This document shows, in pieces, positions 1-64,000 of a DNA stretch of 64,000 bases. Positions within the stretch are counted from its first letter, which is position 1. Each line of letters begins with the position of its first letter. The translations under genes and the position numbers were made by a program. A model generated the notes under the pieces. That model worked only from the letters and a program-made list of their open reading frames with translations. It was not told the DNA's origin and ran no database searches. The DNA comes from a bacterium (GTDB lineage: Bacteria; UBA8248). The DNA lies in contig JAJEJD010000012.1 of NCBI GenBank assembly GCA_022828125.1, forward strand, positions 65,309 to 129,308, in the 5' to 3' direction.

Positions 1-240
1 CCGAATCGCTTGCGGGCTTCGCCCTTAGCTCTTCGTCTGGCTTTCCCCGCGGGAAGCCAGACCCTCAAGGGGGGAGTGAATCTCTTCTCTATTCCGTCGC
101 CAACTTTCCTCAAGAGGGGGAGTGTATCTTGCTCGTTCATCGGTTTTTTTTACCCCCCTGACAAGGGGGGGTAGGGGGGGTTGCCTTTATCCCCTGAGGA
201 GGGGGACTTTTTCAACAACCCCTTCAAGGGGGGAGTGGAT
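1..240. repeat. Dispersed G/C-tract intergenic repeat cluster (copy 1)
   Basis: No gene is visible. The stretch holds several units that recur elsewhere in the window: CTCAAGGGGGGAGTGAA near 64-80, a variant near 109-124, a CCCCCCTGACAAGGGGGGGTAGGGGGG unit (core near 152-180), a pair of words ACTTTTTCAACAACCCC, and another AAGGGGGGAGTG near 225-237. The units are small inverted repeats. The same words occur near 1750-1925, 3095-3425, 55096-55330, 60183-60500, 62405-62680 and 63240-63470. They look like non-coding dispersed elements. Confidence 0.75.
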
Positions 241-417
241 TCGAATTACACAAAGGAGTAATCGGTGCAGGCGACAAAGCAAGTCACGCCCCCCGCTCGA
301 AAAATCATCGCCGCTGTAATAGACTTGACGCACGGTCTCGAATCGGACACTGCCTTACGACGCGGACCGCAGAACCCGCCCGGAACAGCCACCATCCAAA
401 ACCCGTGAGAGGTACCC

Positions 418-1716
418 ATGACAGCGACTCTTGAACGCTTCTTCGGACTGGCGCAGCGCGGCACCAACCTGCGGACGGAAATAACGGCGGGCGCAACGAC
501 GTTCCTGACGATGGCCTACATCGCCTTCGTCAATCCGCAGATCCTCTCTGACGCCGGCATGCCGTTCGACGCGGTGTTCGTCGCCACCTGCCTCTCGGCG
601 GCGCTCGCCACGCTGCTGATGGGCCTTTACGCCAACTACCCGATCGCGCTGGCGCCGGGCATGGGGCTCAACGCTTTCTTCGCCTACGGCGTCGTGCTCG
701 GCCTCGGCCACAAGTGGGAGGTCGCGCTGGGCGCGGTCTTCATCTCCGGGGTGTTGTTCCTGGCGATCAGCATACTGCCGGTGCGGCGCTGGATCGTCGA
801 GGCGATACCGCAGGGGCTCAAGCTGGGCATTGCGGCCGGGATCGGACTGTTCCTGGGCATCATCGCGCTCAAGAACGCCGGTATCATCCAGGGCAGCAAG
901 GCGACGCTGGTCACCGTAGGCCACCTGACGACGCCCGGGCCGCTGCTGTGCCTGGTCGGCTTCTGCCTGATCGTAGCGCTCGACGCGCGCAAGGTGCCGG
1001 GCGCGGCCCTCATCGGGATGCTGGGCGTCGCCGCCGCCGGCCTGATATTCGGCGTCTCCAAATGGGGGGGCATCGCCTCGCTGCCGCCCGACCCGACGCC
1101 GACGCTTCTGGCTCTCGACATCGCCGGCGCGCTGCAGGTGGGCATGCTCGCCGTCATTCTCACGTTCCTGCTCGTCGACTTGTTCGACACGACGGGCACG
1201 CTCATCGGCGTGGCGCACCAGGCGAACCTCCTCGATGACGAGGGACGGCTTCCGCGCATGCAGCGCGCGCTGATCGCCGACTCGGCGGGAACGGTCGGCG
1301 GCGCCCTGCTCGGCACCTCGCCCGTCACGAGCTACATCGAGAGCGCCGCCGGGACCGGCGCGGGCGGACGCACGGGCCTGAGCGCGGTCGTCGTGGCCGC
1401 GTTGTTTTTCGCCTGCCTGTTCTTCGCGCCGCTCGCAGGCTCGATTCCGCCCTACGCGACGGCGGCGGCCATCCTCTACGTGGCGTGCCTGATGGCGCGC
1501 CCGCTCATGGACCTGGACTGGAGCGACATCACCGAGTCGGCCGCGGCGATCATGACCGTCATCGCCATCCCGCTGACGTTCTCCATCGCCGACGGCATCG
1601 GCCTGGGCGTCATCACCTACGTGCTGATCAAATTGATGGCGGGACGCGGGCGCGATTGCTCGCCGACGCTGCTCGGGGTCGCGCTCCTGTTCGCCGTGAA
1701 ATTCGCGTGGCTGTAA
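418..1716 (+). CDS. NCS2-family purine permease (AzgA/PbuG-like)
   Basis: A 432-residue inner-membrane permease predicted to import guanine, hypoxanthine or adenine by proton symport. The family signature TFLTMAYIAFVNPQIL lies near residues 28-43. It is followed by many hydrophobic segments and the conserved LVDLFDTTGTLIGVA and GTSPVTSYIESAAG stretches (second half) that line the substrate site in AzgA-type carriers. Length is typical of the family. The ATG has a GAGAGG Shine-Dalgarno about 5 nt upstream. It stands alone between repeat clusters. I saw no purine riboswitch in the 170 nt upstream. The exact purine specificity cannot be read from sequence. Confidence 0.93.
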   Translation: MTATLERFFGLAQRGTNLRTEITAGATTFLTMAYIAFVNPQILSDAGMPFDAVFVATCLSAALATLLMGLYANYPIALAPGMGLNAFFAYGVVLGLGHKWEVALGAVFISGVLFLAISILPVRRWIVEAIPQGLKLGIAAGIGLFLGIIALKNAGIIQGSKATLVTVGHLTTPGPLLCLVGFCLIVALDARKVPGAALIGMLGVAAAGLIFGVSKWGGIASLPPDPTPTLLALDIAGALQVGMLAVILTFLLVDLFDTTGTLIGVAHQANLLDDEGRLPRMQRALIADSAGTVGGALLGTSPVTSYIESAAGTGAGGRTGLSAVVVAALFFACLFFAPLAGSIPPYATAAAILYVACLMARPLMDLDWSDITESAAAIMTVIAIPLTFSIADGIGLGVITYVLIKLMAGRGRDCSPTLLGVALLFAVKFAWL

Positions 1717-1749
1717 CGCCGTTCGGCGGCGGGGGATCTCGCCCTGAAA

Positions 1750-1925
1750 ACCAACCCCCCCTACCCCCCCTTAACAGGGGGGTAAAAAAAAGAAAGCCCC
1801 CTTGTCAGGGGCAAGGAAAAACAAAAGCCCCTCTACCGACGGCGGGCGTCGCCTTTTCATACCCCCCTGTTAAGGGGGGGTAGGGGGGGTTGCCTTTATC
1901 CCCTGAGGAGGAGAACTTTTTCAGC
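1750..1925. repeat. Dispersed G/C-tract intergenic repeat cluster (copy 2)
   Basis: Just downstream of the permease stop are two facing copies of the CCCCCCTACCCCCCCTTAACAGGGGGG-type unit, one in each orientation, enclosing about 60 nt. They are followed by the TTGCCTTTATCCCCTGAGGAGG and ACTTTTTCA words also seen at 181-217. No ORF with coding character crosses it. The facing arrangement could fold into a long hairpin and may end transcription, but there is no clear T-tract terminator. Confidence 0.75.
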
Positions 1926-2034
1926 CGTAGGAACAGGTCGCGACCTGTGGGACAGCCCCGAGGAGGGGCTGTCACTACAGATTCGTTTCGAATTGTGAGG
2001 AGTCCGTAGGGGCGGTTCGCAAACCGCCCCTACG
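1926..2034. repeat. Tandem intergenic hairpins
   Basis: Three hairpin-forming palindromes follow one another: ACAGGTCGCGACCTGT, then GACAGCCC...GGGCTGTC, then a 13-bp stem at 2005-2017/2022-2034 with a 4-nt loop (CGTAGGGGCGGTT paired with its complement). This is a REP/BIME-like arrangement with no coding content. A related pair occurs at 5711-5797. Confidence 0.7.
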
Positions 2035-2138
2035 AAACCACGAACCCACCTTCATCAATCACGTTTGACCCTTGCGCCCCGGCCCGATTTCTTTGATCAT
2101 GGGAGGCGGTTTCTGAATCCCGAACGAGGAGCGAGAAC

Positions 2139-2426
2139 GTGTGGGGCGACAAGACGCCGGAAGGCGTAAAAGGATCATCGGATCTCAAGCGCATCGCCAC
2201 CGTCGGCGGGCAGATGGAGGCCTTGATCCTCAAAAGCAGGCTCGAGGCCGAGCGCATACCCGTGCACCTGAGCTACGACTCGGCGGGTTCGGTCTACGCC
2301 TTCAGCCGGACGAACCTGGGCGCGGTGCACCTCATGGTGCCCGAAGCCTTCGCAGAGGCGGCGCTTAACATCTACCACGAACTCAGAGCCGCCGGAGAAA
2401 CGCCCGAATCATCCACCGATTCATAG
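2139..2426 (+). CDS. DUF2007-like small protein
   Basis: A 95-residue soluble protein starting at GTG, with GAGGAG 7 nt upstream. The core (residues about 16-80: KRIATVGGQMEALILKSRLE, then an IPVHLSYDSAGSVY strand and a LGAVHLMVPEAFAEAALNI segment) has the layout of DUF2007 'putative signal transducing' proteins. Those are small alpha/beta domains resembling PII/ACT folds with a 'V...ea..I...L...gIp' pattern. It ends 10 nt before pyrE and is probably cotranscribed with it. The biochemical role of the family is not established. Confidence 0.7.
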   Translation: MWGDKTPEGVKGSSDLKRIATVGGQMEALILKSRLEAERIPVHLSYDSAGSVYAFSRTNLGAVHLMVPEAFAEAALNIYHELRAAGETPESSTDS

Positions 2427-2436
2427 AGACGACGCC

Positions 2437-2994
2437 ATGACGAACCATGAAGCGGACCTGGAAGCCCTGCGGCGGCTTCTGCTGGAAAAATCGTATGAGA
2501 AAAAACAGGTGACGCTCGCCTCTGGCCGGGTGAGCGATTTCTACGTCGACTGCCGCCAGGTGACGCTCCACGGCGAGGGGGCGCGGCTCGTGGGCCGGGT
2601 GATCTTCGAGCGCATCAGGGAGGGCGTCGACGCCGTGGGCGGCCCCACCCTGGGGGCGGACCCGATGGTGACGGCCGTCTCGATGACGGCGGCGCTCGAA
2701 GGCCTGGACGTTCCCGCCTTCATCATCCGGAAGGGCGAGAAGGGCCACGGGATGCAGAACCGCATCGAGGGGGCGGGGAACCTCGCGCCCGGCATGAAGG
2801 CCGCCATCATCGAGGACGTGGTGACCACGGCGGCTTCGACCTTCACGGCCATCGACGCGGCCCTGGCCTTCGGCCTCGAAATCGCGCACGTCATCTGCCT
2901 CGTGGACAGGGAGGAAGGCGGACGCGAGAACCTCGCCGAACGCGGCTACGAGCTCGACGCCGTGTTCACGAAGACGAGTTTGCTCGCCGGGTGA
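2437..2994 (+). CDS. pyrE: Orotate phosphoribosyltransferase
   Basis: A 185-residue cytosolic enzyme that joins orotate to PRPP, giving OMP in de novo pyrimidine synthesis. The PRPP-binding loop IIEDVVTTAAST lies near residues 124-135. An RKGEKGHG segment (near 98-105) supplies the conserved Lys residues, and TLASGRVSDFYVDCR near 26-40 is the typical N-terminal motif. Length fits the family. Start ATG follows a purine-rich stretch. The DUF2007-like gene lies directly upstream and a repeat cluster downstream. Confidence 0.95.
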   Translation: MTNHEADLEALRRLLLEKSYEKKQVTLASGRVSDFYVDCRQVTLHGEGARLVGRVIFERIREGVDAVGGPTLGADPMVTAVSMTAALEGLDVPAFIIRKGEKGHGMQNRIEGAGNLAPGMKAAIIEDVVTTAASTFTAIDAALAFGLEIAHVICLVDREEGGRENLAERGYELDAVFTKTSLLAG

Positions 2995-3094
2995 GAGAAG
3001 CCTGACGCAACCCCGCGATTCCTCTCGCATCGGGATTGTTGAAAAACCCTGGAACTCTGGATTTGTCGTATGTAACCGACCGACGAGAGAGAAA

Positions 3095-3425
3095 AATCAC
3101 TCCCCCCTTGAGGGGGCTGTTGAAAAAGCCCCATTTTTCGGGGGTAGAGAGGACGCCCCTCTTGACGGGAAAACCAACCCCCCCTACCCCCCCTTGTCAG
3201 GGGGGTAAGAAAGAGCAAAACCCCCTCAGCCCGGTGGGGGCGCTTCGCCTTTTTATACCCCCCTGTCAAGGGGGGGTAGGGGGGGTTGATTTTAGGGGGT
3301 TTTCCCTTTCAGAGGGTTGCCATTCCCCTCTCATGCTTTTTCAACAGCCCCCTCCAGGGGGGAGTGAACTTCAAAAACGTGCGCTCAACCAAAATCGCTC
3401 CACGGGGCTTTTTCAACACCCACCG
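3095..3425. repeat. Dispersed G/C-tract intergenic repeat cluster (copy 3)
   Basis: The gap after pyrE (2995-3521) has no supported gene. It contains ACTCCCCCCTTGAGGGGG, GTTGAAAAAGCCCC, two facing CCCCCCTACCCCCCC-type units around 3175-3215 and 3257-3290, and another GTTGAAAAAG complement near 3340. The last part, 3358-3418, matches the complement of 60186-60246 over about 60 nt with a single visible mismatch. Confidence 0.8.
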
Positions 3426-3521
3426 GTCGGGTTTGACACTTCCAAATCATCGCCATCGCGTGCGTCGAGCGGGCCCAATCCCGATCTTGCCTCGCAAAGC
3501 GAATCGAGGAGGCCAGCGGAG

Positions 3522-4163
3522 TCAGTCCCCATCGAGTCTGCCTGCGGCCGGCTGAACGGCCACGTCCATGGCGTTCAGGAACGCCCGCCCGATCAGGTCC
3601 ATCATCCGCACCAGTTCGAGCCGCGGCGCGGCCCGTGCCAGTTCGTCCCGGGTGAAGAGCGGGCCGAGCAGGCCGCAGCCGTCCGCGAGGGTGATGATGA
3701 CGATATCCCCAGGGTCGGGTATCTCGTCACTCAACAGCACCGTTCTGATGCGTTGCACCAACCCACGCTCGACCTTCTCGTCCGCGACCAGGTAGCGTTT
3801 CGTTCCGAATATCCAGAGGAAGCGGTCATCCTTCAGCTCCAGGACGCCGTTTTCGACGAGCCGCTCCAATGCGGCTTCGCGAATCTCGTCGGCATGATGG
3901 GTGGCGTGATCCACCCAGTAGAGGGCGTTATGGGTCGCTTCCGTCCGCGCAATCTCCGCGAGCATCGGATCGAGCAGGGGGTCGCCGAGCGGCGTCGAAT
4001 CGGTGAGGAACAACCCGTCGGCGTCGGTGTCGATGCGGTTCTCGAGTGCGAGATCCATCAAAACGGCGGCGCCGAGCGCGGCCCGCACCAGCCATTCAGC
4101 CGCCCTCGAGAGCGTGCCGTCCTCGTCGCGGAGCAGGAGAAGGAACTCTTCGGCGAATCTCAT
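3522..4163 (-). CDS. GPP34 (GOLPH3/Vps74-like) domain protein
   Basis: A 213-residue protein beginning MRFAEEFLLLLRDEDG, the hallmark opening of the GPP34 family. Helices containing WLVRAALGAAVLMDLAL and LVENGVLELKDDRFLWIFG follow, as in family members. In eukaryotes GPP34 (GOLPH3) binds PI4P and glycosyltransferase tails at the Golgi. Bacterial members are known mostly from actinomycetes and their role is unsettled. Its ATG overlaps the TGA of the upstream phosphate transporter (ATGA at 4160-4163), so translation is probably coupled. That position in PiT operons is usually held by a PhoU-like (DUF47) accessory protein. The reading frame stays open far upstream of 4163, but that part is a shadow of the transporter. 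Confidence 0.82.
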   Translation of the reverse strand: MRFAEEFLLLLRDEDGTLSRAAEWLVRAALGAAVLMDLALENRIDTDADGLFLTDSTPLGDPLLDPMLAEIARTEATHNALYWVDHATHHADEIREAALERLVENGVLELKDDRFLWIFGTKRYLVADEKVERGLVQRIRTVLLSDEIPDPGDIVIITLADGCGLLGPLFTRDELARAAPRLELVRMMDLIGRAFLNAMDVAVQPAAGRLDGD

Positions 4164-5437
4164 GACCCGGCGCTCCCGCCCAAAAACAGGCTCAATATGG
4201 AGTAGAACAGCACCGCGAGCGCGGCGCCGGCGGGAAGCGTCACGACCCAGGAGACGACGATCGTGCGCACCACGCCGAAGTCGAGAGCGCCCACGCCACG
4301 GGCAAGCCCGACGCCCATCACCGCCCCTACGAGCGTCTGGGTCGTCGAGACCGGCAGTCCCGTACCGCTCGCCACCACCACCGTCGACGCGGCGGCGAAC
4401 TCGGCGGCGAACCCGCGGCTCGGCGTGAGCTCCGTGATCTTCCTCCCGATTGTCGCCATCACCCGGTACCCGAACGTCGCCAGGCCGACGACGATGCCGA
4501 CGGCGCCGACCAGCAGGAGCCAGGGAGGAACCGCCGACTTCGAGGCAACCGCGCCGGTCTTCACCACGGCGATAATCGCGGCCAGCGGCCCGATGGCGTT
4601 GGCGACATCGTTCGAGCCGTGAGCGAACGCCATGCCCGACGCGGTGACGATCATCAGGACGCCGAACGCCCGCTCGACGTTGGTATAGCGCGACACTCCC
4701 CCCGAGGCGGAATCGCCGCTTTCGAAGCTGATGCGATTGATGACGGCGCGGCCGATGCACGCGATGACGGCGGCGAACAGCACCGAATACAGGACCGCCG
4801 TGTGCGTGCTCAAATCGAGGCCGACGTGCTTCAAGCCCTTGACGAACGTCACGATCGAGGTCATGAGCACCGCGGCGAAGATGTATACCGGCACGTACCG
4901 GCGCGCGTACACGGCGGGGTCGTCCCGGTTGAAGATCAGCCACTGCACGCTCAGAACCAGCAGAAACGAGATCGCACCGGCGAGGACGGGCGTGACGACC
5001 CAGCTCCCGACAATCTTCGCCACGCCCCACCACTGGACGGCCTCGAAGCCGACCGCCACCACCGCGAATCCGATGATCGCGCCGACTATCGAGTGCGTGG
5101 TCGAGACCGGCCAGCCGTATCTGGAGGCGACCGTCAACCAGACGGCGGCCGCCAGGAGCGCCGACAACATGCCGATGACGAGCAGGTTCGAATCGCTCCC
5201 GAGCGCATCCGCGTCGATGATGCCCTTGCGGATCGTCGAGGTGACTTCGCCGCCGGCCAGAAAGGCCCCGAGAAACTCGAATACGCCCGCGATCACGATG
5301 GCGGTGCCTACGGTGATGGCCCCCGAGCCGACCGACGTTCCCATCGAATTCGCGACGTCGTTGGCGCCGATCCCCCAGGACATGTAGAGGCCGGCGCAGA
5401 CCGCCGCTATCAGAATGACGGTGAGGTTCGCTTCCAC
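4160..5437 (-). CDS. PiT-family inorganic phosphate transporter
   Basis: A 425-residue inner-membrane transporter for phosphate (as metal phosphate or with a cation). Both halves carry the PiT signature: GANDVANSMG near residue 24 and HGSNDVANAIG in the second half. Each is followed by the family SVGSGAI / VSTTHSIVGAI and VSTTQTLVGAV stretches. I chose GTG at 5437 because the family begins with this hydrophobic segment; the ORF remains open to 5635 but the extra residues lack transporter character. It overlaps the GPP34 gene by 4 nt, forming a two-gene operon. Confidence 0.92.
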   Translation of the reverse strand: MEANLTVILIAAVCAGLYMSWGIGANDVANSMGTSVGSGAITVGTAIVIAGVFEFLGAFLAGGEVTSTIRKGIIDADALGSDSNLLVIGMLSALLAAAVWLTVASRYGWPVSTTHSIVGAIIGFAVVAVGFEAVQWWGVAKIVGSWVVTPVLAGAISFLLVLSVQWLIFNRDDPAVYARRYVPVYIFAAVLMTSIVTFVKGLKHVGLDLSTHTAVLYSVLFAAVIACIGRAVINRISFESGDSASGGVSRYTNVERAFGVLMIVTASGMAFAHGSNDVANAIGPLAAIIAVVKTGAVASKSAVPPWLLLVGAVGIVVGLATFGYRVMATIGRKITELTPSRGFAAEFAAASTVVVASGTGLPVSTTQTLVGAVMGVGLARGVGALDFGVVRTIVVSWVVTLPAGAALAVLFYSILSLFLGGSAGS

Positions 5438-6082
5438 GGGATACCCTTTCCCGGGCGTTGCGGGAACGACGAGCCCTTCGTGATCGCCGGAGCGCACTCC
5501 GCGACAATGCGCTTCGCTTCCTTGTCGGGCTTTCGGCGATTGATCCGCTGAAAATCTTAGCACACGGACGATCGCTTCACTAGTTTTTTTCAGGTCGGCG
5601 GAGCGAGGCCGGGCGGCTCCGCCGGGGGCGCGCAAACGGCAAACGCCCGCTCCTCGGGGTTGCTGAAAAAGCCCCTCGAGGAGAGGGAATCCAGATCATC
5701 GAATTGTTCACCGCAGGGACAGGCCTCCGTGCCTGTCCAGACGAAGGACATCCAGGGAGGGCGGGACAACCCTGGGGAAGGTTTGTCCCTACAAAACCAT
5801 CACGAAGGTCTTTCAACATCCCTTGTCAATGGGGATAAAATCGACGCCCGCCGGCGAGGGGTTTTTCAACGGCCCTCCCTCTCGCGTTCGACTGCCCGGA
5901 ATTTCCGAAAAATTCGATAAATATCGATAAATTCACGGGGTTTTTCCGTAAATTTCTGAAAATTAAATTTCCCGGGAGATGACGACGCGATATCGCGACG
6001 CGGGGGAATTCTGCCACGGCCCGCGGCTCGCGGGATAACGGCAAATGCGGGGAATTGCGGGGGGTGAAATGCGCGAAAAACG
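5438..6082. other. Intergenic stretch with hairpins, no supported gene
   Basis: Between the PiT gene start and the methyltransferase stop. It contains a TGTTGAAAAAG-like repeat word near 5659-5673, and hairpins GGACAGGC...GCCTGTCC and GGGACAA...TTTGTCCC within 5711-5797 that resemble those at 1926-2034. From about 5890 to 6000 there is an AT-rich patch with repeated ATAAATATCGATAAATTC-like words. Short ORFs here have no recognisable content. Confidence 0.55.
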
Positions 6083-6685
6083 CTAGTCCGCTTTCTCCCA
6101 GTAGAGCCAGAGGCCGTGTTCGGATGCGATTCGGAAAGACGCAAGCCCTGCATTTTCAGCGATTTGTCGAACATCCGCGCGAGAGAGGCGCTTCTTGCCG
6201 AGGCGGTCGTTCAACGCGCGCGCCTCGGGCAGCAGCGATTCGATGAGCGCATCCGACGCCCCCGCCCCGAAACCGCCGCCGTGCGCGCCCATCCCGCCGG
6301 GTTTCAGGACGCGGTTCATCTCGGCGACGATCTTCTCCTGCCCCTCCCAGAAGAAGAGCCCGCCCCGGAATATGACGAGGTCGAAAGAGTCCGCCTCGAA
6401 CGGAAGGCTATATTTATCAACAGGTTCCACGCGAACCCGCGCGGACATGTCAGCCTCCGAAACCGTCTCGGCGAGGTAGTCGTTCAGGCGGTCGGTATCG
6501 TCTCCGCATGTGAGGCGCATCTCCGGACAGCGCGCCGCCAGGGCGAGCGCCACGCCTGGGCCGTAGGGGCCGATTTCCAGGACGTCGCCCGCGTCGCGCC
6601 CGTATTCAGCGTGAATCTCCGCCGCTGCATAGGGATAAAACGGCTCAAAATGGGCGTTTACGGCGCGAATCAACTCGAAATCCAT
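6083..6685 (-). CDS. Class I SAM-dependent methyltransferase
   Basis: A 200-residue protein with the Rossmann methyltransferase plan: motif I VLEIGPYGPG near residues 36-45, an acidic end of strand 2 (LTCGDD), the strand-4 segment FDLVIFRGGLFFW, and post-motif NRVLKPGGMGAHGGGFG. It resembles the Methyltransf_11/UbiE-like group. Start ATG has GAGGAA about 9 nt upstream. It is monocistronic and diverges from the 6885 gene. The substrate cannot be told from sequence. Confidence 0.85.
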   Translation of the reverse strand: MDFELIRAVNAHFEPFYPYAAAEIHAEYGRDAGDVLEIGPYGPGVALALAARCPEMRLTCGDDTDRLNDYLAETVSEADMSARVRVEPVDKYSLPFEADSFDLVIFRGGLFFWEGQEKIVAEMNRVLKPGGMGAHGGGFGAGASDALIESLLPEARALNDRLGKKRLSRADVRQIAENAGLASFRIASEHGLWLYWEKAD

Positions 6686-6885
6686 GCGAGATATTCCTCT
6701 TTTCGTTTATATGCGCCGCGCCCGAAAGCGGCGGCTGGGCACCAGATATCAAAGGGATGATATACCAGTCCCGTAGCGTCAATGAAACCGGGAGCCGGGG
6801 ACGCGAACCCGTATTTCCAAAACCGGCTCCCTGCGCTATCCTGTTGTTTTATCAGATAGAAACCACCCCGAAACAGGAGACCCCA

Positions 6886-7925
6886 TGGAAGCGGTGAGTG
6901 AAGCGGCGGACGTCTATGAGGCGATGGAGACGTATCACGATAAAGGCTGGACGGACGGCCTGCCCGTGGTTCCCCCGACGCCTGACCTTCTGGAGCGTTT
7001 TCTGGAGGCTTCGGGACTCGACGCCGATGACGTCGTCTTCCATCTGGCGGAGCGAAAAAGAACCGTCCGGGCCGGAAAAGTGGCCTTGAACGCTATCATG
7101 GCGGGGTGTCTGCCCTCTTATATGCCCGTCATACTCGCTGCGCTCGAAGCCATGGCCGATCCGGCCTACAACATTCACTCGAGCGCCACGAGCACAGGCG
7201 GAGCGGCGCCCTTCATGGTCGTGAACGGCCCGGTTCGCCATGAAACAGGCATGAACATGCAGGGCAACATTTACGGGCCGGGCAACCGCGCGGGCGCGAC
7301 GATAGGCCGCGCGCTCAGGCTCATCATCATCAATTGCCTGGGTTCGAAACCGGGCCTTCTGGATCGCTCTACCCAGGGGAATCCGGGCAAATACAGCTTC
7401 ACTTTCGCCGAATGGGAGGAGACGAGCCCTTGGGAGCCACTTAACGTCGAACTCGGCTATTCGGCCGAGACGAGCACGGTAACGCTTCTCGCCGCCGAGG
7501 GTCCGCACAACATCCAGAACCATTACGGAAAGGGGCGGGGAATCGCGGAAACCGCCGCCGCCACAATGGCAGGCTTGGGCAGCATGAGCGAGGGGCAATC
7601 CTGTTTCGTCTTCGCGCCCGAGCACGCGCATCTGCTGGCCGAGGAATTTCCCGCGAAAGAAAAACTGAAAGAGTATCTGTTTGAAAACGCGACGCTTCCC
7701 TTGAGCAGGCTCCTGCGCACCGGCAAGCTCGACAAGCCCATTGACGCCGATGAAAACGGCAACGTGCGCCACGCGCTCAAGCCCGATGACATCTACATCG
7801 TCGTCGCGGGTGGCGAGGCCGGCGGGCATTCCTCCTGGGTGCCCTCATGGAGCAGGCGGCGAAACGGCGAGTTCGTCACCCGCCCGGTGCTGAACGCGGC
7901 CGAGCGGCGCGAGTCTCGTGGTTGA
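6886..7925 (+). CDS. Conserved hypothetical protein, partner of the UGSC selenoprotein
   Basis: A 346-residue protein (ATG at about 6885). It opens with an acidic helix and the motif GWTDGLPVVPPTPDLLERFL. Later conserved-looking stretches are NAIMAGCLPSYMPVILAALEAM, SSATSTGGAAPFMVVNGPV, GNIYGPGNRAGATIGRALRL and AGGEAGGHSSWVPSW near the C-terminus. No signal peptide or membrane segment is evident. The GlyGly-rich loops and lone Cys residues suggest a soluble enzyme, but I do not assign a reaction. It lies 90 nt upstream of the UGSC selenoprotein gene on the same strand. From memory the two families are often neighbours, so I read them as one functional unit. An AGGAG motif sits 7 nt before the ATG. 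Confidence 0.8.
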
Positions 7926-8015
7926 AGAAAATAGCAGCAAAAGAGAAGATCGGTTGATGGACTACAAAACGAGTGAACATCCTGGCGTTGATGCACATAC
8001 AGGAGGAAGCGTTCG

Positions 8016-8561
8016 ATGAACCCCATCGTAGAAACCGCAATACCGATTTACGACCCGACCGTGGAGCCGGAGATCGAAACCGAAGACCGCACAACCCGCG
8101 ACGGCGCGCTCTCCGGCAAGCGCATCGGACTACTCTGGAACTCCAAGGTGGGCGCGGACAAGCTCATGCGCTACATACTGGATGAGTTGCGCGCGGACGG
8201 CGCGGATCCAGACCTGGCCGTCGAGCTATCCAAAGAATACGATACACGACCTGCCAAACCGGAGGTTTACGCGGAGATGGCCGAAAAATGCGACCTCGCC
8301 ATCACCGCGGTGGGCGACTGAGGCTCCTGCTCTTCGTGCAGTGTGCACGATGGAATCGAACTGGAGAAAAAAGGCGTCCCCACCGCCGTCATCTGCACCG
8401 AGCCGTTCCGGCCCACGGTCGAGATGGTTTCGAAGGTCCGCGGCATGCCGGACTATCCGGTAGCCTATATCCCCCATCCGGTGGGCAGCTTGACGGATGA
8501 GCAACTACAGGGGCGCGCGAAAGAGGTCGCTCCCACGATCAGGGCGCTTCTCACGGGCTGA
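8016..8561 (+). CDS. UGSC-family selenoprotein (in-frame UGA = Sec102)
   Basis: The reading frame from ATG 8016 meets a TGA at 8319-8321 and continues in the same frame to 8561. Reading the UGA as selenocysteine gives 181 residues with a U102-G-S-C-S-S-C centre, the defining motif of the UGSC (seleno)protein family. Both flanks are conserved-looking: AEKCDLAITAVGD before, and CSVHDGIELEKKGVPTAVIC then MPDYPVAYIPHPVGSL after. The motif resembles a redox-active Sec/Cys pair (Sec102, Cys105, Cys108). Gene callers would report two fragments or a pseudogene. A 7-bp hairpin 12 nt after the UGA is a candidate bacterial SECIS. The AGGAGG Shine-Dalgarno is strong. The catalytic role of the family is not known to me. 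Confidence 0.88.
8334..8350 (+). promoter_or_regulatory. Candidate bacterial SECIS hairpin of the UGSC gene
   Basis: A perfect 7-bp inverted repeat TCGTGCA/TGCACGA with a 3-nt GTG loop (8341-8343) begins 12 nt after the UGA codon. That is the position expected for a bSECIS element bound by SelB. An alternative short stem CTGC/GCAG overlaps it. It lies inside the coding sequence, as bacterial SECIS elements do. Confidence 0.55.
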
Positions 8562-8581
8562 TCAGGGCGCAAAGCGGCTCG

Positions 8582-9463
8582 CTACATCGCTTTCAAAGCG
8601 ATGATCGCCCCTCCCGCGACGACGCATACCGTCCCGAGCAAAATGGGTGGCGTGATGCGCTCCATGTCGCGCAGGAATATCCAGGTGTACAAGAGCGCGA
8701 AAAGCGGCGCCGTGGATGAGAGCGGCGACACGACGGATATGTCTCCATATTTCAAAGCGGCGAAATGACTCAAAAACGCCAGCGTGTTGATGAGCCCGCA
8801 GGGGCCATAGAAATGCCATGCCTTCCCCCATTTGAGAGAAGGGCGCTGGGGTTTAGGCAGAAACCACAACACCGCGACCAGCGCCACCAAACCGAAAAAA
8901 CTGGTGAGCGTGATGCCGAGCAGCGCCGAGGGTACGACCTCGATCCCGATTTTTCTGAAAATGTTCGACGTGGAAAACCCCAGAACGGACAAGAGCGGCA
9001 GCCAGATGGCGCGCCTGTCCCAGGGAGCGTCGCTCTTGCGCTGATAGGTGATCCCCACACAGCCCAAAACGACCAGGAAAATCCCCGCCCACACGTAAGG
9101 CCCCGGCCGCTCCCCAAGAAAGATATAGGCGAAACCGGCCGAAAACAGCGGGTTGGCCGCCAGGAGGGGCACTGCGCGTGAGACGCCCAAGCGATGTATC
9201 GCCCGGAACATGAACACGCGGCCGAGCGAGGGTCCCGTGATGCCCGACAGAAAGAACCAGAACCAGGCTTCCGAACTCCAATAGGCGGGCTCCCAGGTGA
9301 GGATGGTCAGCGCCACCAGCCAGGGGACGTTCACAATCAGACCGATGACGACACCCGTGATGGCCGTGCCGTGCCGCTGCCCGCGCCTGGCGATGAGGCT
9401 GAAGGCCGAAGACATCGACGCGGTGCCCAGGGCGAACCCTGCCGCCAGCAGCGCATCGTTCAT
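8582..9463 (-). CDS. EamA/DMT-superfamily transporter (paralogue 1)
   Basis: A 293-residue protein made of two repeats of about five membrane helices, typical of the drug/metabolite transporter superfamily. Second-repeat hallmark segments are GDISVVSPLSSTAPLFALLYTWIFL and LLGTVCVVAGGAIIALKAM. It is clearly similar to the product at 12047-12928 along its length (both have WEPA near helix 2, GVARAVPL/GVSRAVPL, LGERPGPY and the C-terminal PPILLGT/WPILLGT). SD GGAGATG precedes the ATG. It is the distal gene of a minus-strand run that includes a copper-type trio. Substrate unknown. Confidence 0.88.
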   Translation of the reverse strand: MNDALLAAGFALGTASMSSAFSLIARRGQRHGTAITGVVIGLIVNVPWLVALTILTWEPAYWSSEAWFWFFLSGITGPSLGRVFMFRAIHRLGVSRAVPLLAANPLFSAGFAYIFLGERPGPYVWAGIFLVVLGCVGITYQRKSDAPWDRRAIWLPLLSVLGFSTSNIFRKIGIEVVPSALLGITLTSFFGLVALVAVLWFLPKPQRPSLKWGKAWHFYGPCGLINTLAFLSHFAALKYGDISVVSPLSSTAPLFALLYTWIFLRDMERITPPILLGTVCVVAGGAIIALKAM

Positions 9464-9617
9464 GGAACATCTCCTGACCTAAAATCAAAAAGAATCTATG
9501 AATTAAAAACCAGCGCAAGGGTGATGTCTTATCAGAGGAGGAGGGACAAAACCATATCGAGGCAAGCTAAGGCGGCGTAAAGAATGAAAAAGTAACCGCC
9601 AGCTCGCCCGAAGGTCG

Positions 9618-11069
9618 TCAGCCCCCCGTTATCGGCTGTGCGATGATCCACAAACTCACCATGGTGTAACCCACCATGAGGACGAGCATCGGATATTGGC
9701 TGCGCACGGCGGCGAAGCGATTATCGAGTGCGCGCAACGCCGTCACGTGCGCCAGATAGACGGCGCATATATGCCCGATGACGATCGCCACGATCGAAGC
9801 GTACCAAGTCGTCTTCGCGCCGATGATTCCGATATCGACCTTATAGGCAGCGGTTCCCCAGAGGTTCCAGCCCACTCCGAAGGGGTCCGACAGCAGCGGG
9901 ATGATGCGTTGCCCCTGAATGAAGAGAAAGGAGAAATAATGCGCCACGTGATATCCAATCGCGATGGGAACCAGCGAAAGCACGAACAGGCGCGCGAATT
10001 CCCCCGTGGAGAGTGCGCTCCCGCTCATGGCGCGCATCAGAATGCAGAACAGGTAATACACTCCCAGGAAGAGTATCGGAGCCGCGATGAGCGCGATGGT
10101 GTCCGCCACGAGCAGCGCATCACGTCCCACCCAGATGACTCCTTCGTACATCCACGCACGAAGCAAGTGCCATAGCGGTGTTTCGGTAAAGCCGTCGAAA
10201 CTCACCGTCGCCAGCATCAACACAACCAACACCACCATAGAGTTGCTCATACCGTCTGTGTTCAGAAGGCCCACAGCCGGCGGCCTCAGACGCCATTCAT
10301 TTCTTCCGTTTCCGCTCACGCGCGCCTCTGTGATCGAGAAGCGTCCCATTACACCGAAGATGATGGAAAACGCCTCCCCGCGCCTAAGCCACGCTTCTTT
10401 GCCGTACAGGAACATGCCCGTCCAGGTGATGATGGAATACCCGAGGGCGGCTACTGCGAGGTTAAGAGGAAGGTCGTTGTGCGGCCAGACGATCTCCGCC
10501 CAGGCGAACCACAGGAACAAGCCCACAGCCGGCCACACGCCCGGGCTTTCGGTGAACGGTTGCTCTGGCGATAACGAACCGCCGGGCGTGATTTTCCGGT
10601 ACAGCGCCTCCGCCCCGGAAAATATGATGCTCCATGGATTCACCAGCGACCACAGGTTCCCCGCCAGTGCGCATATATAGGCCAGACCAACCCACCAGAT
10701 GATCCAGACCATCGTGGGCGCGATGTTCTTATCCGGGTTTTCGCTCCCCCAGAACCCCGCCGCCAGCGTCACGCAGAACAAAACGACGGAAAGCGCTCGT
10801 ATCACCGACAAGAAACCCGCACCCCCCATCCACCCGAGAAGGGGGGAAGCGAGAAGGTCGCAACTCGGATAGTCCACGCTATCCTGTTTTTTGCGTACGA
10901 AAAGTCCCATGCCCAAAAACGAAAGCACCACGGATGCGCCCGCCCCGAGCATGAACAAACCCAGCGGCACGGGCAAATCATACCTTTGACCGAACCCATG
11001 CGCCGATACGGATGCGGGAGAAAACGCGATGAGGGCAACGAGGCCCAGCCCTCGGACGTAGGAGTTCAC
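9618..11069 (-). CDS. Polytopic membrane protein next to a cupredoxin-like gene
   Basis: A 483-residue protein starting at GTG (GAGG 8 nt upstream). The N-terminus VNSYVRGLGLVALIAFSPASVSAHGFGQ looks like a signal peptide ending in AHG. About ten further hydrophobic segments follow, beginning with LPVPLGLFMLGAGASVVLSFLGMGLF. I associate the AHGxGQRYDLPxPL opening with a family often labelled 'fenitrothion hydrolase' in databases; that label is from memory and may not describe the real role. It lies 13 nt downstream of the cupredoxin-like gene, so one operon is likely. Metal handling or respiratory assembly is an inference from neighbours only. Confidence 0.78.
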   Translation of the reverse strand: MNSYVRGLGLVALIAFSPASVSAHGFGQRYDLPVPLGLFMLGAGASVVLSFLGMGLFVRKKQDSVDYPSCDLLASPLLGWMGGAGFLSVIRALSVVLFCVTLAAGFWGSENPDKNIAPTMVWIIWWVGLAYICALAGNLWSLVNPWSIIFSGAEALYRKITPGGSLSPEQPFTESPGVWPAVGLFLWFAWAEIVWPHNDLPLNLAVAALGYSIITWTGMFLYGKEAWLRRGEAFSIIFGVMGRFSITEARVSGNGRNEWRLRPPAVGLLNTDGMSNSMVVLVVLMLATVSFDGFTETPLWHLLRAWMYEGVIWVGRDALLVADTIALIAAPILFLGVYYLFCILMRAMSGSALSTGEFARLFVLSLVPIAIGYHVAHYFSFLFIQGQRIIPLLSDPFGVGWNLWGTAAYKVDIGIIGAKTTWYASIVAIVIGHICAVYLAHVTALRALDNRFAAVRSQYPMLVLMVGYTMVSLWIIAQPITGG

Positions 11070-11082
11070 AGGATTGGCCTCA

Positions 11083-11508
11083 TCATGGATGCACCTCCAG
11101 GTAGAAGAGCACCTTCTCGCCGTGGCCACCGCTTTTTTTGTTCCCGTGGGAATGAGAACCATGCTCCGTTACGGGAAACCGGCCCGCCACCCTGGCCCGA
11201 AACGCCATCACGGCCACCCGGCCGGGGGAGACGGTTTTTTCGATGTCGTAGCCGTGTAGATGGACTTCCGTTGTTTTGTCGGCCATCAGATTCAATTTGA
11301 CTTCATCGCCTTGCTTTACGCGAACCACTTTTTTGTTGCTTTCGATCTTCCCACCGGCGATTTTGAGCGTGACGCCGCCCATCTCCTCGCTTTTTATCGG
11401 GGATTTCCGCCCTGGATGAGCGCTGTCTTTATCCGCACTTTGAGCCGGAATTGCCTGTAAAAGAGCGATCAGCGCAAAAACACAAAAAGCCTTGCAAATG
11501 AATTGCAT
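11083..11508 (-). CDS. Periplasmic cupredoxin-like protein
   Basis: A 141-residue exported protein. The signal peptide MQFICKAFCVFALIALLQAIPAQSA is followed by a beta-rich domain with VTLKIAGGKIESNKKVVRVKQGDEVKLNL, EVHLHGYD and a C-terminal FYLEVHP. This is the order of strands seen in cupredoxin-like domains (COG4633/Cupredoxin_1). Candidate ligands are His residues in VHLHG, in EHGSHSHG and at the C-terminus. No Cys ligand is visible, so a classical type-1 copper site is doubtful. SD GGAGGAG is 5 nt before ATG 11508. It lies between a His-rich protein gene and a membrane protein gene, all same strand. Confidence 0.72.
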   Translation of the reverse strand: MQFICKAFCVFALIALLQAIPAQSADKDSAHPGRKSPIKSEEMGGVTLKIAGGKIESNKKVVRVKQGDEVKLNLMADKTTEVHLHGYDIEKTVSPGRVAVMAFRARVAGRFPVTEHGSHSHGNKKSGGHGEKVLFYLEVHP

Positions 11509-11568
11509 ATCCACTCCTCCCTCAAAAGGAGCCTCGTGGGGCACACCTTCTTCAACTGCTCCGAAAAA

Positions 11569-11964
11569 TTACAGATTGGCGTACGAGAGGACAGGAAGAG
11601 GCGGGGCGCGCGGGGAGAGGTTGAAAAACAAGAAATGCCGTACGAGAAAAATTTCCTGAAGAACCACGGGGTTCGCCTCATTCGCTGCATGGATGAGGAC
11701 AGGGTCATCCGCCTGGTTGTCATGCGTCCATTGTCCCGCCGTCGCCAGTACGCAGGCGCTATGTTCCTGCCCGGCATCTTCCGGGTGATCCCCGTGATGA
11801 TGCCCCTCGTGATTTTCATGCGCGTGGTGTTCATGCGCGGAATGCCCCAGGTGGATCTGAAACTCCTGCTCCAGGTGGTGCACCCGATGGGGGCCGGAGG
11901 CAGCCAGAACGAGGAGAAAAAGGGAAAACAGACCTAATGATATGAACTTTTGCGAAACGCCCAT
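11569..11964 (-). CDS. Histidine-rich small exported or membrane-anchored protein
   Basis: About 131 residues from ATG 11964 (the frame also allows TTG 11976). An N-terminal hydrophobic segment, KFISLGLFSLFLLVLAASG, precedes a run dense in His: roughly fifteen His within residues 30-65, including HSAHEHHAHENHEGHHHGDH. A lone Cys sits in EHSACVLATAGQW. The layout recalls DUF2946-like metal-associated proteins. Such tracts commonly bind Cu, Zn or Ni, so with the neighbouring cupredoxin-like gene I infer metal binding. Weak Shine-Dalgarno. Confidence 0.6.
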   Translation of the reverse strand: MGVSQKFISLGLFSLFLLVLAASGPHRVHHLEQEFQIHLGHSAHEHHAHENHEGHHHGDHPEDAGQEHSACVLATAGQWTHDNQADDPVLIHAANEANPVVLQEIFLVRHFLFFNLSPRAPPLPVLSYANL

Positions 11965-12046
11965 GTGGACACTCAAGTGGTGGCGGCGTACGGCGAAAAA
12001 TCTGCGACCGGCTCCACTATATCAGAACGAAGCGGACCCCGCCTCG

Positions 12047-12928
12047 TCAGAGTGCGCGGCCTGCCACGAGCGCACCACCCACGACCACCGCCACAGTACC
12101 CAGAAGAATCGGCCAGGTGATGCGCTCGAACTTGCGCAGGAATATGGCCGTAAGAAGCAACGCCCACAAAGGCGCAGTGGCGGCGAGCGGAATGACGATG
12201 GTGAGGTCGCCGTAGTGAAGGCCATAAAGATGCAGGAGAACCGAAAGAGTATTCAGCAAACCGCCGATGCTGTACGCCACCCATGCTTTTTTCACCATTA
12301 GCGAGGGCCTTAAGCCACGCGGCAAATACTGCCCAAAGATATAGAGGAAGACACCTCCAGAGACGCTCATTATCGATATGCCCAGATACGGATTGGGTGT
12401 TGAACCTATTCCGAGTTTTCGAAGCATGTGCGAGACGGAGAAGAAAACCACGCTTCCGAGTGCGATGAGCAGGTAGCTTCCACGGGTGGGCTGAGTCCCT
12501 CCCCTTTTCGCCGTAATCCCCATACATCCCAAAACGATGAGCACCGTACCCGCCAGAATGTACGGCCCCGGCCTCTCGCCCAAGACATAGATACCTATGA
12601 TCGCCGAGAAAAGCGGCATGGTGGAGTTGAGCGGCACCGCGCGCGCCACGCCCATCAGATGAATCGAATGGAAGAAGCACACCCTTCCTACGGCGGGCCC
12701 CGCGACCCCGGCCAGCGCGAAGAACAACCAGCCCAGAGGCTGGTAGTGGGCGGGCTCCCACGTCCATACAGCACCCACGAGCAGCGGCGGCATGGATACG
12801 ATGAGCCCGATGAGTACGCCCGATACCGCGTTCGCGTGCCGCTGCCCGCTTCTCACGAACAGGGTAAAGGAGCCGACCACGAGCGCCGTTGAAAGCGAGA
12901 AAAGAACAGAGAGGGTGGTGGTGGTCAT
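12047..12928 (-). CDS. EamA/DMT-superfamily transporter (paralogue 2)
   Basis: A 293-residue transporter from ATG 12928 (TTG at 12949 is an alternative start). It has a ten-helix, two-repeat DMT plan with RSGQRHANAVSGVLIGLIVSM near the start, GVARAVPLNSTMPLFSAIIG, LGERPGPYILAG and GDLTIVIPLAATAPLWALLLTAIFL. It is a paralogue of 8582-9463. The two copies bracket the His-rich/cupredoxin/membrane trio on the same strand, which suggests a duplication with an insertion, or an operon with two exporters. Substrate unknown. Confidence 0.88.
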   Translation of the reverse strand: MTTTTLSVLFSLSTALVVGSFTLFVRSGQRHANAVSGVLIGLIVSMPPLLVGAVWTWEPAHYQPLGWLFFALAGVAGPAVGRVCFFHSIHLMGVARAVPLNSTMPLFSAIIGIYVLGERPGPYILAGTVLIVLGCMGITAKRGGTQPTRGSYLLIALGSVVFFSVSHMLRKLGIGSTPNPYLGISIMSVSGGVFLYIFGQYLPRGLRPSLMVKKAWVAYSIGGLLNTLSVLLHLYGLHYGDLTIVIPLAATAPLWALLLTAIFLRKFERITWPILLGTVAVVVGGALVAGRAL

Positions 12929-12984
12929 AAGAAATAAGGGTTTTGGCAACTGATGAGTGCAATATTCAGCTTGCCACTCCCAAT

Positions 12985-13974
12985 TTACAAATCCTTGAAT
13001 AGCGCATCTATATCAAACGTCTCGGAATTTCTGTATGGGATTTTGTGCCATTCCTGCTCATTATCTTCTTCATCCTGATATCTAAGGTAGTCATATTTTT
13101 CTTCAAGCTTATTTCTTCGATCTCCCATATCCTCAACAAGGCTATTAAGGTTTCTAATTTTCTCGCTTTTTACTTGGAAGATATCGATTAACCTGATCAA
13201 ACATACTCTCAACCCATAAAGCTCACCAGCACAACATTCAAGCTCATCAAGATAATCTTCCAATTCTCCGTTAGTCGAAATTTCCCGATATTCTTCAAGA
13301 TCGAAACTTGATAACTCAGAGATTATCTTTCCCAATCTCGAATCGATAATTTCCTGTAGTGGTTGTTGTTTAAAAAATCTCGGCTCATTCTTTAAAATGA
13401 TATCCAAAAGATCAGCCCATTTGTCTACGTTAATTGAGAAAGCTCGAAGATCAAAATATTCATTCAGATCAAAATTTTCAATCGCAATTATATGAGCCCA
13501 TGTAGCTTCTAAGTCTGGATAAGGTGGTAATGGCTTTATAAATTCAGAAATCGAAGAATAATTACTCAACAAACGATTCGATATTACTACTTTTCTTGAA
13601 TCCCACTTTTCTCGACATGCGGAAATTGCTTTGGCTGCCAACTTTTTCATATTTTCCAGTGCTACATCTTCAGTATGAGACAATTCCCTTAGTAAGTCTT
13701 TGACAGATGATAGAATTACAATATCTTCAGTGAGTTCACTGTTCTCAAGAAATTTCTCAATTCTCGCTTCAAAGAGACACCAATCTTCCTTATCGACCAA
13801 AAGAGGATATTTCTTGAGTCCTTCAGCACCTCCAGCAAATGAAATAGCCAGCAAAATGCCATTAAGACCACATCTTGAAATAAAGTGTCGCCTCTCACTT
13901 TTCTTTTGAATGAGATGCTCAATAACTAAATCACGCCAACTTGGGTGCATCCATTCGTAAGAAACACCTTCCAT
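12985..13974 (-). CDS. C-terminal half of a STAND-type defence protein, as a separate ORF
   Basis: A 329-residue AT-rich ORF beginning MEGVSYEWMHPSWRDLVIEHL. The HPSWRDLVI motif is what I expect just after the NTPase/winged-helix part of nSTAND3-like proteins. The rest is alpha-helical and acidic, with no motif I can name, ending IDALFKDL. TGAGGT lies 6 nt before the ATG, so it can be translated alone. It is in the same frame as the upstream nuclease-NTPase ORF, separated by TAG and TAA stop codons and 18 nt. Either the ancestral single gene is broken here or the system is a two-subunit version. Confidence 0.68.
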   Translation of the reverse strand: MEGVSYEWMHPSWRDLVIEHLIQKKSERRHFISRCGLNGILLAISFAGGAEGLKKYPLLVDKEDWCLFEARIEKFLENSELTEDIVILSSVKDLLRELSHTEDVALENMKKLAAKAISACREKWDSRKVVISNRLLSNYSSISEFIKPLPPYPDLEATWAHIIAIENFDLNEYFDLRAFSINVDKWADLLDIILKNEPRFFKQQPLQEIIDSRLGKIISELSSFDLEEYREISTNGELEDYLDELECCAGELYGLRVCLIRLIDIFQVKSEKIRNLNSLVEDMGDRRNKLEEKYDYLRYQDEEDNEQEWHKIPYRNSETFDIDALFKDL

Positions 13975-13992
13975 TATAAACCTCAGTTAAAA

Positions 13993-15468
13993 CTAGAAAG
14001 GCGGTTCAATTTTTCGGAGAAAATGAGAACTTAATTCATCTTCTAAAATAACCGGATCTTTCTCTATTGAATCGCCATAAATTTGCTTAAAAATATCTCT
14101 TATTTCTTTCGCATTTACTTCCCCAGAATCCGTATCTAACATAGATATCAAATACCGTTGATGAGCATTATCTAAAGCATTAAATGATTGGCGCATGCTC
14201 GTAGTCGGTTGCTCGATCTCTAAGGAGATTGTATGCCGAATCAACTTGCCAGTGTCTTCACAATTCTGACTAGACTTGAGAAATATGTTGAGTTTATCAT
14301 TAACAAACCTACGAATACGCTCAGGTGTAAAGTGTTCGTTATGAATGATAATTGAAGCATGTTTCTTGATTAGAGCTTTAGCTTCTTGCTCTAAGTTCAT
14401 TGCCTTTGCATGTCGATATAAAATTAAAGCTTTTTCTTGCGTATTCAATTCTGCTACATCAACTTCCACTTCGCCCGGCTTCGGGAATTTCTCGGCCTTT
14501 CCTTGCAAACGCATTTTCTCAATCGCTTCTTTTAATGGAGTAGTCCTTGATGTCCAGACCAGCCAATGTCGCTCATCTAATGAACGAATTATCCTATCAA
14601 GGTCATGAGCCCATTCATCTGCAGCAGCTGGACGAAACTCTGTGCTACCAAAAGCGTCGTCCGCAATAAAAATCTGAGCTTTATCTCTCTCTATCATCTG
14701 CAAAAAATCATCAGGTTTAAGACATTCATAACATTCCCAGTCTTCTCCCAATTTTCCCAATCCAATAACACGTGCAATTGTTGTTTTCCCCACTTCTGGT
14801 GGACCTGTGATTACAGCAAAGAAATGTTTTTGGAGGATTTGCAAAGTCCTGTTGTATGCGGTAGTCGGCACGAATACTTGGGCAAGTTCGGCGGCTCGTT
14901 CAATTGCAAGTTTGCTTCTTTCGACAACTTTTTTGTCAACAACAGCCCTCAATAACTCCTGGATATCTCTTAACCCAAGAATTTGAGGGAATGCTACACG
15001 GATATTTGGTGAGTTGTCTAAATGATCACATATATCGTTTGCCCATAAAATCTTTACTCGATTATTATCAACAAATTCCGAGAGTTTTTGGGTAATGTAT
15101 TTCCCCAAATTTTGTTCTCTCGGAACATTTGTCATCAATACATAATAAGTTGTTGTTTCAAATGTTCCGCTTCTTACACGTTCCTTTATTCTTGAACATT
15201 CTGCTGCTACTGCCTTTTTAAGATTCGGCGCAGGGTTTGCTCCTGCAGCATTAGCTTCAGATACGAACTTCATTTGAAAAAGAAAAGGACCGGGATTTAA
15301 TTGATCTTTTTCAGGAAATTTCAAAGCATCTTCAAAATAGGCATCTCTACCCCAATCACCACTGCCACCCCATGACTCAATTCCACTACCAAAATGAGCT
15401 TTCAGAAGAGACTGGCAAAGCCATTCAAATTGGAACCATCCCAAATCATCAAGACGATATCTAATCAT
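13993..15468 (-). CDS. Mrr-like restriction endonuclease fused to a STAND-type NTPase (nSTAND3-like)
   Basis: 491 residues from ATG 15468, one nt after the stop of the EF-G gene. The N-terminus looks like a PD-(D/E)XK nuclease: FQFEWLC (Glu15), GSGDWGRDA (Asp38/Asp42) and FQMK (Gln65, Lys67). A P-loop NTPase follows: Walker A GPPEVGKTT near 222-230, Walker B IFIADDAFG near 266-274 and a sensor-like WLVWTSRTT near 302-310. This architecture occurs in anti-phage STAND proteins, where a sensor domain triggers a nuclease. The gene is AT-rich against GC-rich neighbours, a sign of transfer. It ends at FLRKIEPPF-stop; its likely continuation is the ORF at 12985-13974. Confidence 0.78.
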   Translation of the reverse strand: MIRYRLDDLGWFQFEWLCQSLLKAHFGSGIESWGGSGDWGRDAYFEDALKFPEKDQLNPGPFLFQMKFVSEANAAGANPAPNLKKAVAAECSRIKERVRSGTFETTTYYVLMTNVPREQNLGKYITQKLSEFVDNNRVKILWANDICDHLDNSPNIRVAFPQILGLRDIQELLRAVVDKKVVERSKLAIERAAELAQVFVPTTAYNRTLQILQKHFFAVITGPPEVGKTTIARVIGLGKLGEDWECYECLKPDDFLQMIERDKAQIFIADDAFGSTEFRPAAADEWAHDLDRIIRSLDERHWLVWTSRTTPLKEAIEKMRLQGKAEKFPKPGEVEVDVAELNTQEKALILYRHAKAMNLEQEAKALIKKHASIIIHNEHFTPERIRRFVNDKLNIFLKSSQNCEDTGKLIRHTISLEIEQPTTSMRQSFNALDNAHQRYLISMLDTDSGEVNAKEIRDIFKQIYGDSIEKDPVILEDELSSHFLRKIEPPF

Positions 15469-15469
15469 T

Positions 15470-17512
15470 TCACACCCCCGCCATCTCACAGGGGGCGTAG
15501 TGCGAAAAGCGCATGGTGTAGGTGGCGCGGCCCTGTGTGGCGGAGCGAAGGGAGGTGGCGTAGCCGAATACCTTGGCGAGAGGCACCGAAGCGCGCACGA
15601 CGCTTACAGCCGCTGCGCCGCCGCGTTCTTCGACGCCGGAAACTTTTCCGTCGCGCGCGTTGATGTCGCCGATGATCGCGCCCAGAAATTCACCGGGCGT
15701 CACGACCTCCACCGACATGACGGGCTCCAGAAGCTGTCCGCCCGCCGAGCGGCAGGCTTCCGTGAACGCGTTCGCTGAAGCGATGGAAAAAGCAGCTTCC
15801 GTGGCGCGATCTGCGACGTAGTCCGCTGCGAGCAAGGTGATGCCCACGTCGGTCATCTCATAGCCCGCCATGGCGCCGCTCGAAGTTGACGCCCGAAGCG
15901 ACTCCAGCGCCGACGCAATCAGATTTCCAGGGATTCTCGGATCATCCACCTCACTCTCGCACGAAACGCCTCCGCCGGGCCGGGGCGCTACGCCCACGCG
16001 CACCCTGGCGAACTGTGGCTCGCCCGCCAACTCCCTGTCGAAAATGAACTCCGCTTCGGCTTCTTTCGCAAGCGTCTCGCGGTAGACCACGCGGGGCGCG
16101 CCGACACGAACGTCCACGCCGAAATCCTCGTCTATCCGGCGCGTGAGCACCTCCAGATGCAGTTCGCCCATGCCGCTCATCACCGTCTGGCCCGATTCAG
16201 AATCCACCCGCACCTGAAACGTCGGGTCTTCCGCCTGGAGTTTCGCCAGAGTCTCGCCCAGCTTCTTGGTCCCCGTGGCGTCCCTGGGTTCAATCGCGAC
16301 CGAAATGACAGGCTGGGGCGCGCGAATCGACTCGAAGGCTATCGGCTCTTTGCGGTCACAAAGGGTGTCACCCGTAACCGCTTCCTTCAGGCCGGCCGCT
16401 GCGACGATGTCGCCCGGCCCTACGGCGTCGATGCGCTCGCGCTTGTGGGAATACATCCTGAAAAGCCGGGCGAAGCGCTCGCCGTCTTCCCTTGCGGGAT
16501 TCCACAAACTTTCGCCCACCTTGGCCGCGCCGCTATACACCCGCAGGTAGGTGAGCCGTCTTCCCCCATCGATTTGCACCTTGAAGACCAGGGCGGAAAA
16601 AGGCGCATCCTCCAGGGGAAGACGTGTGATGGAATCACCCTCGCCCGGAGCAAAACCGATCGCGGGCGGTGCATCCACCGGAGAGGGCAGATAATCCACC
16701 ACGGCGTCCAGCAAGGGTTGCACTCCTTTGTTCTTCAGGGATGAGCCACAGAAAACAGGCACGATCTCGCCCGCGAGCACGGCGCGCCTCAAGCCCGCCT
16801 TAAGCGCTTCGGCATCAACGGCGCTTCCTTCCAGATACGCTTCCATGACCGACTCGTCGTGATCCGCCACGGCTTCGATGAGAGCTTCCCTCAACTCCTG
16901 CGCTCTTTCCTTGAGCGCACCGCTTAGTCCGCTCCGGTGGGGCTCTCCCCCTTCCCAAGCGAGGAAATCCCCGCTCAGAACTTCCACCTGACCCGTATAA
17001 TCCTCACCCTCGCCGTCGGGCCAGTGCATGAGCACGGGTCTGGCCCCCAGTTTTTCGACCATCATCTCGACAGTTCGTTCGAAATCCGCACCCAGTCGAT
17101 CCAGCTTGTTGATGAAGGCGAGCCGGGGTACGCCGAACTTGTCCGCCTGCCGCCAGACGGCCTCGCTCTGCGGCTCGACGCCTTCCACCGCGCTGAAAAT
17201 CGCGATGGCGCCGTCGAGCACGCGCAGGCTCCTCTCGACCTCGATGGTGAAATCCACGTGGCCGGGGGTATCGATGATGGTGATCTCATGATCCGCCCAA
17301 GTGGTGGTGATGGCTGCCGAAGTGATGGTGATGCCGCGCTCGCGCTCCTGGCTCATCCAGTCCATTGTGGCCGAGCCCTCGTCCACCTCGCCGATCCGGT
17401 GCACGGCCCCCGAGCAGAACAGCATGCGCTCGGTGGTCGTCGTTTTTCCGGCGTCGATGTGGGAGATGATGCCGATGTTTCTTCTCATCTCGAGCGCGGG
17501 ACGCTTCATCAA
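15470..17512 (-). CDS. Elongation factor G paralogue (translational GTPase)
   Basis: A 680-residue GTPase that moves tRNA-mRNA on the ribosome or acts in recycling. G motifs in order: SHIDAGKTTTTERM (G1), ERGITI (G2), DTPGH (G3), NKLDR (G4) and CGSSLKNKGV (G5). Domains II-V follow, including MGELHLEV and a domain V near the C-terminus. It is not in a str operon with rpsL/rpsG/tuf, so it may be a second EF-G (EF-G2 type) instead of the main fusA. It is not SelB: it carries EF-G domains IV/V. The stop codon is followed after 1 nt by the start of the nuclease-STAND gene. Confidence 0.9.
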   Translation of the reverse strand: MMKRPALEMRRNIGIISHIDAGKTTTTERMLFCSGAVHRIGEVDEGSATMDWMSQERERGITITSAAITTTWADHEITIIDTPGHVDFTIEVERSLRVLDGAIAIFSAVEGVEPQSEAVWRQADKFGVPRLAFINKLDRLGADFERTVEMMVEKLGARPVLMHWPDGEGEDYTGQVEVLSGDFLAWEGGEPHRSGLSGALKERAQELREALIEAVADHDESVMEAYLEGSAVDAEALKAGLRRAVLAGEIVPVFCGSSLKNKGVQPLLDAVVDYLPSPVDAPPAIGFAPGEGDSITRLPLEDAPFSALVFKVQIDGGRRLTYLRVYSGAAKVGESLWNPAREDGERFARLFRMYSHKRERIDAVGPGDIVAAAGLKEAVTGDTLCDRKEPIAFESIRAPQPVISVAIEPRDATGTKKLGETLAKLQAEDPTFQVRVDSESGQTVMSGMGELHLEVLTRRIDEDFGVDVRVGAPRVVYRETLAKEAEAEFIFDRELAGEPQFARVRVGVAPRPGGGVSCESEVDDPRIPGNLIASALESLRASTSSGAMAGYEMTDVGITLLAADYVADRATEAAFSIASANAFTEACRSAGGQLLEPVMSVEVVTPGEFLGAIIGDINARDGKVSGVEERGGAAAVSVVRASVPLAKVFGYATSLRSATQGRATYTMRFSHYAPCEMAGV

Positions 17513-17584
17513 AAAATCCTCTGTTCGAGAAAACTGAGGCGCAGATTACCTTGGGAGAGAGGAGATGGGAAAGTCCGAGACGAA

Positions 17585-17617
17585 AAAAGTGGTGGCCGGA
17601 AACCGGCCACCACTTTT
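17585..17617 (-). terminator. Rho-independent terminator of the cold shock gene
   Basis: Perfect 15-bp inverted repeat (17585-17599 with 17603-17617, AAA loop). On the minus strand the stem is followed by a run of T. It sits 20 nt downstream of the cold shock gene stop and before the EF-G gene. Confidence 0.9.
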
Positions 17618-17637
17618 ATGAAGCGCAGATTGATGCG

Positions 17638-17841
17638 CTAGAGCTTGACGACGTTTTGCGCCTGAAGACCCTTGGGTCCCTGGGCGACTTCGAACGAAAC
17701 CTGGTCGTCTTCGCTCAAGGATTTGAACCCCTCCGCCTGGATGGCCGAGTGATGAACGAACAGATCCTCACCACCGTCCTCGGGCGTGATGAAACCATAC
17801 CCTTTTGCATCGTTGAACCACTTCACTGTACCTGTTGACAT
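17638..17841 (-). CDS. Cold shock protein (CspA family)
   Basis: A 67-residue single-stranded nucleic acid chaperone with an OB fold. RNP1 is KGYGFI near residues 13-18 and RNP2 is DLFVHHSAI near 26-34. The start [14 protein letters not shown] is typical, with AGGAAG upstream. The ORF stays open 54 codons further, but that is leader sequence. About 400 nt without a gene lie upstream, consistent with a long 5' leader as in cold-regulated csp mRNAs. A strong terminator follows, so it is monocistronic. Confidence 0.96.
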
Positions 17842-18242
17842 ACACTTCCTCATAAAAAAGAGATTGAACTTTGGGGATGTAATGATGAATGGAGCGTCTC
17901 TGGGAAGGGAATCTTCATTCGTCTTGCATACCCACAAATCTTCTGCCCACACCTGTTGTGGGAAAAGACGGCAAACCCTATCAGCAACCGGGAAAAAGCG
18001 CAAGAGGTAAAAAATAAAGATTTACAAACGTCTGCGCTGTGCCGCTCACATGACGAGAACGCGATTTCTCTCCATTTCGGAAAACATGGGCCAAGACGAT
18101 TGTTTTCCGGATTCTCCCCATCCCTCATGCCGCCTACGGGCGATGCCCCGCTGATGGCAGGGCCGAGCGGAGAAAGCGGCGTAAGCGCATCAGGGAGAAG
18201 CGATGCGCTTGCCTGGGCCGTTGCGTCCAGGCGAGGGGGGAA
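17842..18242. other. Upstream region of the cold shock gene, no supported gene
   Basis: About 400 nt between the small hypothetical gene and csp. Short ORFs on either strand lack Shine-Dalgarno support or recognisable content. The part near 18000-18030 is A/T-rich and may hold the csp promoter; I cannot place -10/-35 boxes with confidence. Confidence 0.4.
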
Positions 18243-18464
18243 TCAGGCGGCTTCGGGGGTTTTTGGCTCCAATGCTTCGAATGGAAGTTCGGGCGCGGGC
18301 GTAAGTCTCGATTCGAGTTCCTCTTGTCTGCTTCGCCAATCCTCATAAGAGATATGGCCTTGCAAATAGAGGGCGAGATTCCGCATGCAGGCTTGATGAA
18401 TGCGCTTCGAGGTCTGGCTCGTCCCATGAGTCTTGTATCCGGGTCTTCGAGTCGTTATCGCCAT
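18243..18464 (-). CDS. Small hypothetical protein
   Basis: A 73-residue basic-then-acidic protein starting MAITTRRPGYKTHGTS, with a helical middle (RIHQACMRNLALYLQGHIS) and a Pro/Glu-rich tail. No known domain recognised and no signal peptide. It is kept because GGAGG lies 6 nt before the ATG and the 5' side is an AT-rich promoter-like region. The arrangement (short helix, YEDWRSRQEELESRL) could be a small regulator, but no function is assigned. Confidence 0.5.
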   Translation of the reverse strand: MAITTRRPGYKTHGTSQTSKRIHQACMRNLALYLQGHISYEDWRSRQEELESRLTPAPELPFEALEPKTPEAA

Positions 18465-18781
18465 GACGGGCCTCCTTTCCTGCTTCTCCTCCGATTTGGT
18501 GGAGAGCGGTTCAATAATCTATATATAGTGCCTCTCTTGAATTTTTGCACTACATTTTGTGTGAAAATCATGTTAAAAAATTGTTGCGGTATGGAGAATT
18601 TTTCCACCCTCCAATATAGCGAATATAATACGAAAATATGAAAAAGGCAACCCCTTTTTACTTACGACGTTCCTGGCTCCGTCAAATCAGTATGTTAAGA
18701 TGTTATTTTTTATGTCTTACATTTATTCCCGCCCGCAAAAAACTATGTGAAAACCACTCGCAAAGTTGAAAAGGACCCATC
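18465..18781. other. AT-rich divergent promoter region
   Basis: About 317 nt between the divergent small hypothetical gene and the lipoprotein gene. It is distinctly AT-rich (TATATATAG near 18520, TATAATACGAAAATATG near 18624). It probably carries promoters for both flanking genes; no RNA gene is recognisable. Confidence 0.45.
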
Positions 18782-19648
18782 GTGATCTTGAGAAAAATTT
18801 CAAAACAAATCCCGCGCAATGTTTTTTTTCTCTTGATTTCCACGTTTCTACTCGCCGGATGCGTTGCGGATCATGAGACGAAAACCGCCGGTGGCGAGGT
18901 GATTCGTGAATGGTTCATGGAATTCCCCTGGGGGCGCGTGGAGGCTTACGCCGTCCGGCCACCCGATGAAGGATTTTCTCCTCCAAAAAGTTACCCGGCG
19001 ATTCTCCTCTTGCACGGAGCGGACGCCCGCGCCCAACGGTTCCGACGCGCCATGCTGGCTCACGTACACGACGGTTTCATCCTGATGAGCATCTCGCTGC
19101 CCGGTTTCGGCGCATCCACCGGACCGGAAGATTTCGCAGGACCCAAAAGCGTGGAGGCCACCATCGGCGCGGTCCGTTATCTAAATACCAGGGAGGCCGT
19201 CAGAAAAGACGGCATTTTCGTCTACGGGATCGGACAAGGCGCTTCTACCGCCGCTCTCGCGGCTGCGAGAAGCACGAACATTTCGGGTCTCATTCTCGAA
19301 AACGGATTCTATGACCTGGAGAAAACCTACGCGCTCTTACCCCAAAAACAGAAGAGCAGAATACGCGCGCTGCTCGGCGGTATGTCCACCGTAAATAAGG
19401 ATGCATATCGAGAGCGCTCCCCCATCCGGGTGGCGGGAAAAATTAAGGCCCCGGTTCTGCTTCTCCACAGCCAGGGAGGACCCTACCCGCTCGGCGGCGC
19501 CGAGGCTTTTCTTAACGCAATCGAGGGAAACGGCGGGCGGGCGGAGCTGCAAAGAATAAAAAACCAGGGCCCGCTCGAATCACTCACACACCCCAACATC
19601 GCGAAGTGGGTCATCCCCTTCATCAGGAAAACACACAAAACGCGCTAA
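18782..19648 (+). CDS. Lipoprotein with alpha/beta-hydrolase fold, catalytic serine apparently missing
   Basis: A 288-residue exported protein. The signal sequence ends in a lipobox, FLLAGC, so Cys26 is probably lipidated. The body follows the alpha/beta-hydrolase order: oxyanion segment LLLHGADARAQRFR, LPGFGASTGPEDF, nucleophile-elbow region VYGIGQGAS, APVLLLHSQGG, and a late His in SLTHPNIAKWV. The elbow reads G-I-G-Q-G where active members have G-x-S-x-G, so the usual Ser is replaced by Gly. It may be non-catalytic or use another residue. Start GTG 18782. Confidence 0.75.
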   Translation: MILRKISKQIPRNVFFLLISTFLLAGCVADHETKTAGGEVIREWFMEFPWGRVEAYAVRPPDEGFSPPKSYPAILLLHGADARAQRFRRAMLAHVHDGFILMSISLPGFGASTGPEDFAGPKSVEATIGAVRYLNTREAVRKDGIFVYGIGQGASTAALAAARSTNISGLILENGFYDLEKTYALLPQKQKSRIRALLGGMSTVNKDAYRERSPIRVAGKIKAPVLLLHSQGGPYPLGGAEAFLNAIEGNGGRAELQRIKNQGPLESLTHPNIAKWVIPFIRKTHKTR

Positions 19649-19661
19649 GCCGAAAGCTCGC

Positions 19662-20795
19662 CTAGGCTTTCTCCCAGGACTCGATTCTGGCCAAGCGATC
19701 GTAAACCGAGGGGTGCGAATGAAAGAGAGCGACCACCCAGCCGGGCGGGTCGGGGTCCGTCAGGTTTTGTTTGCACAACTTGACGAGGGCGGAAGACAAA
19801 CCGCCGCGTGCCTCGGCGTATTCGGTGGAATAGCGATCGCAGCGGTATTCAAAAGCGCGCGAAATCACGAGGAAAACGGGAGATACGACCGCTCCCAGGA
19901 GACTCAGAACAACCCATAATACCACGACGCAAGCGGGTTCTCCGGGCTGCACGATAGCGGGGTTCACCCAATCCCCCAGCCATTCAATCGCGTAGCCGGA
20001 GAAATACACCCCGAAAACCAGCATCGCGCTTTTCATCGCGATAAGGGCCGGGATGTGACGACCCACGTGATGCGCGATTTCATGGGCGAGGATCGCTTCG
20101 ATCTCATCGGGCGTAAAATCAAGCAGGGTATCGGAGAGCACCACCCGCCGGGAGGGCCCCCAACCGACAAGGGCGGCGTTCGCCGTCTTGCTCTTCGAAC
20201 TCATGTCCATCTCCCACACGCCGCCGTACACTTTCGCCTTCGTTCTCTCCAGCAAGGCGAGGAGCCGCTCTCTTAAGCCCTCATCCGCCAGGGGCTTGAA
20301 GCGGAAGAAGATCGGCGCGAGCAGTACCGGAGCGATGAGAGAGATGAAAACCACCAGCAATACCGAAGCCAGCGCGGCTATCCACCACCAATCGGCCGGC
20401 CAAACGGTCATGATCATCAAGAAAACACCGCTGGCCGAGCCGCCCAACAACAAAAGAAGCGCCAACCCCTTGCATCTGTCCCAGAGCCAGCCAGGCAGCG
20501 ATTGGTTCGATAAATTTTCCCGGTGGGCGAGCATGTAGCCGCCGTAGAAGTCAAAGGGTAGAGAAACCAGCGTTTTCGAGAGGACAATGAGGGAGAAAAT
20601 GGTGAATCCGCTCACAAACGTACCGGCCGCAGACTTGCCGGCCTCCGCACCCGGATACCAGAACAAAAACGCGAGCAAGACGCCGAACTCAAGAGCGGAG
20701 GACGTTAATCCTACATACAGGCGGCGCATCTGGTACGACTTCGCGCGCCTGAGGAAATCATCCTCGAAGACAGGATTTCCGCCGGTATTTCGCAT
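19662..20795 (-). CDS. M48-family zinc metalloprotease (Ste24/HtpX-like)
   Basis: A 377-residue membrane protease. N-terminal hydrophobic segments precede the zinc motif ILAHEIAHHVGRH (HExxH). A downstream EYRCDRYSTEYA supplies the third ligand Glu, as in CAAX prenyl protease 1/Ste24 and HtpX. More helices lie between (VYFSGYAIEWL, VVLWVVLSLLGAVVSP). Such enzymes act in membrane-protein quality control. The ATG at 20795 is preferred; a TTG 69 nt upstream is possible. It faces the lipoprotein gene tail to tail. Confidence 0.87.
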   Translation of the reverse strand: MRNTGGNPVFEDDFLRRAKSYQMRRLYVGLTSSALEFGVLLAFLFWYPGAEAGKSAAGTFVSGFTIFSLIVLSKTLVSLPFDFYGGYMLAHRENLSNQSLPGWLWDRCKGLALLLLLGGSASGVFLMIMTVWPADWWWIAALASVLLVVFISLIAPVLLAPIFFRFKPLADEGLRERLLALLERTKAKVYGGVWEMDMSSKSKTANAALVGWGPSRRVVLSDTLLDFTPDEIEAILAHEIAHHVGRHIPALIAMKSAMLVFGVYFSGYAIEWLGDWVNPAIVQPGEPACVVVLWVVLSLLGAVVSPVFLVISRAFEYRCDRYSTEYAEARGGLSSALVKLCKQNLTDPDPPGWVVALFHSHPSVYDRLARIESWEKA

Positions 20796-20971
20796 ATCCG
20801 TGTAATCTCTCGGCGTGCGTGAGGATTGTGAAAGCCCAAAAATGACAGGGCGATAATTTGGCAAATCACTTGCGATTATGCAAATATATTCTCCACCAAG
20901 CGAATTACAACAAACCGAGCGCTTAAACCCGACTCCCGGAGACGGGGGCCGGAAGCCGGGGGGGTTATTCT

Positions 20972-22006
20972 TTGTCCCGTCATTTCATCGACATGAGAAG
21001 CGACACCGCAACGCGCCCCACGCAGGCGATGCGCCAGGCCATCACCGAGGCCCAGGTGGGCGACGATACGCTCAGAGAGGACCCGAGCGTCAACGAGCTC
21101 ATCGAAAAGGCGACCGCCCTCTTCGGCAAGGAAGACGCCCTTTTCACCTCATCGGGCACGCTGGCCAATCAACTGGCCATCAAGGTCCACACGAACCCGG
21201 GCGATGAGATCATCGCCGATGCCCATTGCCACCCCTTCCGGAGCGAACTGGGCGCGGGACCATTCTTGTCGGGGGTTCAGTTCGCCCTGCTCTCGGCGAA
21301 ACGCGGGGCATACGCCCGCGAAGACGCCGAGAAATGGCTTCGCCCCAAGAACGGGTATCCGAAAAGCGCCCTGCTCTGGGTGGAAAACACGCACAACCAG
21401 GGCGGCGGCCACGTGTTTCCCTTAGAAAAACTTGACGAGCTACGCGCTTTTTCGAAAGAGCAGAATATCCCCCTTCACATCGACGGCGCCCGCATCTTCA
21501 ACGCCATCGTCGCCTCCGGCATCCCCTCCAAGGAATGGGCGAAGCGCTGCGATTCGATATGCTTCTGCTTCTCCAAGGGGCTGGGCTGCCCGGTGGGCTC
21601 CATCCTGCTCGGGGAGAAATCGTTCATCCAGGAGGCGCGCCGCTACTGGAAAATGTGGGGCGGCGGCTGGCGTCAGGCGGGGGTTCTCGCCGCTGCGGGT
21701 CTCTACGCCCTGGAACATCATGTGGAGCGCCTGGCGGACGACCACGCCAACGCCCAGCTATTCTCGGAGCTCACCGCCGGGGTTCCGGGCGTCCGGCCCG
21801 TCCACGACACCACGCCCACCAACCTCGTGTTCCTCGACGTCTCGGAAACCGGCAAGACGGCGCACCAAATCAACGAGTCGATGATGGAAAAAGGCGTCGC
21901 CTTCTCCGTTCCGAACGCGAAGATGCTCCGCGTCGTCACCCATCTGGACGTATCGAGGGAAGACGTGGAAACCGCCGCTCAAGCTCTGGCGGATTCGGTG
22001 AGATGA
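20972..22006 (+). CDS. ltaE: Low-specificity threonine aldolase
   Basis: A 344-residue PLP enzyme that splits L-threonine/allo-threonine into glycine and acetaldehyde. The N-terminal DMRSDTATRPTQAMRQAI is the family signature. HIDGARIFNA gives the Asp/Arg that hold PLP, and FCFSKGLGCPVGS contains the Schiff-base Lys. GGGWRQAGVLAAAGLYAL follows as in LtaE. Start is TTG 20972 (ATG 20993 possible). The stop overlaps the ATG of the MBL-fold gene (ATGA), so the two are cotranscribed. Confidence 0.92.
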   Translation: MSRHFIDMRSDTATRPTQAMRQAITEAQVGDDTLREDPSVNELIEKATALFGKEDALFTSSGTLANQLAIKVHTNPGDEIIADAHCHPFRSELGAGPFLSGVQFALLSAKRGAYAREDAEKWLRPKNGYPKSALLWVENTHNQGGGHVFPLEKLDELRAFSKEQNIPLHIDGARIFNAIVASGIPSKEWAKRCDSICFCFSKGLGCPVGSILLGEKSFIQEARRYWKMWGGGWRQAGVLAAAGLYALEHHVERLADDHANAQLFSELTAGVPGVRPVHDTTPTNLVFLDVSETGKTAHQINESMMEKGVAFSVPNAKMLRVVTHLDVSREDVETAAQALADSVR

Positions 22007-22785
22007 ACTCCAGCGCTCGCGTCACCGTTCTGGGCTGCGGCACCTCCACCGGCGTTCCTTCCATCGGGTGCACTACCGCCGCGTGTCTTTCGGATGACCC
22101 AAGGAACAAGCGGCTGCGTCCGAGCATCGTCATCGAACATAACGGGCGAAACCTGCTGGTCGATACAGGTCCCGACCTGCGCGAGCAGGCTCTCAGACAT
22201 GAGATCACCCGCGTGGACGCCGTGGTCTATACCCACTACCACGCGGATCATACACACGGCATCGACGATTTGCGCGCCTTTAATTTTCTGATGGGAAAGC
22301 CGATTCCCTGTTATGCCTTTCCCAATACGGTGAAGATACTCCGCCAGAATTTCAGCTACATTTTCAATCACGCGAGAGACTACAGCGGCTTCAAGCCGCA
22401 ACTCACGCTGGCGGAGATTGGAGACTCCCCTTTCGGGGTGGCCGGGATGAACGTCATCCCCTTCGAACTCGAACACGCCGGGATGAAAGTGATGGGCCTG
22501 CGGGTGGGGGACTTCGCCTACGCCACGGACTGCAACGCCATTCCGGATAAATCCATGGAAATACTGAAAGGAGTGCGCATCCTCATCCTGGACGCCCTGC
22601 GCCACCGGGAACACCCTTCACACTTCACGGTCGCCGAGGCGCTGGAAATCGTCGAGGAACTCAAACCCGAGCAGACGTATTTCACCCACACCAATTTCGA
22701 ACTGGAATACTACGAAACGAACCGGAGCCTGCCCCGTGGAGTCGAACTCGCCTATGACGGGCTGAGTTTCGATGTCCTCTTGTAG
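22003..22785 (+). CDS. MBL-fold metallo-hydrolase (PhnP/RNase Z-like)
   Basis: A 260-residue metallo-beta-lactamase-fold hydrolase. It begins VTVLGCGTSTGVPSIGC, the PhnP-type opening with a Gly-rich loop. The metal motif is THYHADHTHGIDD (HxHxDH), with further ligands in the TDCN segment and the C-terminal TYFTHTNFE. PhnP-like proteins are cyclic phosphodiesterases; several relatives are unassigned. It overlaps threonine aldolase by 4 nt (ATGA). A convergent membrane protein gene starts 10 nt after its end. Confidence 0.88.
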   Translation: MNSSARVTVLGCGTSTGVPSIGCTTAACLSDDPRNKRLRPSIVIEHNGRNLLVDTGPDLREQALRHEITRVDAVVYTHYHADHTHGIDDLRAFNFLMGKPIPCYAFPNTVKILRQNFSYIFNHARDYSGFKPQLTLAEIGDSPFGVAGMNVIPFELEHAGMKVMGLRVGDFAYATDCNAIPDKSMEILKGVRILILDALRHREHPSHFTVAEALEIVEELKPEQTYFTHTNFELEYYETNRSLPRGVELAYDGLSFDVLL

Positions 22786-22794
22786 AAACTTGCG

Positions 22795-23619
22795 CTAGAC
22801 GTCGCCCGCGTCTTCAGGAATTTCCTTCGTTTCATCCATGCGCCTTTCGCTCGCCGCCTGGCAGAGATCCGAAAACAAGAGATATCCCGCCAGATAGTAG
22901 GAGATCGAAGTCACCATCACCCCCGTCTGCAACAGGACCTGCCCAAGGAGATCCCCGCCGAATATCCCCTGTATCACCTGCCAGAGTATGAACCAGACCA
23001 GTAGATAGATCATCGCCAGAACGACGATGGTTCTCTCGCCTCCGCTCGATATCATCCCGGCGCGACGGAATGCCTGGGCGAAGTCATCCCCATACAACAA
23101 TGCGGTCAGGGTGCAGAAATAGTACCGAACCGCAGGCGTGAGAACGAGAAAAATCGTGACGGCGAACGAGAACGGAAGCCCGATGGGTGAGTCTCCGAAG
23201 AATAAACCGAAGATGAACAACGACGCCGCAAACCCGATGACACCCAGCAACTGCAGACCGAAGGTATAAGCCAGATCCACCTTGGCGACGGCTTTCAGGC
23301 GATTCACGGCCTCGGCGATGTCCCAAACCGCTCCATCGCCCATCCGCTCGGATTCAACCCGCAGTATCAGGAGAATGAACAAGAACACCTGCAATATGCG
23401 CAAGAGAAGCTGGGAGGCGATCATCAGTGGGAAAAGCAGCATGAGGTTCGCCTCGGGCTCCACCAGCGATTTGATCGAAGGATGCACCGAGAGCGCTATC
23501 ATGGATACGGGCACATAAATTGCGACGAAAAGGCGGGTGATCTGCGCAAAATCCGCCGCATGGTTGCGCACACCGTACTCGATATATCGGGAAAGGGGCC
23601 CGAGCGCTGTATTTTTCAT
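22795..23619 (-). CDS. Hypothetical polytopic membrane protein
   Basis: A 274-residue protein with about six hydrophobic segments: RLFVAIYVPVSMIAL, LLFPLMIASQLLL, VFLFILLILRV, LLGVIGFAASLFIFGLFFG, IVVLAMIYLLVWFILWQV and VMVTSISYYLAGYLLF. Charged loops and an acidic tail (DETKEIPEDAGD) surround them. I recognise no family. It is divergent from mlaE with 180 nt between starts. It may act in the envelope, but this is only from its neighbour. Confidence 0.65.
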   Translation of the reverse strand: MKNTALGPLSRYIEYGVRNHAADFAQITRLFVAIYVPVSMIALSVHPSIKSLVEPEANLMLLFPLMIASQLLLRILQVFLFILLILRVESERMGDGAVWDIAEAVNRLKAVAKVDLAYTFGLQLLGVIGFAASLFIFGLFFGDSPIGLPFSFAVTIFLVLTPAVRYYFCTLTALLYGDDFAQAFRRAGMISSGGERTIVVLAMIYLLVWFILWQVIQGIFGGDLLGQVLLQTGVMVTSISYYLAGYLLFSDLCQAASERRMDETKEIPEDAGDV

Positions 23620-23802
23620 ATAAAAAACAAACCCTTAGAAGAATGTGGCCACCAGCGCCAGCGTTGATCTCCATCCTTCAGGAACGATACACTAGGAACC
23701 TGCTTCCGCCGCCCTGCGAATCGCGAGACTGCTCGTGGAAACCACCTCGCAACCGATGACGACACTATACTCGCTCACGATGAGGAATTGAAGGCAAGCC
23801 CC

Positions 23803-24591
23803 ATGAGTTCCCCGGCAATGGTGACACAAGGCATCCGGATACTTGGCCGGCGCGCGATGGAGATTATAGCCGGCATGGGAAGCGCCGCGATCTTTCTGCT
23901 CGAATCGATTCGGTGGATTTTCGCACCCCCCTGGCGACCCTCGCTCTTGATACGCCAGATATACATCATCGGTACGGGTTCGCTCTCCATCGTCCTGCTG
24001 AGCGGCCTGTTCACAGGAATGGTGCTGGCGCTGCAGGGCATTTACGCTTTCAGGAAATTCGGCTCCGAAGCTTTCCTGGGCCCCGCAGTCGCCTTCAGCC
24101 TCATCCGTGAACTCGGGCCCGTGCTCACAGCTCTCGTCGTCACTGGCAGGGCGGGATCGGCTATGACGGCCGAAATCGGCATCATGCAGATCACGGAACA
24201 AGTGGACGCTCTCAAGAGCATGGCCGTAAACCCCCTGCAGCGCCTCGTATCTCCCCGACTGCTCGCGGGCGTGATAGTATTTCCCCTGTTGACGGCGCTT
24301 TGCGACCTCATCGGCATTTTCGGGGCCTATCTCGTCGGCGTGGAGTTGATGGGCTTGAGTTCGGGCACCTTTTTCGGGGAGATGCAGGACAAGATCGAGA
24401 TGGTCGATATCAACGTAGGCTTATGGAAATCGATCGTCTTCGGCCTGATCGTCACTTGGGTCTGCTGCTATAAAGGGTATCATTGCGGTCACGGGGCCGA
24501 GGGAGTGGGCAAGGCGACCACCTCGGCCGTGGTGCTCTCTTCCGTCCTGATACTGGTGGGCGATTATTTCCTCACCTCGATTCTCATTTGA
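23803..24591 (+). CDS. mlaE: MlaE-family ABC transporter permease
   Basis: A 262-residue inner-membrane permease of the Mla/MCE phospholipid transport system. Family marks: GLFTGMVLALQG, FSLIRELGPVLTALVVTGRAGSAMTAEIG (the EL..L...GR.G...AAE stretch) and EQVDALKSMAVNPLQRLVSPR. Helices near the end include VVLSSVLILVGDYFLTS. ATG 23803 is chosen (an upstream TTG at 23788 is in frame). It is followed 14 nt later by mlaD. No MlaF ATPase gene is in the cluster. Confidence 0.92.
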   Translation: MSSPAMVTQGIRILGRRAMEIIAGMGSAAIFLLESIRWIFAPPWRPSLLIRQIYIIGTGSLSIVLLSGLFTGMVLALQGIYAFRKFGSEAFLGPAVAFSLIRELGPVLTALVVTGRAGSAMTAEIGIMQITEQVDALKSMAVNPLQRLVSPRLLAGVIVFPLLTALCDLIGIFGAYLVGVELMGLSSGTFFGEMQDKIEMVDINVGLWKSIVFGLIVTWVCCYKGYHCGHGAEGVGKATTSAVVLSSVLILVGDYFLTSILI

Positions 24592-24605
24592 AGAAGGAAC
24601 GAGCC

Positions 24606-25055
24606 TTGTACCGAAAAAACATGGAATTCGGCGTCGGCATATTCGTTCTGGCGGGAATCCTCGCGCTCGCCTATCTCTCGATCAACCTCGGCGGCCTGGA
24701 TATTTTCGATGACGGCACGTATGAAGTCTCGGCGAATTTCACGTCCGCCACGGGTTTGAGAAGTGGCGCTTCGGTCGAAATGGCGGGCGTACGCGTCGGG
24801 CGGGTGAGCGGAATCTCCTTAGACGGGGAGGATGCGAGAATCACGCTCCGCATCAATGAGAGCATCAAACTCTCGCGTGATTCCATCGCCTCCATTCGCA
24901 CGAAAGGCGTCTTGGGCGACAAATACGTGAGCTTGAGCCAGGGCGGATCGGAAAGAATCATCTCCCCCGGCGGGCGGATTCGCGAGACGGAACCCCCGGT
25001 TGACATCGAGAAACTCATCGGCGACTTTATTTTCGGCAACGTGAAGAAGAAATGA
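24606..25055 (+). CDS. mlaD: MlaD-family MCE-domain protein
   Basis: 149 residues from TTG 24606 (GAAGGAAC upstream). An N-terminal anchor helix, EFGVGIFVLAGILALAYLSI, is followed by one MCE domain: SANFTSATGLRSGASVEMAGV, then RVGRVSGISL and IRTKGVLGDKYVSLSQGG. MlaD hexamers sit in the periplasm and pass phospholipids between MlaFE and MlaC. Length is typical. It lies between mlaE and mlaC on the same strand. Confidence 0.92.
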   Translation: MYRKNMEFGVGIFVLAGILALAYLSINLGGLDIFDDGTYEVSANFTSATGLRSGASVEMAGVRVGRVSGISLDGEDARITLRINESIKLSRDSIASIRTKGVLGDKYVSLSQGGSERIISPGGRIRETEPPVDIEKLIGDFIFGNVKKK

Positions 25056-25228
25056 AGGGTATCGCCGCCTGAAACAACGCTGGAAGATGATCGATAATCT
25101 GTTCGTCAAGGAGTGTTTCGCGCCAGCAGACTCAGAATCGAGAGAACTGGAAAACATATAAACATCGTCACATCATCCAGGTTTTGCCGCCACTCCCGAG
25201 TGCAGTCATTCCCCTACGAGGAGGAACC

Positions 25229-25834
25229 ATGTTGTTGAAAAAGCGTTTACCGCTACTCATCGCCGCACTTCTGGCCCATGCGCTTCTCGCGCCGCTCGCT
25301 CAGGCGGGAGAGCCGTCCGAAGTCGTGCGCAAGGGGATACACGGGGTACTGGAGATCCTCGGCCAACCCGAATTGAAGGCGCCTGAGAAAAAGGCGGAGC
25401 GCAGAAACCGGATGCGCAAGATCATCCACCAGTATTTCGATTTCGAGGAAATGTCCCGGCGAAGCCTCGCAAGGGCCTGGAGAAAACGCACGCCCGAGGA
25501 GAGGGCCGAATTCATCGAGCTTTTCAGCTATTTCATGGAACGCAACTACGCCACCACACTGGAAAGCTACACCAACGAGAAAGTCGTTCTCGGAAAAGAG
25601 AACATCGACGAGGAATTCGCCAAGGTCAACACAGTCATCATCACAACGGACAAGAAAGAGGTCGACATCATCTACCGCCTGCACAAAGTGGGAGGCGAAT
25701 GGCGCGTCTACGACGTTGTGGTGGAGGGTGTCAGCCTGGTGAAAAACTACCGCGACCAGTTCCGCTCCATCATCCGGAGGTCTTCCTACGCCAACCTCGT
25801 GAAAATCCTCCGGGCCAAGCGAGACGAGGGCTAG
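25229..25834 (+). CDS. mlaC: MlaC/Ttg2D periplasmic phospholipid-binding protein
   Basis: 201 residues; signal peptide KRLPLLIAALLAHALLAPLAQA. The MlaC fold follows: a helical HQYFDFEEMSRRSLARAWRKRTPEER, FSYFMERNYATTLESYTNEKV, and a strand pair VDIIYRLHKVGGEWRVYDVVVEGVSLVKNYRDQF typical of MlaC/Tol_Tol_Ttg2. GGAGGAACC lies before ATG 25229. It carries phospholipid between outer and inner membrane. The 3' end overlaps the convergent hypothetical gene by 65 nt. Confidence 0.92.
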   Translation: MLLKKRLPLLIAALLAHALLAPLAQAGEPSEVVRKGIHGVLEILGQPELKAPEKKAERRNRMRKIIHQYFDFEEMSRRSLARAWRKRTPEERAEFIELFSYFMERNYATTLESYTNEKVVLGKENIDEEFAKVNTVIITTDKKEVDIIYRLHKVGGEWRVYDVVVEGVSLVKNYRDQFRSIIRRSSYANLVKILRAKRDEG

Positions 25835-26162
25835 TGGGGTCGCCGGCCGCGGGCGGCCTGCCCGGCACGCGAGGCAGCGGGTATTTGCGGTTCACCTCCG
25901 CATGGTTTCGAAGTCCCATCGCCTCTCTTTGCACGATGAGGAAATACCTGTAGCGCTCCGCCTCATCCATTGCGTTGTGCAGTACGCGCTCAAGCCTTTC
26001 CCTGATATTATCGCTGAACTCTTGCCCCTTCTCCCAGGCACGCCATGCAGCCCACGCGCTCTGATGGCGCTTGGAGAACTCGCTGCCGATGCGGCCGAGC
26101 GTTGAAGCCATCTCCTCGGCTATCTCGCGTTCCACGGCCAAGGGTTTGAATTTTTTCGACAT
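25770..26162 (-). CDS. Hypothetical helical protein
   Basis: 130 residues from ATG 26162. The first 90 are mostly charged helix (REIAEEMASTLGRIGSEFSKR, DNIRERLERVLHNAMDEAERY); the tail is Pro/Gly/Arg-rich. It starts 4 nt after the MFS gene stop, so it is cotranscribed with it. The 3' 65 nt overlap mlaC on the other strand, so the C-terminal tail is less certain than the N-terminal part. No family recognised. Confidence 0.5.
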   Translation of the reverse strand: MSKKFKPLAVEREIAEEMASTLGRIGSEFSKRHQSAWAAWRAWEKGQEFSDNIRERLERVLHNAMDEAERYRYFLIVQREAMGLRNHAEVNRKYPLPRVPGRPPAAGDPTSPRLAWPGGFSRGWRRKTSG

Positions 26163-26166
26163 GTCT

Positions 26167-27348
26167 CTAATCCGTCTCTTTGGGTAGTCCGAAAGAGAGG
26201 AACGAACCCACGACGCCGAACGCCATGCAGACCAGGGGCAGGGCCGTTTCCACACCGATGTAATCAGCCAGACCGCCCACGGCGATCATCCCGATGCTCG
26301 CCACGAACCAGACCACCCCGAGCATGAAGCTGCTCACCAGGGCGGCGTGTTCGGGGGCGATCTCCTGCGCATACGTCACAGAAACCCCCATCTGCGCATA
26401 GAAAGCGGCACCTGATAGTATGACGAAGACGGTCCGCAAGGGCTCATCGAACAGAAAGGCCATGCCCAACGCCGGCGTTCCCACGCAGATGGCCATGATC
26501 GTCACGATCCGCCTGCCGAAGATGTCGGAGAGATGTCCGCCATAGATGCCGCCTATCGCTGCGGCGACCAGAAACAGGGTGACGGCCGTTCCGCCCGCGG
26601 CCAGCGAACCGCCTTTGGCGATAATGTATATCGGCAAGAATACCTGCACCGTCATCGTCACCGTGGTGCGGCACAGGTTCACGACCCACAACAGGAAAAG
26701 CGGACGGAACACGATCCTGAGCATAGACATCGTCTGCATGAAACTTTGCGATGCACCGCTTCCCACTTCCCGGATGGATGGAGAGAAGAAAAGCAAAGGC
26801 GCGCCGATGATAATGCCGAAGAGGCTCGCGTAGGGTATGGCGTCAATACCCCACCGGGTGACGATGAACGTCGCCATCCCGGAACCTATCCCCACGCCCA
26901 GGCGGCCACCTGCGACGTAGAGCGACATGCCGAACCCTTTTCTCGCGCCGGCAGACTGGCCGGCGATGACGGAAGCCACGGGATGAAAACAGGCCGACCC
27001 CGAGCCCGCGATCAGCATGAGGAGCATGAGTATCCAAAAATTGGGCATGTAGAGCATGAACGCCAGAAGCGCGCCGCCCAGCGGACCGAGCGCCAGGAGC
27101 CATCCTTTCCTGATCCTGTCGGCGAAATAGCCGAAAAGAGGCTGGCCCACGGCGCCGGTGACGGAAAGCGTGGTCGCCAGAAGGCCCGCCAGACTCAAGG
27201 GCAGGTCCATGCGCTCCACGATGAGGGGGAGCAGCGGCGGGAGAAAACCGAAATAGCTGTCGTTCGCGACGTGGGCGACGATAAGGACGGAGATTCTTCT
27301 TTTCTTGAGGCGCTCAGGAACCGCGCCGGCCACGGCCGTATCTCTCAA
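26167..27348 (-). CDS. MFS exporter, fosmidomycin-resistance (Fsr)-like
   Basis: A 393-residue twelve-helix transporter from TTG 27348, with GGAG 7 nt upstream; the frame is open to 27399. The opening VLIVAHVANDSYFGFLPPLLPLIVE is diagnostic of the Fsr-like MFS group. Later: GQPLFGYFADRIRKGW, GSGSACFHPVASVIAG and GGIYGGHLSDIFGRR (loop 8-9). Members export fosmidomycin or other small molecules; the natural substrate here is unknown. It is 13 nt or more downstream of alaS. Confidence 0.87.
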   Translation of the reverse strand: MRDTAVAGAVPERLKKRRISVLIVAHVANDSYFGFLPPLLPLIVERMDLPLSLAGLLATTLSVTGAVGQPLFGYFADRIRKGWLLALGPLGGALLAFMLYMPNFWILMLLMLIAGSGSACFHPVASVIAGQSAGARKGFGMSLYVAGGRLGVGIGSGMATFIVTRWGIDAIPYASLFGIIIGAPLLFFSPSIREVGSGASQSFMQTMSMLRIVFRPLFLLWVVNLCRTTVTMTVQVFLPIYIIAKGGSLAAGGTAVTLFLVAAAIGGIYGGHLSDIFGRRIVTIMAICVGTPALGMAFLFDEPLRTVFVILSGAAFYAQMGVSVTYAQEIAPEHAALVSSFMLGVVWFVASIGMIAVGGLADYIGVETALPLVCMAFGVVGSFLSFGLPKETD

Positions 27349-27412
27349 AAACGTTCTCCGAAACAAAAATGCTGCGATAAACCCGCCTGAACCGCGCACG
27401 GATGTGCGGCGA

Positions 27413-30058
27413 TTATTTCATTTTCTCGATAAGCCCGGGAACGGCGGCAAGAGCGTCGTCTACCTTTTCGACATCCTTGCCGCCCGCTTGCGCGAAGTCC
27501 TGCCTGCCGCCGCCTCTGCCACCAACGAGCGAGGCCACCTCTTTCACCAGATTCCCGGCATGAATGCGAGACGTGAGGTCTTTCGTTACGCCCGCGGCGA
27601 TGGCGACCTTCCCGTCCGTAACGGCGGCGACCACAGCGACGCCGCTTTGCAGCTTCCCTTTCGCCGCGTCGACGATTCCGCGCAAATCGCCCGCCTGAAG
27701 TCCGTCTCGCCTCACGGCAAGGAGCTTGACGCCTGAAATTTCCTTGGCCTCGGAAGCCAGATCGCCCATCTCGTCGCGTGATTGCCTGTCGCGCGAATCC
27801 TTGAGTTCACGCTCAAGCGTCCTAACGCGATCGATCAGGCGCCTCACCCGCTCGGTTTCCTCAAGCGGCGCCGCTCTGGTGAGTTCCCCGATTTCAGAGA
27901 GAGCGTGTTGTTCCTTACGAGCTTGCAAGAGTGCGCCCTCTCCCGTCAAGGCTTCGATGCGCCTCACGCCGGCAGCCACGCTGCCCTCGTGCAGGATACG
28001 GAAAACCCCGATGTCGCCCGCGGCGCGCGCATGCGTACCCCCGCAAAGCTCCATACTGAAATCGCCCACGGAGACGACGCGCACGTCTTCTCCATACCGC
28101 TCGCCGAAGAGCGCCGTCGCGCCCGCGGCCAGCGCGTCGTCTATCGACATGCGGCGCGTCTCCACGCCCGCGTTCTCGCGAATGCGCTCGTTCACGATGT
28201 CCTCCACCCTATCGCGCTCTCGCGCCGTCATCGCCGTGAAGTGGGTGTAGTCGAAACGAAGCCTCTCGGGCGAGAGGTGAGAACCCGCCTGTTTTACATG
28301 ATCTCCCAGAACCTGGCGCAGCGCGTATTGCAGCAGGTGGGTGGCCGAGTGATTGCGCCTCAAGAGATCGCGCCTCTCCGTGTCGATTCGCGCGGTAAGA
28401 CTCTGTCCCTTCTTCAAGGATCCTTCCGTCACCTTGACGTGATGAACATACACGTCGGGGAGCGGCTTCTGCGTGTCGAGCACGAGCGCGGCCCCATCGG
28501 GCCAGGAAAACCCGCCCCTGTCGCCTTCCTGTCCGCCCGCTTCGCCGTAAAACGGCGTCTTATCGAGAACGACGCGCGCCTCGGTCCCCGCACCGGCTTC
28601 ATCACGAAGTTCTTCGTCCACGATGAGGGCGCAGGCGCAGGCTTCTCCCTCATCGTGATCATAACCGGTGAACTCGCTCGCGCCCGCCTCATCGCGCACC
28701 TGGTGCCAGATTTCATCGACGGCGGCTTCGCCCGAACCCTTCCAATGGGCGCGGGCGCGCTCGCGCTGCTGCTCCATCGCCTCGTCGAAGCCACCCTGGT
28801 CTATATCGAGTCCATGGAATGCGGCCGTTTCCACCGCCAGATCCCACGGATAGCCATAGGTGTCGAGCAGGGTAAACACCTCCCCGCCCGGAATGGTGGC
28901 GCTGCCCGATGATTTTACTTCCTCGGCAAGGGCATCCATGCGAGGCTGACCTTGCGCCAGCGTATTGGCGAACCTCTCTTCTTCGGCGAGCGTAACGCGG
29001 GAGATGTAGCTCAAGCCCTCCCTGAGCTCGGGGAAGGCATCGCCCATCATGTCGGACACCACGCCCGCCGTCTGATGCAGGAACGGCCCCTCGATACCCA
29101 GCATCCTGCCGTGGCGCAAGGCCCGCCTCGCCACGCGCCTCAGCACGTAGCCCCGGCCCTCGTTGCTCGGCAGAACGCCGTCTGCCACCAGGAAGCTGAC
29201 CGCGCGAACGTGGTCCGCGATGACGCGGAACGAGACGTCGCTCGGCGTGTCACCTCCGGTGTATTCCTTGCCGCAACGCTCCTCGACGGAATGAATGAGC
29301 GGCATCAAAAGGTCGGTGTGGTAATTGCTGTCTTCTTTCTGCACCACCGCTGCGAGGCGCTCCAGACCCATTCCCGTATCGACGGAGGGCTTGGGCAGTG
29401 GCTCCATCTTGCCCGAAGCCTCCCGGTTGAACTGCATGAACACCAGGTTCCAGAGTTCGAGATAGCGGTCCCCGTCCTCATCCTCGTGTCCGCTGCCAGG
29501 CGGCGCGCCGACGATGTGGTCTCCCTGGTCATAAATGAGTTCCGAGCAGGGACCGCAGGGTCCGGTGTCCCCCATCGCCCAGAAATTGTCCTTCTCGTCC
29601 ATGCGGACGATGCGCTCGGACGGAACGCCCACGAGCCGCTCCCAAAGCTCCGCCGCCTCGTCGTCCTCCCTGAAGACGGTGATCCACATACGATCTCCAT
29701 CGAGGCCCACGCGGTTAATCAGAAACTCCCAGCCGAACTCGATCGCTTTTTCCTTGAAATACTCGCCGAACGAGAAATTGCCCAGCATCTCAAAGAACGT
29801 GTGATGGCGGGCAGTCCGGCCGACGTTTTCGAGGTCGTTGTGCTTGCCGCTTACCCGCAGGCATTTCTGGGAACTCACTGCACGGGAGTAGTCGCGCTTC
29901 TCCAGTCCCGTGAACACGTCCTTGAACTGGACCATGCCCGCGTTGGTGAACAACAAGGTGGGGTCGTTCATGGGGACCAGCGCCGAACTGCGCACGATCC
30001 TGTGCGACTCGTCGGCAAAGAATTCGAGAAATTGTCGGCGGACCTCATTGCCCTTCAT
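27413..30058 (-). CDS. alaS: Alanine-tRNA ligase
   Basis: An 881-residue enzyme from ATG 30058 (GGAG 10 nt upstream). Class II catalytic core: RRQFLEFFADESHRIV, GRTARHHTFFEMLGNFSFGEYF and the GMGLERLAAV motif. Editing domain: HSATHLLQYALRQVLGDHV (HxxxH) and the ELCGGTHARAAGDIG zinc motif (CxxxH). The C-terminal C-Ala region ends with LVGGRGGGRQDFAQAGG. Full length and intact. Downstream is the Fsr-like exporter; upstream a mutase gene, all on the minus strand. Confidence 0.97.
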   Translation of the reverse strand: MKGNEVRRQFLEFFADESHRIVRSSALVPMNDPTLLFTNAGMVQFKDVFTGLEKRDYSRAVSSQKCLRVSGKHNDLENVGRTARHHTFFEMLGNFSFGEYFKEKAIEFGWEFLINRVGLDGDRMWITVFREDDEAAELWERLVGVPSERIVRMDEKDNFWAMGDTGPCGPCSELIYDQGDHIVGAPPGSGHEDEDGDRYLELWNLVFMQFNREASGKMEPLPKPSVDTGMGLERLAAVVQKEDSNYHTDLLMPLIHSVEERCGKEYTGGDTPSDVSFRVIADHVRAVSFLVADGVLPSNEGRGYVLRRVARRALRHGRMLGIEGPFLHQTAGVVSDMMGDAFPELREGLSYISRVTLAEEERFANTLAQGQPRMDALAEEVKSSGSATIPGGEVFTLLDTYGYPWDLAVETAAFHGLDIDQGGFDEAMEQQRERARAHWKGSGEAAVDEIWHQVRDEAGASEFTGYDHDEGEACACALIVDEELRDEAGAGTEARVVLDKTPFYGEAGGQEGDRGGFSWPDGAALVLDTQKPLPDVYVHHVKVTEGSLKKGQSLTARIDTERRDLLRRNHSATHLLQYALRQVLGDHVKQAGSHLSPERLRFDYTHFTAMTARERDRVEDIVNERIRENAGVETRRMSIDDALAAGATALFGERYGEDVRVVSVGDFSMELCGGTHARAAGDIGVFRILHEGSVAAGVRRIEALTGEGALLQARKEQHALSEIGELTRAAPLEETERVRRLIDRVRTLERELKDSRDRQSRDEMGDLASEAKEISGVKLLAVRRDGLQAGDLRGIVDAAKGKLQSGVAVVAAVTDGKVAIAAGVTKDLTSRIHAGNLVKEVASLVGGRGGGRQDFAQAGGKDVEKVDDALAAVPGLIEKMK

Positions 30059-30123
30059 CAATTCATTTCTCCAAATGACGCACCGATGTCAAAATTTCTG
30101 CGGCAAGTTACGTCCTGTCCGCT

Positions 30124-31752
30124 TCAGATGGCGACGTCTTGTTGATAAAGGCCGAATACCTCGCGCATGGTGTCCGCGATTTCTCCGACCGTGGCCTCGG
30201 CCTTTACCGCCCTCAGGATGTAGGGCAGAAGATTGTCATCATCCCTGGCCGCGTGGCTCAAGGCGTCGAGGGCCTCGCTCGTCCGGTCGGCGTGGCGCCG
30301 TATCCTCAGCGACTCGACACGCTCCTTTTGTTCTCCTTCGACCTCGGGACGAATCTGGAGCGTCGAGATGCGCGATTCCTCTTCCTGTTCAAACCGGTTC
30401 ACGCCAACGACGACCATCTCCCCCTCATCGACGAGGCGCTGGTAGGCATAGGCGCTCTCCTGAATCTGGCGCTGCACCCATCCCGTTTCGATAGCGTGGA
30501 GCATGCCGCCGGTATCGTCGATTTGCTGAATGATCTCCTCTGCACGGGAGACGATTTCGGACGTCAGCGCCTCGATGGCGTACGCCCCGCCGCACGGGTC
30601 CGCCACGTTCGGCACGTTCGATTCCTCGGCGAGAATCTGCTGGGTTCTGAGCGCGAGCCTCGCCGCATCCTCCGTAGGCAGGGAAAGCGCCTCGTCCATC
30701 GAATTCGTGTGAAGCGACTGCGTGCCTCCCAGCACGGCGGCCATCGCCTGAAGCGCGACGCGCACGACGTTGTTTTTCGGCTGCTGGGCGGTCAGCGCAC
30801 TGCCGGCGGTCTGGGAGTGAAACCGCAGCATGCACGCCTTCTCCGAACGCGCCCCGAAGCGCTCGCGCATGATCCGCGCCCAGAGCCTGCGCGCAGCGCG
30901 GAACTTTGCGATTTCTTCCAGAAAATGATTGTGGACGTTGAAGAAAAACGAGATGTGCGAGCCGAGTTCATCCACGTTCAAGCCTGCGGCCACCGCGGCC
31001 TCCACGTACGTGATGGCGTTCGCGAGCGTAAAGGCGACTTCCTGAACGGCGGTCGAGCCTGCCTCGCGGATGTGGTAGCCGCTGATCGATATGGCGTTCC
31101 ATTTGGGAACCCTGTCCTTGCAGAACTCCATGGTGTCGGTGATCAGGCGCAGGCTCGCTTCGGGCGGATAAATGTAGGTCCCGCGCGAGATGTATTCCTT
31201 CAAAATGTCGTTCTGCACGGTACCCCGGAGCGCTTCGGAGGGGATGCCGTGCTTCTCGGCCACCGCAACGTAGAGGGCCAGCAGGATGGGAGCAGTGGCG
31301 TTGATGGTCATCGACGTGGAAATCTTGTCCAGCGGGATGTCCTCGAGCAGAACCTCCATGTCCTCGATGGAGGCGATGGAGACCCCCACGCGGCCCACTT
31401 CGCCAAAAACCAGGGGATGATCCGGGTCGTAGCCTATCTGGGTGGGCAGATCGAACGCCACGGAAATGCCCATCTGCCCGTGATCGAGGAGGTAGCGGTA
31501 GCGGTGGTTGCTCTCCCGCGCGCTGCCGAAACCGGCGTATTGGCGCATCGTCCAGAGACGGCCCCGGTACATGTTCTCGTAGATGCCGCGCGTATAGGGA
31601 TGCGCACCCGGTTTCTCATCGGGGGCTTCCGAGTCCATCTCACCCGGACCGAAAAACGCCGGCAGCGCGACCCCCGAAAGGGTGGCTCTACCCCCCTCCT
31701 CCGCAGGTTCGCTCCAGGCCCTCTGGGCCGTGGCGATGCTCGGCTCGCTCAT
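30124..31752 (-). CDS. Methylmalonyl-CoA mutase, catalytic (large) subunit without B12 domain
   Basis: A 542-residue protein matching the TIM-barrel half of acyl-CoA mutases. Features include [34 protein letters not shown], the [16 protein letters not shown] stretch, [15 protein letters not shown] and [14 protein letters not shown]. It stops after the barrel, with no DxHxxG cobalamin domain, so a separate small subunit must exist elsewhere. It converts methylmalonyl-CoA to succinyl-CoA (propionate and odd-chain or branched carbon use), or a related 2-hydroxyisobutyryl-type reaction. SD GGAGG, 10 nt before ATG. 60 nt upstream of alaS. Confidence 0.92.
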
Positions 31753-31948
31753 CGTGAGAAACCTCCATAAAACGAGAATCCGAATGACGCCCTGGTCTCA
31801 AGGGAGAACAAAATATCATATTCACGCGCAATCAGGCCAGCTAGAGGCGAATTGCAAGGCCATTGCGGGGAGCAATATCCATTGCGCCGGGCCTCCTGAG
31901 AATTTCCCGCGAATTTCAAAATCGGGCGATTCAAGTTACACTTTTCTC

Positions 31949-32554
31949 ATGACTACCTATCGCTTTCCCCTCTTCCCGCTTCAGGTCGTACTCTTTCCGG
32001 GTCTGCGACTGCCCCTGCATATTTTCGAGGAACGCTACAAGATCATGATCGGCGAGTGCATCGAGGACGATGCGCCCTTCGGGGTCGTCCTGGTGGGAAA
32101 GGGCGGCATCCATAAAATCGGATGTGCGGCACGCATCTCCGAGGTGCTCGAAAAATTTCCCGACGGCAGGATGAACATCCTCACCCGGGGAGAACAGCGC
32201 TTCGAGGTTTTCCGCGTTTATGACACCCGGCCCTATTTCGAGGGGGAGGTGAGCGATTTTCACGATGAGGAAGGCGACGACCCCGCGGAATTATGCCGCA
32301 TGGTGTGGGACGCCCTCGAAAAAAGCGGTTCAGCGCCTCGGAATTTGCCCGATGAATTGCTGGAAGACCCCTTTCAACTCTCTTTCGCCGTCGCCGAGGT
32401 TCTCAGGCTGCCGCTTCGCGAAAAACAGGCCTTCCTGGGGTCGCGCTCCCTCGAATGGCGCCTGAAGCGGCTGCTCGCGTTTCTCAGAAAGGATGAACCC
32501 TCCAGATTCGCCATCACCGACTACGAGAAGTCCGCACACAGAAACGGGCACTGA
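31949..32554 (+). CDS. Lon N-terminal-domain protein (LON substrate-binding)
   Basis: 201 residues from ATG 31949. The opening TTYRFPLFPLQVVLFPGLRLPLHIFEERYKIM is the LON_substr_bdg signature (PLFPL...LFPG..LPLHIFE.RY). A YxxG strand region and a helical LRLPLREKQAFLGSRSLEWRLKRLLAFL tail follow. There is no ATPase or protease domain. Such stand-alone LON domains are of unproven function. No clear Shine-Dalgarno. It points away from the mutase gene; nothing is between but a promoter region. Confidence 0.85.
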   Translation: MTTYRFPLFPLQVVLFPGLRLPLHIFEERYKIMIGECIEDDAPFGVVLVGKGGIHKIGCAARISEVLEKFPDGRMNILTRGEQRFEVFRVYDTRPYFEGEVSDFHDEEGDDPAELCRMVWDALEKSGSAPRNLPDELLEDPFQLSFAVAEVLRLPLREKQAFLGSRSLEWRLKRLLAFLRKDEPSRFAITDYEKSAHRNGH

Positions 32555-32591
32555 AACCCTCATCGGGAGGAGGGGAAAACGGGCGCAACCG

Positions 32592-33377
32592 CTAGCGCTC
32601 TCCCTCCAGGACCTGGACGCGCTCGACGGAAAGCGCCTTTCCGGTATCCGGGGCTATCTCGACGAGCGCACCGTTGAGTTGTCCTTCCCCCCCCGCCACC
32701 TCGAAGCGGCGCGGAAGCCCGGATATGAATTTATCCAGAACAATCTCCGTCTTCATGCCGATGATGGAATTGCGCGGCCCCGTCATGCCGACGTCCGTGA
32801 TGAAGGCCGTTCCCTTGGGCAGCACCCGCTCGTCCGCCGTCTGGATGTGGGTATGCGTGCCGAAGACGGCGCTCACGCGGCCGTCGAGATGCCAGCCCAT
32901 GGCCACTTTCTCGCTCGTGGCCTCCGCGTGAAAATCGACCATGATCATCTTCGTCTCCTGGCTCACCCGCCTGATGAGATCGTCGGCTTCCCGGAAAGGA
33001 CATTCAATGGGCGGCATGAAGACGCGGCCCATGAGGTTCAACACGGCGATGCGTCCTTTTTCGGATTCCAGGATGAAGACACCCTTGCCCGGCGTTCGGG
33101 GAGGGTAGTTCCCGGGCCTGAGCAGCCGGGGTTCGCGCAGGATGAAGTCGGCCGTCTCCTTGCGGTTCCAGATATGGTTTCCCGAGGTGATGACGTCCGC
33201 CCCCGCATCGAGCAACTCGTCGACGTGCGCGTTGTTGATCCCGAAGCCGCCGGCCGCGTTCTCCCCGTTGATGACGCATACGTCCACCCGGTGCTTTTCC
33301 CTGAGCGGGCCGAGGTGGTCGCAGGCCATCCGGCGGCCCACTTTTCCCGTAATGTCCCCGACGAAAAGAAGCCTCAA
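32592..33377 (-). CDS. ymdB: TIGR00282-family metallophosphoesterase (YmdB-like)
   Basis: 261 residues from TTG 33377, with the rny stop codon TGA and GAGG directly upstream. Metal motifs: FVGDITGKVGR (Asp), NGENAAGGFG, SGNHIWN (GNH), MVDFHAEATSEK and GTHTHIQTADE (HxH). YmdB is a 2',3'-cyclic phosphodiesterase that influences biofilm/motility in Bacillus. The pairing with RNase Y directly upstream is conserved. Annotated from a start that overlaps nothing; an in-frame GTG at 33416 would extend it into rny. Confidence 0.92.
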   Translation of the reverse strand: MRLLFVGDITGKVGRRMACDHLGPLREKHRVDVCVINGENAAGGFGINNAHVDELLDAGADVITSGNHIWNRKETADFILREPRLLRPGNYPPRTPGKGVFILESEKGRIAVLNLMGRVFMPPIECPFREADDLIRRVSQETKMIMVDFHAEATSEKVAMGWHLDGRVSAVFGTHTHIQTADERVLPKGTAFITDVGMTGPRNSIIGMKTEIVLDKFISGLPRRFEVAGGEGQLNGALVEIAPDTGKALSVERVQVLEGER

Positions 33378-33384
33378 GACTTCC

Positions 33385-34968
33385 TCAACGCGCCGTGGCC
33401 ACGTGGCGGGTTTCACGAATGACGGTGACGAGTATCTCGCCCGGATACGTTCGTTCGCTCTCGATTCTCTTGGCGATGTCGCGCGCCAGGAAGGTGGCCT
33501 GCGAGTCGGTCACCTCATCGGGCAGGACCGACACGCGAATCTCCCGTCCCGCCTGAATGGCGAAGCACTTCTCCACGCCATTGAACGATTCGGCGATCTT
33601 CTCGAGCGCTTCGAGGCGCTTGATGTAGCTTTCCACCATCTCGCGCCTCGCACCCGGCCGGGCGGCGGAAAGCGTATCGGCCGCCTTTACCAGGACGGAT
33701 TCGATGCAATTCGCCTCCTCGTCCTCGTGGTGGGAGACGATGGCGTTCAAGACCTCGGACGGCTCGTTGTAGCGCTTGGCGATGTCGTAGCCTATCTGGA
33801 CGTGGGAGCCCTCGACCTCGTGCGTCGCCGCCTTGCCGATGTCGTGAAACAAGCCGGCGCGCTTCGCCATCGTGGGGTCGATGCGCAACTCATCCGCCAG
33901 CATCCCGGATAGATAGGCCACCTCCTTGGAGTGCATGAGCGCGTTCTGGCTGTAGCTCGTGCGGTATTTGAGCCGCCCCAGCATGTTCACGAGTTCGGGG
34001 TGCACGTCGCCGACCCCGAGCTCCATCACGGCCTCCTCGCCCGCCTGGCGTATCTGGGAATCGATGTCTTTTTTCGTCTTGTTGACGATGTCCTCGATTC
34101 GGCCCGGGTGGATTCTCCCGTCCTGTACGAGCGCTTCGAGCGCGAGGCGCGCCGTCTCGCGGCGAACCTTGTCGAAGCCCGAGACGACGACCGCCTCGGG
34201 CGTATCGTCGATGATCACGTCCACGCCGGTCGCCATCTCGAGGGCGCGTATGTTCCGGCCCTCGCGGCCGATGATGCGGCCTTTCATCTCATCGGTCGGC
34301 AGATCCACTACGCTCACCAGGTTTTCCGCCACGTGCTCGGAGGAGAAGCGCTCCACGGCCAGGGCGAGCGCCTGTCTTGCATCGGCTTCCACGGTACTCC
34401 TCGCCCGGCGCTCGAGACGCTGCACCTCGGCGGCGATGTCCTGTTTCGCCTCCTCCATGAAGCGATCCTTGAGCTCTTGCTTCGCGTTCTCGACGCTGAG
34501 GCCCGAAATTTCCTCGAGCTTTCTGATTTCTTCTTCCTGGAGTTGCTTGTAGCGCGCTTCCTCGCGCTTCAGATCCTGCTCCTTTACGCTCAATTCCGTC
34601 TCGCGGCGTTCGACCGCCGCCTCTTTGCCGTCAAGGGATTCGCGGCGCCTGTCCAGTATTTCTTCGCGCTGGTCCACCCTTTGTTCGAACTTTTGCAACT
34701 CCTCCACGCGGGATTTGTTCTCCCGCTCGATGCGCTCTCTTTCCTGGAGCAATTCCGCCTTGTGCGCGACCTGCGATTCCTGAATCTTCTGCGCGAGTTC
34801 CTTGGCCGCGTTCTCGTTGATCTGCTGAACCCGTTTCTCGGCGTCCGCCCCCTGGCGGGCCACCGTCTCTTCATGCCGGCGCTTCATCGCCCGCATGATC
34901 AACAACAACGCCACACACACGAGGGCGACTACAACTACGGCCATCTGCAACGAAACCACGTTATCCAT
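33385..34968 (-). CDS. rny: Ribonuclease Y
   Basis: A 527-residue endoribonuclease of mRNA turnover. N-terminal membrane anchor [19 protein letters not shown], then a long coiled coil (residues about 30-200). A KH domain follows ([22 protein letters not shown]), then the HD domain: [26 protein letters not shown] and the closing [22 protein letters not shown] overlaps the stop of the fau gene. Next gene ymdB starts at the rny stop. Confidence 0.96.
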
Positions 34969-34977
34969 ATTCGCCTC

Positions 34978-35595
34978 CTAGGGCATATATTCACGTGGGA
35001 GGCAACGCAGCGCCCCCCGATCGGTTATCACCCAATCAACGCCGACATCCCAGACATCGCGCTTCCAGGATTCACCGACGAGCAGCTGAAACGCATAGCA
35101 AGCGCCCACAAGAAGAGGCCCGGACCCAATCGGACCGCCGCGGCGCCCCTGAAACGTACGATCGTAGAATCCCCCGCCGGTTCCCAGCCGGCCGCCATAC
35201 AGGTCGAACGCAAGGCCGGGGATAACGACCACGTCGAGTTCATTCAGGTTCATGGGTGGAATATCGCGAACAGGTTCTGGAATTCGAAGCGTGCCCGGCT
35301 GAAGCTCCGCCTCGGGATGATTCACCGGACAGAAGTGCAAAACATCTTTCCCCACCCGGGGGAAGCAATATGTCCTTTTCGCATCGCTGCCTTCACTCCA
35401 GAGCGACGAGAAGTCCATCTCACCGCGAACCGCCGCATATATCCCCACCCTGCGCGCGCCCATGAAAACCAGAAAAGCATTCAGGCGCCGTCCCGCCAGG
35501 CGGCTCAACACGCCGGCCTCGGTAGGGGGGAATTGTCCTCTCATCTCCTTCATCTTCAGCCGAACGTCGCGTTTCTCCATGTCTGATTCGGCCAT
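34978..35595 (-). CDS. fau: 5-formyltetrahydrofolate cyclo-ligase
   Basis: 205 residues (also called ygfA), converting 5-formyl-THF to 5,10-methenyl-THF with ATP. Family marks: KRDVRLKMKEMRGQFPP, RVGIYAAVRGEMDFSSL, and VIPGLAFDLYGGRLGTGGGFYDRTF, with the GGGYYD-type motif. The start ATG 35595 (GAGG upstream) leads by 15 nt over a second ATG at 35580. It follows the 6S RNA candidate and zapA, an order well known in Proteobacteria. Confidence 0.9.
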   Translation of the reverse strand: MAESDMEKRDVRLKMKEMRGQFPPTEAGVLSRLAGRRLNAFLVFMGARRVGIYAAVRGEMDFSSLWSEGSDAKRTYCFPRVGKDVLHFCPVNHPEAELQPGTLRIPEPVRDIPPMNLNELDVVVIPGLAFDLYGGRLGTGGGFYDRTFQGRRGGPIGSGPLLVGACYAFQLLVGESWKRDVWDVGVDWVITDRGALRCLPREYMP

Positions 35596-35654
35596 GAATC
35601 CTCTGTCACCGCCACACCCGAGTCTTCATGAGCAGGAGCGACAATCTCTCCACC

Positions 35655-35805
35655 AGACTCGAGGTCCATGTCAGTAATGACCCCGCCTTGTGCCGTGTGA
35701 GGTTCGCTTTGAACCCAGCTTTCGCCAGGTGGGCGTCCAAGTCCATGGCTTTAGGCCGAACTCCCCGAGAGGAATAGCTCACCACCCTGGGTCAGGACTC
35801 CCGGT
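35655..35805 (-). ncRNA. ssrS: 6S RNA candidate
   Basis: The 337-nt gap between zapA and fau has no gene, and in many Proteobacteria this gap holds 6S RNA. The minus strand can fold into a long rod. Closing pairs are GAGTCC/GGACCTC and TGACCC/GGGTCA (35794-35789 with 35683-35678). An inner GAGTTCG (35763-35757) pairs with CGAACCTC (35706-35699), and an apical ACCTGGC-GAAA-GCTGGGT hairpin covers 35730-35713. A TACTAT -10-like box lies just upstream. Position and shape fit; ends and identity are inferred. Confidence 0.5.
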
Positions 35806-35932
35806 ACAATAGTACTGGGTCAAAATGCTTTCCCCCATCACGAACACGGCAGGGTCAAAGCAAAAGAGCATTATGGCATTAAAACCTGGGGATGAATACA
35901 GGGAAAAGCTACTGCGTGAAGAAAACGACTGA

Positions 35933-36211
35933 TCAGCCCGCTTTTCTCACCATCTCCAACAGAGAATCAGCGCGTTGGGAGAGAGTTTCCTCATTTTTTT
36001 CTTTCGCTTTTCTCTCTTCGAACAACTCGTTGGCGATGTTCATCGAAGCCAGCAAAACGACCTTTATGGGATCGTTCGACTGGCGTGAGACCTTGTGTAT
36101 TTGAGAATCTACATATTCGGCAAGCTGCAATGTATATTCCGGGTTAGCCGAACTTCTCAGGTTCAGGGAATGACCAAATATCTCCACCACGAATTTATTC
36201 TCCCCGGCCAT
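35933..36211 (-). CDS. zapA: Cell division protein ZapA
   Basis: 92 residues from ATG 36211 (GGAGACAG upstream). ENKFVVEIFGHSLNLRSS opens like ZapA, then QLAEYVDSQIHKVSRQS and DPIKVVLLASMNIANELFEERKAKE form the coiled coil. ZapA bundles FtsZ filaments at the division ring. Just downstream of a ZapB-like coiled-coil gene. Confidence 0.88.
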   Translation of the reverse strand: MAGENKFVVEIFGHSLNLRSSANPEYTLQLAEYVDSQIHKVSRQSNDPIKVVLLASMNIANELFEERKAKEKNEETLSQRADSLLEMVRKAG

Positions 36212-36254
36212 AAGCTGTCTCCTTATGCCGCCATCCTGCATATATTACCACGAA

Positions 36255-36509
36255 CTACTCGATGTGCGTCAGTATCTTCTCCACGCGCTCTCGGACCTCG
36301 TCCTGTTCTTTCTGAAGCCGTGCGTTTTCCGCCTGGCATTTCGCCAATTCGTCGGCCTGGGCGCGCACGGACTCCGAATCGGCGCGGACCTCTTCCCTCA
36401 TTCTCTGGAGTTGCGACTCCAATTCCGCCCGGGAACGCCTGAGGGAATCGCGTTCCTCCAAAAGATTCGAGAGCGCGGTTTCGAGCGCATTTAATTTATC
36501 AATGACCAT
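36255..36509 (-). CDS. ZapB-like coiled-coil cell division protein
   Basis: 84 residues from ATG 36509, almost wholly coiled coil: MVIDKLNALETALSNLLEE, then SRAELESQLQRMREEVRAD and a Q/E/K-rich heptad run ending KILTHIE. Placed between pheT and zapA, where a ZapB-type gene commonly lies. The assignment rests on the coiled coil and position, since such sequences have weak family signal. Confidence 0.7.
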   Translation of the reverse strand: MVIDKLNALETALSNLLEERDSLRRSRAELESQLQRMREEVRADSESVRAQADELAKCQAENARLQKEQDEVRERVEKILTHIE

Positions 36510-36605
36510 TCGGACACTCTTTCCACGGGCGCATGACAAGAAATGAGTTACGATGTTGCGTGGAAATAATTCTAGGTTCGGAAAAAAGCGGTGTCAAGGA
36601 AACCA

Positions 36606-39017
36606 TCACGAGCGAAGCCGCGCGCCCAGACGCGAGCCCAACGCTCCTATGATTCCATCGAATGCCTCATTGACCTGTTCATCGGTAAGCGTCGCCTCAG
36701 GGTTACGGAACACCAGCGAATACGCCAGGCTCTTCTCCCCTGAGGTCTCGAGTGCGGCATCCTGGTAGACGTCGAACAAATCCACCGACTCCAGCCATTC
36801 TCCACCCGTCTGGCGGATGATCGCCTCGATCTCCCCATTGGTCCGCGCGGCATCGACCACCACCGCCAGATCGCGAAGCGAAGCGGGGTATCTCGGCAGG
36901 GGCGTCAGACGGCGAGGGGCGGGGTCGATTTCAGCCAAAGCGGCGAGGTTTATTTCGAAAGCGGCCACGCCCATCTCGATGTCCCGGACACCCAGCGCCT
37001 CGGGCGCCGCCAAGCCGACGTGGCCGAGCACATCGTCGCCGACGCAAATCCTCGAAACTCCAGATGAATCCCAACCCGGAGCGGCGTCCACCGGCTCGAA
37101 CAGGAGGTTCTCCAGCCCCAACGATTCCAGGAAACGCTCGAGCACCCCTTTGAGTTCCGACAAGGCCCCCGGAAGCGAGACGCCGTCTTGAGACGCCGCG
37201 CTCCCGACGACGACGCCGGCCGCGCGCAACACCTGATCCGGCAAGGCTTCTCCATCCACGGGATGAAACGAGCGCCCCAGCTCGAACAGGCGAATCTCGC
37301 TCACTCCCCGGCTCAGGTTGTGCGCCACGTTCGCCAGCAAACCGGCAAGCAGGGTGGTTCTGAGCACGTCCATCTCGCCGCTCAGGGGATTGCGCAGCGC
37401 CACCATCTGCTCGTCAAGCCACCCCATGCTCCGCAGAGCCTCCCTGCTCACGAAACTGTAGTTGACGGCCTCGCTGAACCCGCCGGCCACCATAATCCGG
37501 CGCGCCTGAAGCTCCAGCTTTCGGGCGCGGGTCGGCCTTGCAGCGGGGTTTTCCGAAGCTGGCAGGGTGGCGGGAATGTTCTCGTAGCCCACCCTTCTGC
37601 CCACCTCTTCGATAAGGTCGATCTCGCGTTCGATGTCGGGCCGGAAGGTGGGGACCTCGACGCTGAAAACGCCGTCTTCCTCATCGCTCACGAGCAGCCC
37701 CAGGGATTCGAGGCTCTCCCTCACCCGGGGGCCATCCAGGGATACGCCGAGCAGGCTCGATGCGCGCGCCACCCGAATCGGCACCTGTTTGGGCGCGATG
37801 GGCGCCGGATGCGCGTCCACGGCCCCCCGGGCGACGGCGCCGCCCGCCGTCTGGCGGATGAGTTCGGCGGCCAAATCCGCCGCGCGAACGGTGCCCGAGG
37901 GGTCCACCCCCCGTTCGAAACGATACGACGCCTCCGTCGACATCCCCAGACGCCTGCGGGTGCGCCGGATGGTCTGGGGCGTGAAATATGCACTCTCGAG
38001 AAGAATGTCGCGGGTGTCGTCGCTCACCTCCGAGAAGAGACCCCCCATCACGCCACCGATGGCGACGGGTTTTTCACCGTCGCAAATCATGAGGTCCTCG
38101 TCGTCCATCGCGCGCCCCTGACCGTCGAGCGTGGTGAAGGGGCCGTCGCTCTCGGCCCACCTTCTCACGATGATTTTGTGCTCGGCGAGGCGGTGTAAGT
38201 CGAACGCGTGGAGCGGTTGGCCGAGTGAGAGCATCACATAGTTCGTCACGTCGACCACGTTGTTGATCGGCCGCATCCCCGCCGCTCTCAAGCGCCGCGC
38301 CATCCAACCGGGCGAGGGGCCAATCTCGACCCCCTGGATGATGCGTGCGGCATAGCGCGGGCACTTGTCCGGATCCCATATCTCCACTGCGCAGACCGAA
38401 GCGGCGGACGTGTCCGAATTCTCTTGTACGGAAATCTCAGACGCACTGAGCGAGGTTCCCAGAAGGGCCGCCGCCTCGCGCGCCACGCCCAGAACGGAGA
38501 GGCAATCCGCGCGGTTCGGCGTAATCGAGATGTCGAAAATCACATCGTTAAGCCCCAAAAGATCCGCCGCGTCGGCGCCGATCTCCTGCTCGTCGCCAAG
38601 CACCATGATGCCGCTATGATCCGTACTCAAACCCAACTCACGCTCCGAGCAGATCATCCCCTCGCTCTGCTCGCCGCGAATCCGCGCGACTTCGACCTTC
38701 ATCCCCCCCGGCATACGCACCCCGGGCGTTGCCAGGACGACGCGACGCCCGGCTTCCACGTTGGGCGCGCCGCACACCACGGCGCGCTCTCCCGCGCCAT
38801 CGGCGACACGGCAGAGTTTAAGTCTGTCCGCATTGGGATGGGGCTCCACGGACAACACCTCGGCCACCACCAGCCCGTCGAACGCCGCCTCGGGCCGATC
38901 GAGCGCCTCGACCTCCAGACCCGCGAGCAAAAGCCCGTTCGCCAGGCGTTCGGGCAGTTCGGGGTCTTCCAGGTCCAAATCAATAAAATCGGCGAGCCAC
39001 TCCAGGCTAATCCGCAT
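36606..39017 (-). CDS. pheT: Phenylalanine-tRNA ligase beta subunit
   Basis: 803 residues. N-terminal SLEWLADFIDLDLEDPELPERL; tRNA-binding/EMAP domain with EVLSVEPHPNADRLKLCRV and VVCGAPNVEAGRRVVLATPG; B3/B4 editing domain; B5 domain; the catalytic-like module with RFERGVDPSG; and a C-terminal anticodon-recognition FDX-ACB domain ending in VFRNPEATLTDEQVNEAFDGII. It makes the (alpha-beta)2 PheRS with PheS 33 nt upstream. Full length. Confidence 0.96.
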   Translation of the reverse strand: MRISLEWLADFIDLDLEDPELPERLANGLLLAGLEVEALDRPEAAFDGLVVAEVLSVEPHPNADRLKLCRVADGAGERAVVCGAPNVEAGRRVVLATPGVRMPGGMKVEVARIRGEQSEGMICSERELGLSTDHSGIMVLGDEQEIGADAADLLGLNDVIFDISITPNRADCLSVLGVAREAAALLGTSLSASEISVQENSDTSAASVCAVEIWDPDKCPRYAARIIQGVEIGPSPGWMARRLRAAGMRPINNVVDVTNYVMLSLGQPLHAFDLHRLAEHKIIVRRWAESDGPFTTLDGQGRAMDDEDLMICDGEKPVAIGGVMGGLFSEVSDDTRDILLESAYFTPQTIRRTRRRLGMSTEASYRFERGVDPSGTVRAADLAAELIRQTAGGAVARGAVDAHPAPIAPKQVPIRVARASSLLGVSLDGPRVRESLESLGLLVSDEEDGVFSVEVPTFRPDIEREIDLIEEVGRRVGYENIPATLPASENPAARPTRARKLELQARRIMVAGGFSEAVNYSFVSREALRSMGWLDEQMVALRNPLSGEMDVLRTTLLAGLLANVAHNLSRGVSEIRLFELGRSFHPVDGEALPDQVLRAAGVVVGSAASQDGVSLPGALSELKGVLERFLESLGLENLLFEPVDAAPGWDSSGVSRICVGDDVLGHVGLAAPEALGVRDIEMGVAAFEINLAALAEIDPAPRRLTPLPRYPASLRDLAVVVDAARTNGEIEAIIRQTGGEWLESVDLFDVYQDAALETSGEKSLAYSLVFRNPEATLTDEQVNEAFDGIIGALGSRLGARLRS

Positions 39018-39050
39018 CGGGATTCCTCATCGCGCTTCTAATGCTTCCAC

Positions 39051-40163
39051 TCAAAATTGCCGCAGCATTCTCAAGTCGTTTTCAAAGAAAAGACGGATGT
39101 CGCTGATGCCGTAACGCAGCATGGTGATGCGCTCCACGCCCAGGCCCCAGGCGAACCCGGTCCATCGCTCGGGGTCGTACCCCACCGCCTCGAAGACCGC
39201 CGGGTCCACCATGCCTGCGCCCAAAACCTCCATCCACTCCCCGCCGGCCACATAATCGCTGGCGATGTCCACCTCGACGCTCGGCTCTGTGAACGGGAAG
39301 AAGCTGGGCCTCAGCCGCACGCGGTACTCGGGTCCGAAGATTTCGCGCACGAAGGCCTCGAGCGTCCCCTTGAGGTCCGCGAACGTCACGCCCTCATCCA
39401 CATAGAGGCCTTCGATCTGGTGGAACATGGGCGAATGGGTTACGTCCGCGTCGCAGCGGAACACCTTGCCTGGGGCGATGACCTTGACGGGCGGCGGCTG
39501 GTTCTCCATTACCCGGATCTGCACGGGCGAGGTGTGCGTACGCAAAAGGGCGTCGCCGGCGAGATAAAACGTATCCTGCATGTCGCGCGCAGGGTGGTCC
39601 TTGGGGATGTTCAGGGCTTCGAAGTTATAATAATCGAGTTCCGCTTCGGGGCCTTCGGCCACGGAATAGCCCAGGCGCGTCAGCACCTCTATCAAATCCT
39701 CCATCGTCTGCACGAGGGGATGCTCGTGGCCGATGAGCGGCGTGCGGCCGGGAATGGTGAGATCAAGCCGCGAGCGCGACGTGTCGGCATCCTCCCCGGC
39801 GGCGAGAATCTCGCTCGCCCTTTGCTCGATAATCTCGCCCAAGGCGCCGCCCTCCTCCCTGCCCCTCAGGCGCGCGCCGAGGGCGCGATGCGCTTCGATT
39901 ATCTTATCCCTGTCATCTTCCTTGATGGCCGAAACGCTCGCCTCGATGTAGGTGCGAACCGAGTTGGCCAGCGGGCCGACGATGCGCTTCTCATCGGCGG
40001 ACAAATCCTTGAGACCCCGCATCACCTCGTTGAGTTCACCGCCCTTGCGGCCCAGGTAGCGAATGCGCACTTCCTCGGCCGCCCCGGCGTCGCGCGCCAG
40101 CCAGGCGTCCGACAACGCGCCGGAGGATTCACGGATAATGCCGACAAGCAAATCTTCGCTCAT
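39051..40163 (-). CDS. pheS: Phenylalanine-tRNA ligase alpha subunit
   Basis: 370 residues. N-terminal coiled coil (residues 1-90), then the class II catalytic core: DLTIPGRTPLIGHEHPL, NIPKDHPARDMQDTFY, HTSPVQIRVM (motif 2 region), FRCDADVTHSPMFHQIEGLYVDEG and GWGLGVERITMLRYGISDIR-type motif 3. SD GAGGAACGAGC before ATG. Between rplT and pheS lies an intrinsic terminator, so pheST probably has its own promoter or reads through it. Confidence 0.97.
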   Translation of the reverse strand: MSEDLLVGIIRESSGALSDAWLARDAGAAEEVRIRYLGRKGGELNEVMRGLKDLSADEKRIVGPLANSVRTYIEASVSAIKEDDRDKIIEAHRALGARLRGREEGGALGEIIEQRASEILAAGEDADTSRSRLDLTIPGRTPLIGHEHPLVQTMEDLIEVLTRLGYSVAEGPEAELDYYNFEALNIPKDHPARDMQDTFYLAGDALLRTHTSPVQIRVMENQPPPVKVIAPGKVFRCDADVTHSPMFHQIEGLYVDEGVTFADLKGTLEAFVREIFGPEYRVRLRPSFFPFTEPSVEVDIASDYVAGGEWMEVLGAGMVDPAVFEAVGYDPERWTGFAWGLGVERITMLRYGISDIRLFFENDLRMLRQF

Positions 40164-40199
40164 GCTCGTTCCTCAATCCCCATTCATTCGGGGCCGCAT

Positions 40200-40229
40200 A
40201 AAAAAGGCTCCACCCGGCAGGGTGGAGCC
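40200..40229 (-). terminator. Intrinsic terminator between rplT and pheS
   Basis: A 10-bp stem (GGCTCCACCC with its complement, 4-nt loop), then six T on the minus strand at 40205-40200. It lies 24 nt after the rplT stop and 36 nt before the pheS start, so infC-rpmI-rplT transcripts would end here unless pheST is read through. No Phe-rich leader peptide is visible between rplT and it, unlike E. coli pheM. Confidence 0.85.
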
Positions 40230-40253
40230 TGAAGCACCTTTTCTCGCCCGGCT

Positions 40254-40610
40254 CTAGGCGGCCTGCGCCTTGGCGATTTCCACGAGTTTGCCGAAAGCAT
40301 GAGGGTCTTCTATCGCCAATTCGGCCAGAATCTTGCGGTTGACCTCCACACCCGCCTGGCCCAGCCCCCAGATGAAACGGCTGTAATTGAGGCCGTGCAG
40401 CCTGGCCGCCGCATTGATGCGAACGTTCCAAAGACGCCTGAACTCGCGCTTGCGCACCCGGCGGTCACGATAGGCATAGGCGCGCGCGCGATGCACGGTC
40501 TCCCGCGCGGAGCGGAACCTCTTCGAACGAGCGCCACGATAGCCCTTCGCTTCCTTGAGAAGCCTGCGATGCCGTTCCCTGGCAGCCGGATTTCCTCTCG
40601 AACGCGGCAT
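40254..40610 (-). CDS. rplT: 50S ribosomal protein L20
   Basis: 118 residues. [33 protein letters not shown] is the usual L20 start (first basic helix), and [19 protein letters not shown] is the conserved core. It binds 23S rRNA early in large-subunit assembly. It lies in the infC-rpmI-rplT block; a small membrane protein gene separates it from rpmI. Confidence 0.97.
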
Positions 40611-40752
40611 GATTCGGTTACTCCCTCAATCGATAATTTTATTCCAGTCCCTCGGAGGCCGCTTGGAATTTTCGTAATTCCGGCCACCAACCGGGGGAAT
40701 ATACCCGCACGGGCGAATGACCGCAAGCCCAAGGCGACAGAAAAAGGGCGCT

Positions 40753-40902
40753 CTACTTTCGGGCGCGCTTGATGGTGCGTCTGAGAATGATGGCCAGGAA
40801 AAGGACGGCCCCTGCAGCGTATGGATATTCACCTACGAATGATCCGACCCCGCCCAAGATCGACTTGATGAAGTCATTCAACTGGCCCACCGGATTGCTC
40901 AT
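40753..40902 (-). CDS. 49-residue small membrane protein between rpmI and rplT
   Basis: A short ORF with GGAGC 9 nt upstream of ATG 40902. The product starts MSNPVGQLNDFIKSILGGVGS, has one transmembrane segment (AAGAVLFLAIILRR) and ends basic (TIKRARK). The gap between rpmI and rplT would otherwise be about 370 nt of unexplained sequence, and the frame has a tail-anchor-like layout. I know no family for it. Conservation would decide. Confidence 0.5.
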   Translation of the reverse strand: MSNPVGQLNDFIKSILGGVGSFVGEYPYAAGAVLFLAIILRRTIKRARK

Positions 40903-40982
40903 CTTTTCTTTGCTCCGGCGAAATGACGTCGCGGGCTCGTCAGCGCGCCCGGGGCGAAACCGTCACCATTTCCGCGAAACGG

Positions 40983-41180
40983 CTACATATAAGGTATCAG
41001 TCGCTTGATCATCTTCGCGTCCGTGGGATTCGCTATGATGCTGTGGCGGAGTTCTCTTTTTCTTTTCGTCGTCTTCTTCGTCAGGATATGACGGTGATGG
41101 GAGCGGTTCCGCTTCACCTTGCCGGTGGCCGTTATCTTGAAACGCTTGGCCGCTCCGCGGTTCGTCTTCATCTTAGGCAT
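40983..41180 (-). CDS. rpmI: 50S ribosomal protein L35
   Basis: 65 residues, [24 protein letters not shown]..., basic throughout, with the L35 hallmark [13 protein letters not shown] and [15 protein letters not shown]. The ATG overlaps the 3' end of infC by 8 nt, so translation is coupled. Confidence 0.96.
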
Positions 41181-41892
41181 CTTCGCTCACTTCTCCTTCG
41201 GATTTCCCTTCAGCCGGGCTGACCTGAATGTCCGCTCCCTTGAGCGCATCGGCCAGAGGAGCCTTCAGTTTTCCATCGTCCTTCGAGACTTCTTCGGCTT
41301 TCCTGCCCGATTTCCTGCGCGGCGTTGTATCCTTTTTGGGCGGCTTTGTCGATTTCGGCGCGAGAACCATCGTCATGTTGCGGCCCTCGAGATTGGGGAA
41401 CTGCTCCACCGTGCCGATTTCGATGAGTTCGTTCGCCATTCTTTCCAGCAGTTTCCTTCCCAGGTCGGGATGCGTCACCTCGCGACCGCGAAACATGATG
41501 GTGACCTTCGCCTTGTTGCCGTCGTTCAAGAACCGCTCCGCGTGTCTTCTCTTTATCGCGTAGTCATGCTCTTCAATCTTGATGCGAAGCTTGACCTCTT
41601 TCACCTCCACCACGCGCTGTTTCTTCTTGGCCTCTTGCGCCTTTTTCTGCTGCGTGTACTTGTAGCGGCCCAAGTCCATGATCTTGCAGACGGGCGGGTC
41701 CGCGTTTGGAGACACCTCGACGAGATCCAGATCCCTGTCCTCTGCAACCTCCACCGCTTCTTCCACGGGGAGTACGCCGAGTTGCTGACCGTCCTCGTCG
41801 ATGACCCGCACCATCGGAACGCGGATGTCCCGGTTGGCTCTGGGGCCTGTGGCCGTCGGGTGAATATCCCGTCCTCTAAAGCGCGACGCCAT
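41173..41892 (-). CDS. infC: Translation initiation factor IF-3, with a C-terminal extension
   Basis: 239 residues. The N-domain ([55 protein letters not shown]) and C-domain ([45 protein letters not shown]) match IF-3. Family length is about 175-180; here about 55 residues rich in Lys, Pro and Glu follow LAPKS. The start ATG is ordinary, not the AUU found in E. coli. Two nt downstream of the thrS stop; it is overlapped by rpmI. Confidence 0.94.
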
Positions 41893-41893
41893 A

Positions 41894-43771
41894 TCAGACC
41901 GCCCCGGCGGTGAGTGATTTCGTCTCGATGTCGCTTCGCATTCTCTGCATAAGTTCCTCCAATGAGATGGACCCCACGTCGCCTTGTTCGCGAAGCCTGA
42001 GAGATACTTCTCCCGTTTCCGCCTCGCGCGCGCCGAGGATCAGCATGAACGGTATCTTGTCTCTCTGGGCTTCCCTTATTTTATACCCAATCTTCTCGTT
42101 TCGGAAATCCCCCTCCACCCGGAAGCCGGCGGCGAGCAGCTTGCTCTCCACCTCGCGGCCGTAGGGGATATGATCGTCGGTGATCGTCATGATGCGCGCC
42201 TGCTCGGGGGCGAGCCACGGCGGGAACGCGCCCGCGTAGTGCTCGATCAGCCCGCCCACGAAACGCTCCATCGAACCCATGACGGTCCTGTGAATCATGA
42301 TGACCTTGTGGCGCGCGCCGTCCGCGCCGACGTAGTTGAGATCAAAGCGCTTGGGCAGGTTGAAGTCGAACTGGATGGTCGGCCCCTGCCAGCCTCGGCC
42401 AAGCGCGTCGCGCATCTTGATGTCGATTTTCGGCCCGTAGAACGCCGCCTCGCCCTCGATTCGCTTATAGGGGATGCTCCGCTTCTCGAGCGCGCGGGTG
42501 AGCGCCTCCTCCGACGCCTCCCAGTCTTCGAGCACGCCGGCGTACTTGCTGAAATCGGAAGTATCATGCACTGAGAGTTCGGTCTCGAAATCCTCGTAGC
42601 CGAACGTCTTCAGCATGAAGTGCGCCAGATCGATGACGCCCAGCACCTCGTCTTCGGCCTGCTCGGGCGTGCAGAAGATGTGGGCGTCGTCCTGGGTGAA
42701 GCCCCGCACCCGGAGCATCCCGTGCAGCGCGCCGCTGCGCTCGTAGCGATAGACCGTGCCCAGTTCCGCGAGGCGGTAGGGCAGGTCGCGGTAGCTGTGG
42801 ATCTTCTGCTGATAGATCAGGATGTGGCCCGGGCAGTTCATGGGTTTCAGGACGTATTCATCCTCGTCGATGTTCAGCACATACATGTTTTCCCGGTAAA
42901 AATCATAATGGCCCGAGGTCTTGAAGAGCACGTCGCGCGTGATGTGGGGGATGGAGACGAGCTGGTAGCCGCGCTTGACGTGCTCATCCTCCCAGAAGCG
43001 CTCGATCACCTTTTTGACCGTCGTGCCCCTGGGCTGCCAGTAGATGAGGCCGCCGCCGGCGTCCTCATCGACCAGGAAGATGCCGAGTTGCTTGCCGATG
43101 ACGCGGTGGTCTCTCTTCTTTGCGTCCTCGAGTTTTTGCAGATGATCGGCCAGATCGTCTTTCGTCGCGAAGGCGGTGCCGTAGATGCGCTGGAGCATCT
43201 TGTTCTTCTCATCGCCTCGCCAGTAGGCGCCCGCCACGCTCAGGAGCTTGAAGTTGCGCAGCCAGCCCGTGCCGGGCACGTGCGGCCCCCGGCACAAATC
43301 CACGAATTCGCCCTGGCGGTAGATCGAGAGCGCCTCGTCCTCGGGCAGGTCGTGAATCATCTCTATCTTGTAGCTCTCGCCTCTTTTCTCGAACAGGTCC
43401 AGCGCATCGGCGCGGGAGATGTCCTCGCGCTCGATGGCGTATTTCTTCTTGGCGAGTTTTTTCATTCTCGCCTCGATCTTCTTCAAATCCTCGGGCGTGA
43501 ACGTGACGGCGACGTCGATGTCGTAATAAAACCCGTTTTCGATCGGAGGACCGATGGTGAGCTGCGCGCCCGGGAAGAGCTCCTGCACGGCCTGGGCCAT
43601 GAGGTGCGCCGTGCTGTGGCGCAGAATCTCCAGCCCCTCCTCGGAATCGAGGAGAATGAACTCCGGCTCGGCGTCGTCGGGAAGGCCGCGATTCAAATCG
43701 ACGGGTGCGCCGTCAATCTTCAGCGCGATGGCGTCTTTGGGGAAATCTTTACTCTTGGTTTGCTGTGACAT
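41894..43771 (-). CDS. thrS: Threonine-tRNA ligase
   Basis: 625 residues from ATG 43771. The editing domain HSTAHLMAQAVQELFP (HxxxH) and DLCRGPHVPGT, catalytic core RYERSGALHGMLRVRGFTQDDAHIFC (motif 2), the HRTVMGSMERFVGGLIEHY motif 3, and an anticodon-binding domain with GREVESKLLAAGFRVEGD are all present. The N-terminal TGS domain looks short: only its second half (VDLNRGLPDDAEPEFILL) is recognisable before the editing domain. An upstream in-frame start near 43858 would add 29 residues of no TGS-like content. Confidence 0.94.
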   Translation of the reverse strand: MSQQTKSKDFPKDAIALKIDGAPVDLNRGLPDDAEPEFILLDSEEGLEILRHSTAHLMAQAVQELFPGAQLTIGPPIENGFYYDIDVAVTFTPEDLKKIEARMKKLAKKKYAIEREDISRADALDLFEKRGESYKIEMIHDLPEDEALSIYRQGEFVDLCRGPHVPGTGWLRNFKLLSVAGAYWRGDEKNKMLQRIYGTAFATKDDLADHLQKLEDAKKRDHRVIGKQLGIFLVDEDAGGGLIYWQPRGTTVKKVIERFWEDEHVKRGYQLVSIPHITRDVLFKTSGHYDFYRENMYVLNIDEDEYVLKPMNCPGHILIYQQKIHSYRDLPYRLAELGTVYRYERSGALHGMLRVRGFTQDDAHIFCTPEQAEDEVLGVIDLAHFMLKTFGYEDFETELSVHDTSDFSKYAGVLEDWEASEEALTRALEKRSIPYKRIEGEAAFYGPKIDIKMRDALGRGWQGPTIQFDFNLPKRFDLNYVGADGARHKVIMIHRTVMGSMERFVGGLIEHYAGAFPPWLAPEQARIMTITDDHIPYGREVESKLLAAGFRVEGDFRNEKIGYKIREAQRDKIPFMLILGAREAETGEVSLRLREQGDVGSISLEELMQRMRSDIETKSLTAGAV

Positions 43772-43865
43772 AGACGGGCGTCGGCTGACGCCGCAGGCTC
43801 CTCTTGTAGTTCCTCGAACTATCCCCACGATGCGGCGGCGGCCCGCCTCATCGTCCATTCCATGA

Positions 43866-43940
43866 TGGTAGGCGCGGGCGGTTTTGAACCGCCGACCTCT
43901 TGCGTGTCAAGCAAGCGCTCTCCCCCTGAGCTACGCGCCT
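43866..43940 (-). tRNA. tRNA-Val (GAC)
   Basis: A 75-nt cloverleaf on the minus strand: acceptor AGGCGCG paired with CGCGCCT, D arm GCTC...GAGC, anticodon stem CTTGC/GCAAG with loop TTGACAC (anticodon GAC), variable loop AGGTC, T arm GGCGG...CCGCC, and encoded CCA. Lies about 95 nt upstream of thrS, same strand. Confidence 0.95.
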
Positions 43941-44155
43941 TCATCCGGTATATCCGGTATAGCGAAATGATAGGAAAGCGGCCCGCGCATTGTCAACGCG
44001 CGCTTCCCTCATACAAACAAAAAATAACGCCCCTGCTTGAAAAAACCAACCCGACCGAGTCGATGCGCGGACTCCCCCGAAGCCGTGCGAGGCAAACGGA
44101 GCGGCCTGAGATTATCGAAACGCTCGACTGACGGAGAAATGATACAGGAGATGGC

Positions 44156-45397
44156 TCAACTCGCTTTTTCATAGACCAGCAGCGGACTTTCCTTTCGCGC
44201 CACCACGTTCTCGTTGATGATGATTTCCTTGACGCCCGCCATGCCCGGCAACTCGTACATCGTATCGAGCATCAGATCCTCGATGATGGAGCGAAGCCCG
44301 CGCGCGCCCGTATTGCGCTCGAGCGCCTTTTCGGCGATGGCGACGAGGGCGTCCTCGGTGAATTGCAGGGTGACGCTCTCGAACTCCACGAGTTTGCTGT
44401 ATTGCTTGACGAGCGCGTTTTTCGGTTCGGTCAGGATGCGCACGAGCGCGTCCTTGTCCAGGTCGTCGAGCGTGGCCACGACCGGCAGGCGGCCCACGAA
44501 CTCCGGGATCAAGCCGTATTTCAGCAGATCTTCAGGCGACACCTGGGCGAGCAGCACGTTCAGCGAGTCATCCTTCTCGTTCTTGAGGCTGGCCTCGAAG
44601 CCCATCCCCATCTGGCCGACCCGCTTCTTGATGATCTCATCGAGACCCACGAACGCGCCGCCGCCGACGAAGAGGATGTTCGCCGTGTCCACGCGCAGGA
44701 ACTCCTGGTGGGGGTGCTTGCGCCCGCCCTGGGGCGGCACGTTGGCCACCGTACCCTCGATGATCTTGAGAAGGGCCTGCTGCACGCCCTCGCCGGAGAC
44801 GTCCCTGGTGATGGAGGGGTTCTCGCTCTTCCGGCTGATCTTGTCGATCTCGTCAATGTAGATGATGCCGCGCTCGGCCTTGGCCACTTCGAAATCGGCG
44901 GCTTGCAAGAGCTTGAGAATGATGTTCTCCACGTCCTCGCCCACGTAGCCCGCCTCGGTGAGCGTGGTGGCGTCGACGATGGCGAAGGGCACGTCGAGCA
45001 GGCGCGCGAGGGTCTGGGCCATGAGCGTCTTGCCCGAGCCGGTGGGGCCGATGAGCAGGATGTTGCTTTTTTGCAGTTCCACGTCGTGTAAGTCGATTTG
45101 CGCCTCTACGCGCCGGTAGTGGTTGTAGACGGCGACGGAGAGCGATTTTTTCGCCTTCTCCTGGCCGACGATGTGTTCATCGAGGATGGCCTTGATCTCG
45201 GTGGGTTTGAGGAGGGTTTTCGCCTTGCTCTTCTGCTCCTCGTTCCACTCCTCCATCATGATTTCCTGGCACAACTCCACACACTCGTCGCAGATATACA
45301 CGTGCGGACCCGCGATGAGCTTCTTCACCTCCTCCTGGCTTTTTCCGCAGAACGAGCAACGAAGAGCGTCTTTTTTGTCTGAGGCTCGCCTCGCCAT
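44156..45397 (-). CDS. clpX: ATP-dependent Clp protease ATP-binding subunit ClpX
   Basis: 413 residues. N-terminal zinc-binding ClpX domain with CSFCGKSQ and [11 protein letters not shown] (Cys4). AAA+ core: Walker [16 protein letters not shown], the pore loop [10 protein letters not shown], Walker [12 protein letters not shown], and the IGF-type loop area. Closing C-terminal domain. It unfolds substrates for ClpP. Part of tRNA-Leu-tig-clpP-clpX on the minus strand. Confidence 0.97.
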
Positions 45398-45450
45398 CGA
45401 ATCATTCCCCCTTGGAGAATAGCGTTTCGCGAAACAAAACCGGCCTCCGG

Positions 45451-46101
45451 TCAGGAGCCGTTGTTCTCCTCGTTCGCGCCGTCATCGCCGCCGACGTCCG
45501 GCACGATGCCCGATGCGTCCGAGCGCGCGACGATCACGTCGTCGAGCAGGCCGTAGTCTTTCGCCTGTTCGGCCGTCATGAAATTATCACGATCGGTGTC
45601 TTTTTCAATCCGTTTGATCGGCTGCCCGGAGTGCCGCGAGAGAATCTCGTTGAGTTCCTCACGCATGCGGAGAATCTCGCGCGCCTGGATGTCGATGTCG
45701 CTCGCCTGTCCCTGCACGCCGCCCAGGGGCTGGTGGATGAGGATGCGCGAGTTGGGCAGAGCGTAGCGCTTGCCCTTCGCCCCCGCCGTCAGCAAGAGGG
45801 CGCCCATGCTCGCCGCCTGGCCGATGCAGATGGTCGACACGTCGGGCTTGATGTACTGCATCGTGTCGTAAATCGCGAGGCCCGCCGTGACGGTCCCGCC
45901 CGGGCTGTTCACGTACATGGCGATGTCGCGGTCGGGTTCCTCCGCCTCCAGGAAAAGCAACTGGGCCGTCACCAGGTTCGCGATGGTGTCGTCTATCGCC
46001 GTGCCCAGAAAAATGATTCTCTCCTTGAGCAGGCGGCTGTAAATATCATACGCCCGCTCGCCTCTGTTCGTTTGTTCCACCACCATGGGTACGAGTGCCA
46101 C
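45451..46101 (-). CDS. clpP: ATP-dependent Clp protease proteolytic subunit ClpP
   Basis: 216 residues. Catalytic Ser in [12 protein letters not shown], His in [12 protein letters not shown], and Asp downstream ([20 protein letters not shown]). The N-terminal [21 protein letters not shown] is canonical. It forms the tetradecameric chamber used with ClpX. A C-terminal tail rich in Asp/Glu/Asn extends it slightly. 3 nt after tig; an alternative ATG lies 15 nt in. Confidence 0.97.
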
Positions 46102-46104
46102 TGT

Positions 46105-47481
46105 TTATCCATCCTCTTTCGAATCGCCGTCCGGGGCGCGCTCCTCCCCCGCCCCCTCTTCGGAGTCGTGGGAATGCGCCTCATGTTCGGCGGCATCGTG
46201 AACGTCGAATTCCACGTCGGCCTGATCGTAAAGCCAACTCACCGTCTTGTTGTAGTTGATGTTCGAGACGAGCGAGGCCATCGCCCCGGTCGTCACCATT
46301 CGCTCTCGGAGTTTCTCGGGCGTCATGCCGTAGCGCGCGGCCGATATCCGGAGCTGCGCCTCGACCTCCTCGGCGCTCGCCTCGATCTCTTCCGTCTCGC
46401 GGATGCGCTCCACGATAATGAGCTGGCGCACCCGCTCCTCGGCCTGGGGCCTCACCTCCTCGCGCAACTCCTCGATCTTGGCTTCCGAGAGTTGAACGTC
46501 GGGGTTCTCCTGGCGCAGCCTGCGCTCGTATTCGCGAATCTGTTCATCCGCTTCCCCCCGCACGAGCGTTGGGGGCACCTCGAAAGGATGCGCTTCGAGC
46601 AGCGACTTCAGCAACTCGGATATCCCGTTGCCGCGCGCATTCGAATCCTCCATGGATTCCATTTCCTTGGCGACGTCCGCCCTTAAGTCCTCCGTGCTGG
46701 TATAGCCTCTCCCTAAGGATTTTACGAATTCCTCATCCAGCTCAGGCGGATGCGCTTCTTTCACCTCCTTGAGATGGAGGTGGAACCGGAGGCTCTTGCC
46801 GGCGATGTTGGGCGAGGCGCCCTCTGGAACGTCGATGTCGACGTCCGTCTCTTCGCCGCTCCTCATGCCGGTGAGCGCGTCGCTCAACTCCGTTTCGCCC
46901 TCATCGCCCCCGATCATGAGGGCCTGGTTCTCCCCCCGGGTGCCGGGGACAGCCTTATCGTCTTCGAAGCCCTCGATGTCGAAGAGAACGTAATCCCCCG
47001 CACGGGCCTCCCTGTCCACATCCTCGAAGGTGGCGGCCCGCTGCCGGAGCGCCTCGATCTGCTGATCGACCATCTCGTCCGTCACCGTGTGGCGGTGGAC
47101 CTTCAGTTTAAGACCCTTGTACTCGCCGAGCTCGAAGGGGGGGATGACCTCCACCGTCGCCTTGTAGGTCAACTCGGGCGCGTCGTCGTCCATCTCGATG
47201 TCGGTCACGTTCGGCTCGCCCACCGGACGCATGCCCCTGTCCTCGAGCAGGCTGCGGTAGGATGTCGAAATCACGTGGTTCAGAACCTCCGCCTGCACCT
47301 CTTCGCCGTAGTAGCGCTCCAGCACGCGGCGGGGGATTTTCCCCTTCCGGAAACCCTTCATCTTCACGCGTCCCGACAGACGCCTGTAGGCGCGCTCTAT
47401 CTCCTCTGAGACTTCCGCGCGCGGGACGGCGACTTCGAGACGCTTCGTGCAGGCGTCGATGTCGCTCACTGTGCCGCTCAT
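46105..47481 (-). CDS. tig: Trigger factor
   Basis: 458 residues. Ribosome-binding N-domain with the signature GFRKGKIPRRVLE (GFRxGxxP), a PPIase (FKBP-like) domain with AGDYVLFDIEGFEDD, and the C-terminal helical chaperone arms. The tail is acidic (HDAAEHEAHSHDSEEGAGEER), about 30 residues. Chaperone for nascent chains at the exit tunnel. First protein gene after tRNA-Leu in the operon tig-clpP-clpX. Confidence 0.95.
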   Translation of the reverse strand: MSGTVSDIDACTKRLEVAVPRAEVSEEIERAYRRLSGRVKMKGFRKGKIPRRVLERYYGEEVQAEVLNHVISTSYRSLLEDRGMRPVGEPNVTDIEMDDDAPELTYKATVEVIPPFELGEYKGLKLKVHRHTVTDEMVDQQIEALRQRAATFEDVDREARAGDYVLFDIEGFEDDKAVPGTRGENQALMIGGDEGETELSDALTGMRSGEETDVDIDVPEGASPNIAGKSLRFHLHLKEVKEAHPPELDEEFVKSLGRGYTSTEDLRADVAKEMESMEDSNARGNGISELLKSLLEAHPFEVPPTLVRGEADEQIREYERRLRQENPDVQLSEAKIEELREEVRPQAEERVRQLIIVERIRETEEIEASAEEVEAQLRISAARYGMTPEKLRERMVTTGAMASLVSNINYNKTVSWLYDQADVEFDVHDAAEHEAHSHDSEEGAGEERAPDGDSKEDG

Positions 47482-47532
47482 GCCTCACTCTCCAGAATCA
47501 GAACACAACAACATGAAAAACCTGAAAACCCT

Positions 47533-47617
47533 TGGTGCGAAGGGGGGGACTCGAACCCCCACGCCCGAAGGCACTGGATCCTAAATCCAGCGCGTCTACC
47601 AGTTCCGCCACCCTCGC
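47533..47617 (-). tRNA. tRNA-Leu (TAG)
   Basis: An 85-nt minus-strand tRNA with acceptor GCGAGGG, a D loop of class II type, anticodon stem CTGGA/TCCAG with loop TTTAGGA (anticodon TAG), long variable arm (TGCCTTCGGGCG), T arm GGGGGTTCGAGTCCCCC and encoded CCA. About 50 nt upstream of tig on the same strand. Confidence 0.95.
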
Positions 47618-47793
47618 AGCCCCTTGGCGAACAAGCGCTTATACTTCAATTCCGCATCCGAATCCACCGCCCCACAAGAGTCCCCCGGGCCGGAATTTCG
47701 CGTCCCTCAATCTAGTCGCACACAGAGAAGCCGTCAACGGGGAAACCACAACGCATCCATACGTCGGGGCGGGGGCGAAAGGGCGGAGAAAAA

Positions 47794-51567
<3,774 letters not shown>

Positions 51568-51879
51568 AAACCGTCCCGAATCAAACGCTTAAAGATTCAA
51601 ATCAAAAGGTGGTTATAAGCGATTTTCAGGTGCGAGAAAAGCGAAAAATTTGTATGAGGGGTTTTCGGAAATGCCGCGTGACACATAGGATACCTCCGTT
51701 TAGTTCGTCGCTATAAGGAAATTCTGTTTGTTGGTCTGATATTCGCCGTGAAAACGCATCAAGGATGGTATAGTATATTAGAACACGAGGTCATATATTA
51801 TGCGTAAGCCTTCTTTATGGTGAGAAGGTGATCGGAAATCTATTCTACATGGATGTTGCCCTGAGGGACTCGGGGAGGA
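51568..51879. other. Divergent intergenic region, no RNA gene seen
   Basis: Between metH (leftwards) and the DUF5678-like gene (rightwards). AT-richer than its neighbours, with TATAGTATATTAG near 51770 as a possible promoter for the rightward gene. No riboswitch or tRNA recognised. Confidence 0.45.
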
Positions 51880-52149
51880 ATGATGATGGATCATCCCGCC
51901 ATTCAGGCCGAAGTGGATAAAAATTTTGAGGCTTTCCAGAAACTACTGCCGGAACTGATTGAAGAACACAACGAAAGGTTCGCCCTGATGCGCGGCGAAA
52001 AGGTGGTGCACGTTTTCGATTCCGTGCACGACGCGGTCGTTTTTGCCAAAGAAAAATACGACGACGATCTGTTCTCCGTCCAGAAGATAACCAAACAAGC
52101 CGTCGATTTGGGGATTTTTTCGCATGCCATCCATGTCGTTTCTGTATGA
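51880..52149 (+). CDS. DUF5678-like small protein
   Basis: 89 residues, starting MMMDHPAIQAEVDKNFEAF. A helical N-terminal half precedes NERFALMRGEKVVHVFDSVHDAVVFAKEKYDDDLFSVQKI, a pattern (ALxxGEKVVxxFDSxxDAxxFAxExYxDxLFSVQxI) seen in DUF5678 proteins, often paired with a retropepsin-like gene. The reading frame overlaps the next gene by 26 nt. The ATG follows GGAGG. Function unknown. Confidence 0.75.
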   Translation: MMMDHPAIQAEVDKNFEAFQKLLPELIEEHNERFALMRGEKVVHVFDSVHDAVVFAKEKYDDDLFSVQKITKQAVDLGIFSHAIHVVSV

Positions 52150-52561
52150 CCCTTCCGTCGGCCCTATATTACACATTCTCTTCACACAAGCAGGAGCGTT
52201 AGCCTCACAAGAGGAGCGAATATCAGGGGCGGATTTGCTGATCGATACAGGTGCTTCCATCACCTGTATCTCTCCCGAACTCGCCAAGCAAATCGGGTTG
52301 CGCTCCCTCGGAAAAGAGTCCGTCGTCGTCGCTTCCGGCACGGCCAGCCTGAACACCTATCTCGTCGATTTGCTGATTCCCTTCACTGAGCCAGCCAAGA
52401 CGCAAGGCCCTAAACCGCAAACTTTTCCCGTTCAGAATATTCAGGTGATGGAATACCTCGGAGACACATCAAGATACCAAGGACTTCTCGGGAGGGACAT
52501 CATCGACAGGGGCATCTTCATGATCGCGGGATGGGACGGAAAATACTACTTCTCCCTTTGA
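52124..52561 (+). CDS. Retropepsin-like aspartic protease
   Basis: 145 residues with the retropepsin active-site motif LLIDTGASITCIS (Asp41) and a later GLLGRDIIDRGIF motif that packs behind the active site in this fold. One DTG per chain means a homodimer, as in retroviral protease. It overlaps the DUF5678-like gene by 26 nt, hence coupled translation. There is no transmembrane helix beyond a weak N-terminal hydrophobic segment. Substrate unknown. Confidence 0.82.
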   Translation: MPSMSFLYDPSVGPILHILFTQAGALASQEERISGADLLIDTGASITCISPELAKQIGLRSLGKESVVVASGTASLNTYLVDLLIPFTEPAKTQGPKPQTFPVQNIQVMEYLGDTSRYQGLLGRDIIDRGIFMIAGWDGKYYFSL

Positions 52562-52600
52562 GTTTCGGCGCTCTCGCCACTCATCCTGACCCGAAACGAA

Positions 52601-53410
52601 CTACTCTTTGGGACTCACCTCTTCCTCGATGAAGGCGTAGGCGTTGTGGTCGTGGATGGACTCGAAATTCTCGACCTCCACCTGGAACCATTTGATGCGC
52701 TTGTCGTTCCTGAGCAGGAGGGCCGCCTCGCGCACCACGTCCTCCACGAAGCGGGGGTTGTCGAAAGCCGTCTCGGTGACGAATTTCTCGTCCTCGCGCT
52801 TCAGGATCGGATAGAGCGCGCAGCTTCCGGCGCTCTCCGCGATCTCGACGAGTTCCTCGATCCAGAACTCGCCGTCGAAGCGCACCTTGATGCGCACGTG
52901 CCCCCGCTGGTTGTGCGCGCCGCGCAGGCTGATCTCTTTCGAACACGGGCACAGCGTGGCGATTCGCACCATGATGCTCAGGACGAAATCGTCCGTTGCG
53001 CCGGCGGAAGCCTCGAAGCCGCATTCGAGGGCCATCAGGCCCTCGGCGCCCGTCACGGGAGCGGCCTTGTGCATGAAGTAGGGGAAGGTGACGGAAAAAT
53101 GCGCCGTCTGGGCGTCCAGGCGCTCGCGAATCGTCTGCAGGAGCGAGGGCACGCTGTCCACGCCGATGGCGTCGGTGTGCTCGTTCAGCACTTCCAGGAA
53201 GCGGCTCATGTGGGTGCCCTTGAAGTGGTGCGGCAGGTCCACGTACATGTTGACGTTGCCGATGGTGTGCTGGGCGTCCTTCGCCCGGTCTTTCACCACG
53301 ATGGGGTAGCGGATGTTCTTGACACCCACCTTGTCTATCTTGACGTTTCGCTCATCGGAACTCGCCTGCACGTCGGCGAGGTCGGCCGGCTCCGTCGGGA
53401 GGCCTGACAT
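52601..53410 (-). CDS. folE2: GTP cyclohydrolase FolE2
   Basis: 269 residues. FolE2 (type IB) converts GTP to dihydroneopterin triphosphate, opening folate synthesis without needing zinc. Recognised by the order NVNMYVDLPHHFKGTHMSRF, SVTFPYFMHKAAPVTGAEG and RIATLCPCSKEIS (the metal-site Cys-Pro-Cys), RGAHNQRGH, and a closing WFQVEVENFESIHDHNAYA. MazG-like gene is 100 nt upstream. It is tail to tail with the retropepsin gene. Confidence 0.95.
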   Translation of the reverse strand: MSGLPTEPADLADVQASSDERNVKIDKVGVKNIRYPIVVKDRAKDAQHTIGNVNMYVDLPHHFKGTHMSRFLEVLNEHTDAIGVDSVPSLLQTIRERLDAQTAHFSVTFPYFMHKAAPVTGAEGLMALECGFEASAGATDDFVLSIMVRIATLCPCSKEISLRGAHNQRGHVRIKVRFDGEFWIEELVEIAESAGSCALYPILKREDEKFVTETAFDNPRFVEDVVREAALLLRNDKRIKWFQVEVENFESIHDHNAYAFIEEEVSPKE

Positions 53411-53514
53411 CGAATCTCATCCTTTCCGCTCTGGTTTACAGAACATTCATGCAGCGGCTTTTTTCCACTCTTTCCGGCGCCGCCCCAAGCACCGAAAACT
53501 GCGGGGTATCGGGC

Positions 53515-53892
53515 CTATTTCTCGGGCCGCTCCCTTCTGATGCGCTCGATTTTGGCCATTTTATCAGATACGGCCTCGGCCAAATCGATCCCCCGCGCGT
53601 TGGCGTAGTTCATCACGGCGATCATGACATCCGCCGCTTCGTCCGTATAGGCCGCAGGGTCCACCTCGCGGCCCTTCCATTCCTTTTTCTCCAGGTTCGC
53701 GAGTTCACCCGTCTCGCCCGCAAGCTCCAAGGCGAAAAACCGGGGCTCGCGCTCCGGAAAAGCCTCTTCCTGATAGCGCGCGAATTCGGCTTGCAGGGCG
53801 CCGAGCCCCTCGTAGGAGCGCGGCAGCCTGGGAGCGTCCTCTTCATTCACCGGAACCGTTCCCTCCACACAAGGCCGGGAGGCGCGAAACAT
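53515..53892 (-). CDS. MazG-like nucleotide pyrophosphohydrolase
   Basis: 125 residues (a GTG at 53850 is an alternative start). Motif set of the all-alpha NTP pyrophosphatases: ALELAGETGELANLEKKEWKG (ExxE) followed by YTDEAADVMIAVMNYANARGIDLAEAV (ExxD, with the Mg-binding Glu/Asp). These enzymes hydrolyse NTP or house-clean dNTPs. Small MazG proteins of this size act as dimers. Confidence 0.82.
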   Translation of the reverse strand: MFRASRPCVEGTVPVNEEDAPRLPRSYEGLGALQAEFARYQEEAFPEREPRFFALELAGETGELANLEKKEWKGREVDPAAYTDEAADVMIAVMNYANARGIDLAEAVSDKMAKIERIRRERPEK

Positions 53893-54083
53893 CCCGCCGT
53901 GGCGCCCCGTCGAGCGCGGAGCAGAAGTTTCTCACTCCGAATCGAGGGCGTCAATCGGCGGGCGCGAATCTCGATTGACGCGGGATGCGCCAGAATCTAC
54001 TCTCTCCGAAAAGGCGAACATCATTTCTGCAGCCATGCGGGCGCGAAGTCGCCCCGGTAGCACTCAAACGGAGGGAAGCACCC

Positions 54084-55079
54084 TTGCCCAACATCGATCT
54101 GCATCACCACATCTACATCCCGGCGGCGGAAGCGCTCGCCGCCAAAGAGCGCGAAAGACGCCCCCAGCACGCCGACAGCTTCGAAGGGTTTTTCCCGCCC
54201 GTCTCCTCGCGCTACAACGCCAAGATGACGGAGGAGAACTGGGCGGTGCAACTCGCCGACGCGGAGCGCAAGCTGAGCGACATGAAGGCGGACAGGCTCG
54301 ACATGGCGCTGGCCTCCCCGCCGCCGCCCACGTTTTACTACTGGATCGGCGGAAGAGCGGGCGAGGAGATCATCCAGATACAAAACGACGGCGTCGTCGA
54401 TTTCTGCAACCAGAACGCCGCGCACTTCCGCGGCCTCTGCAACCTGCCCATGCAAAACGGGGGCGAGGCCGCAGCCGCCGAACTCGAGCGCGCGATGGGG
54501 AAAGGCCTTCTCGGCTGCATCATCTCGGACCGCATCGGCTCCCATGCGCTGGACGAGCCCCAGTACGAGGAATTCTGGGCGGCGGCGGAGAGGCTCGGCG
54601 CGCTGGTGTTCATTCATCCCGATTTCGCGGACCTGAAAGCGCTGTTCCCCTACTACATGGCGAACTGCATCGGCAACCCGCTCTCCACCACCATCGCCGC
54701 CACAAGGCTCATTTTCTCGGGCCATTTCGAGCGCTACCCGAACCTCCAGCTACTGCTCGCCCACGCGGGCGGAAACCTGCCCTGGGCGGTCGGGCGCATC
54801 CAGCACTGCTGGGAGGTGCGGCCGGAAACCAAGGTGCACACGCCGCACCCGCCCCGGCACTATTTCAAGAACCTCTATTTCGACGTCATCACCTTCAACC
54901 CCTCGGCGCTCAAGTGGATGGTCGACGAGGTGGGGGCCGACCGCGTCGTGTGCGGCACGGATTATCCTTACGACATGATGCAGCAGCGCGTCGTGGATTT
55001 CGTGGAGGGAGCGGGCCTCACCGAAGAGGCGCAGAACAAAATCCTGCGCGAGACGCCCGCCAAGCTCATGAAACTCTAG
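54084..55079 (+). CDS. Amidohydrolase-2 family metal-dependent hydrolase (ACMSD-like)
   Basis: 331 residues from TTG 54084, with GGAGGG 8 nt upstream. The HxH metal motif IDLHHHIYIP lies at the N-terminus. Further ligands are HPDF (His), LLAHAGGNLPWAVGR (His) and VCGTDYPYDMMQQ (Asp). This is the order found in ACMSD-like and gamma-resorcylate decarboxylase-type enzymes (COG2159). Decarboxylation or hydrolysis of an aromatic or related acid is likely, substrate unknown. Followed by an intergenic repeat and the MetE-like gene. Confidence 0.87.
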   Translation: MPNIDLHHHIYIPAAEALAAKERERRPQHADSFEGFFPPVSSRYNAKMTEENWAVQLADAERKLSDMKADRLDMALASPPPPTFYYWIGGRAGEEIIQIQNDGVVDFCNQNAAHFRGLCNLPMQNGGEAAAAELERAMGKGLLGCIISDRIGSHALDEPQYEEFWAAAERLGALVFIHPDFADLKALFPYYMANCIGNPLSTTIAATRLIFSGHFERYPNLQLLLAHAGGNLPWAVGRIQHCWEVRPETKVHTPHPPRHYFKNLYFDVITFNPSALKWMVDEVGADRVVCGTDYPYDMMQQRVVDFVEGAGLTEEAQNKILRETPAKLMKL

Positions 55080-55095
55080 GGCGCGCGGCGCAAGG

Positions 55096-55330
55096 GGGTG
55101 TTGAAAAAGTCCGGGGAGAGAGGAATCACTCCCCCCTTGAGGGGGAGTCGAAGAGGCCGAGCGTTTCTTGCGAAGGCCGATTCGGTGGGGGGTGAAATGT
55201 GTTTATCGCCATCCGAATTATCCCCCCACCGGTTCGCTTTCGGGCTTACGCCCTTACCTCACCGACTCCCCCTCAAGGGGGGAGTGAACTTCAACGCGCT
55301 CCCTCAGGGGACTTTTTCAACAGCCCCGAC
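55096..55330. repeat. Dispersed G/C-tract inverted-repeat element (copy 4)
   Basis: Opens with TGTTGAAAAAGTCC, then ACTCCCCCCTTGAGGGGGAGTCG, a middle with CGATTCGGTGGGGGGTGAAAT and the complementary CCCCCCACCGGTTCGCTTTCG, then GACTCCCCCTCAAGGGGGGAGTGAACTTCAA and ACTTTTTCAACAGCCCC. Its two ends are complementary, so it is an inverted-repeat element about 230 nt long with no transposase: MITE-like. Copy 5 (60183-60500) has the same layout. Confidence 0.78.
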
Positions 55331-55411
55331 AAGGGAGGCATCGAAAGCGAGAAGGCTGCCGTAACGGAACAAGGTGATTCGCCGAAACCATTTTCGAGCG
55401 GAGGAATCGAC

Positions 55412-56584
55412 ATGTACATCGCCACGAGTGACCTCATACTTCCCACCACCATCACGGGTTCCCTGCCCCGGCCGGCCTGGTTCCGCCAGAATATCGGGCG
55501 CAGGACGTTCCGCCAGGCGATGATCGACGCGGACTTCCGCGAGCAGTATCTCGACAACGTCTCCTGCGTCATCAGGGACCAGGAGCGCGCGGGGCTGGAC
55601 ATCGTGACCGACGGCGACGCGCGCTTCGACACCAACGTGGGCGGGCGCGACTGGGTGGGCTACATCGTCGACAGGCTGAGCGGCTTCTCCGGCTATGAAA
55701 CTTCGAGGAGCCACGCCACCTGGGGCGGGTCCGTGCCCGGGGAAATCATGTTCGAGGTGCTCGAAGCCAGGATGCTCCCCAAGGTCACCTCGAAAGTCGG
55801 CGAAGGCCCCCTCGAATACGCCCAGATGTGGCGCTGCGCGCAGGCGATGACGGACAAGCCGCTCAAGTTCGGCTCCATCAGTGCGGATTGCGTGGAATCC
55901 ATCGTCTCGAACGAGTTCTATGACGACAGGCGCGAGCTTTGCCTCGACCTGTGCGAAATCATGCACGCGGAATTCCACCGCCTGGCGGACGCGGGCTGCC
56001 AGATTTTCCAGGTGGAAGAGCCCTGGGTGCACCGCTTCGATTTCCACGCCGAGGATTCGGAGATGTCGATGGAGTTCTACGTGGATGCGTTCAACAGGAG
56101 CGTGGCGGGCTTGCGGGACAAGCTGGAGCTCTGGTGCCACACCTGCTGGGGCAACCCGGCACAGCAGCGGTTCTACGAGTCCTCGAAAAGCTACGCGCCC
56201 GCGCTCGAATACATGAACGAACTGGACGTGGACGTGCTCACCTTCGAGTGCGCGAGCACGGGCGGGATGGACCTGGGCGAAATCGGCAAGCGCATCACGA
56301 AACCCAAGGTGGCTATCGGCGTCATCAACCACCGGGGGCTGCAGGTGGAGCGCCCCGAAGAGGTGGCCGCCCTCATCCGCAAGGCGCTCGAGACGGTTCC
56401 CGCCGAGCGGCTCTGCATCTCCACCGACTGCGGCTTCGGGCGCGAGGGCATGAGCCGCCGCCACGCGTTCTACAAGATGGTGGCCCTGGCGCGCGGGACG
56501 AACATCGTGAAGAAAGAACTCGGCCTGCCCGAGACCTACATACCGGCGAGCGACGGGGCCTTCACGCTGAGTGATGAGGATTAG
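55412..56584 (+). CDS. MetE C-terminal-domain-like protein (cobalamin-independent methionine synthase family)
   Basis: 390 residues, ATG 55412 with GGAGGAATCGAC upstream. A single MetE catalytic barrel without the N-terminal half. Likely zinc ligands are in LWCHTCWGN (His, Cys), LTFECASTGG (Cys/Glu) and CISTDCGFGREGMSR (Cys). GSLPRPAWFR opens the domain. Such 'core' proteins may transfer methyl groups from other donors (for example corrinoid proteins) to homocysteine. A metH is also present in this window. Confidence 0.85.
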   Translation: MYIATSDLILPTTITGSLPRPAWFRQNIGRRTFRQAMIDADFREQYLDNVSCVIRDQERAGLDIVTDGDARFDTNVGGRDWVGYIVDRLSGFSGYETSRSHATWGGSVPGEIMFEVLEARMLPKVTSKVGEGPLEYAQMWRCAQAMTDKPLKFGSISADCVESIVSNEFYDDRRELCLDLCEIMHAEFHRLADAGCQIFQVEEPWVHRFDFHAEDSEMSMEFYVDAFNRSVAGLRDKLELWCHTCWGNPAQQRFYESSKSYAPALEYMNELDVDVLTFECASTGGMDLGEIGKRITKPKVAIGVINHRGLQVERPEEVAALIRKALETVPAERLCISTDCGFGREGMSRRHAFYKMVALARGTNIVKKELGLPETYIPASDGAFTLSDED

Positions 56585-56589
56585 GAGAC

Positions 56590-58416
56590 TCACCCCTCGC
56601 TTCGCGCTTCCGCCACGCCGAGTGCCGTGCGGAGGTCGTCTCCGCCGATGGTTTCCTGCTCGAGCAGGCGCGCGGTGAGGGTTTCCAGATCATCGCGCCT
56701 TTCTTTTAATATATCCGTCGCGCGCGCGTAGGCCCCGTCGAGTATCTTCTCCACCTCTTCGTCCACCTCGCGCTGGGTCGCCTCGCTGATGTCCAGATGG
56801 GAGGCGCCGTTCCCCACGCCCAGGAACAGCGAACGCGGCGCCCCGCCCATGGCGTGGGGGCCGAATCGCTCGCTCATGCCGTATTCGGTCACCATCGAGC
56901 GCGCCATGTCGGTCGCGCGCTGAAGATCGTTCTGCGCTCCGGTGGAGACTTCCCCGAATACCACCTCTTCCGCCGCGCGGCCCGCTAGGAGCACGGCGAT
57001 CCTGTCTTCGAGTTCTTTTTTGGAGAGCAGGTAGCGGTCCTCGGTCGGCCGCTGCAGGGTGTAGCCCAGGGCGGCGAGACCCCTCGGGATGATCGAGACC
57101 TTCTGCACCGGGTCCGCCGTGCCGACGAGTTCGGCCACCATGGCGTGGCCGAGTTCGTGATAGGCCACGCGGCGGCGCTCCTCGTTCGTCATGACGCGCG
57201 AGCGCTTCTCCAGGCCCGCCGCCACGCGCTCGAAGGCTTCCTCGAAATCGGCCATCATCACGGCGTCGCGGTCGTGGCGCGCCGCGAGCAGCGCGGCCTC
57301 GTTCGCGAGATTGGCGAGATCGGCCCCCGAGAGGCCGGGCGTCATCTCGGCGAGCCGCTCGACGTTCACGTCCCCGCCCAGCACGAGCACCTTCGTGTGC
57401 ACCTCCAAAATGTGGCGCCTGCCGCTCAGGTCCGGCTTGTCGACGAGCACCTGCCTGTCGAAGCGCCCCGGGCGCAGGAGCGCGGGGTCCAATATCTCGG
57501 GGCGGTTCGTCGCCGCCATGATGATGACGCCCTTGCGGGTATCGAAGCCGTCCATCTCGACGAGGAGCTGGTTCAGCGTCTGCTCGCGCTCGTCGTGCCC
57601 GCCCGCGATGTTGCCCACGCCGCGCGCCTTGCCGAGGGCGTCCAGCTCGTCCACGAAGACGATGCAGGGAGCCTTCTCCATCGCCTGCTCGAAGAGGTCG
57701 CGCACGCGCGCCGCCCCCAGCCCCACGAACATCTCGACGAACTCGGAACCGCTGATGCTGAAGAAGAATACCCCCGCCTCGCCCGCCACGGCCTTCGCCA
57801 TGAGGGTCTTCCCGCAGCCGGGAGGCCCCACCAGCAGGACGCCGCGCGGGATCTTGCCGCCCAGGCGCAGGTAGCGGTCGGGGTTCTTGAGATAATCCAC
57901 CACCTCGGCCAGTTCCGCCTTGGCCTCGTCCACGCCCGCCACGTCTTCGAAGCGCACGCCCACCTCTTTTTCCGCAAAAATCTTCGCCTTGTTCTTGCCG
58001 AAGGCCATCACCCCCTGGCCGGGGCCCATGCGGCGCAGCACGAAGGCGTAGATGGCGAAGAGGATCGCCAGCGGCAGCACCCATGTCGTGAACATCTGCA
58101 CCAGCCAGGGCGGCTCGAACTGGCCCTGGAAGGTGACGCCCGCACCCTCGAGCAGCTTGATGAGCTCGGGGTCGGCCACCTTCGCGGTCTCGAAGAACCG
58201 CTGCCGGCCATCCGCGTCGCGTCTTTTGAGGACGCCTTGTAAGCGGTCGCCGCGAATGTCGACGCGCTCCACGTCGCCTTCTTTCAGCATGGCGCGGAAC
58301 TCGTTGTAGGGGATGCGCTGGTAGCGCGCGCCCTGGAAGAAGAGGGTGTGGATGAGCGACATGATGACGAAGATGAAGAGGAAATAACCGATGGAAAACT
58401 GCGTTTTCTTGTTCAT
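56590..58416 (-). CDS. ftsH: ATP-dependent zinc metalloprotease FtsH
   Basis: 608 residues from ATG 58416 (GGAGGGGACG upstream); the frame is open to 58452. Two membrane helices ([20 protein letters not shown] and [17 protein letters not shown]), the AAA module (Walker [16 protein letters not shown], Walker [35 protein letters not shown]), and the protease (zinc [11 protein letters not shown]). It degrades short-lived membrane and cytosolic proteins. The MetE-like gene converges from the left, ending 6 nt before the ftsH stop. Confidence 0.97.
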
Positions 58417-58481
58417 CGTCCCCTCCTTCGGGGAGGAAAGCGGCTGAGTCAATCATACGGCGGCGGCGCGGCGCGAGACAT

Positions 58482-58512
58482 GGGGCGTCACGGCACGAGC
58501 ATATCAGATTCG
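58482..58512. repeat. 31-nt direct repeat, copy a
   Basis: GGGGCGTCACGGCACGAGC followed by ATATCAGATTCG. It matches 59018-59048 at 29 of 31 positions. It lies about 66 nt upstream of ftsH and just beyond the 3' end of the small membrane protein gene. A shared promoter element is possible; read on the minus strand both contain TATGCT. Confidence 0.6.
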
Positions 58513-58556
58513 TCCCATTGTTTCTCTACGGAAGATGCGAGCCGGACTCCCCGCTT

Positions 58557-58766
58557 CTACTTCCTCGAATCGCGCCTGAACCTGACGGCTCTGTAGATGG
58601 AGACGACGGCGCCGCCGAGGATAAGGATGAGCCCCAGGGCCGTCGTGGCGACGAGCGAAGTGTGGATAACGCGATCCCAGTACGCGAGACTCGCCCCGGA
58701 GTCATGCGAGATGACGTAGAGCATCACGAGTCCGAAGAATGTGAAGATGAATCCGAAAAGGATCAT
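58557..58766 (-). CDS. 69-residue small membrane protein
   Basis: Two hydrophobic segments, ILFGFIFTFFGLVMLYVI and TTALGLILILGGAVVSIYRAV, with a polar loop and a basic tail FRRDSRK. AAGGGAAAG is upstream of the ATG. A two-helix hairpin protein, no family recognised. It shares the minus strand with ftsH and ends 140 nt before it. Confidence 0.65.
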   Translation of the reverse strand: MILFGFIFTFFGLVMLYVISHDSGASLAYWDRVIHTSLVATTALGLILILGGAVVSIYRAVRFRRDSRK

Positions 58767-59463
58767 GGCGCTTTCCCTTCATCTCATCAACGGTTCGGTG
58801 CAAGAGAGAAAATATCACGTCTTTCCGGTGACGCGAAACAGCCGCGTCAAATCGAATCCCGTCTCACCCCCTCCCGCCGGGAACTCGAAATTCGGGAATT
58901 AGATCCAACCTTACCGAAGGGAATCAGGTAGAAAACGATGTGAGGAAATTCTTCTCCAGTATTCCTGAGAATCTCCTCGGGAGAATTTCGTGGCTCCGGT
59001 CGCTGCGCAAGGCTTGCGGGGCGACACGGCCCGAGCATATCAGATTCGCGGGGCCGGGGCCGCGCGAATTTGGGGGCACACTGTAGACAAGCAGGGAGTG
59101 ACAAGAAAAAAGTCTTTCGATATATCAACCATAGCAGGGTTGATTACCGTCAGGACCCGACATGGACAAGTTGAGTGGACGAGGACGCTCATCGGCATCG
59201 TTCCCGGCACAAAGTCGGCGCCTGGAGGGTCGCCACCCCCTCGCGTGGCCGAAGCCATACGGGTATTGCGAAATGCCTCAGGCGCCTCATAACAGACTAT
59301 CCGTATTGATGGATTTGGTCAACCAAACAAAAATCCACACATAAAGAGATATGACCGGATTCTCGCGGGTCGTCACCAGGAACCACCTCCCTCCCCTTGC
59401 GCATATCGCCCCGTTCGTTTTTAATGGGGCGGCGTCTTATCCACCCTCATATCTGGAGTGATT
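58767..59463. other. Gene-poor stretch
   Basis: About 700 nt without a supported gene. It holds the second 31-nt repeat copy (59018-59048), an imperfect hairpin near 58939-58989 (GAAATTCT.CTCC with GGAGAATTTC), and short ORFs in both strands that look random (no Shine-Dalgarno, no domain). Possibly the decayed remains of a gene, but I cannot name one. Confidence 0.4.
59018..59048. repeat. 31-nt direct repeat, copy b
   Basis: GGGGCGACACGGCCCGAGC followed by ATATCAGATTCG. Two mismatches to copy a at 58482-58512, same orientation, 536 nt apart. Confidence 0.6.
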
Positions 59464-60114
59464 ATGCGAGTATCGGATGAATTCGACAGGCCGCCGGGGC
59501 CGCTGTTCGGGCTTTGGAGCGCGTTCTACATCGACAAGTTTCAGTTCGCGAAGCGGATGCTCATGGGCTACCGCAAGCAGCGCAAGGAGGCGTTCCGCGA
59601 CACCCTGAAGCCGGGCGAGCCGATGCCGGACGTCCGCTTAAAGACCACCGACGACGCCGCGTTCGATCTGTCTGATTTCAAGGGGGAGAAGAACATCGTG
59701 GTCGAGTTCGGGGCCATCACGTGACCCCCCTACCGCCGGCAGGTGGCCGGCGTCGAGGATTTGCAGGAGAAGTACAAGGATGAGGACGTGGTCTTCTTCG
59801 TCGTCTACTCCAAGGAGCCCCACGCGGGCGAGACGAGCCACTTCAAGAAATACGCGCAGCACACCACGTATGAGCACAAGAAACAGTACGCGCAGGAGAT
59901 GGTGGAGGAGTTCGGCATGAAGGTGCCCGTGCTCATCGACGACCTGGACGAGAGCGTCGTGCACGCCTTCGGCCGCATGCCGAACATGACGTTCATCGTG
60001 GATAAGGAAGGCAATATCGCCTACAAGTCCGACTGGATGGAGGCGGCGCGCGTCGAGGAATTGCTCGACGAGCTGCTCGCCGAGCAGAAGGCTGCGGCGG
60101 CGACTACATCCTAG
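59464..60114 (+). CDS. Deiodinase-like thioredoxin-fold selenoprotein (UGA = Sec87)
   Basis: The frame from ATG 59464 (CTGGAG 5 nt upstream) meets TGA at 59722-59724 and goes on in frame to 60114. Read as Sec this makes 216 residues. The active site reads FGAITUPPYRRQ, close to the deiodinase FGSCTUPxF motif, and ends the first strand of a thioredoxin-like fold. It is followed by YKDEDVVFFVVYSKEPHAGE, matching the deiodinase IYIEEAHA position. VPVLIDDLDESVVHAFGRMPNMTFIVDKEGNIAYKSDW completes the thioredoxin core. No membrane anchor is evident. Iodothyronine deiodination is unlikely in a bacterium; the role is probably redox or dehalogenation. Bacterial deiodinase-like selenoproteins are known. 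A hairpin 9 nt after the UGA supports recoding. Confidence 0.88.
59734..59752 (+). promoter_or_regulatory. Candidate bacterial SECIS hairpin of the deiodinase-like gene
   Basis: A perfect 7-bp GC-only stem, CGCCGGC/GCCGGCG, with a 5-nt AGGTG loop (59741-59745). It begins 9 nt after the UGA. The GGU in the loop matches the apical loop feature of known bSECIS elements (E. coli fdhF). Confidence 0.65.
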
Positions 60115-60182
60115 TTGAAGGATACGCCTCCCAGGCGGGGGGCTTGCAGGATGGTGCGATGATATACGGGCGGCCCATGCGG

Positions 60183-60500
60183 GGTTGTTGAAAAAGCCCC
60201 GTGGAGCGATTTTGGTTGTGCGCACGTTTTTGAAGTTCACTCCCCCCTTGAGGGGGAGTCGAAGAGTTGAGGGCGTAAGCCCGAAAACGATTCGGTGGGG
60301 GGTATAATCCGGAATGGCGATAAAACGCATTTCACCCCCCACCAGTTCAGCCTTCGCACAAATCGCTCGGCTTCACTGACTCCCCCTCAAGGGGGGAGTG
60401 GTACTCTTCTCTCTGCTCGGTCGACGATTCCATTCAAGGGCGCAAGCCCACAAGCGAATCGGTGTTGGGTGAATTCCGAGTGAGAAGGGACTTCTTCAAT
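60183..60500. repeat. Dispersed G/C-tract inverted-repeat element (copy 5)
   Basis: Between the deiodinase-like gene and the monooxygenase gene. TTGTTGAAAAAGCCCCGTGGAGCGA leads, then ACTCCCCCCTTGAGGGGGAGTCG, CGATTCGGTGGGGGGTATAAT, CATTTCACCCCCCACC and GACTCCCCCTCAAGGGGGGAGTGG. The first 60 nt match the complement of 3358-3418. No coding content. Confidence 0.78.
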
Positions 60501-60554
60501 AACCCCATGCGGCGGGCCGCCCTTTTCCGTTTGCACTGCGAAGGATGAGCGAAC

Positions 60555-61655
60555 GTGAACTCCACCGAATACGCATGGTTCCTGCCGACGGGAAGATACG
60601 GCGACGGGCACACCATCAACGCCAAGACGCCCGAGCGTCCCCCGACGGTGGAATATATATCGGAAGTCGCGCGCGCGGCGGAAGACGCAGGATTCGTGAA
60701 CCTGCTCGTGCCGACGGGCACGCATTGCCTCGACGCCTGGATGATCACCCTGGCCGTCGCCCAGCGCACGGAGCGCATCAAGTTCTGCGTGGCCTTCCGC
60801 CCCGGTCTATCGAGTCCCGTTCTCACCGCCCAGCAGGCGAACACCTATGACGCCGTAACGGGCGGGCGGCTCACCGTGAACGTGGTGACGGGCTCGACGC
60901 CCGTGGATCAGAAGCGCTACGGCGACCACCTGGATCATGCTGAGCGCTACGCGCGGACGGAGGAGTTTCTCGACGTCGTGAAGGCGCTCTGGACGAGCGA
61001 GGAGCCGGTGAGCTACTCGGGCGAGTACTACCGAATCGAGAACGCCACGCTCTACGCCAGGGCGGTATCGAAGCCGCACCCCACGATATTCCTGGGCGGA
61101 AGCTCGGAAGCCGGCCGCCGCGTGGGCGCGAAACACGCCGACGTTCACATGATGTGGGCGGTGGCGCCCGAGCAGGTCGCCGAGGACGCCGCCGACATGC
61201 GCCGCCGGGCGGCGGAAATCGGGCGCGACGACCTGCGCTTCGGCTTGAGGCTCCACATAATGTGCCGCGAGAGCAGGAAGGAAGCCCGACGCGCGGCGGA
61301 GGCGCTTTTGGAGGACAGCGCGCTCGAGAACACACGGATGTGGGCCGACCAGCGGAACCGCTCCGAGAGCGAGGGCCAGCGCCGCATGAACGAGTTGTAC
61401 GAGGGCGGCTCCCCCTGGCTCACGGATACCCTCTGGATGGGCGTGAACAAGGTGCGCTCGGGTGCGGCCGCCATGCTGGTCGGCACGCCGGACATGCTGG
61501 CCACAGCCCTTAAGGAATACGTCGACCTGGGCGTCCGCAACTTCATCCTCTCCGGCTGGCCGCATCTCGAAGAAGCCGAGATTTTCGGGCGCGAGGTGAT
61601 GCCGCTCTTAAAGGACACGAACCCGGCGCGGCTCGAACCGCAGACGGTCGCCTAG
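60555..61655 (+). CDS. LLM-class flavin-dependent monooxygenase (SsuD-like)
   Basis: 366 residues from GTG 60555. A luciferase-like TIM barrel: YAWFLPTGRYGDGHTI opening, ARAAEDAGFVNLLVPTGTHCLDAW, IKFCVAFRPGLSSPVLTAQQANTYDAVTGGRLTVNVVTGSTPVDQKRYGDHLDHAERYARTEEFLDVVKALW is the group core, and VSKPHPTIFLGGSSEAGR follows. Such enzymes use FMNH2 and O2 to cleave alkanesulfonates or similar. A flavin reductase gene lies 40 nt downstream and likely supplies the reduced flavin. Confidence 0.86.
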   Translation: MNSTEYAWFLPTGRYGDGHTINAKTPERPPTVEYISEVARAAEDAGFVNLLVPTGTHCLDAWMITLAVAQRTERIKFCVAFRPGLSSPVLTAQQANTYDAVTGGRLTVNVVTGSTPVDQKRYGDHLDHAERYARTEEFLDVVKALWTSEEPVSYSGEYYRIENATLYARAVSKPHPTIFLGGSSEAGRRVGAKHADVHMMWAVAPEQVAEDAADMRRRAAEIGRDDLRFGLRLHIMCRESRKEARRAAEALLEDSALENTRMWADQRNRSESEGQRRMNELYEGGSPWLTDTLWMGVNKVRSGAAAMLVGTPDMLATALKEYVDLGVRNFILSGWPHLEEAEIFGREVMPLLKDTNPARLEPQTVA

Positions 61656-61695
61656 AGAAAGCCGCGCCCTTACCCCATCATAACAAGGACAAAAC

Positions 61696-62385
61696 ATGAC
61701 CTACCGCGTCTTCGACACCGCTGAAATCGACCACTCGCAGATCTACCGCCTGCTCATCGGCTCGGTCGTCCCCCGGCCCATCGCCTGGGTGAGTACGATG
61801 AGCACGGACGGCGTGGCGAACCTCGCGCCGTTCAGTTTCTTCACCATGGTGTCGCACCAGCCGCCGATGGCGTCCATTTCCGTCGGCGAGCGCGAGAACA
61901 AGCCCAAGGACACCGCGCGCAACATCCTCGACACCAAGGGCTACGTCATCCACACGGTGGTGAACGGCTGGGAGGAGGCGATGAACGTCTGCGCGGGCAA
62001 CTACGCCCCCGATGAGAGCGAGTTCGAGGCGGCGGGTCTCGATATGGTCGCCTCAGACCTCGTGGACGCGCCGCGCATCAAGGACGCCCCCGTGGCGATG
62101 GAGTGCCGCTTCGAGCGCATGATTCCCTTCGGAGACGAATGGGTGACGCACCTCGTCATCGGGGAAGTGCTGCGCTGGCACGTGCGCGAGGATCTGATAC
62201 TGACGGACGAGGAGAAAGTATACATCGACCCGGCGAAGCTCCAGCCGGTGGGCAGGCTGGGCGGGCCCCGGTACTGCCGCACGCAGGACATCTTCGAGAT
62301 GCAGGCCCCCTACATCATGCCCGACAGGGTGCACCCCAACGACCCCGCCCAGAACGACGTCCAGGCGGTGAAAAAGGAATCCTGA
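61696..62385 (+). CDS. Flavin reductase-like protein
   Basis: 229 residues of the DIM6/NTAB flavin reductase-like split-barrel family. SSVVPRPIAWVSTMSTDGVANLAPFSFFTMVSHQPP is the FMN-binding signature, and VIHTVVNGWEEAMNVCAGNYAPDESEF follows. It would use NAD(P)H to reduce FMN for the neighbouring LLM monooxygenase. Same strand, 40 nt gap; likely one operon. Confidence 0.87.
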   Translation: MTYRVFDTAEIDHSQIYRLLIGSVVPRPIAWVSTMSTDGVANLAPFSFFTMVSHQPPMASISVGERENKPKDTARNILDTKGYVIHTVVNGWEEAMNVCAGNYAPDESEFEAAGLDMVASDLVDAPRIKDAPVAMECRFERMIPFGDEWVTHLVIGEVLRWHVREDLILTDEEKVYIDPAKLQPVGRLGGPRYCRTQDIFEMQAPYIMPDRVHPNDPAQNDVQAVKKES

Positions 62386-62404
62386 GCGCGAAGCGGCGGC
62401 GAAG

Positions 62405-62680
62405 GGGTTGTTGAAGAACCCCTCCTCGATCGGTCGATTCCTCCCTCATCGGGGATGTTGAAAAAGCCTTTGTCAAAGGAGCAACCCCCCCTACCCCCCC
62501 CTTGTCAGGGGGGTATAAAAAAGCAATGCCCCCGACGAGGGGGGTAAAAACAAAAAAGGTCCCCCCGACAGGGGGGAGCAATAAAAAGACCCCCCTGTTA
62601 AGGGGGGGTAGGGGGGGTTGGTTTTCAGGGCGAGAGGAGCGTCCCCTCTACCCCCTGAAAAGGGGTCTTTTTCAACCACC
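62405..62680. repeat. Dispersed G/C-tract intergenic repeat cluster (copy 6)
   Basis: Densest copy: GTTGTTGAAGAACCCC, GTTGAAAAAGCC, CCCCCCTACCCCCCCCTTGTCAGGGGGG, CGAGGGGGGTAAAAAC, CGACAGGGGGGAG, CCCCCCTGTTAAGGGGGGGTAGGGGGG and AAAAGGGGTCTTTTTCAACC. These are the same units as at 146-217 and 1750-1925, in both orientations. No gene is supported here. Confidence 0.8.
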
Positions 62681-62768
62681 CGGAGAACCGCCCCCTTGCG
62701 CGGTGGTTTCGCGCCCTAGTATCATCTCGCCGAATCTTGCGCTCTATCCAATACCCGGAGGAAACCCG

Positions 62769-63239
62769 ATGAAAAAGACCCTGATCGCCGCTCTCATCCT
62801 CGGAGTCTGCATCACCTTGAGCGTCGGGGTGAATAAGGCCCGCGCGATGGACGACGCCGTCTCGAAGCACATGGTCGCCGAAGCGACCCTGACGGCGCAC
62901 TTCATCGCCGCAGCCGTCAAGGCGGGCATGAGTAAAGCCGATATTAACGCCGTCCTCGCCAAGGTGGCGAAGAATTCCGCCATATCGGAGTTCTGGATCA
63001 GCGACGAGAAGGGCCGGGTCGAGTTCACCAACGTTCCGGGAACGGGCTTCAAGTTCCCGACCGACGTGAACGCCAAGTCGCAGGCGGCGCCGTTCGCCGC
63101 ACTCCTGAGCGGGGCCAAGAAGGTCGTCGTCCAGGGTTTTCAGCCGCGCGAGTTCGACGGCAAGTCCTTCAAGTACGTGGGCGTGGCTGGGGTGGACAAG
63201 GCCCGCATCGTGCAAGTCGGCGTGGCGGGGAAGAAATAG
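62769..63239 (+). CDS. Exported small protein with a cache/PAS-like domain
   Basis: 156 residues, ATG 62769 with GGAGGAAACCCG upstream. Signal peptide KTLIAALILGVCITLSVGVNKARA. The mature part starts with a helix (SKHMVAEATLTAHFIAAAVKAG), then strands ISEFWISDEKGRVEFTNVPGTGFKF, VVVQGFQPREFDGKSFKYVGVAGVD and ARIVQVGV. The layout is like a single cache sensor domain without transmembrane helices at the end. No partner kinase is nearby. Function unassigned. Confidence 0.68.
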   Translation: MKKTLIAALILGVCITLSVGVNKARAMDDAVSKHMVAEATLTAHFIAAAVKAGMSKADINAVLAKVAKNSAISEFWISDEKGRVEFTNVPGTGFKFPTDVNAKSQAAPFAALLSGAKKVVVQGFQPREFDGKSFKYVGVAGVDKARIVQVGVAGKK

Positions 63240-63470
63240 GGCTGTTGATAAAGTGCTCTTTTCAAAGCGTAGGGGGAGCGCCCCTCTCGACTGGAAAAGC
63301 ACCCCCCCCTACCCCCCCTTGTCAGGGGTCAAAACCGACCGAAGAGGGAGGTTTTGCAAGACGATGTGTTTCTCGTCAATTGCTCATGCAAACGCTCGTT
63401 CATCACTCGCGTTTGACCCCTGACAAGGGGGGGTAGGGGGGGGTGCTCCTTCGACAAAGACTTCTTCCAC
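63240..63470. repeat. Dispersed G/C-tract intergenic repeat cluster (copy 7)
   Basis: Facing units CCCCCCCCTACCCCCCCTTGTCAGGGG (63301-63327) and CCCCTGACAAGGGGGGGTAGGGGGGG (63417-63442) enclose about 90 nt, with TTGTTGA-like words at the start. Same family as copies 1-3 and 6. Confidence 0.78.
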
Positions 63471-63505
63471 ACCCCTGAATCCGCCGCCTGACTGAGCAAT
63501 GAACG

Positions 63506-64000
63506 ATGAATGAAATGGATGAGAATTTAATCGAACAGATGGCGGCGGAAGCCCTCGACGTCGCGAGCGTCGATTCCGATCCCATCGAGCAGTTCCGACG
63601 CTGGTACGCGCAGGCGAAAAGCGCTGCGATCCCCCGCGAGGACGCGATGACCCTCGCTACGGTCGGAGCGGACGGCGCGCCCGCCGCCCGCATCGTGCTG
63701 TACAAGGACCTCGCAGACTTAGGCTACGCGGAGGCGGACTTTCCCTTCTTCACGAACTACGAAAGCGACAAGGCCGGGCAGCTTGCGCGCGACGCGAGGG
63801 CCGCCCTCGTTTTCCACTGGAAGCCCCCCGCCCGGCAGGTGCGCGCGGAGGGCGTCGTGGAAAAACTCCCCGCAGGGATTTCCGACGCCTATTTCGCCAC
63901 CCGCCCGCGCGCAAGCCAAATCGGCGCATGGGCGTCGCCACAGAGCCGCGTAGTCCCCTCCCGCACCTGGCTCGAAGAGGCAGAACGCGCCCTGGAACAA
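63506..64000 (+). CDS. pdxH: Pyridoxamine 5'-phosphate oxidase, 3' end outside the window
   Basis: Frame from ATG 63506 is open to the last base (165 codons), so the C-terminal 40-50 residues are missing. [29 protein letters not shown] opens the family. ARIVLYKDL (FMN/PLP phosphate region), [26 protein letters not shown] and [35 protein letters not shown] follow. It makes PLP from PNP/PMP with FMN. The family ends with a WE..eRLHdR motif, not covered here. Confidence 0.92.

Follow-up and report, generated by a model that had tools for sequence, protein, structure and literature searches.

Background

GrdB is the substrate-attacking subunit of the glycine, betaine and sarcosine reductases. According to the available part of one source, the proposed course of the glycine reductase reaction leads through a carboxymethyl selenoether on a selenocysteine (Sec) to a selenenyl-sulfide, for which thioredoxin serves as the reductant (PMC10298544). 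For farB and farE of Cloacibacillus porcorum MFA1, cleavage of a C-F bond has been proposed, and the accessible sections of that report describe eight Sec-containing grdB genes as substrate-specific modules (PMC10838667). A second group of selenoproteins, the UGSC family, contributed 255 sequences to the Global Ocean Sampling data, where few selenoproteins were more abundant, and was also seen fused to a domain designated 'Unknown_1', as given in the accessible text of a metagenome paper from 2008 (PMC2398784). The portions available of a 2026 review list UGSC among the families with largely uncharacterised functions (PMC13188914).

A UGSC gene divided by an in-frame UGA

The window, i.e. the whole analyzed stretch of 64,000 nucleotides, contains the following features at the locus considered here:

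8001-8006, forward strand: Shine-Dalgarno sequence AGGAGG, read from the sequence; strong, 9 nt upstream of the ATG at 8016
8016..8561, forward strand: UGSC-family selenoprotein gene, 181 aa across one UGA; stop TGA at 8559-8561
8319..8321, forward strand: UGA read as Sec (residue 102)
8334..8350, forward strand: bacterial SECIS-type hairpin of 7 pairs with arms 8334-8340 and 8344-8350 and the apical loop GUG at 8341-8343

A mechanical ORF list divides the gene into two ORFs of the same frame, at 8016-8321 (101 aa) and 8343-8561 (72 aa, with a GTG start). The original prediction had interpreted these as one UGSC-family selenoprotein behind a strong Shine-Dalgarno sequence, and both statements are borne out. 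Between the ATG at 8016 and the TGA at 8559-8561 the frame is uninterrupted except for TGA 8319-8321, and read-through translation with this codon as Sec yields a protein of 181 aa, in which the residues around Sec102 are D-U-G-S-C-S-S-C-S-V-H-D and include the predicted U-G-S-C-S-S-C. This protein matches NF041046 with 145.4 bits (curated cut-off 125; residues 34-180) and PF24696 with 183.1 bits (curated cut-off 25; residues 11-180). Judged by these profile matches, the window gene is a member of the known UGSC selenoprotein family, with which it shares the U-G-S-C Sec motif and from which it shows no essential difference.

Recoding of the UGA

Comparative sequence analysis makes it nearly certain that the UGA of the window gene is recoded as selenocysteine, aided by the SECIS-type hairpin. 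The same genome was found to encode selA (575.9 bits), selB (384.5 bits), selD (334.9 bits) and tRNA-Sec (75.9 bits), all scoring over cut-off, so that the Sec machinery on which the predicted recoding depends is present; its selD carries one in-frame TGA itself. Eight UGSC paralogues occur in this genome, each with exactly one in-frame TGA. These TGAs coincide in the alignment, in which the paralogues are about 30% identical to the window copy. Among 61 surveyed genomes, comprising the window's own and 60 relatives, the family is present in 21, and one internal TGA was located in 94 of 95 matches, the lone match without it being a fragment that misses the site. The readable UGSC genes of 80 loci from several phyla (L078-L157) have TGA at the Sec codon in 82 cases and TGC in one. 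A second set of homologues harbors TGA in three, Cys in 11 and Met in two members at this position; Sec or Cys, as anticipated for residue 102, is therefore found in nearly all homologues. All 61 aligned homologues match NF041046, and the second Cys of U-G-S-C is present in 132 of 135 motifs, with Ser in the other three, including one copy from the window's genome (U-G-S-S).

The coding potential behind the UGA was assessed with six orthologues from the same genus. Their differences lie mostly in third codon positions on both sides of the UGA (in L063, 3, 2 and 33 differences at codon positions 1, 2 and 3 before the UGA, and 2, 2 and 23 after it), and a stop 3' of the UGA occurs in none of the six. 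This pattern indicates that the stretch 3' of the UGA is under in-frame purifying selection and agrees with the earlier claim that the frame stays coding on both sides of the TGA.

The hairpin begins 12 nt 3' of the UGA, as had been predicted together with its 7 pairs. In an alignment of 60 homologues 94.0% of the stem cells are paired, compared with at most 55.7% in controls with slid partner columns, and 36 double-changed stem cells were observed vs 13.7 in shuffles; the G-U of the loop is invariant (60/60 sequences). Homologues with Cys or Met form on average 4.4 of the 7 pairs (n=14), vs 6.6 of 7 in the Sec set (n=60), although five of the 14 still form at least 6. Since the stem is weaker in these homologues, coding constraint alone does not produce it. 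Taken by itself the window sequence does not fold into an unusual hairpin (z -0.53); the support for the hairpin is the covariation over 60 aligned sequences, not the fold of a single one.

That unremarkable single-sequence fold, and the division of the gene by mechanical ORF calling, are what could be expected of a broken gene, a sequencing error or a true stop between two separate ORFs. This explanation is nevertheless highly improbable in view of the internal TGA in 94/95 matches from 21 genomes and in 82/83 UGSC genes across several phyla, the purifying selection 3' of the UGA, the covarying hairpin and the full Sec machinery. A pseudogene or sequencing error was rejected on these grounds, in line with the original view that the gene is not broken. 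An altered code, in which UGA would specify Trp in this organism, has next to no probability; nothing was found in its favor, and it was likewise rejected, because TGA also terminates the window gene, tRNA-Sec, SelA and SelB are present, and relatives without Sec carry Cys (or Met) and not Trp at the homologous residue. SelB-like ORFs form one cluster with members in four of 88 UGSC loci (Pfam-confirmed in one, L156), and an annotated selB is located close to a UGSC-partner pair in Paracoccus ferrooxidans.

Pairing with a partner gene

The UGSC gene starts 90 bases behind the end of a second gene on the same strand, which is referred to here as the partner:

6885..7925, forward strand: partner gene, 346 aa, with the motifs D-G-L-P-V and M-A-G-C75; no Pfam or NCBIfam family

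For the 55 members of the partner family that were compared with Pfam and NCBIfam, not one hit reached E<=0.01. The family has one nearly invariant Cys (54/55) and accounts for 15 matches in the window's genome, window copy included. From a scan of public genomes, which gave at least 581 partner relatives, the 80 loci L078-L157 already mentioned were retained. A UGSC gene is within reach of the partner in 74 of them; in two of the six remaining loci, L104 and L147, long stretches of sequence flank the partner on either side, and the other four are truncated by a contig end near the partner. The gene order is partner-UGSC in 58 cases and UGSC-partner in 24, with opposite strands in one. A partner is located within 1.5 kb of seven of the eight UGSC copies of the window's genome, and 23 of 28 relatives have one at this distance too. 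The subfamily of the contig-5 copy lacks a partner within this distance both in the window's genome and in L064, L065, L071 and L076, and none is present in L068 either. One copy of the window's genome is a UGSC-partner fusion, and single hypothetical proteins without UGA in Sporomusa, Vibrio and Variovorax plasmids are UGSC-partner fusions as well. The distance matrices of UGSC and partner are correlated with r 0.82 (80 pairs, 0/2000 permutations), a value that includes the shared ancestry of the hosts; when the seven pairs of the window's genome are taken by themselves, r is 0.64 (111/5040 permutations). By their linkage, fusion and co-variation, the UGSC gene is maintained as a pair with the upstream partner gene, which substantiates the earlier remark that the locus includes a partner.

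Further arrangements were observed at two loci. In the window's genome, contig 5 carries a tandem of four partner-family genes (L021:11185-15329) at a distance of 2.7 kb from a UGSC gene; between them lies a gene resembling molybdenum hydroxylases. A Chloroflexi genome (L132:1623-6972) harbors three tandem UGSC-partner pairs, all with TGA.

Sequence searches of the PDB with UGSC and partner profiles revealed nothing believable, and the fold search with the partner gave no convincing match. A relationship of the partner to class I fumarases was considered and set aside (Foldseek probability <=0.77, E 2.8e-3 at best; best VIA Z 5.3, below middling), and counterparts by homology in GrdE (profile alignment 0.16%) and GrdB (0.1%) were not supported.

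Relationship of UGSC to GrdB

The window protein matches the GrdB model TIGR01917 with E 9.4e-5 over residues 88-178; the score of 21.5 bits, against a cut-off of 602.2 bits, covers model positions 333-420 of 431 only. When the 61 UGSC proteins were scanned against all NCBIfam models at E<=0.01, the UGSC model matched all 61, followed by TIGR01917 (17), TIGR01918 (7), GrdF (6), GrdH (5) and PrdB TIGR04483 (3). The C-terminal regions of ten GrdB proteins, read through their own UGA, were then compared with the 61 UGSC proteins by hhalign. This single comparison, which is not a database search, gave a probability of 95.8% and E 7.5e-9 with Sec aligned on Sec, whereas UGSC vs partner, as a control, reached 0.25% and UGSC vs GrdE 4%. 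The aligned elements of GrdB (TIGR01917, PF07355) and UGSC are a strand, U-G-x-C, a helix, G-x-P-T and I-P-H-P-x-G. As far as profile alignments can tell, the C-terminal Sec domain of GrdB and the Sec half of UGSC are homologues. However, UGSC has no N-terminal GrdB domain and stays far under the full-length score, and its partner is unrelated to GrdE (PF09338). No statement of a homology between UGSC and GrdB was found in the literature searched, which consisted mostly of papers outside subscription.

A similarly placed UxxC is present in PrdB of D-proline reductase (TIGR04483, matched by three of the 61 UGSC proteins) and in PrdB-like U-P-x-C selenoproteins. The similarity of UGSC to the profile of the short U-P-x-C proteins, a family held by relatives of the window's genome, is weak (21%, E 1e-3). 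The window's genome itself contains a GrdE-GrdB pair on contig 15 (262831-265233), in which GrdB has U-G-T-G-T-R, and the GrdB of a relative is read with a UGA in L176. PF07355 also marks three short proteins of the window's genome (contigs 19, 5 and 17), where relatives of the same genus carry U-P-L-C.

The predicted model of UGSC (pLDDT 95.4) shows a domain of alternating beta and alpha elements in which Sec opens the helix after the third strand. Its nearest solved folds, among the matches listed, are Rossmann/flavodoxin-like, and the fold matches, the best with Z 10.7, 14% identity and 2.9 A over 129 residues, are of a generic alternating alpha/beta kind from which no function was derived. 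Thioredoxins are not among the matches listed, an absence that excludes nothing; the predicted model as such does not fit the thioredoxin fold that had been supposed before.

Genomic neighborhoods

Out of 24 plasmid loci that were found, 17 were opened. A TrxB-like gene lies close to the pair in six of these, namely in Arthrobacter, Roseovarius, two Variovorax, Haloterrigena and Neorhizobium. CxxC is present in the five TrxB-like genes that were read, the one from Neorhizobium having been seen as a two-piece tblastn match only. In Arthrobacter sp. ERGS1:01 the order is trxB-trxA-partner-UGSC. A TrxA- or TrxB-like gene was found at none of the eight UGSC loci of the window's genome and adjacent to the pair in one of the 80 public-genome loci (L081); hosts that use Sec may depend on their general thioredoxin system.

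The UGSC paralogues of the window's genome have different neighbors. These are a CoA-transferase III and an FAA hydrolase on contig 19 (L019), an ABC dipeptide-type importer on contig 14, an enoyl-CoA hydratase and an acyl-CoA dehydrogenase on contig 5, two acyl-CoA dehydrogenases on contig 23, an enoyl-CoA hydratase, a CoA-transferase and a TRAP importer on contig 31, two luciferase-like monooxygenases on contig 29 and an ABC NMT1-type importer on contig 11. UGSC loci of other organisms contain malonyl-CoA synthase and decarboxylase, CoA ester lyase and TRAP/TTT genes. No single neighbor was found to recur in a way that would pin down the substrate: apart from the pair itself, the most frequent cluster has a representative that resembles a short-chain dehydrogenase by eye, occurs in 21 of 88 loci and is too generic.

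Several neighbors were recorded individually. Genes resembling ComA (phosphosulfolactate synthase family) are located near UGSC in Arthrobacter (L194:4686-5474) and in the archaeon Natrinema (L199:3874-4341). A hotdog domain of the FlK type is fused to a ThDP-dependent enzyme in L086:1800-3875, with similar ORFs in L097, L101, L111 and L150. The FlK-like and ComA-like neighbors are hints only. Near its C-terminus the Arthrobacter UGSC protein (L194:8015-8830) resembles NifU, with 27.2 bits at a Pfam cut-off of 27 bits. Plasmid-borne fusions from Sporomusa (L197:6317-8041) and Vibrio (L200:6368-8053) have Met at the Sec position, with aconitase X and DUF126 nearby. Within the window the following were observed:

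8582-9463, reverse strand: transporter gene near the pair (EamA)
12047-12949, reverse strand: similar-looking transporter gene near the pair
9618-11162, reverse strand: ORF of 514 residues with the look of a membrane protein; no Pfam or NCBIfam match at E 1
35676-35858, reverse strand: 6S RNA, 79.9 bits

Proposed function

The resemblance of UxxC to redox motifs is in keeping with the supposition of 2008 that UGSC adopts a thioredoxin-like fold and acts as a general oxidoreductase on thiol-disulfides or peroxides, for which the partner would serve as redox substrate or chaperone, and the linkage to trxB and trxA would suit a redox relay too. We consider this unlikely, however, as the confident model predicts a beta-alpha domain with Rossmann/flavodoxin-like nearest folds, the profile homology points to GrdB, and the many paralogues, each with its own set of catabolic and uptake genes nearby, are better suited to substrate-specific enzymes.

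The chances appear slightly better than even that UGSC and its partner are the two parts of a selenoenzyme that is related to GrdB and regenerated by thiols, and that the paralogues have become specialised for different organic acids or acyl-CoAs. We infer the chemistry of the pair from homology and gene context. UGSC and partner would assemble as one enzyme, in which an organic acid, or the corresponding CoA ester, would be bound and activated by the partner. Because of its homology to GrdB, UGSC would supply the attacking Sec; the selenolate, positioned at the helix start in the predicted model, would attack the activated substrate, and a bond next to the carbonyl or carboxyl group (C-N, C-S, C-O or C-halogen) would be cleaved reductively. 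A selenenyl-sulfide would then form between Sec and the Cys three residues on (U-G-S-C) and would be reduced by a thioredoxin-type system. The paralogues would represent substrate-specific versions, each in its own uptake or catabolic cluster, like the GrdB-type proteins of anaerobes. A comparable situation is that of farB and farE in C. porcorum MFA1, as far as the available part of that report describes it: many substrate-specific B-type proteins with Sec are encoded in one genome beside transporter genes, but these are GrdB and GrdE homologues in an anaerobe, whereas the Sec domain of UGSC stands alone with a different partner.

Points counted in favor of the two-part enzyme are the homology to GrdB, the pairing, fusions and co-variation with the partner, the linkage to trxB, and the CoA-related and uptake genes in the neighborhood. 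Counted against it are the absence of a Trx neighbor in the window's genome, Met at the Sec position, the missing second Cys in some copies, the contig-5 copy without partner and the low GrdB score. Since the partner is not a relative of GrdE and has no convincing fold match, the analogy to GrdB is carried by the UGSC half alone, and the Met at the Sec position of the Sporomusa and Vibrio fusions indicates that some relatives do without a chalcogen. These Met-bearing fused homologues suggest that the pair may function without redox chemistry and, together with the CoA-ester enzymes around many UGSC copies, would fit a Sec that acts as nucleophile in a non-reductive lyase, hydrolase or transferase reaction on a CoA ester, with the thiol system providing protection or repair only. 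This too seems rather improbable: the kinship with GrdB and the conserved U-G-S-C (132/135) favor a selenenyl-sulfide step, and a reductase adjoins some of the Cys forms.

Implications for the UGSC family

The analysis extends the picture of the known UGSC family by a partner that is paired with it, by its eight-fold expansion and by the link to GrdB. A GrdB-type Sec domain with a different partner in many copies was not found described in the literature searched; no paper on a UGSC protein was among the matches listed for the mycobacterial literature, and a search for literature on selenoproteins in SAR202 found none. A homologue with a known reaction (GrdB), an obligate-looking partner and cultured organisms, such as Arthrobacter sp. 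ERGS1:01 and Roseovarius sp. THAF8, that have Cys versions beside thioredoxin reductase together provide a concrete assay for UGSC function. In a wider and decidedly tentative interpretation, UGSC and its partner might add a third branch to the selenium-dependent reductases of the GrdB/PrdB class, one that would operate outside Stickland fermentation in environmental bacteria and, in the Cys form, in haloarchaea, with up to eight substrate-specific copies per genome that may reductively cleave heteroatom-carbon bonds of dissolved organic acids.

What the first reader, a model, noticed from the sequence alone, without database searches (positions are those of the whole stretch)
59464..60114. 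A bacterial deiodinase-like selenoprotein with Sec in FGAIT-U-PPY
The motif around the UGA resembles the animal deiodinase active site (FGSCTUPxF), with a downstream YSKEPHAGE matching the deiodinase YIEEAHA. UGA read-through makes 216 residues with a complete thioredoxin-like core. Where a bacterium uses such a fold (dehalogenation or peroxide removal) is open.
Basis: partly seen in the sequence, partly recalled or inferred. Interest (0 to 1): 0.8.

Follow-up and report, generated by a model that had tools for sequence, protein, structure and literature searches.

The report
Bacterial deiodinase-like selenoprotein, sponge symbiont lineage
This bacterial gene reads a stop signal as selenium-containing selenocysteine and makes a relative of the animal enzymes that strip iodine from thyroid hormone; such bacterial relatives have been known since 2005 but none has a tested job, and this lineage keeps three versions, which makes it a good place to find one.

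Summary
Window 59464-60114 (+) is one 216-codon gene interrupted only by an in-frame TGA (59722-59724). The host genome has SelA, SelB, SelD and tRNA-Sec. A bacterial-type SECIS hairpin with an AGGUG loop follows the TGA. The downstream frame is under purifying selection. All 25 aligned copies of three ancient paralogues in this phylum keep the TGA. The protein belongs to Pfam T4_deiodinase (60 bits, cut-off 27). Mouse Dio3/Dio2 are its nearest solved relatives by family profile, and Dio2 ranks first by predicted fold. The Dio relay residues Thr, Sec, Tyr, Glu, His, His are kept. Thyroxine-specific residues (Ser167, Cys168, Phe258) are not, the Arg275 clamp has no evident counterpart, and the protein has no cysteine. 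Thyroid hormone is therefore an unlikely substrate, and CxxC, peroxiredoxin and GPx active-site motifs are absent. My best reading is a monoselenol reductase, most likely a reductive dehalogenase of halogenated aromatics; peroxide reduction is a serious rival. Bacterial deiodinase-like selenoproteins were described in 2005, so this is a new member of a known kind. Its interest is three conserved Sec paralogues in sponge-derived Nitrospinota-group genomes.

The parts
59464..60114 (+). Deiodinase-like selenoprotein gene, 216 aa with Sec87; paralogue type A
59455..59458 (+). GGAG, probable ribosome-binding site, 5 nt before the ATG
   Evidence: read from sequence
59722..59724 (+). In-frame TGA read as selenocysteine (Sec87)
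   Evidence: conserved in all 25 aligned A/B/C family members and all close relatives
59734..59752 (+). Bacterial SECIS hairpin: arms 59734-59740 / 59746-59752 (CGCCGGC/GCCGGCG), loop AGGUG 59741-59745
60555..61655 (+). Luciferase-like (SsuD-like) FMN monooxygenase, conserved neighbour within the genus
61696..62385 (+). Flavin reductase-like domain protein, neighbour conserved in the genus and also in G012
53985..55079 (+). Amidohydro_2 hydrolase; in G012 it lies directly before the deiodinase-like gene

Best explanation
The gene encodes a deiodinase-like thioredoxin-fold selenoprotein; UGA is decoded as Sec through the genome's SelA/B/C/D system and the hairpin just downstream (about 0.95 likely; strong sequence evidence, no protein data). 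The protein has no cysteine, so Sec87 acts alone as a monoselenol: the selenolate, set in a Thr86-Tyr115-Glu118-His120-His133 network like that of Dio3, attacks an electrophilic atom of the substrate, and an external thiol (small thiol or thioredoxin-type partner) restores it (about 0.8; inferred). The most likely reaction is reductive removal of iodine or bromine from a halogenated aromatic compound of the marine or sponge habitat, not thyroxine (about 0.4; inference).
For: Sec decoding: machinery; TGA kept in three paralogues across six genera, no Cys form seen in the A/B/C types; hairpin with AGGU(G) loop in the same place, different stem sequences in other lineages; purifying selection after the TGA. 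Family. Active site: invariant T86, U87, P88, E118, H120; Y115, H133 and K139 invariant in 25 of 25 A/B/C members, matching Dio3 Thr169, Sec170, Pro171, Glu200, His202, Tyr197, His219, Arg225, which mutation and structure work ties to deiodination (PMC7506546, PMC11592359). No cysteine in the window protein.
Against: Dio3 Ser167 is Ala84 here (Ser167Ala lowers Dio3 activity, PMC7506546). Phe258 is Pro173, the ordinary thioredoxin cis-Pro position. Cys168 is Ile85. Dio3 Arg275 has no obvious counterpart and the loop from Glu to His is shorter (15 against 19 residues). No dehalogenation genes were recognised nearby, and no substrate, expression or activity data exist. Glutathione synthesis was not found at the family cut-off, so the thiol donor is unknown.
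Confidence: 0.45

Rival explanations
1. It is a selenoperoxidase: Sec reduces H2O2 or organic (lipid) hydroperoxides, as in one-Cys peroxiredoxins or GPx, with an external thiol; the deiodinase resemblance only reflects shared ancestry.
For: Redoxin (62 bits) and AhpC-TSA (49 bits) also match; Dio itself carries a peroxiredoxin-like module (PMC11592359); three copies per genome would suit an oxidant-exposed habitat; many marine selenoproteins are thiol oxidoreductases (PMC2398784).
Against: No PxxxTxxC peroxiredoxin motif and no GPx NQF/WNF tetrad pieces; solved-structure ranking puts Dio and ResA well ahead of peroxiredoxins and GPx.
Confidence: 0.33
2. It is a thiol-disulfide (ResA/TlpA-like) or glutaredoxin-like reductant of a specific protein or small molecule.
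For: ResA is the next nearest solved family by profile and by fold; Pro173 sits at the thioredoxin cis-Pro position.
Against: No CxxC or UxxC and no cysteine at all in the window protein; the tree puts TlpA/ResA outside the family with 100/98 support.
Confidence: 0.17
3. The TGA is a true stop or a sequencing error and the gene is a pseudogene or two genes.
For: TGA is a stop in table 11 and no protein data exist.
Against: TGA kept in three paralogues across six genera, purifying selection after it, SECIS hairpin, complete Sec machinery.
Confidence: 0.02

Closest known systems
Bacterial deiodinase-like selenoproteins (PF00837) from the Sargasso Sea and GOS surveys (PMC1088965, PMC2398784; reviews PMC9312934, PMC13188914)
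   Same: Sec- or Cys-containing bacterial PF00837 proteins with a bacterial SECIS just after the UGA; function untested
   Different: Reviews list the example with a UxxC motif; this one is UPPY with no cysteine, and occurs as three ancient paralogues in one lineage. The survey sequences themselves were not compared here.
Animal iodothyronine deiodinases Dio1-3 (4tr3, 9h48)
   Same: Best profile and fold matches; FGxxTUPP(F/Y), Tyr, Glu, His, His positions kept
   Different: No Ser167, Cys168 or Phe258, no evident Arg275 counterpart, shorter loop; bacterial in-frame SECIS instead of a 3'-UTR one; no evident membrane anchor (by eye)
ResA/TlpA thiol-disulfide oxidoreductases
   Same: Core thioredoxin fold and cis-Pro position
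   Different: CxxC absent; separate branch in the tree
NCBIfam NF038285 deiodinase_rel
   Same: Best NCBIfam match, 97 bits
   Different: Well below its 250-bit cut-off; that family is longer (347 positions)

Membership tests
Bacterial selenoprotein | In-frame UGA conserved with coding sequence on both sides | tested here: met
Bacterial selenoprotein | SECIS hairpin shortly after UGA with G in a small apical loop | tested here: met
   7-bp stem starting 12 nt after the first base of the UGA, loop AGGUG; synonymous-shuffle p about 0.04-0.07 for the window and its closest genus relatives, and hairpins in the same place in nearly all lineages; no single sequence is decisive
Bacterial selenoprotein | Host has SelA, SelB, SelD and tRNA-Sec | tested here: met
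Deiodinase family PF00837 | Profile score above the curated cut-off | tested here: met
   60 bits vs 27; all 30 aligned members match
Deiodinase family PF00837 | Thioredoxin fold closest to Dio | tested here: met
   model pLDDT 90; Dio2 first, query TM 0.64, but ResA close behind
Deiodinase family PF00837 | Thr-Sec, Tyr, Glu, His, His network | tested here: met
   T86, U87, Y115, E118, H120, H133
Iodothyronine deiodinase (Dio1-3 enzyme) | Ser167-Cys168 and Phe258 | tested here: not met
   Ala84, Ile85, Pro173
Iodothyronine deiodinase (Dio1-3 enzyme) | Arg275 or Lys substrate clamp | tested here: inconclusive
   region lies beyond the reliable part of the alignment; no clear counterpart
Iodothyronine deiodinase (Dio1-3 enzyme) | Deiodination of thyroxine | not testable with these tools
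   needs enzyme assay
Peroxiredoxin | PxxxTxxC motif | tested here: not met
Glutathione peroxidase | Gln/Trp/Asn catalytic tetrad motifs | tested here: not met
ResA/TlpA oxidoreductase | CxxC (or UxxC) | tested here: not met
   no cysteine in the protein

The most novel reading that the evidence does not exclude
A sponge-symbiont lineage carries three selenium-dependent reductive dehalogenases, related to the animal thyroid enzymes, that remove halogens from sponge-made brominated or iodinated aromatics, showing that deiodinase chemistry is bacterial and predates hormone metabolism.
Probability: 0.25. Interest if true: 0.85.

Novelty: new member of a known kind. Interest (0 to 1): 0.45.

Why it matters
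What bacterial deiodinase relatives do has been open since 2005. Here the family is present in 16 of 18 genomes of one phylum, with three ancient Sec paralogues in the window's own genome, the Dio relay residues intact and no cysteine at all, so a clean one-selenol enzyme can be made and tested on halogenated and peroxide substrates. A dehalogenase result would bear on where thyroid hormone deiodination came from.

Tried and rejected
Gene neighbourhood: LLM monooxygenase and flavin reductase follow the gene in the genus, and an amidohydrolase and a flavin reductase flank it in G012, while PNPOx and amidase follow it in G015 and relatives of both lie near it in G014. The three paralogues have different neighbours, so no pathway could be fixed. 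The tree does not resolve where animal Dios attach among bacterial relatives (long branches). Phylum searches around G023 and G065 reached only 4 and 1 genomes. Glutathione synthase: only a sub-cut-off match, possibly another ATP-grasp enzyme. A single-sequence hairpin z-score was uninformative (-0.58); comparison across relatives and synonymous shuffles were used instead.

Full report
Observation. The gene at 59464-60114 (+) reads 216 codons with a single interruption, TGA at 59722-59724, inside FGAIT-U-PPYRRQ; YSKEPHAGE follows 28 residues later. A GGAG stands 5 nt before the ATG. In table 11 it splits into an 88-residue ORF (from an upstream GTG) and a 123-residue ORF in the same frame.

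Is the TGA selenocysteine? The genome holding the window (G000, 3.9 Mb) has SelB (384 bits), SelA (576 bits), tRNA-Sec (75.9 bits) and SelD (335 bits, itself with one in-frame TGA). Seven near relatives in MAGs, six of them labelled Nitrospinota or Nitrospinae, all keep the TGA and nearly the same hairpin. In the phylum, 16 of 18 genomes match PF00837, nearly always with exactly one TGA; no control genome does. The own genome has three such genes: the window copy (type A), C15:300892-301362 (type B) and C21:40257-40664 (type C), all with TGA. The tree shows A, B and C as old paralogues spread over the genera of the family. Downstream of the TGA, dN/dS against genus relatives is 0.05-0.19. The hairpin CGCCGGC-AGGUG-GCCGGCG starts 12 nt after the first base of the UGA. 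Types B and C and outside lineages form hairpins in the same place with other stems, such as GCGGGC-AGGU-GCCCGC and GGCGGAA-GGC-TTCCGCC; a few (L078, L080) do not. Against synonymous codon shuffles single p values are mostly 0.01-0.15, weak one by one but consistent. Together these leave little room for a true stop.

What family? Pfam gives Redoxin 62, T4_deiodinase 60 (cut-off 27) and AhpC-TSA 49 bits, so one sequence alone does not decide. The family profile does: mouse Dio3 2.9e-18, Dio2 7e-16, then ResA 2e-14, peroxiredoxin Bcp 1.8e-6. NCBIfam's best is deiodinase_rel at 97 bits, below its cut-off of 250. The AlphaFold2 model (pLDDT 90, pTM 0.88) matches Dio2 first (TM 0.64 by query), with ResA close and Dio3 at 0.61. 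In the tree Dio2/Dio3 fall on the family's side of a 100/98 split from ResA/TlpA; their exact place is unresolved.

Active site. Using the Dio3 alignment: Thr169, Sec170, Pro171, Pro172, Tyr197, Glu200, His202, His219 and Arg225 correspond to T86, U87, P88, P89, Y115, E118, H120, H133 and K139, all invariant in the 25 A/B/C members (the His219, Gln218 and Arg225 lines were misnumbered and are corrected). In Dio these residues anchor the loop and relay protons, and several mutations abolish activity (PMC7506546, PMC11592359). Not kept: Ser167 (Ala84), Cys168 (Ile85), Phe258 (Pro173); no clear Arg275. The protein has no cysteine, so Sec must work with an outside thiol. Peroxiredoxin, GPx and CxxC motifs are absent.

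Mechanism. Shown by sequence comparison: Sec decoding and deiodinase family membership. Inferred: monoselenol chemistry with external thiol recycling. Guess: substrate. Reductive dehalogenation (0.4) is favoured over peroxide reduction (0.33) because the kept residues are those of the Dio relay rather than of peroxidases. One relative is from the sponge Aplysina aerophoba (bin107, PMC5649159) and other relatives' isolate names resemble the sponges sampled in PMC8163846; that such sponges hold brominated tyrosines is from my own knowledge. Neighbours are flavin enzymes and hydrolases but differ between paralogues.

Novelty. Zhang et al. 2005 (PMC1088965) found 4 Sec and 6 Cys bacterial deiodinase-like proteins and suggested a different, redox function; GOS 2008 counts 22 Sec (PMC2398784); the 2026 review says the functions of such selenoproteins remain largely unknown (PMC13188914). 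This is a new member of that kind. The three-paralogue, cysteine-free arrangement was not mentioned in the passages I read.

Noticed in passing
window 60238-60400: MITE-like element with 23-bp perfect inverted ends (CACTCCCCCCTTGAGGGGGAGTC) between the selenoprotein and the LLM gene; about 40 or more similar copies in the genome.
   Followed up: partly
L074 (G000 C15:300892-301362) and L073 (G000 C21:40257-40664): Two further deiodinase-like selenoprotein paralogues in the same genome, types B and C; type C has a conserved C-terminal tail ending TIFTARAGTAI.
   Followed up: yes
L079, L077, L092: PF00837-like proteins in other genomes with Asp or Ser at the Sec position (FGSLTDPMT, FGSLSSPIY, FGSSSDWGY), possibly inactive forms; in G003 one lies just before a Sec-containing copy.
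   Followed up: no
L080 3478-4209: Deiodinase-like protein of G210 with U-P-Y-C, the UxxC form listed in reviews.
   Followed up: no
G000:C30:4116-5078 (L095): SelD of this genome is itself a selenoprotein (one in-frame TGA).
   Followed up: no
window 35676-35858 (-): 6S RNA (Rfam RF00013, 79.9 bits).
   Followed up: no
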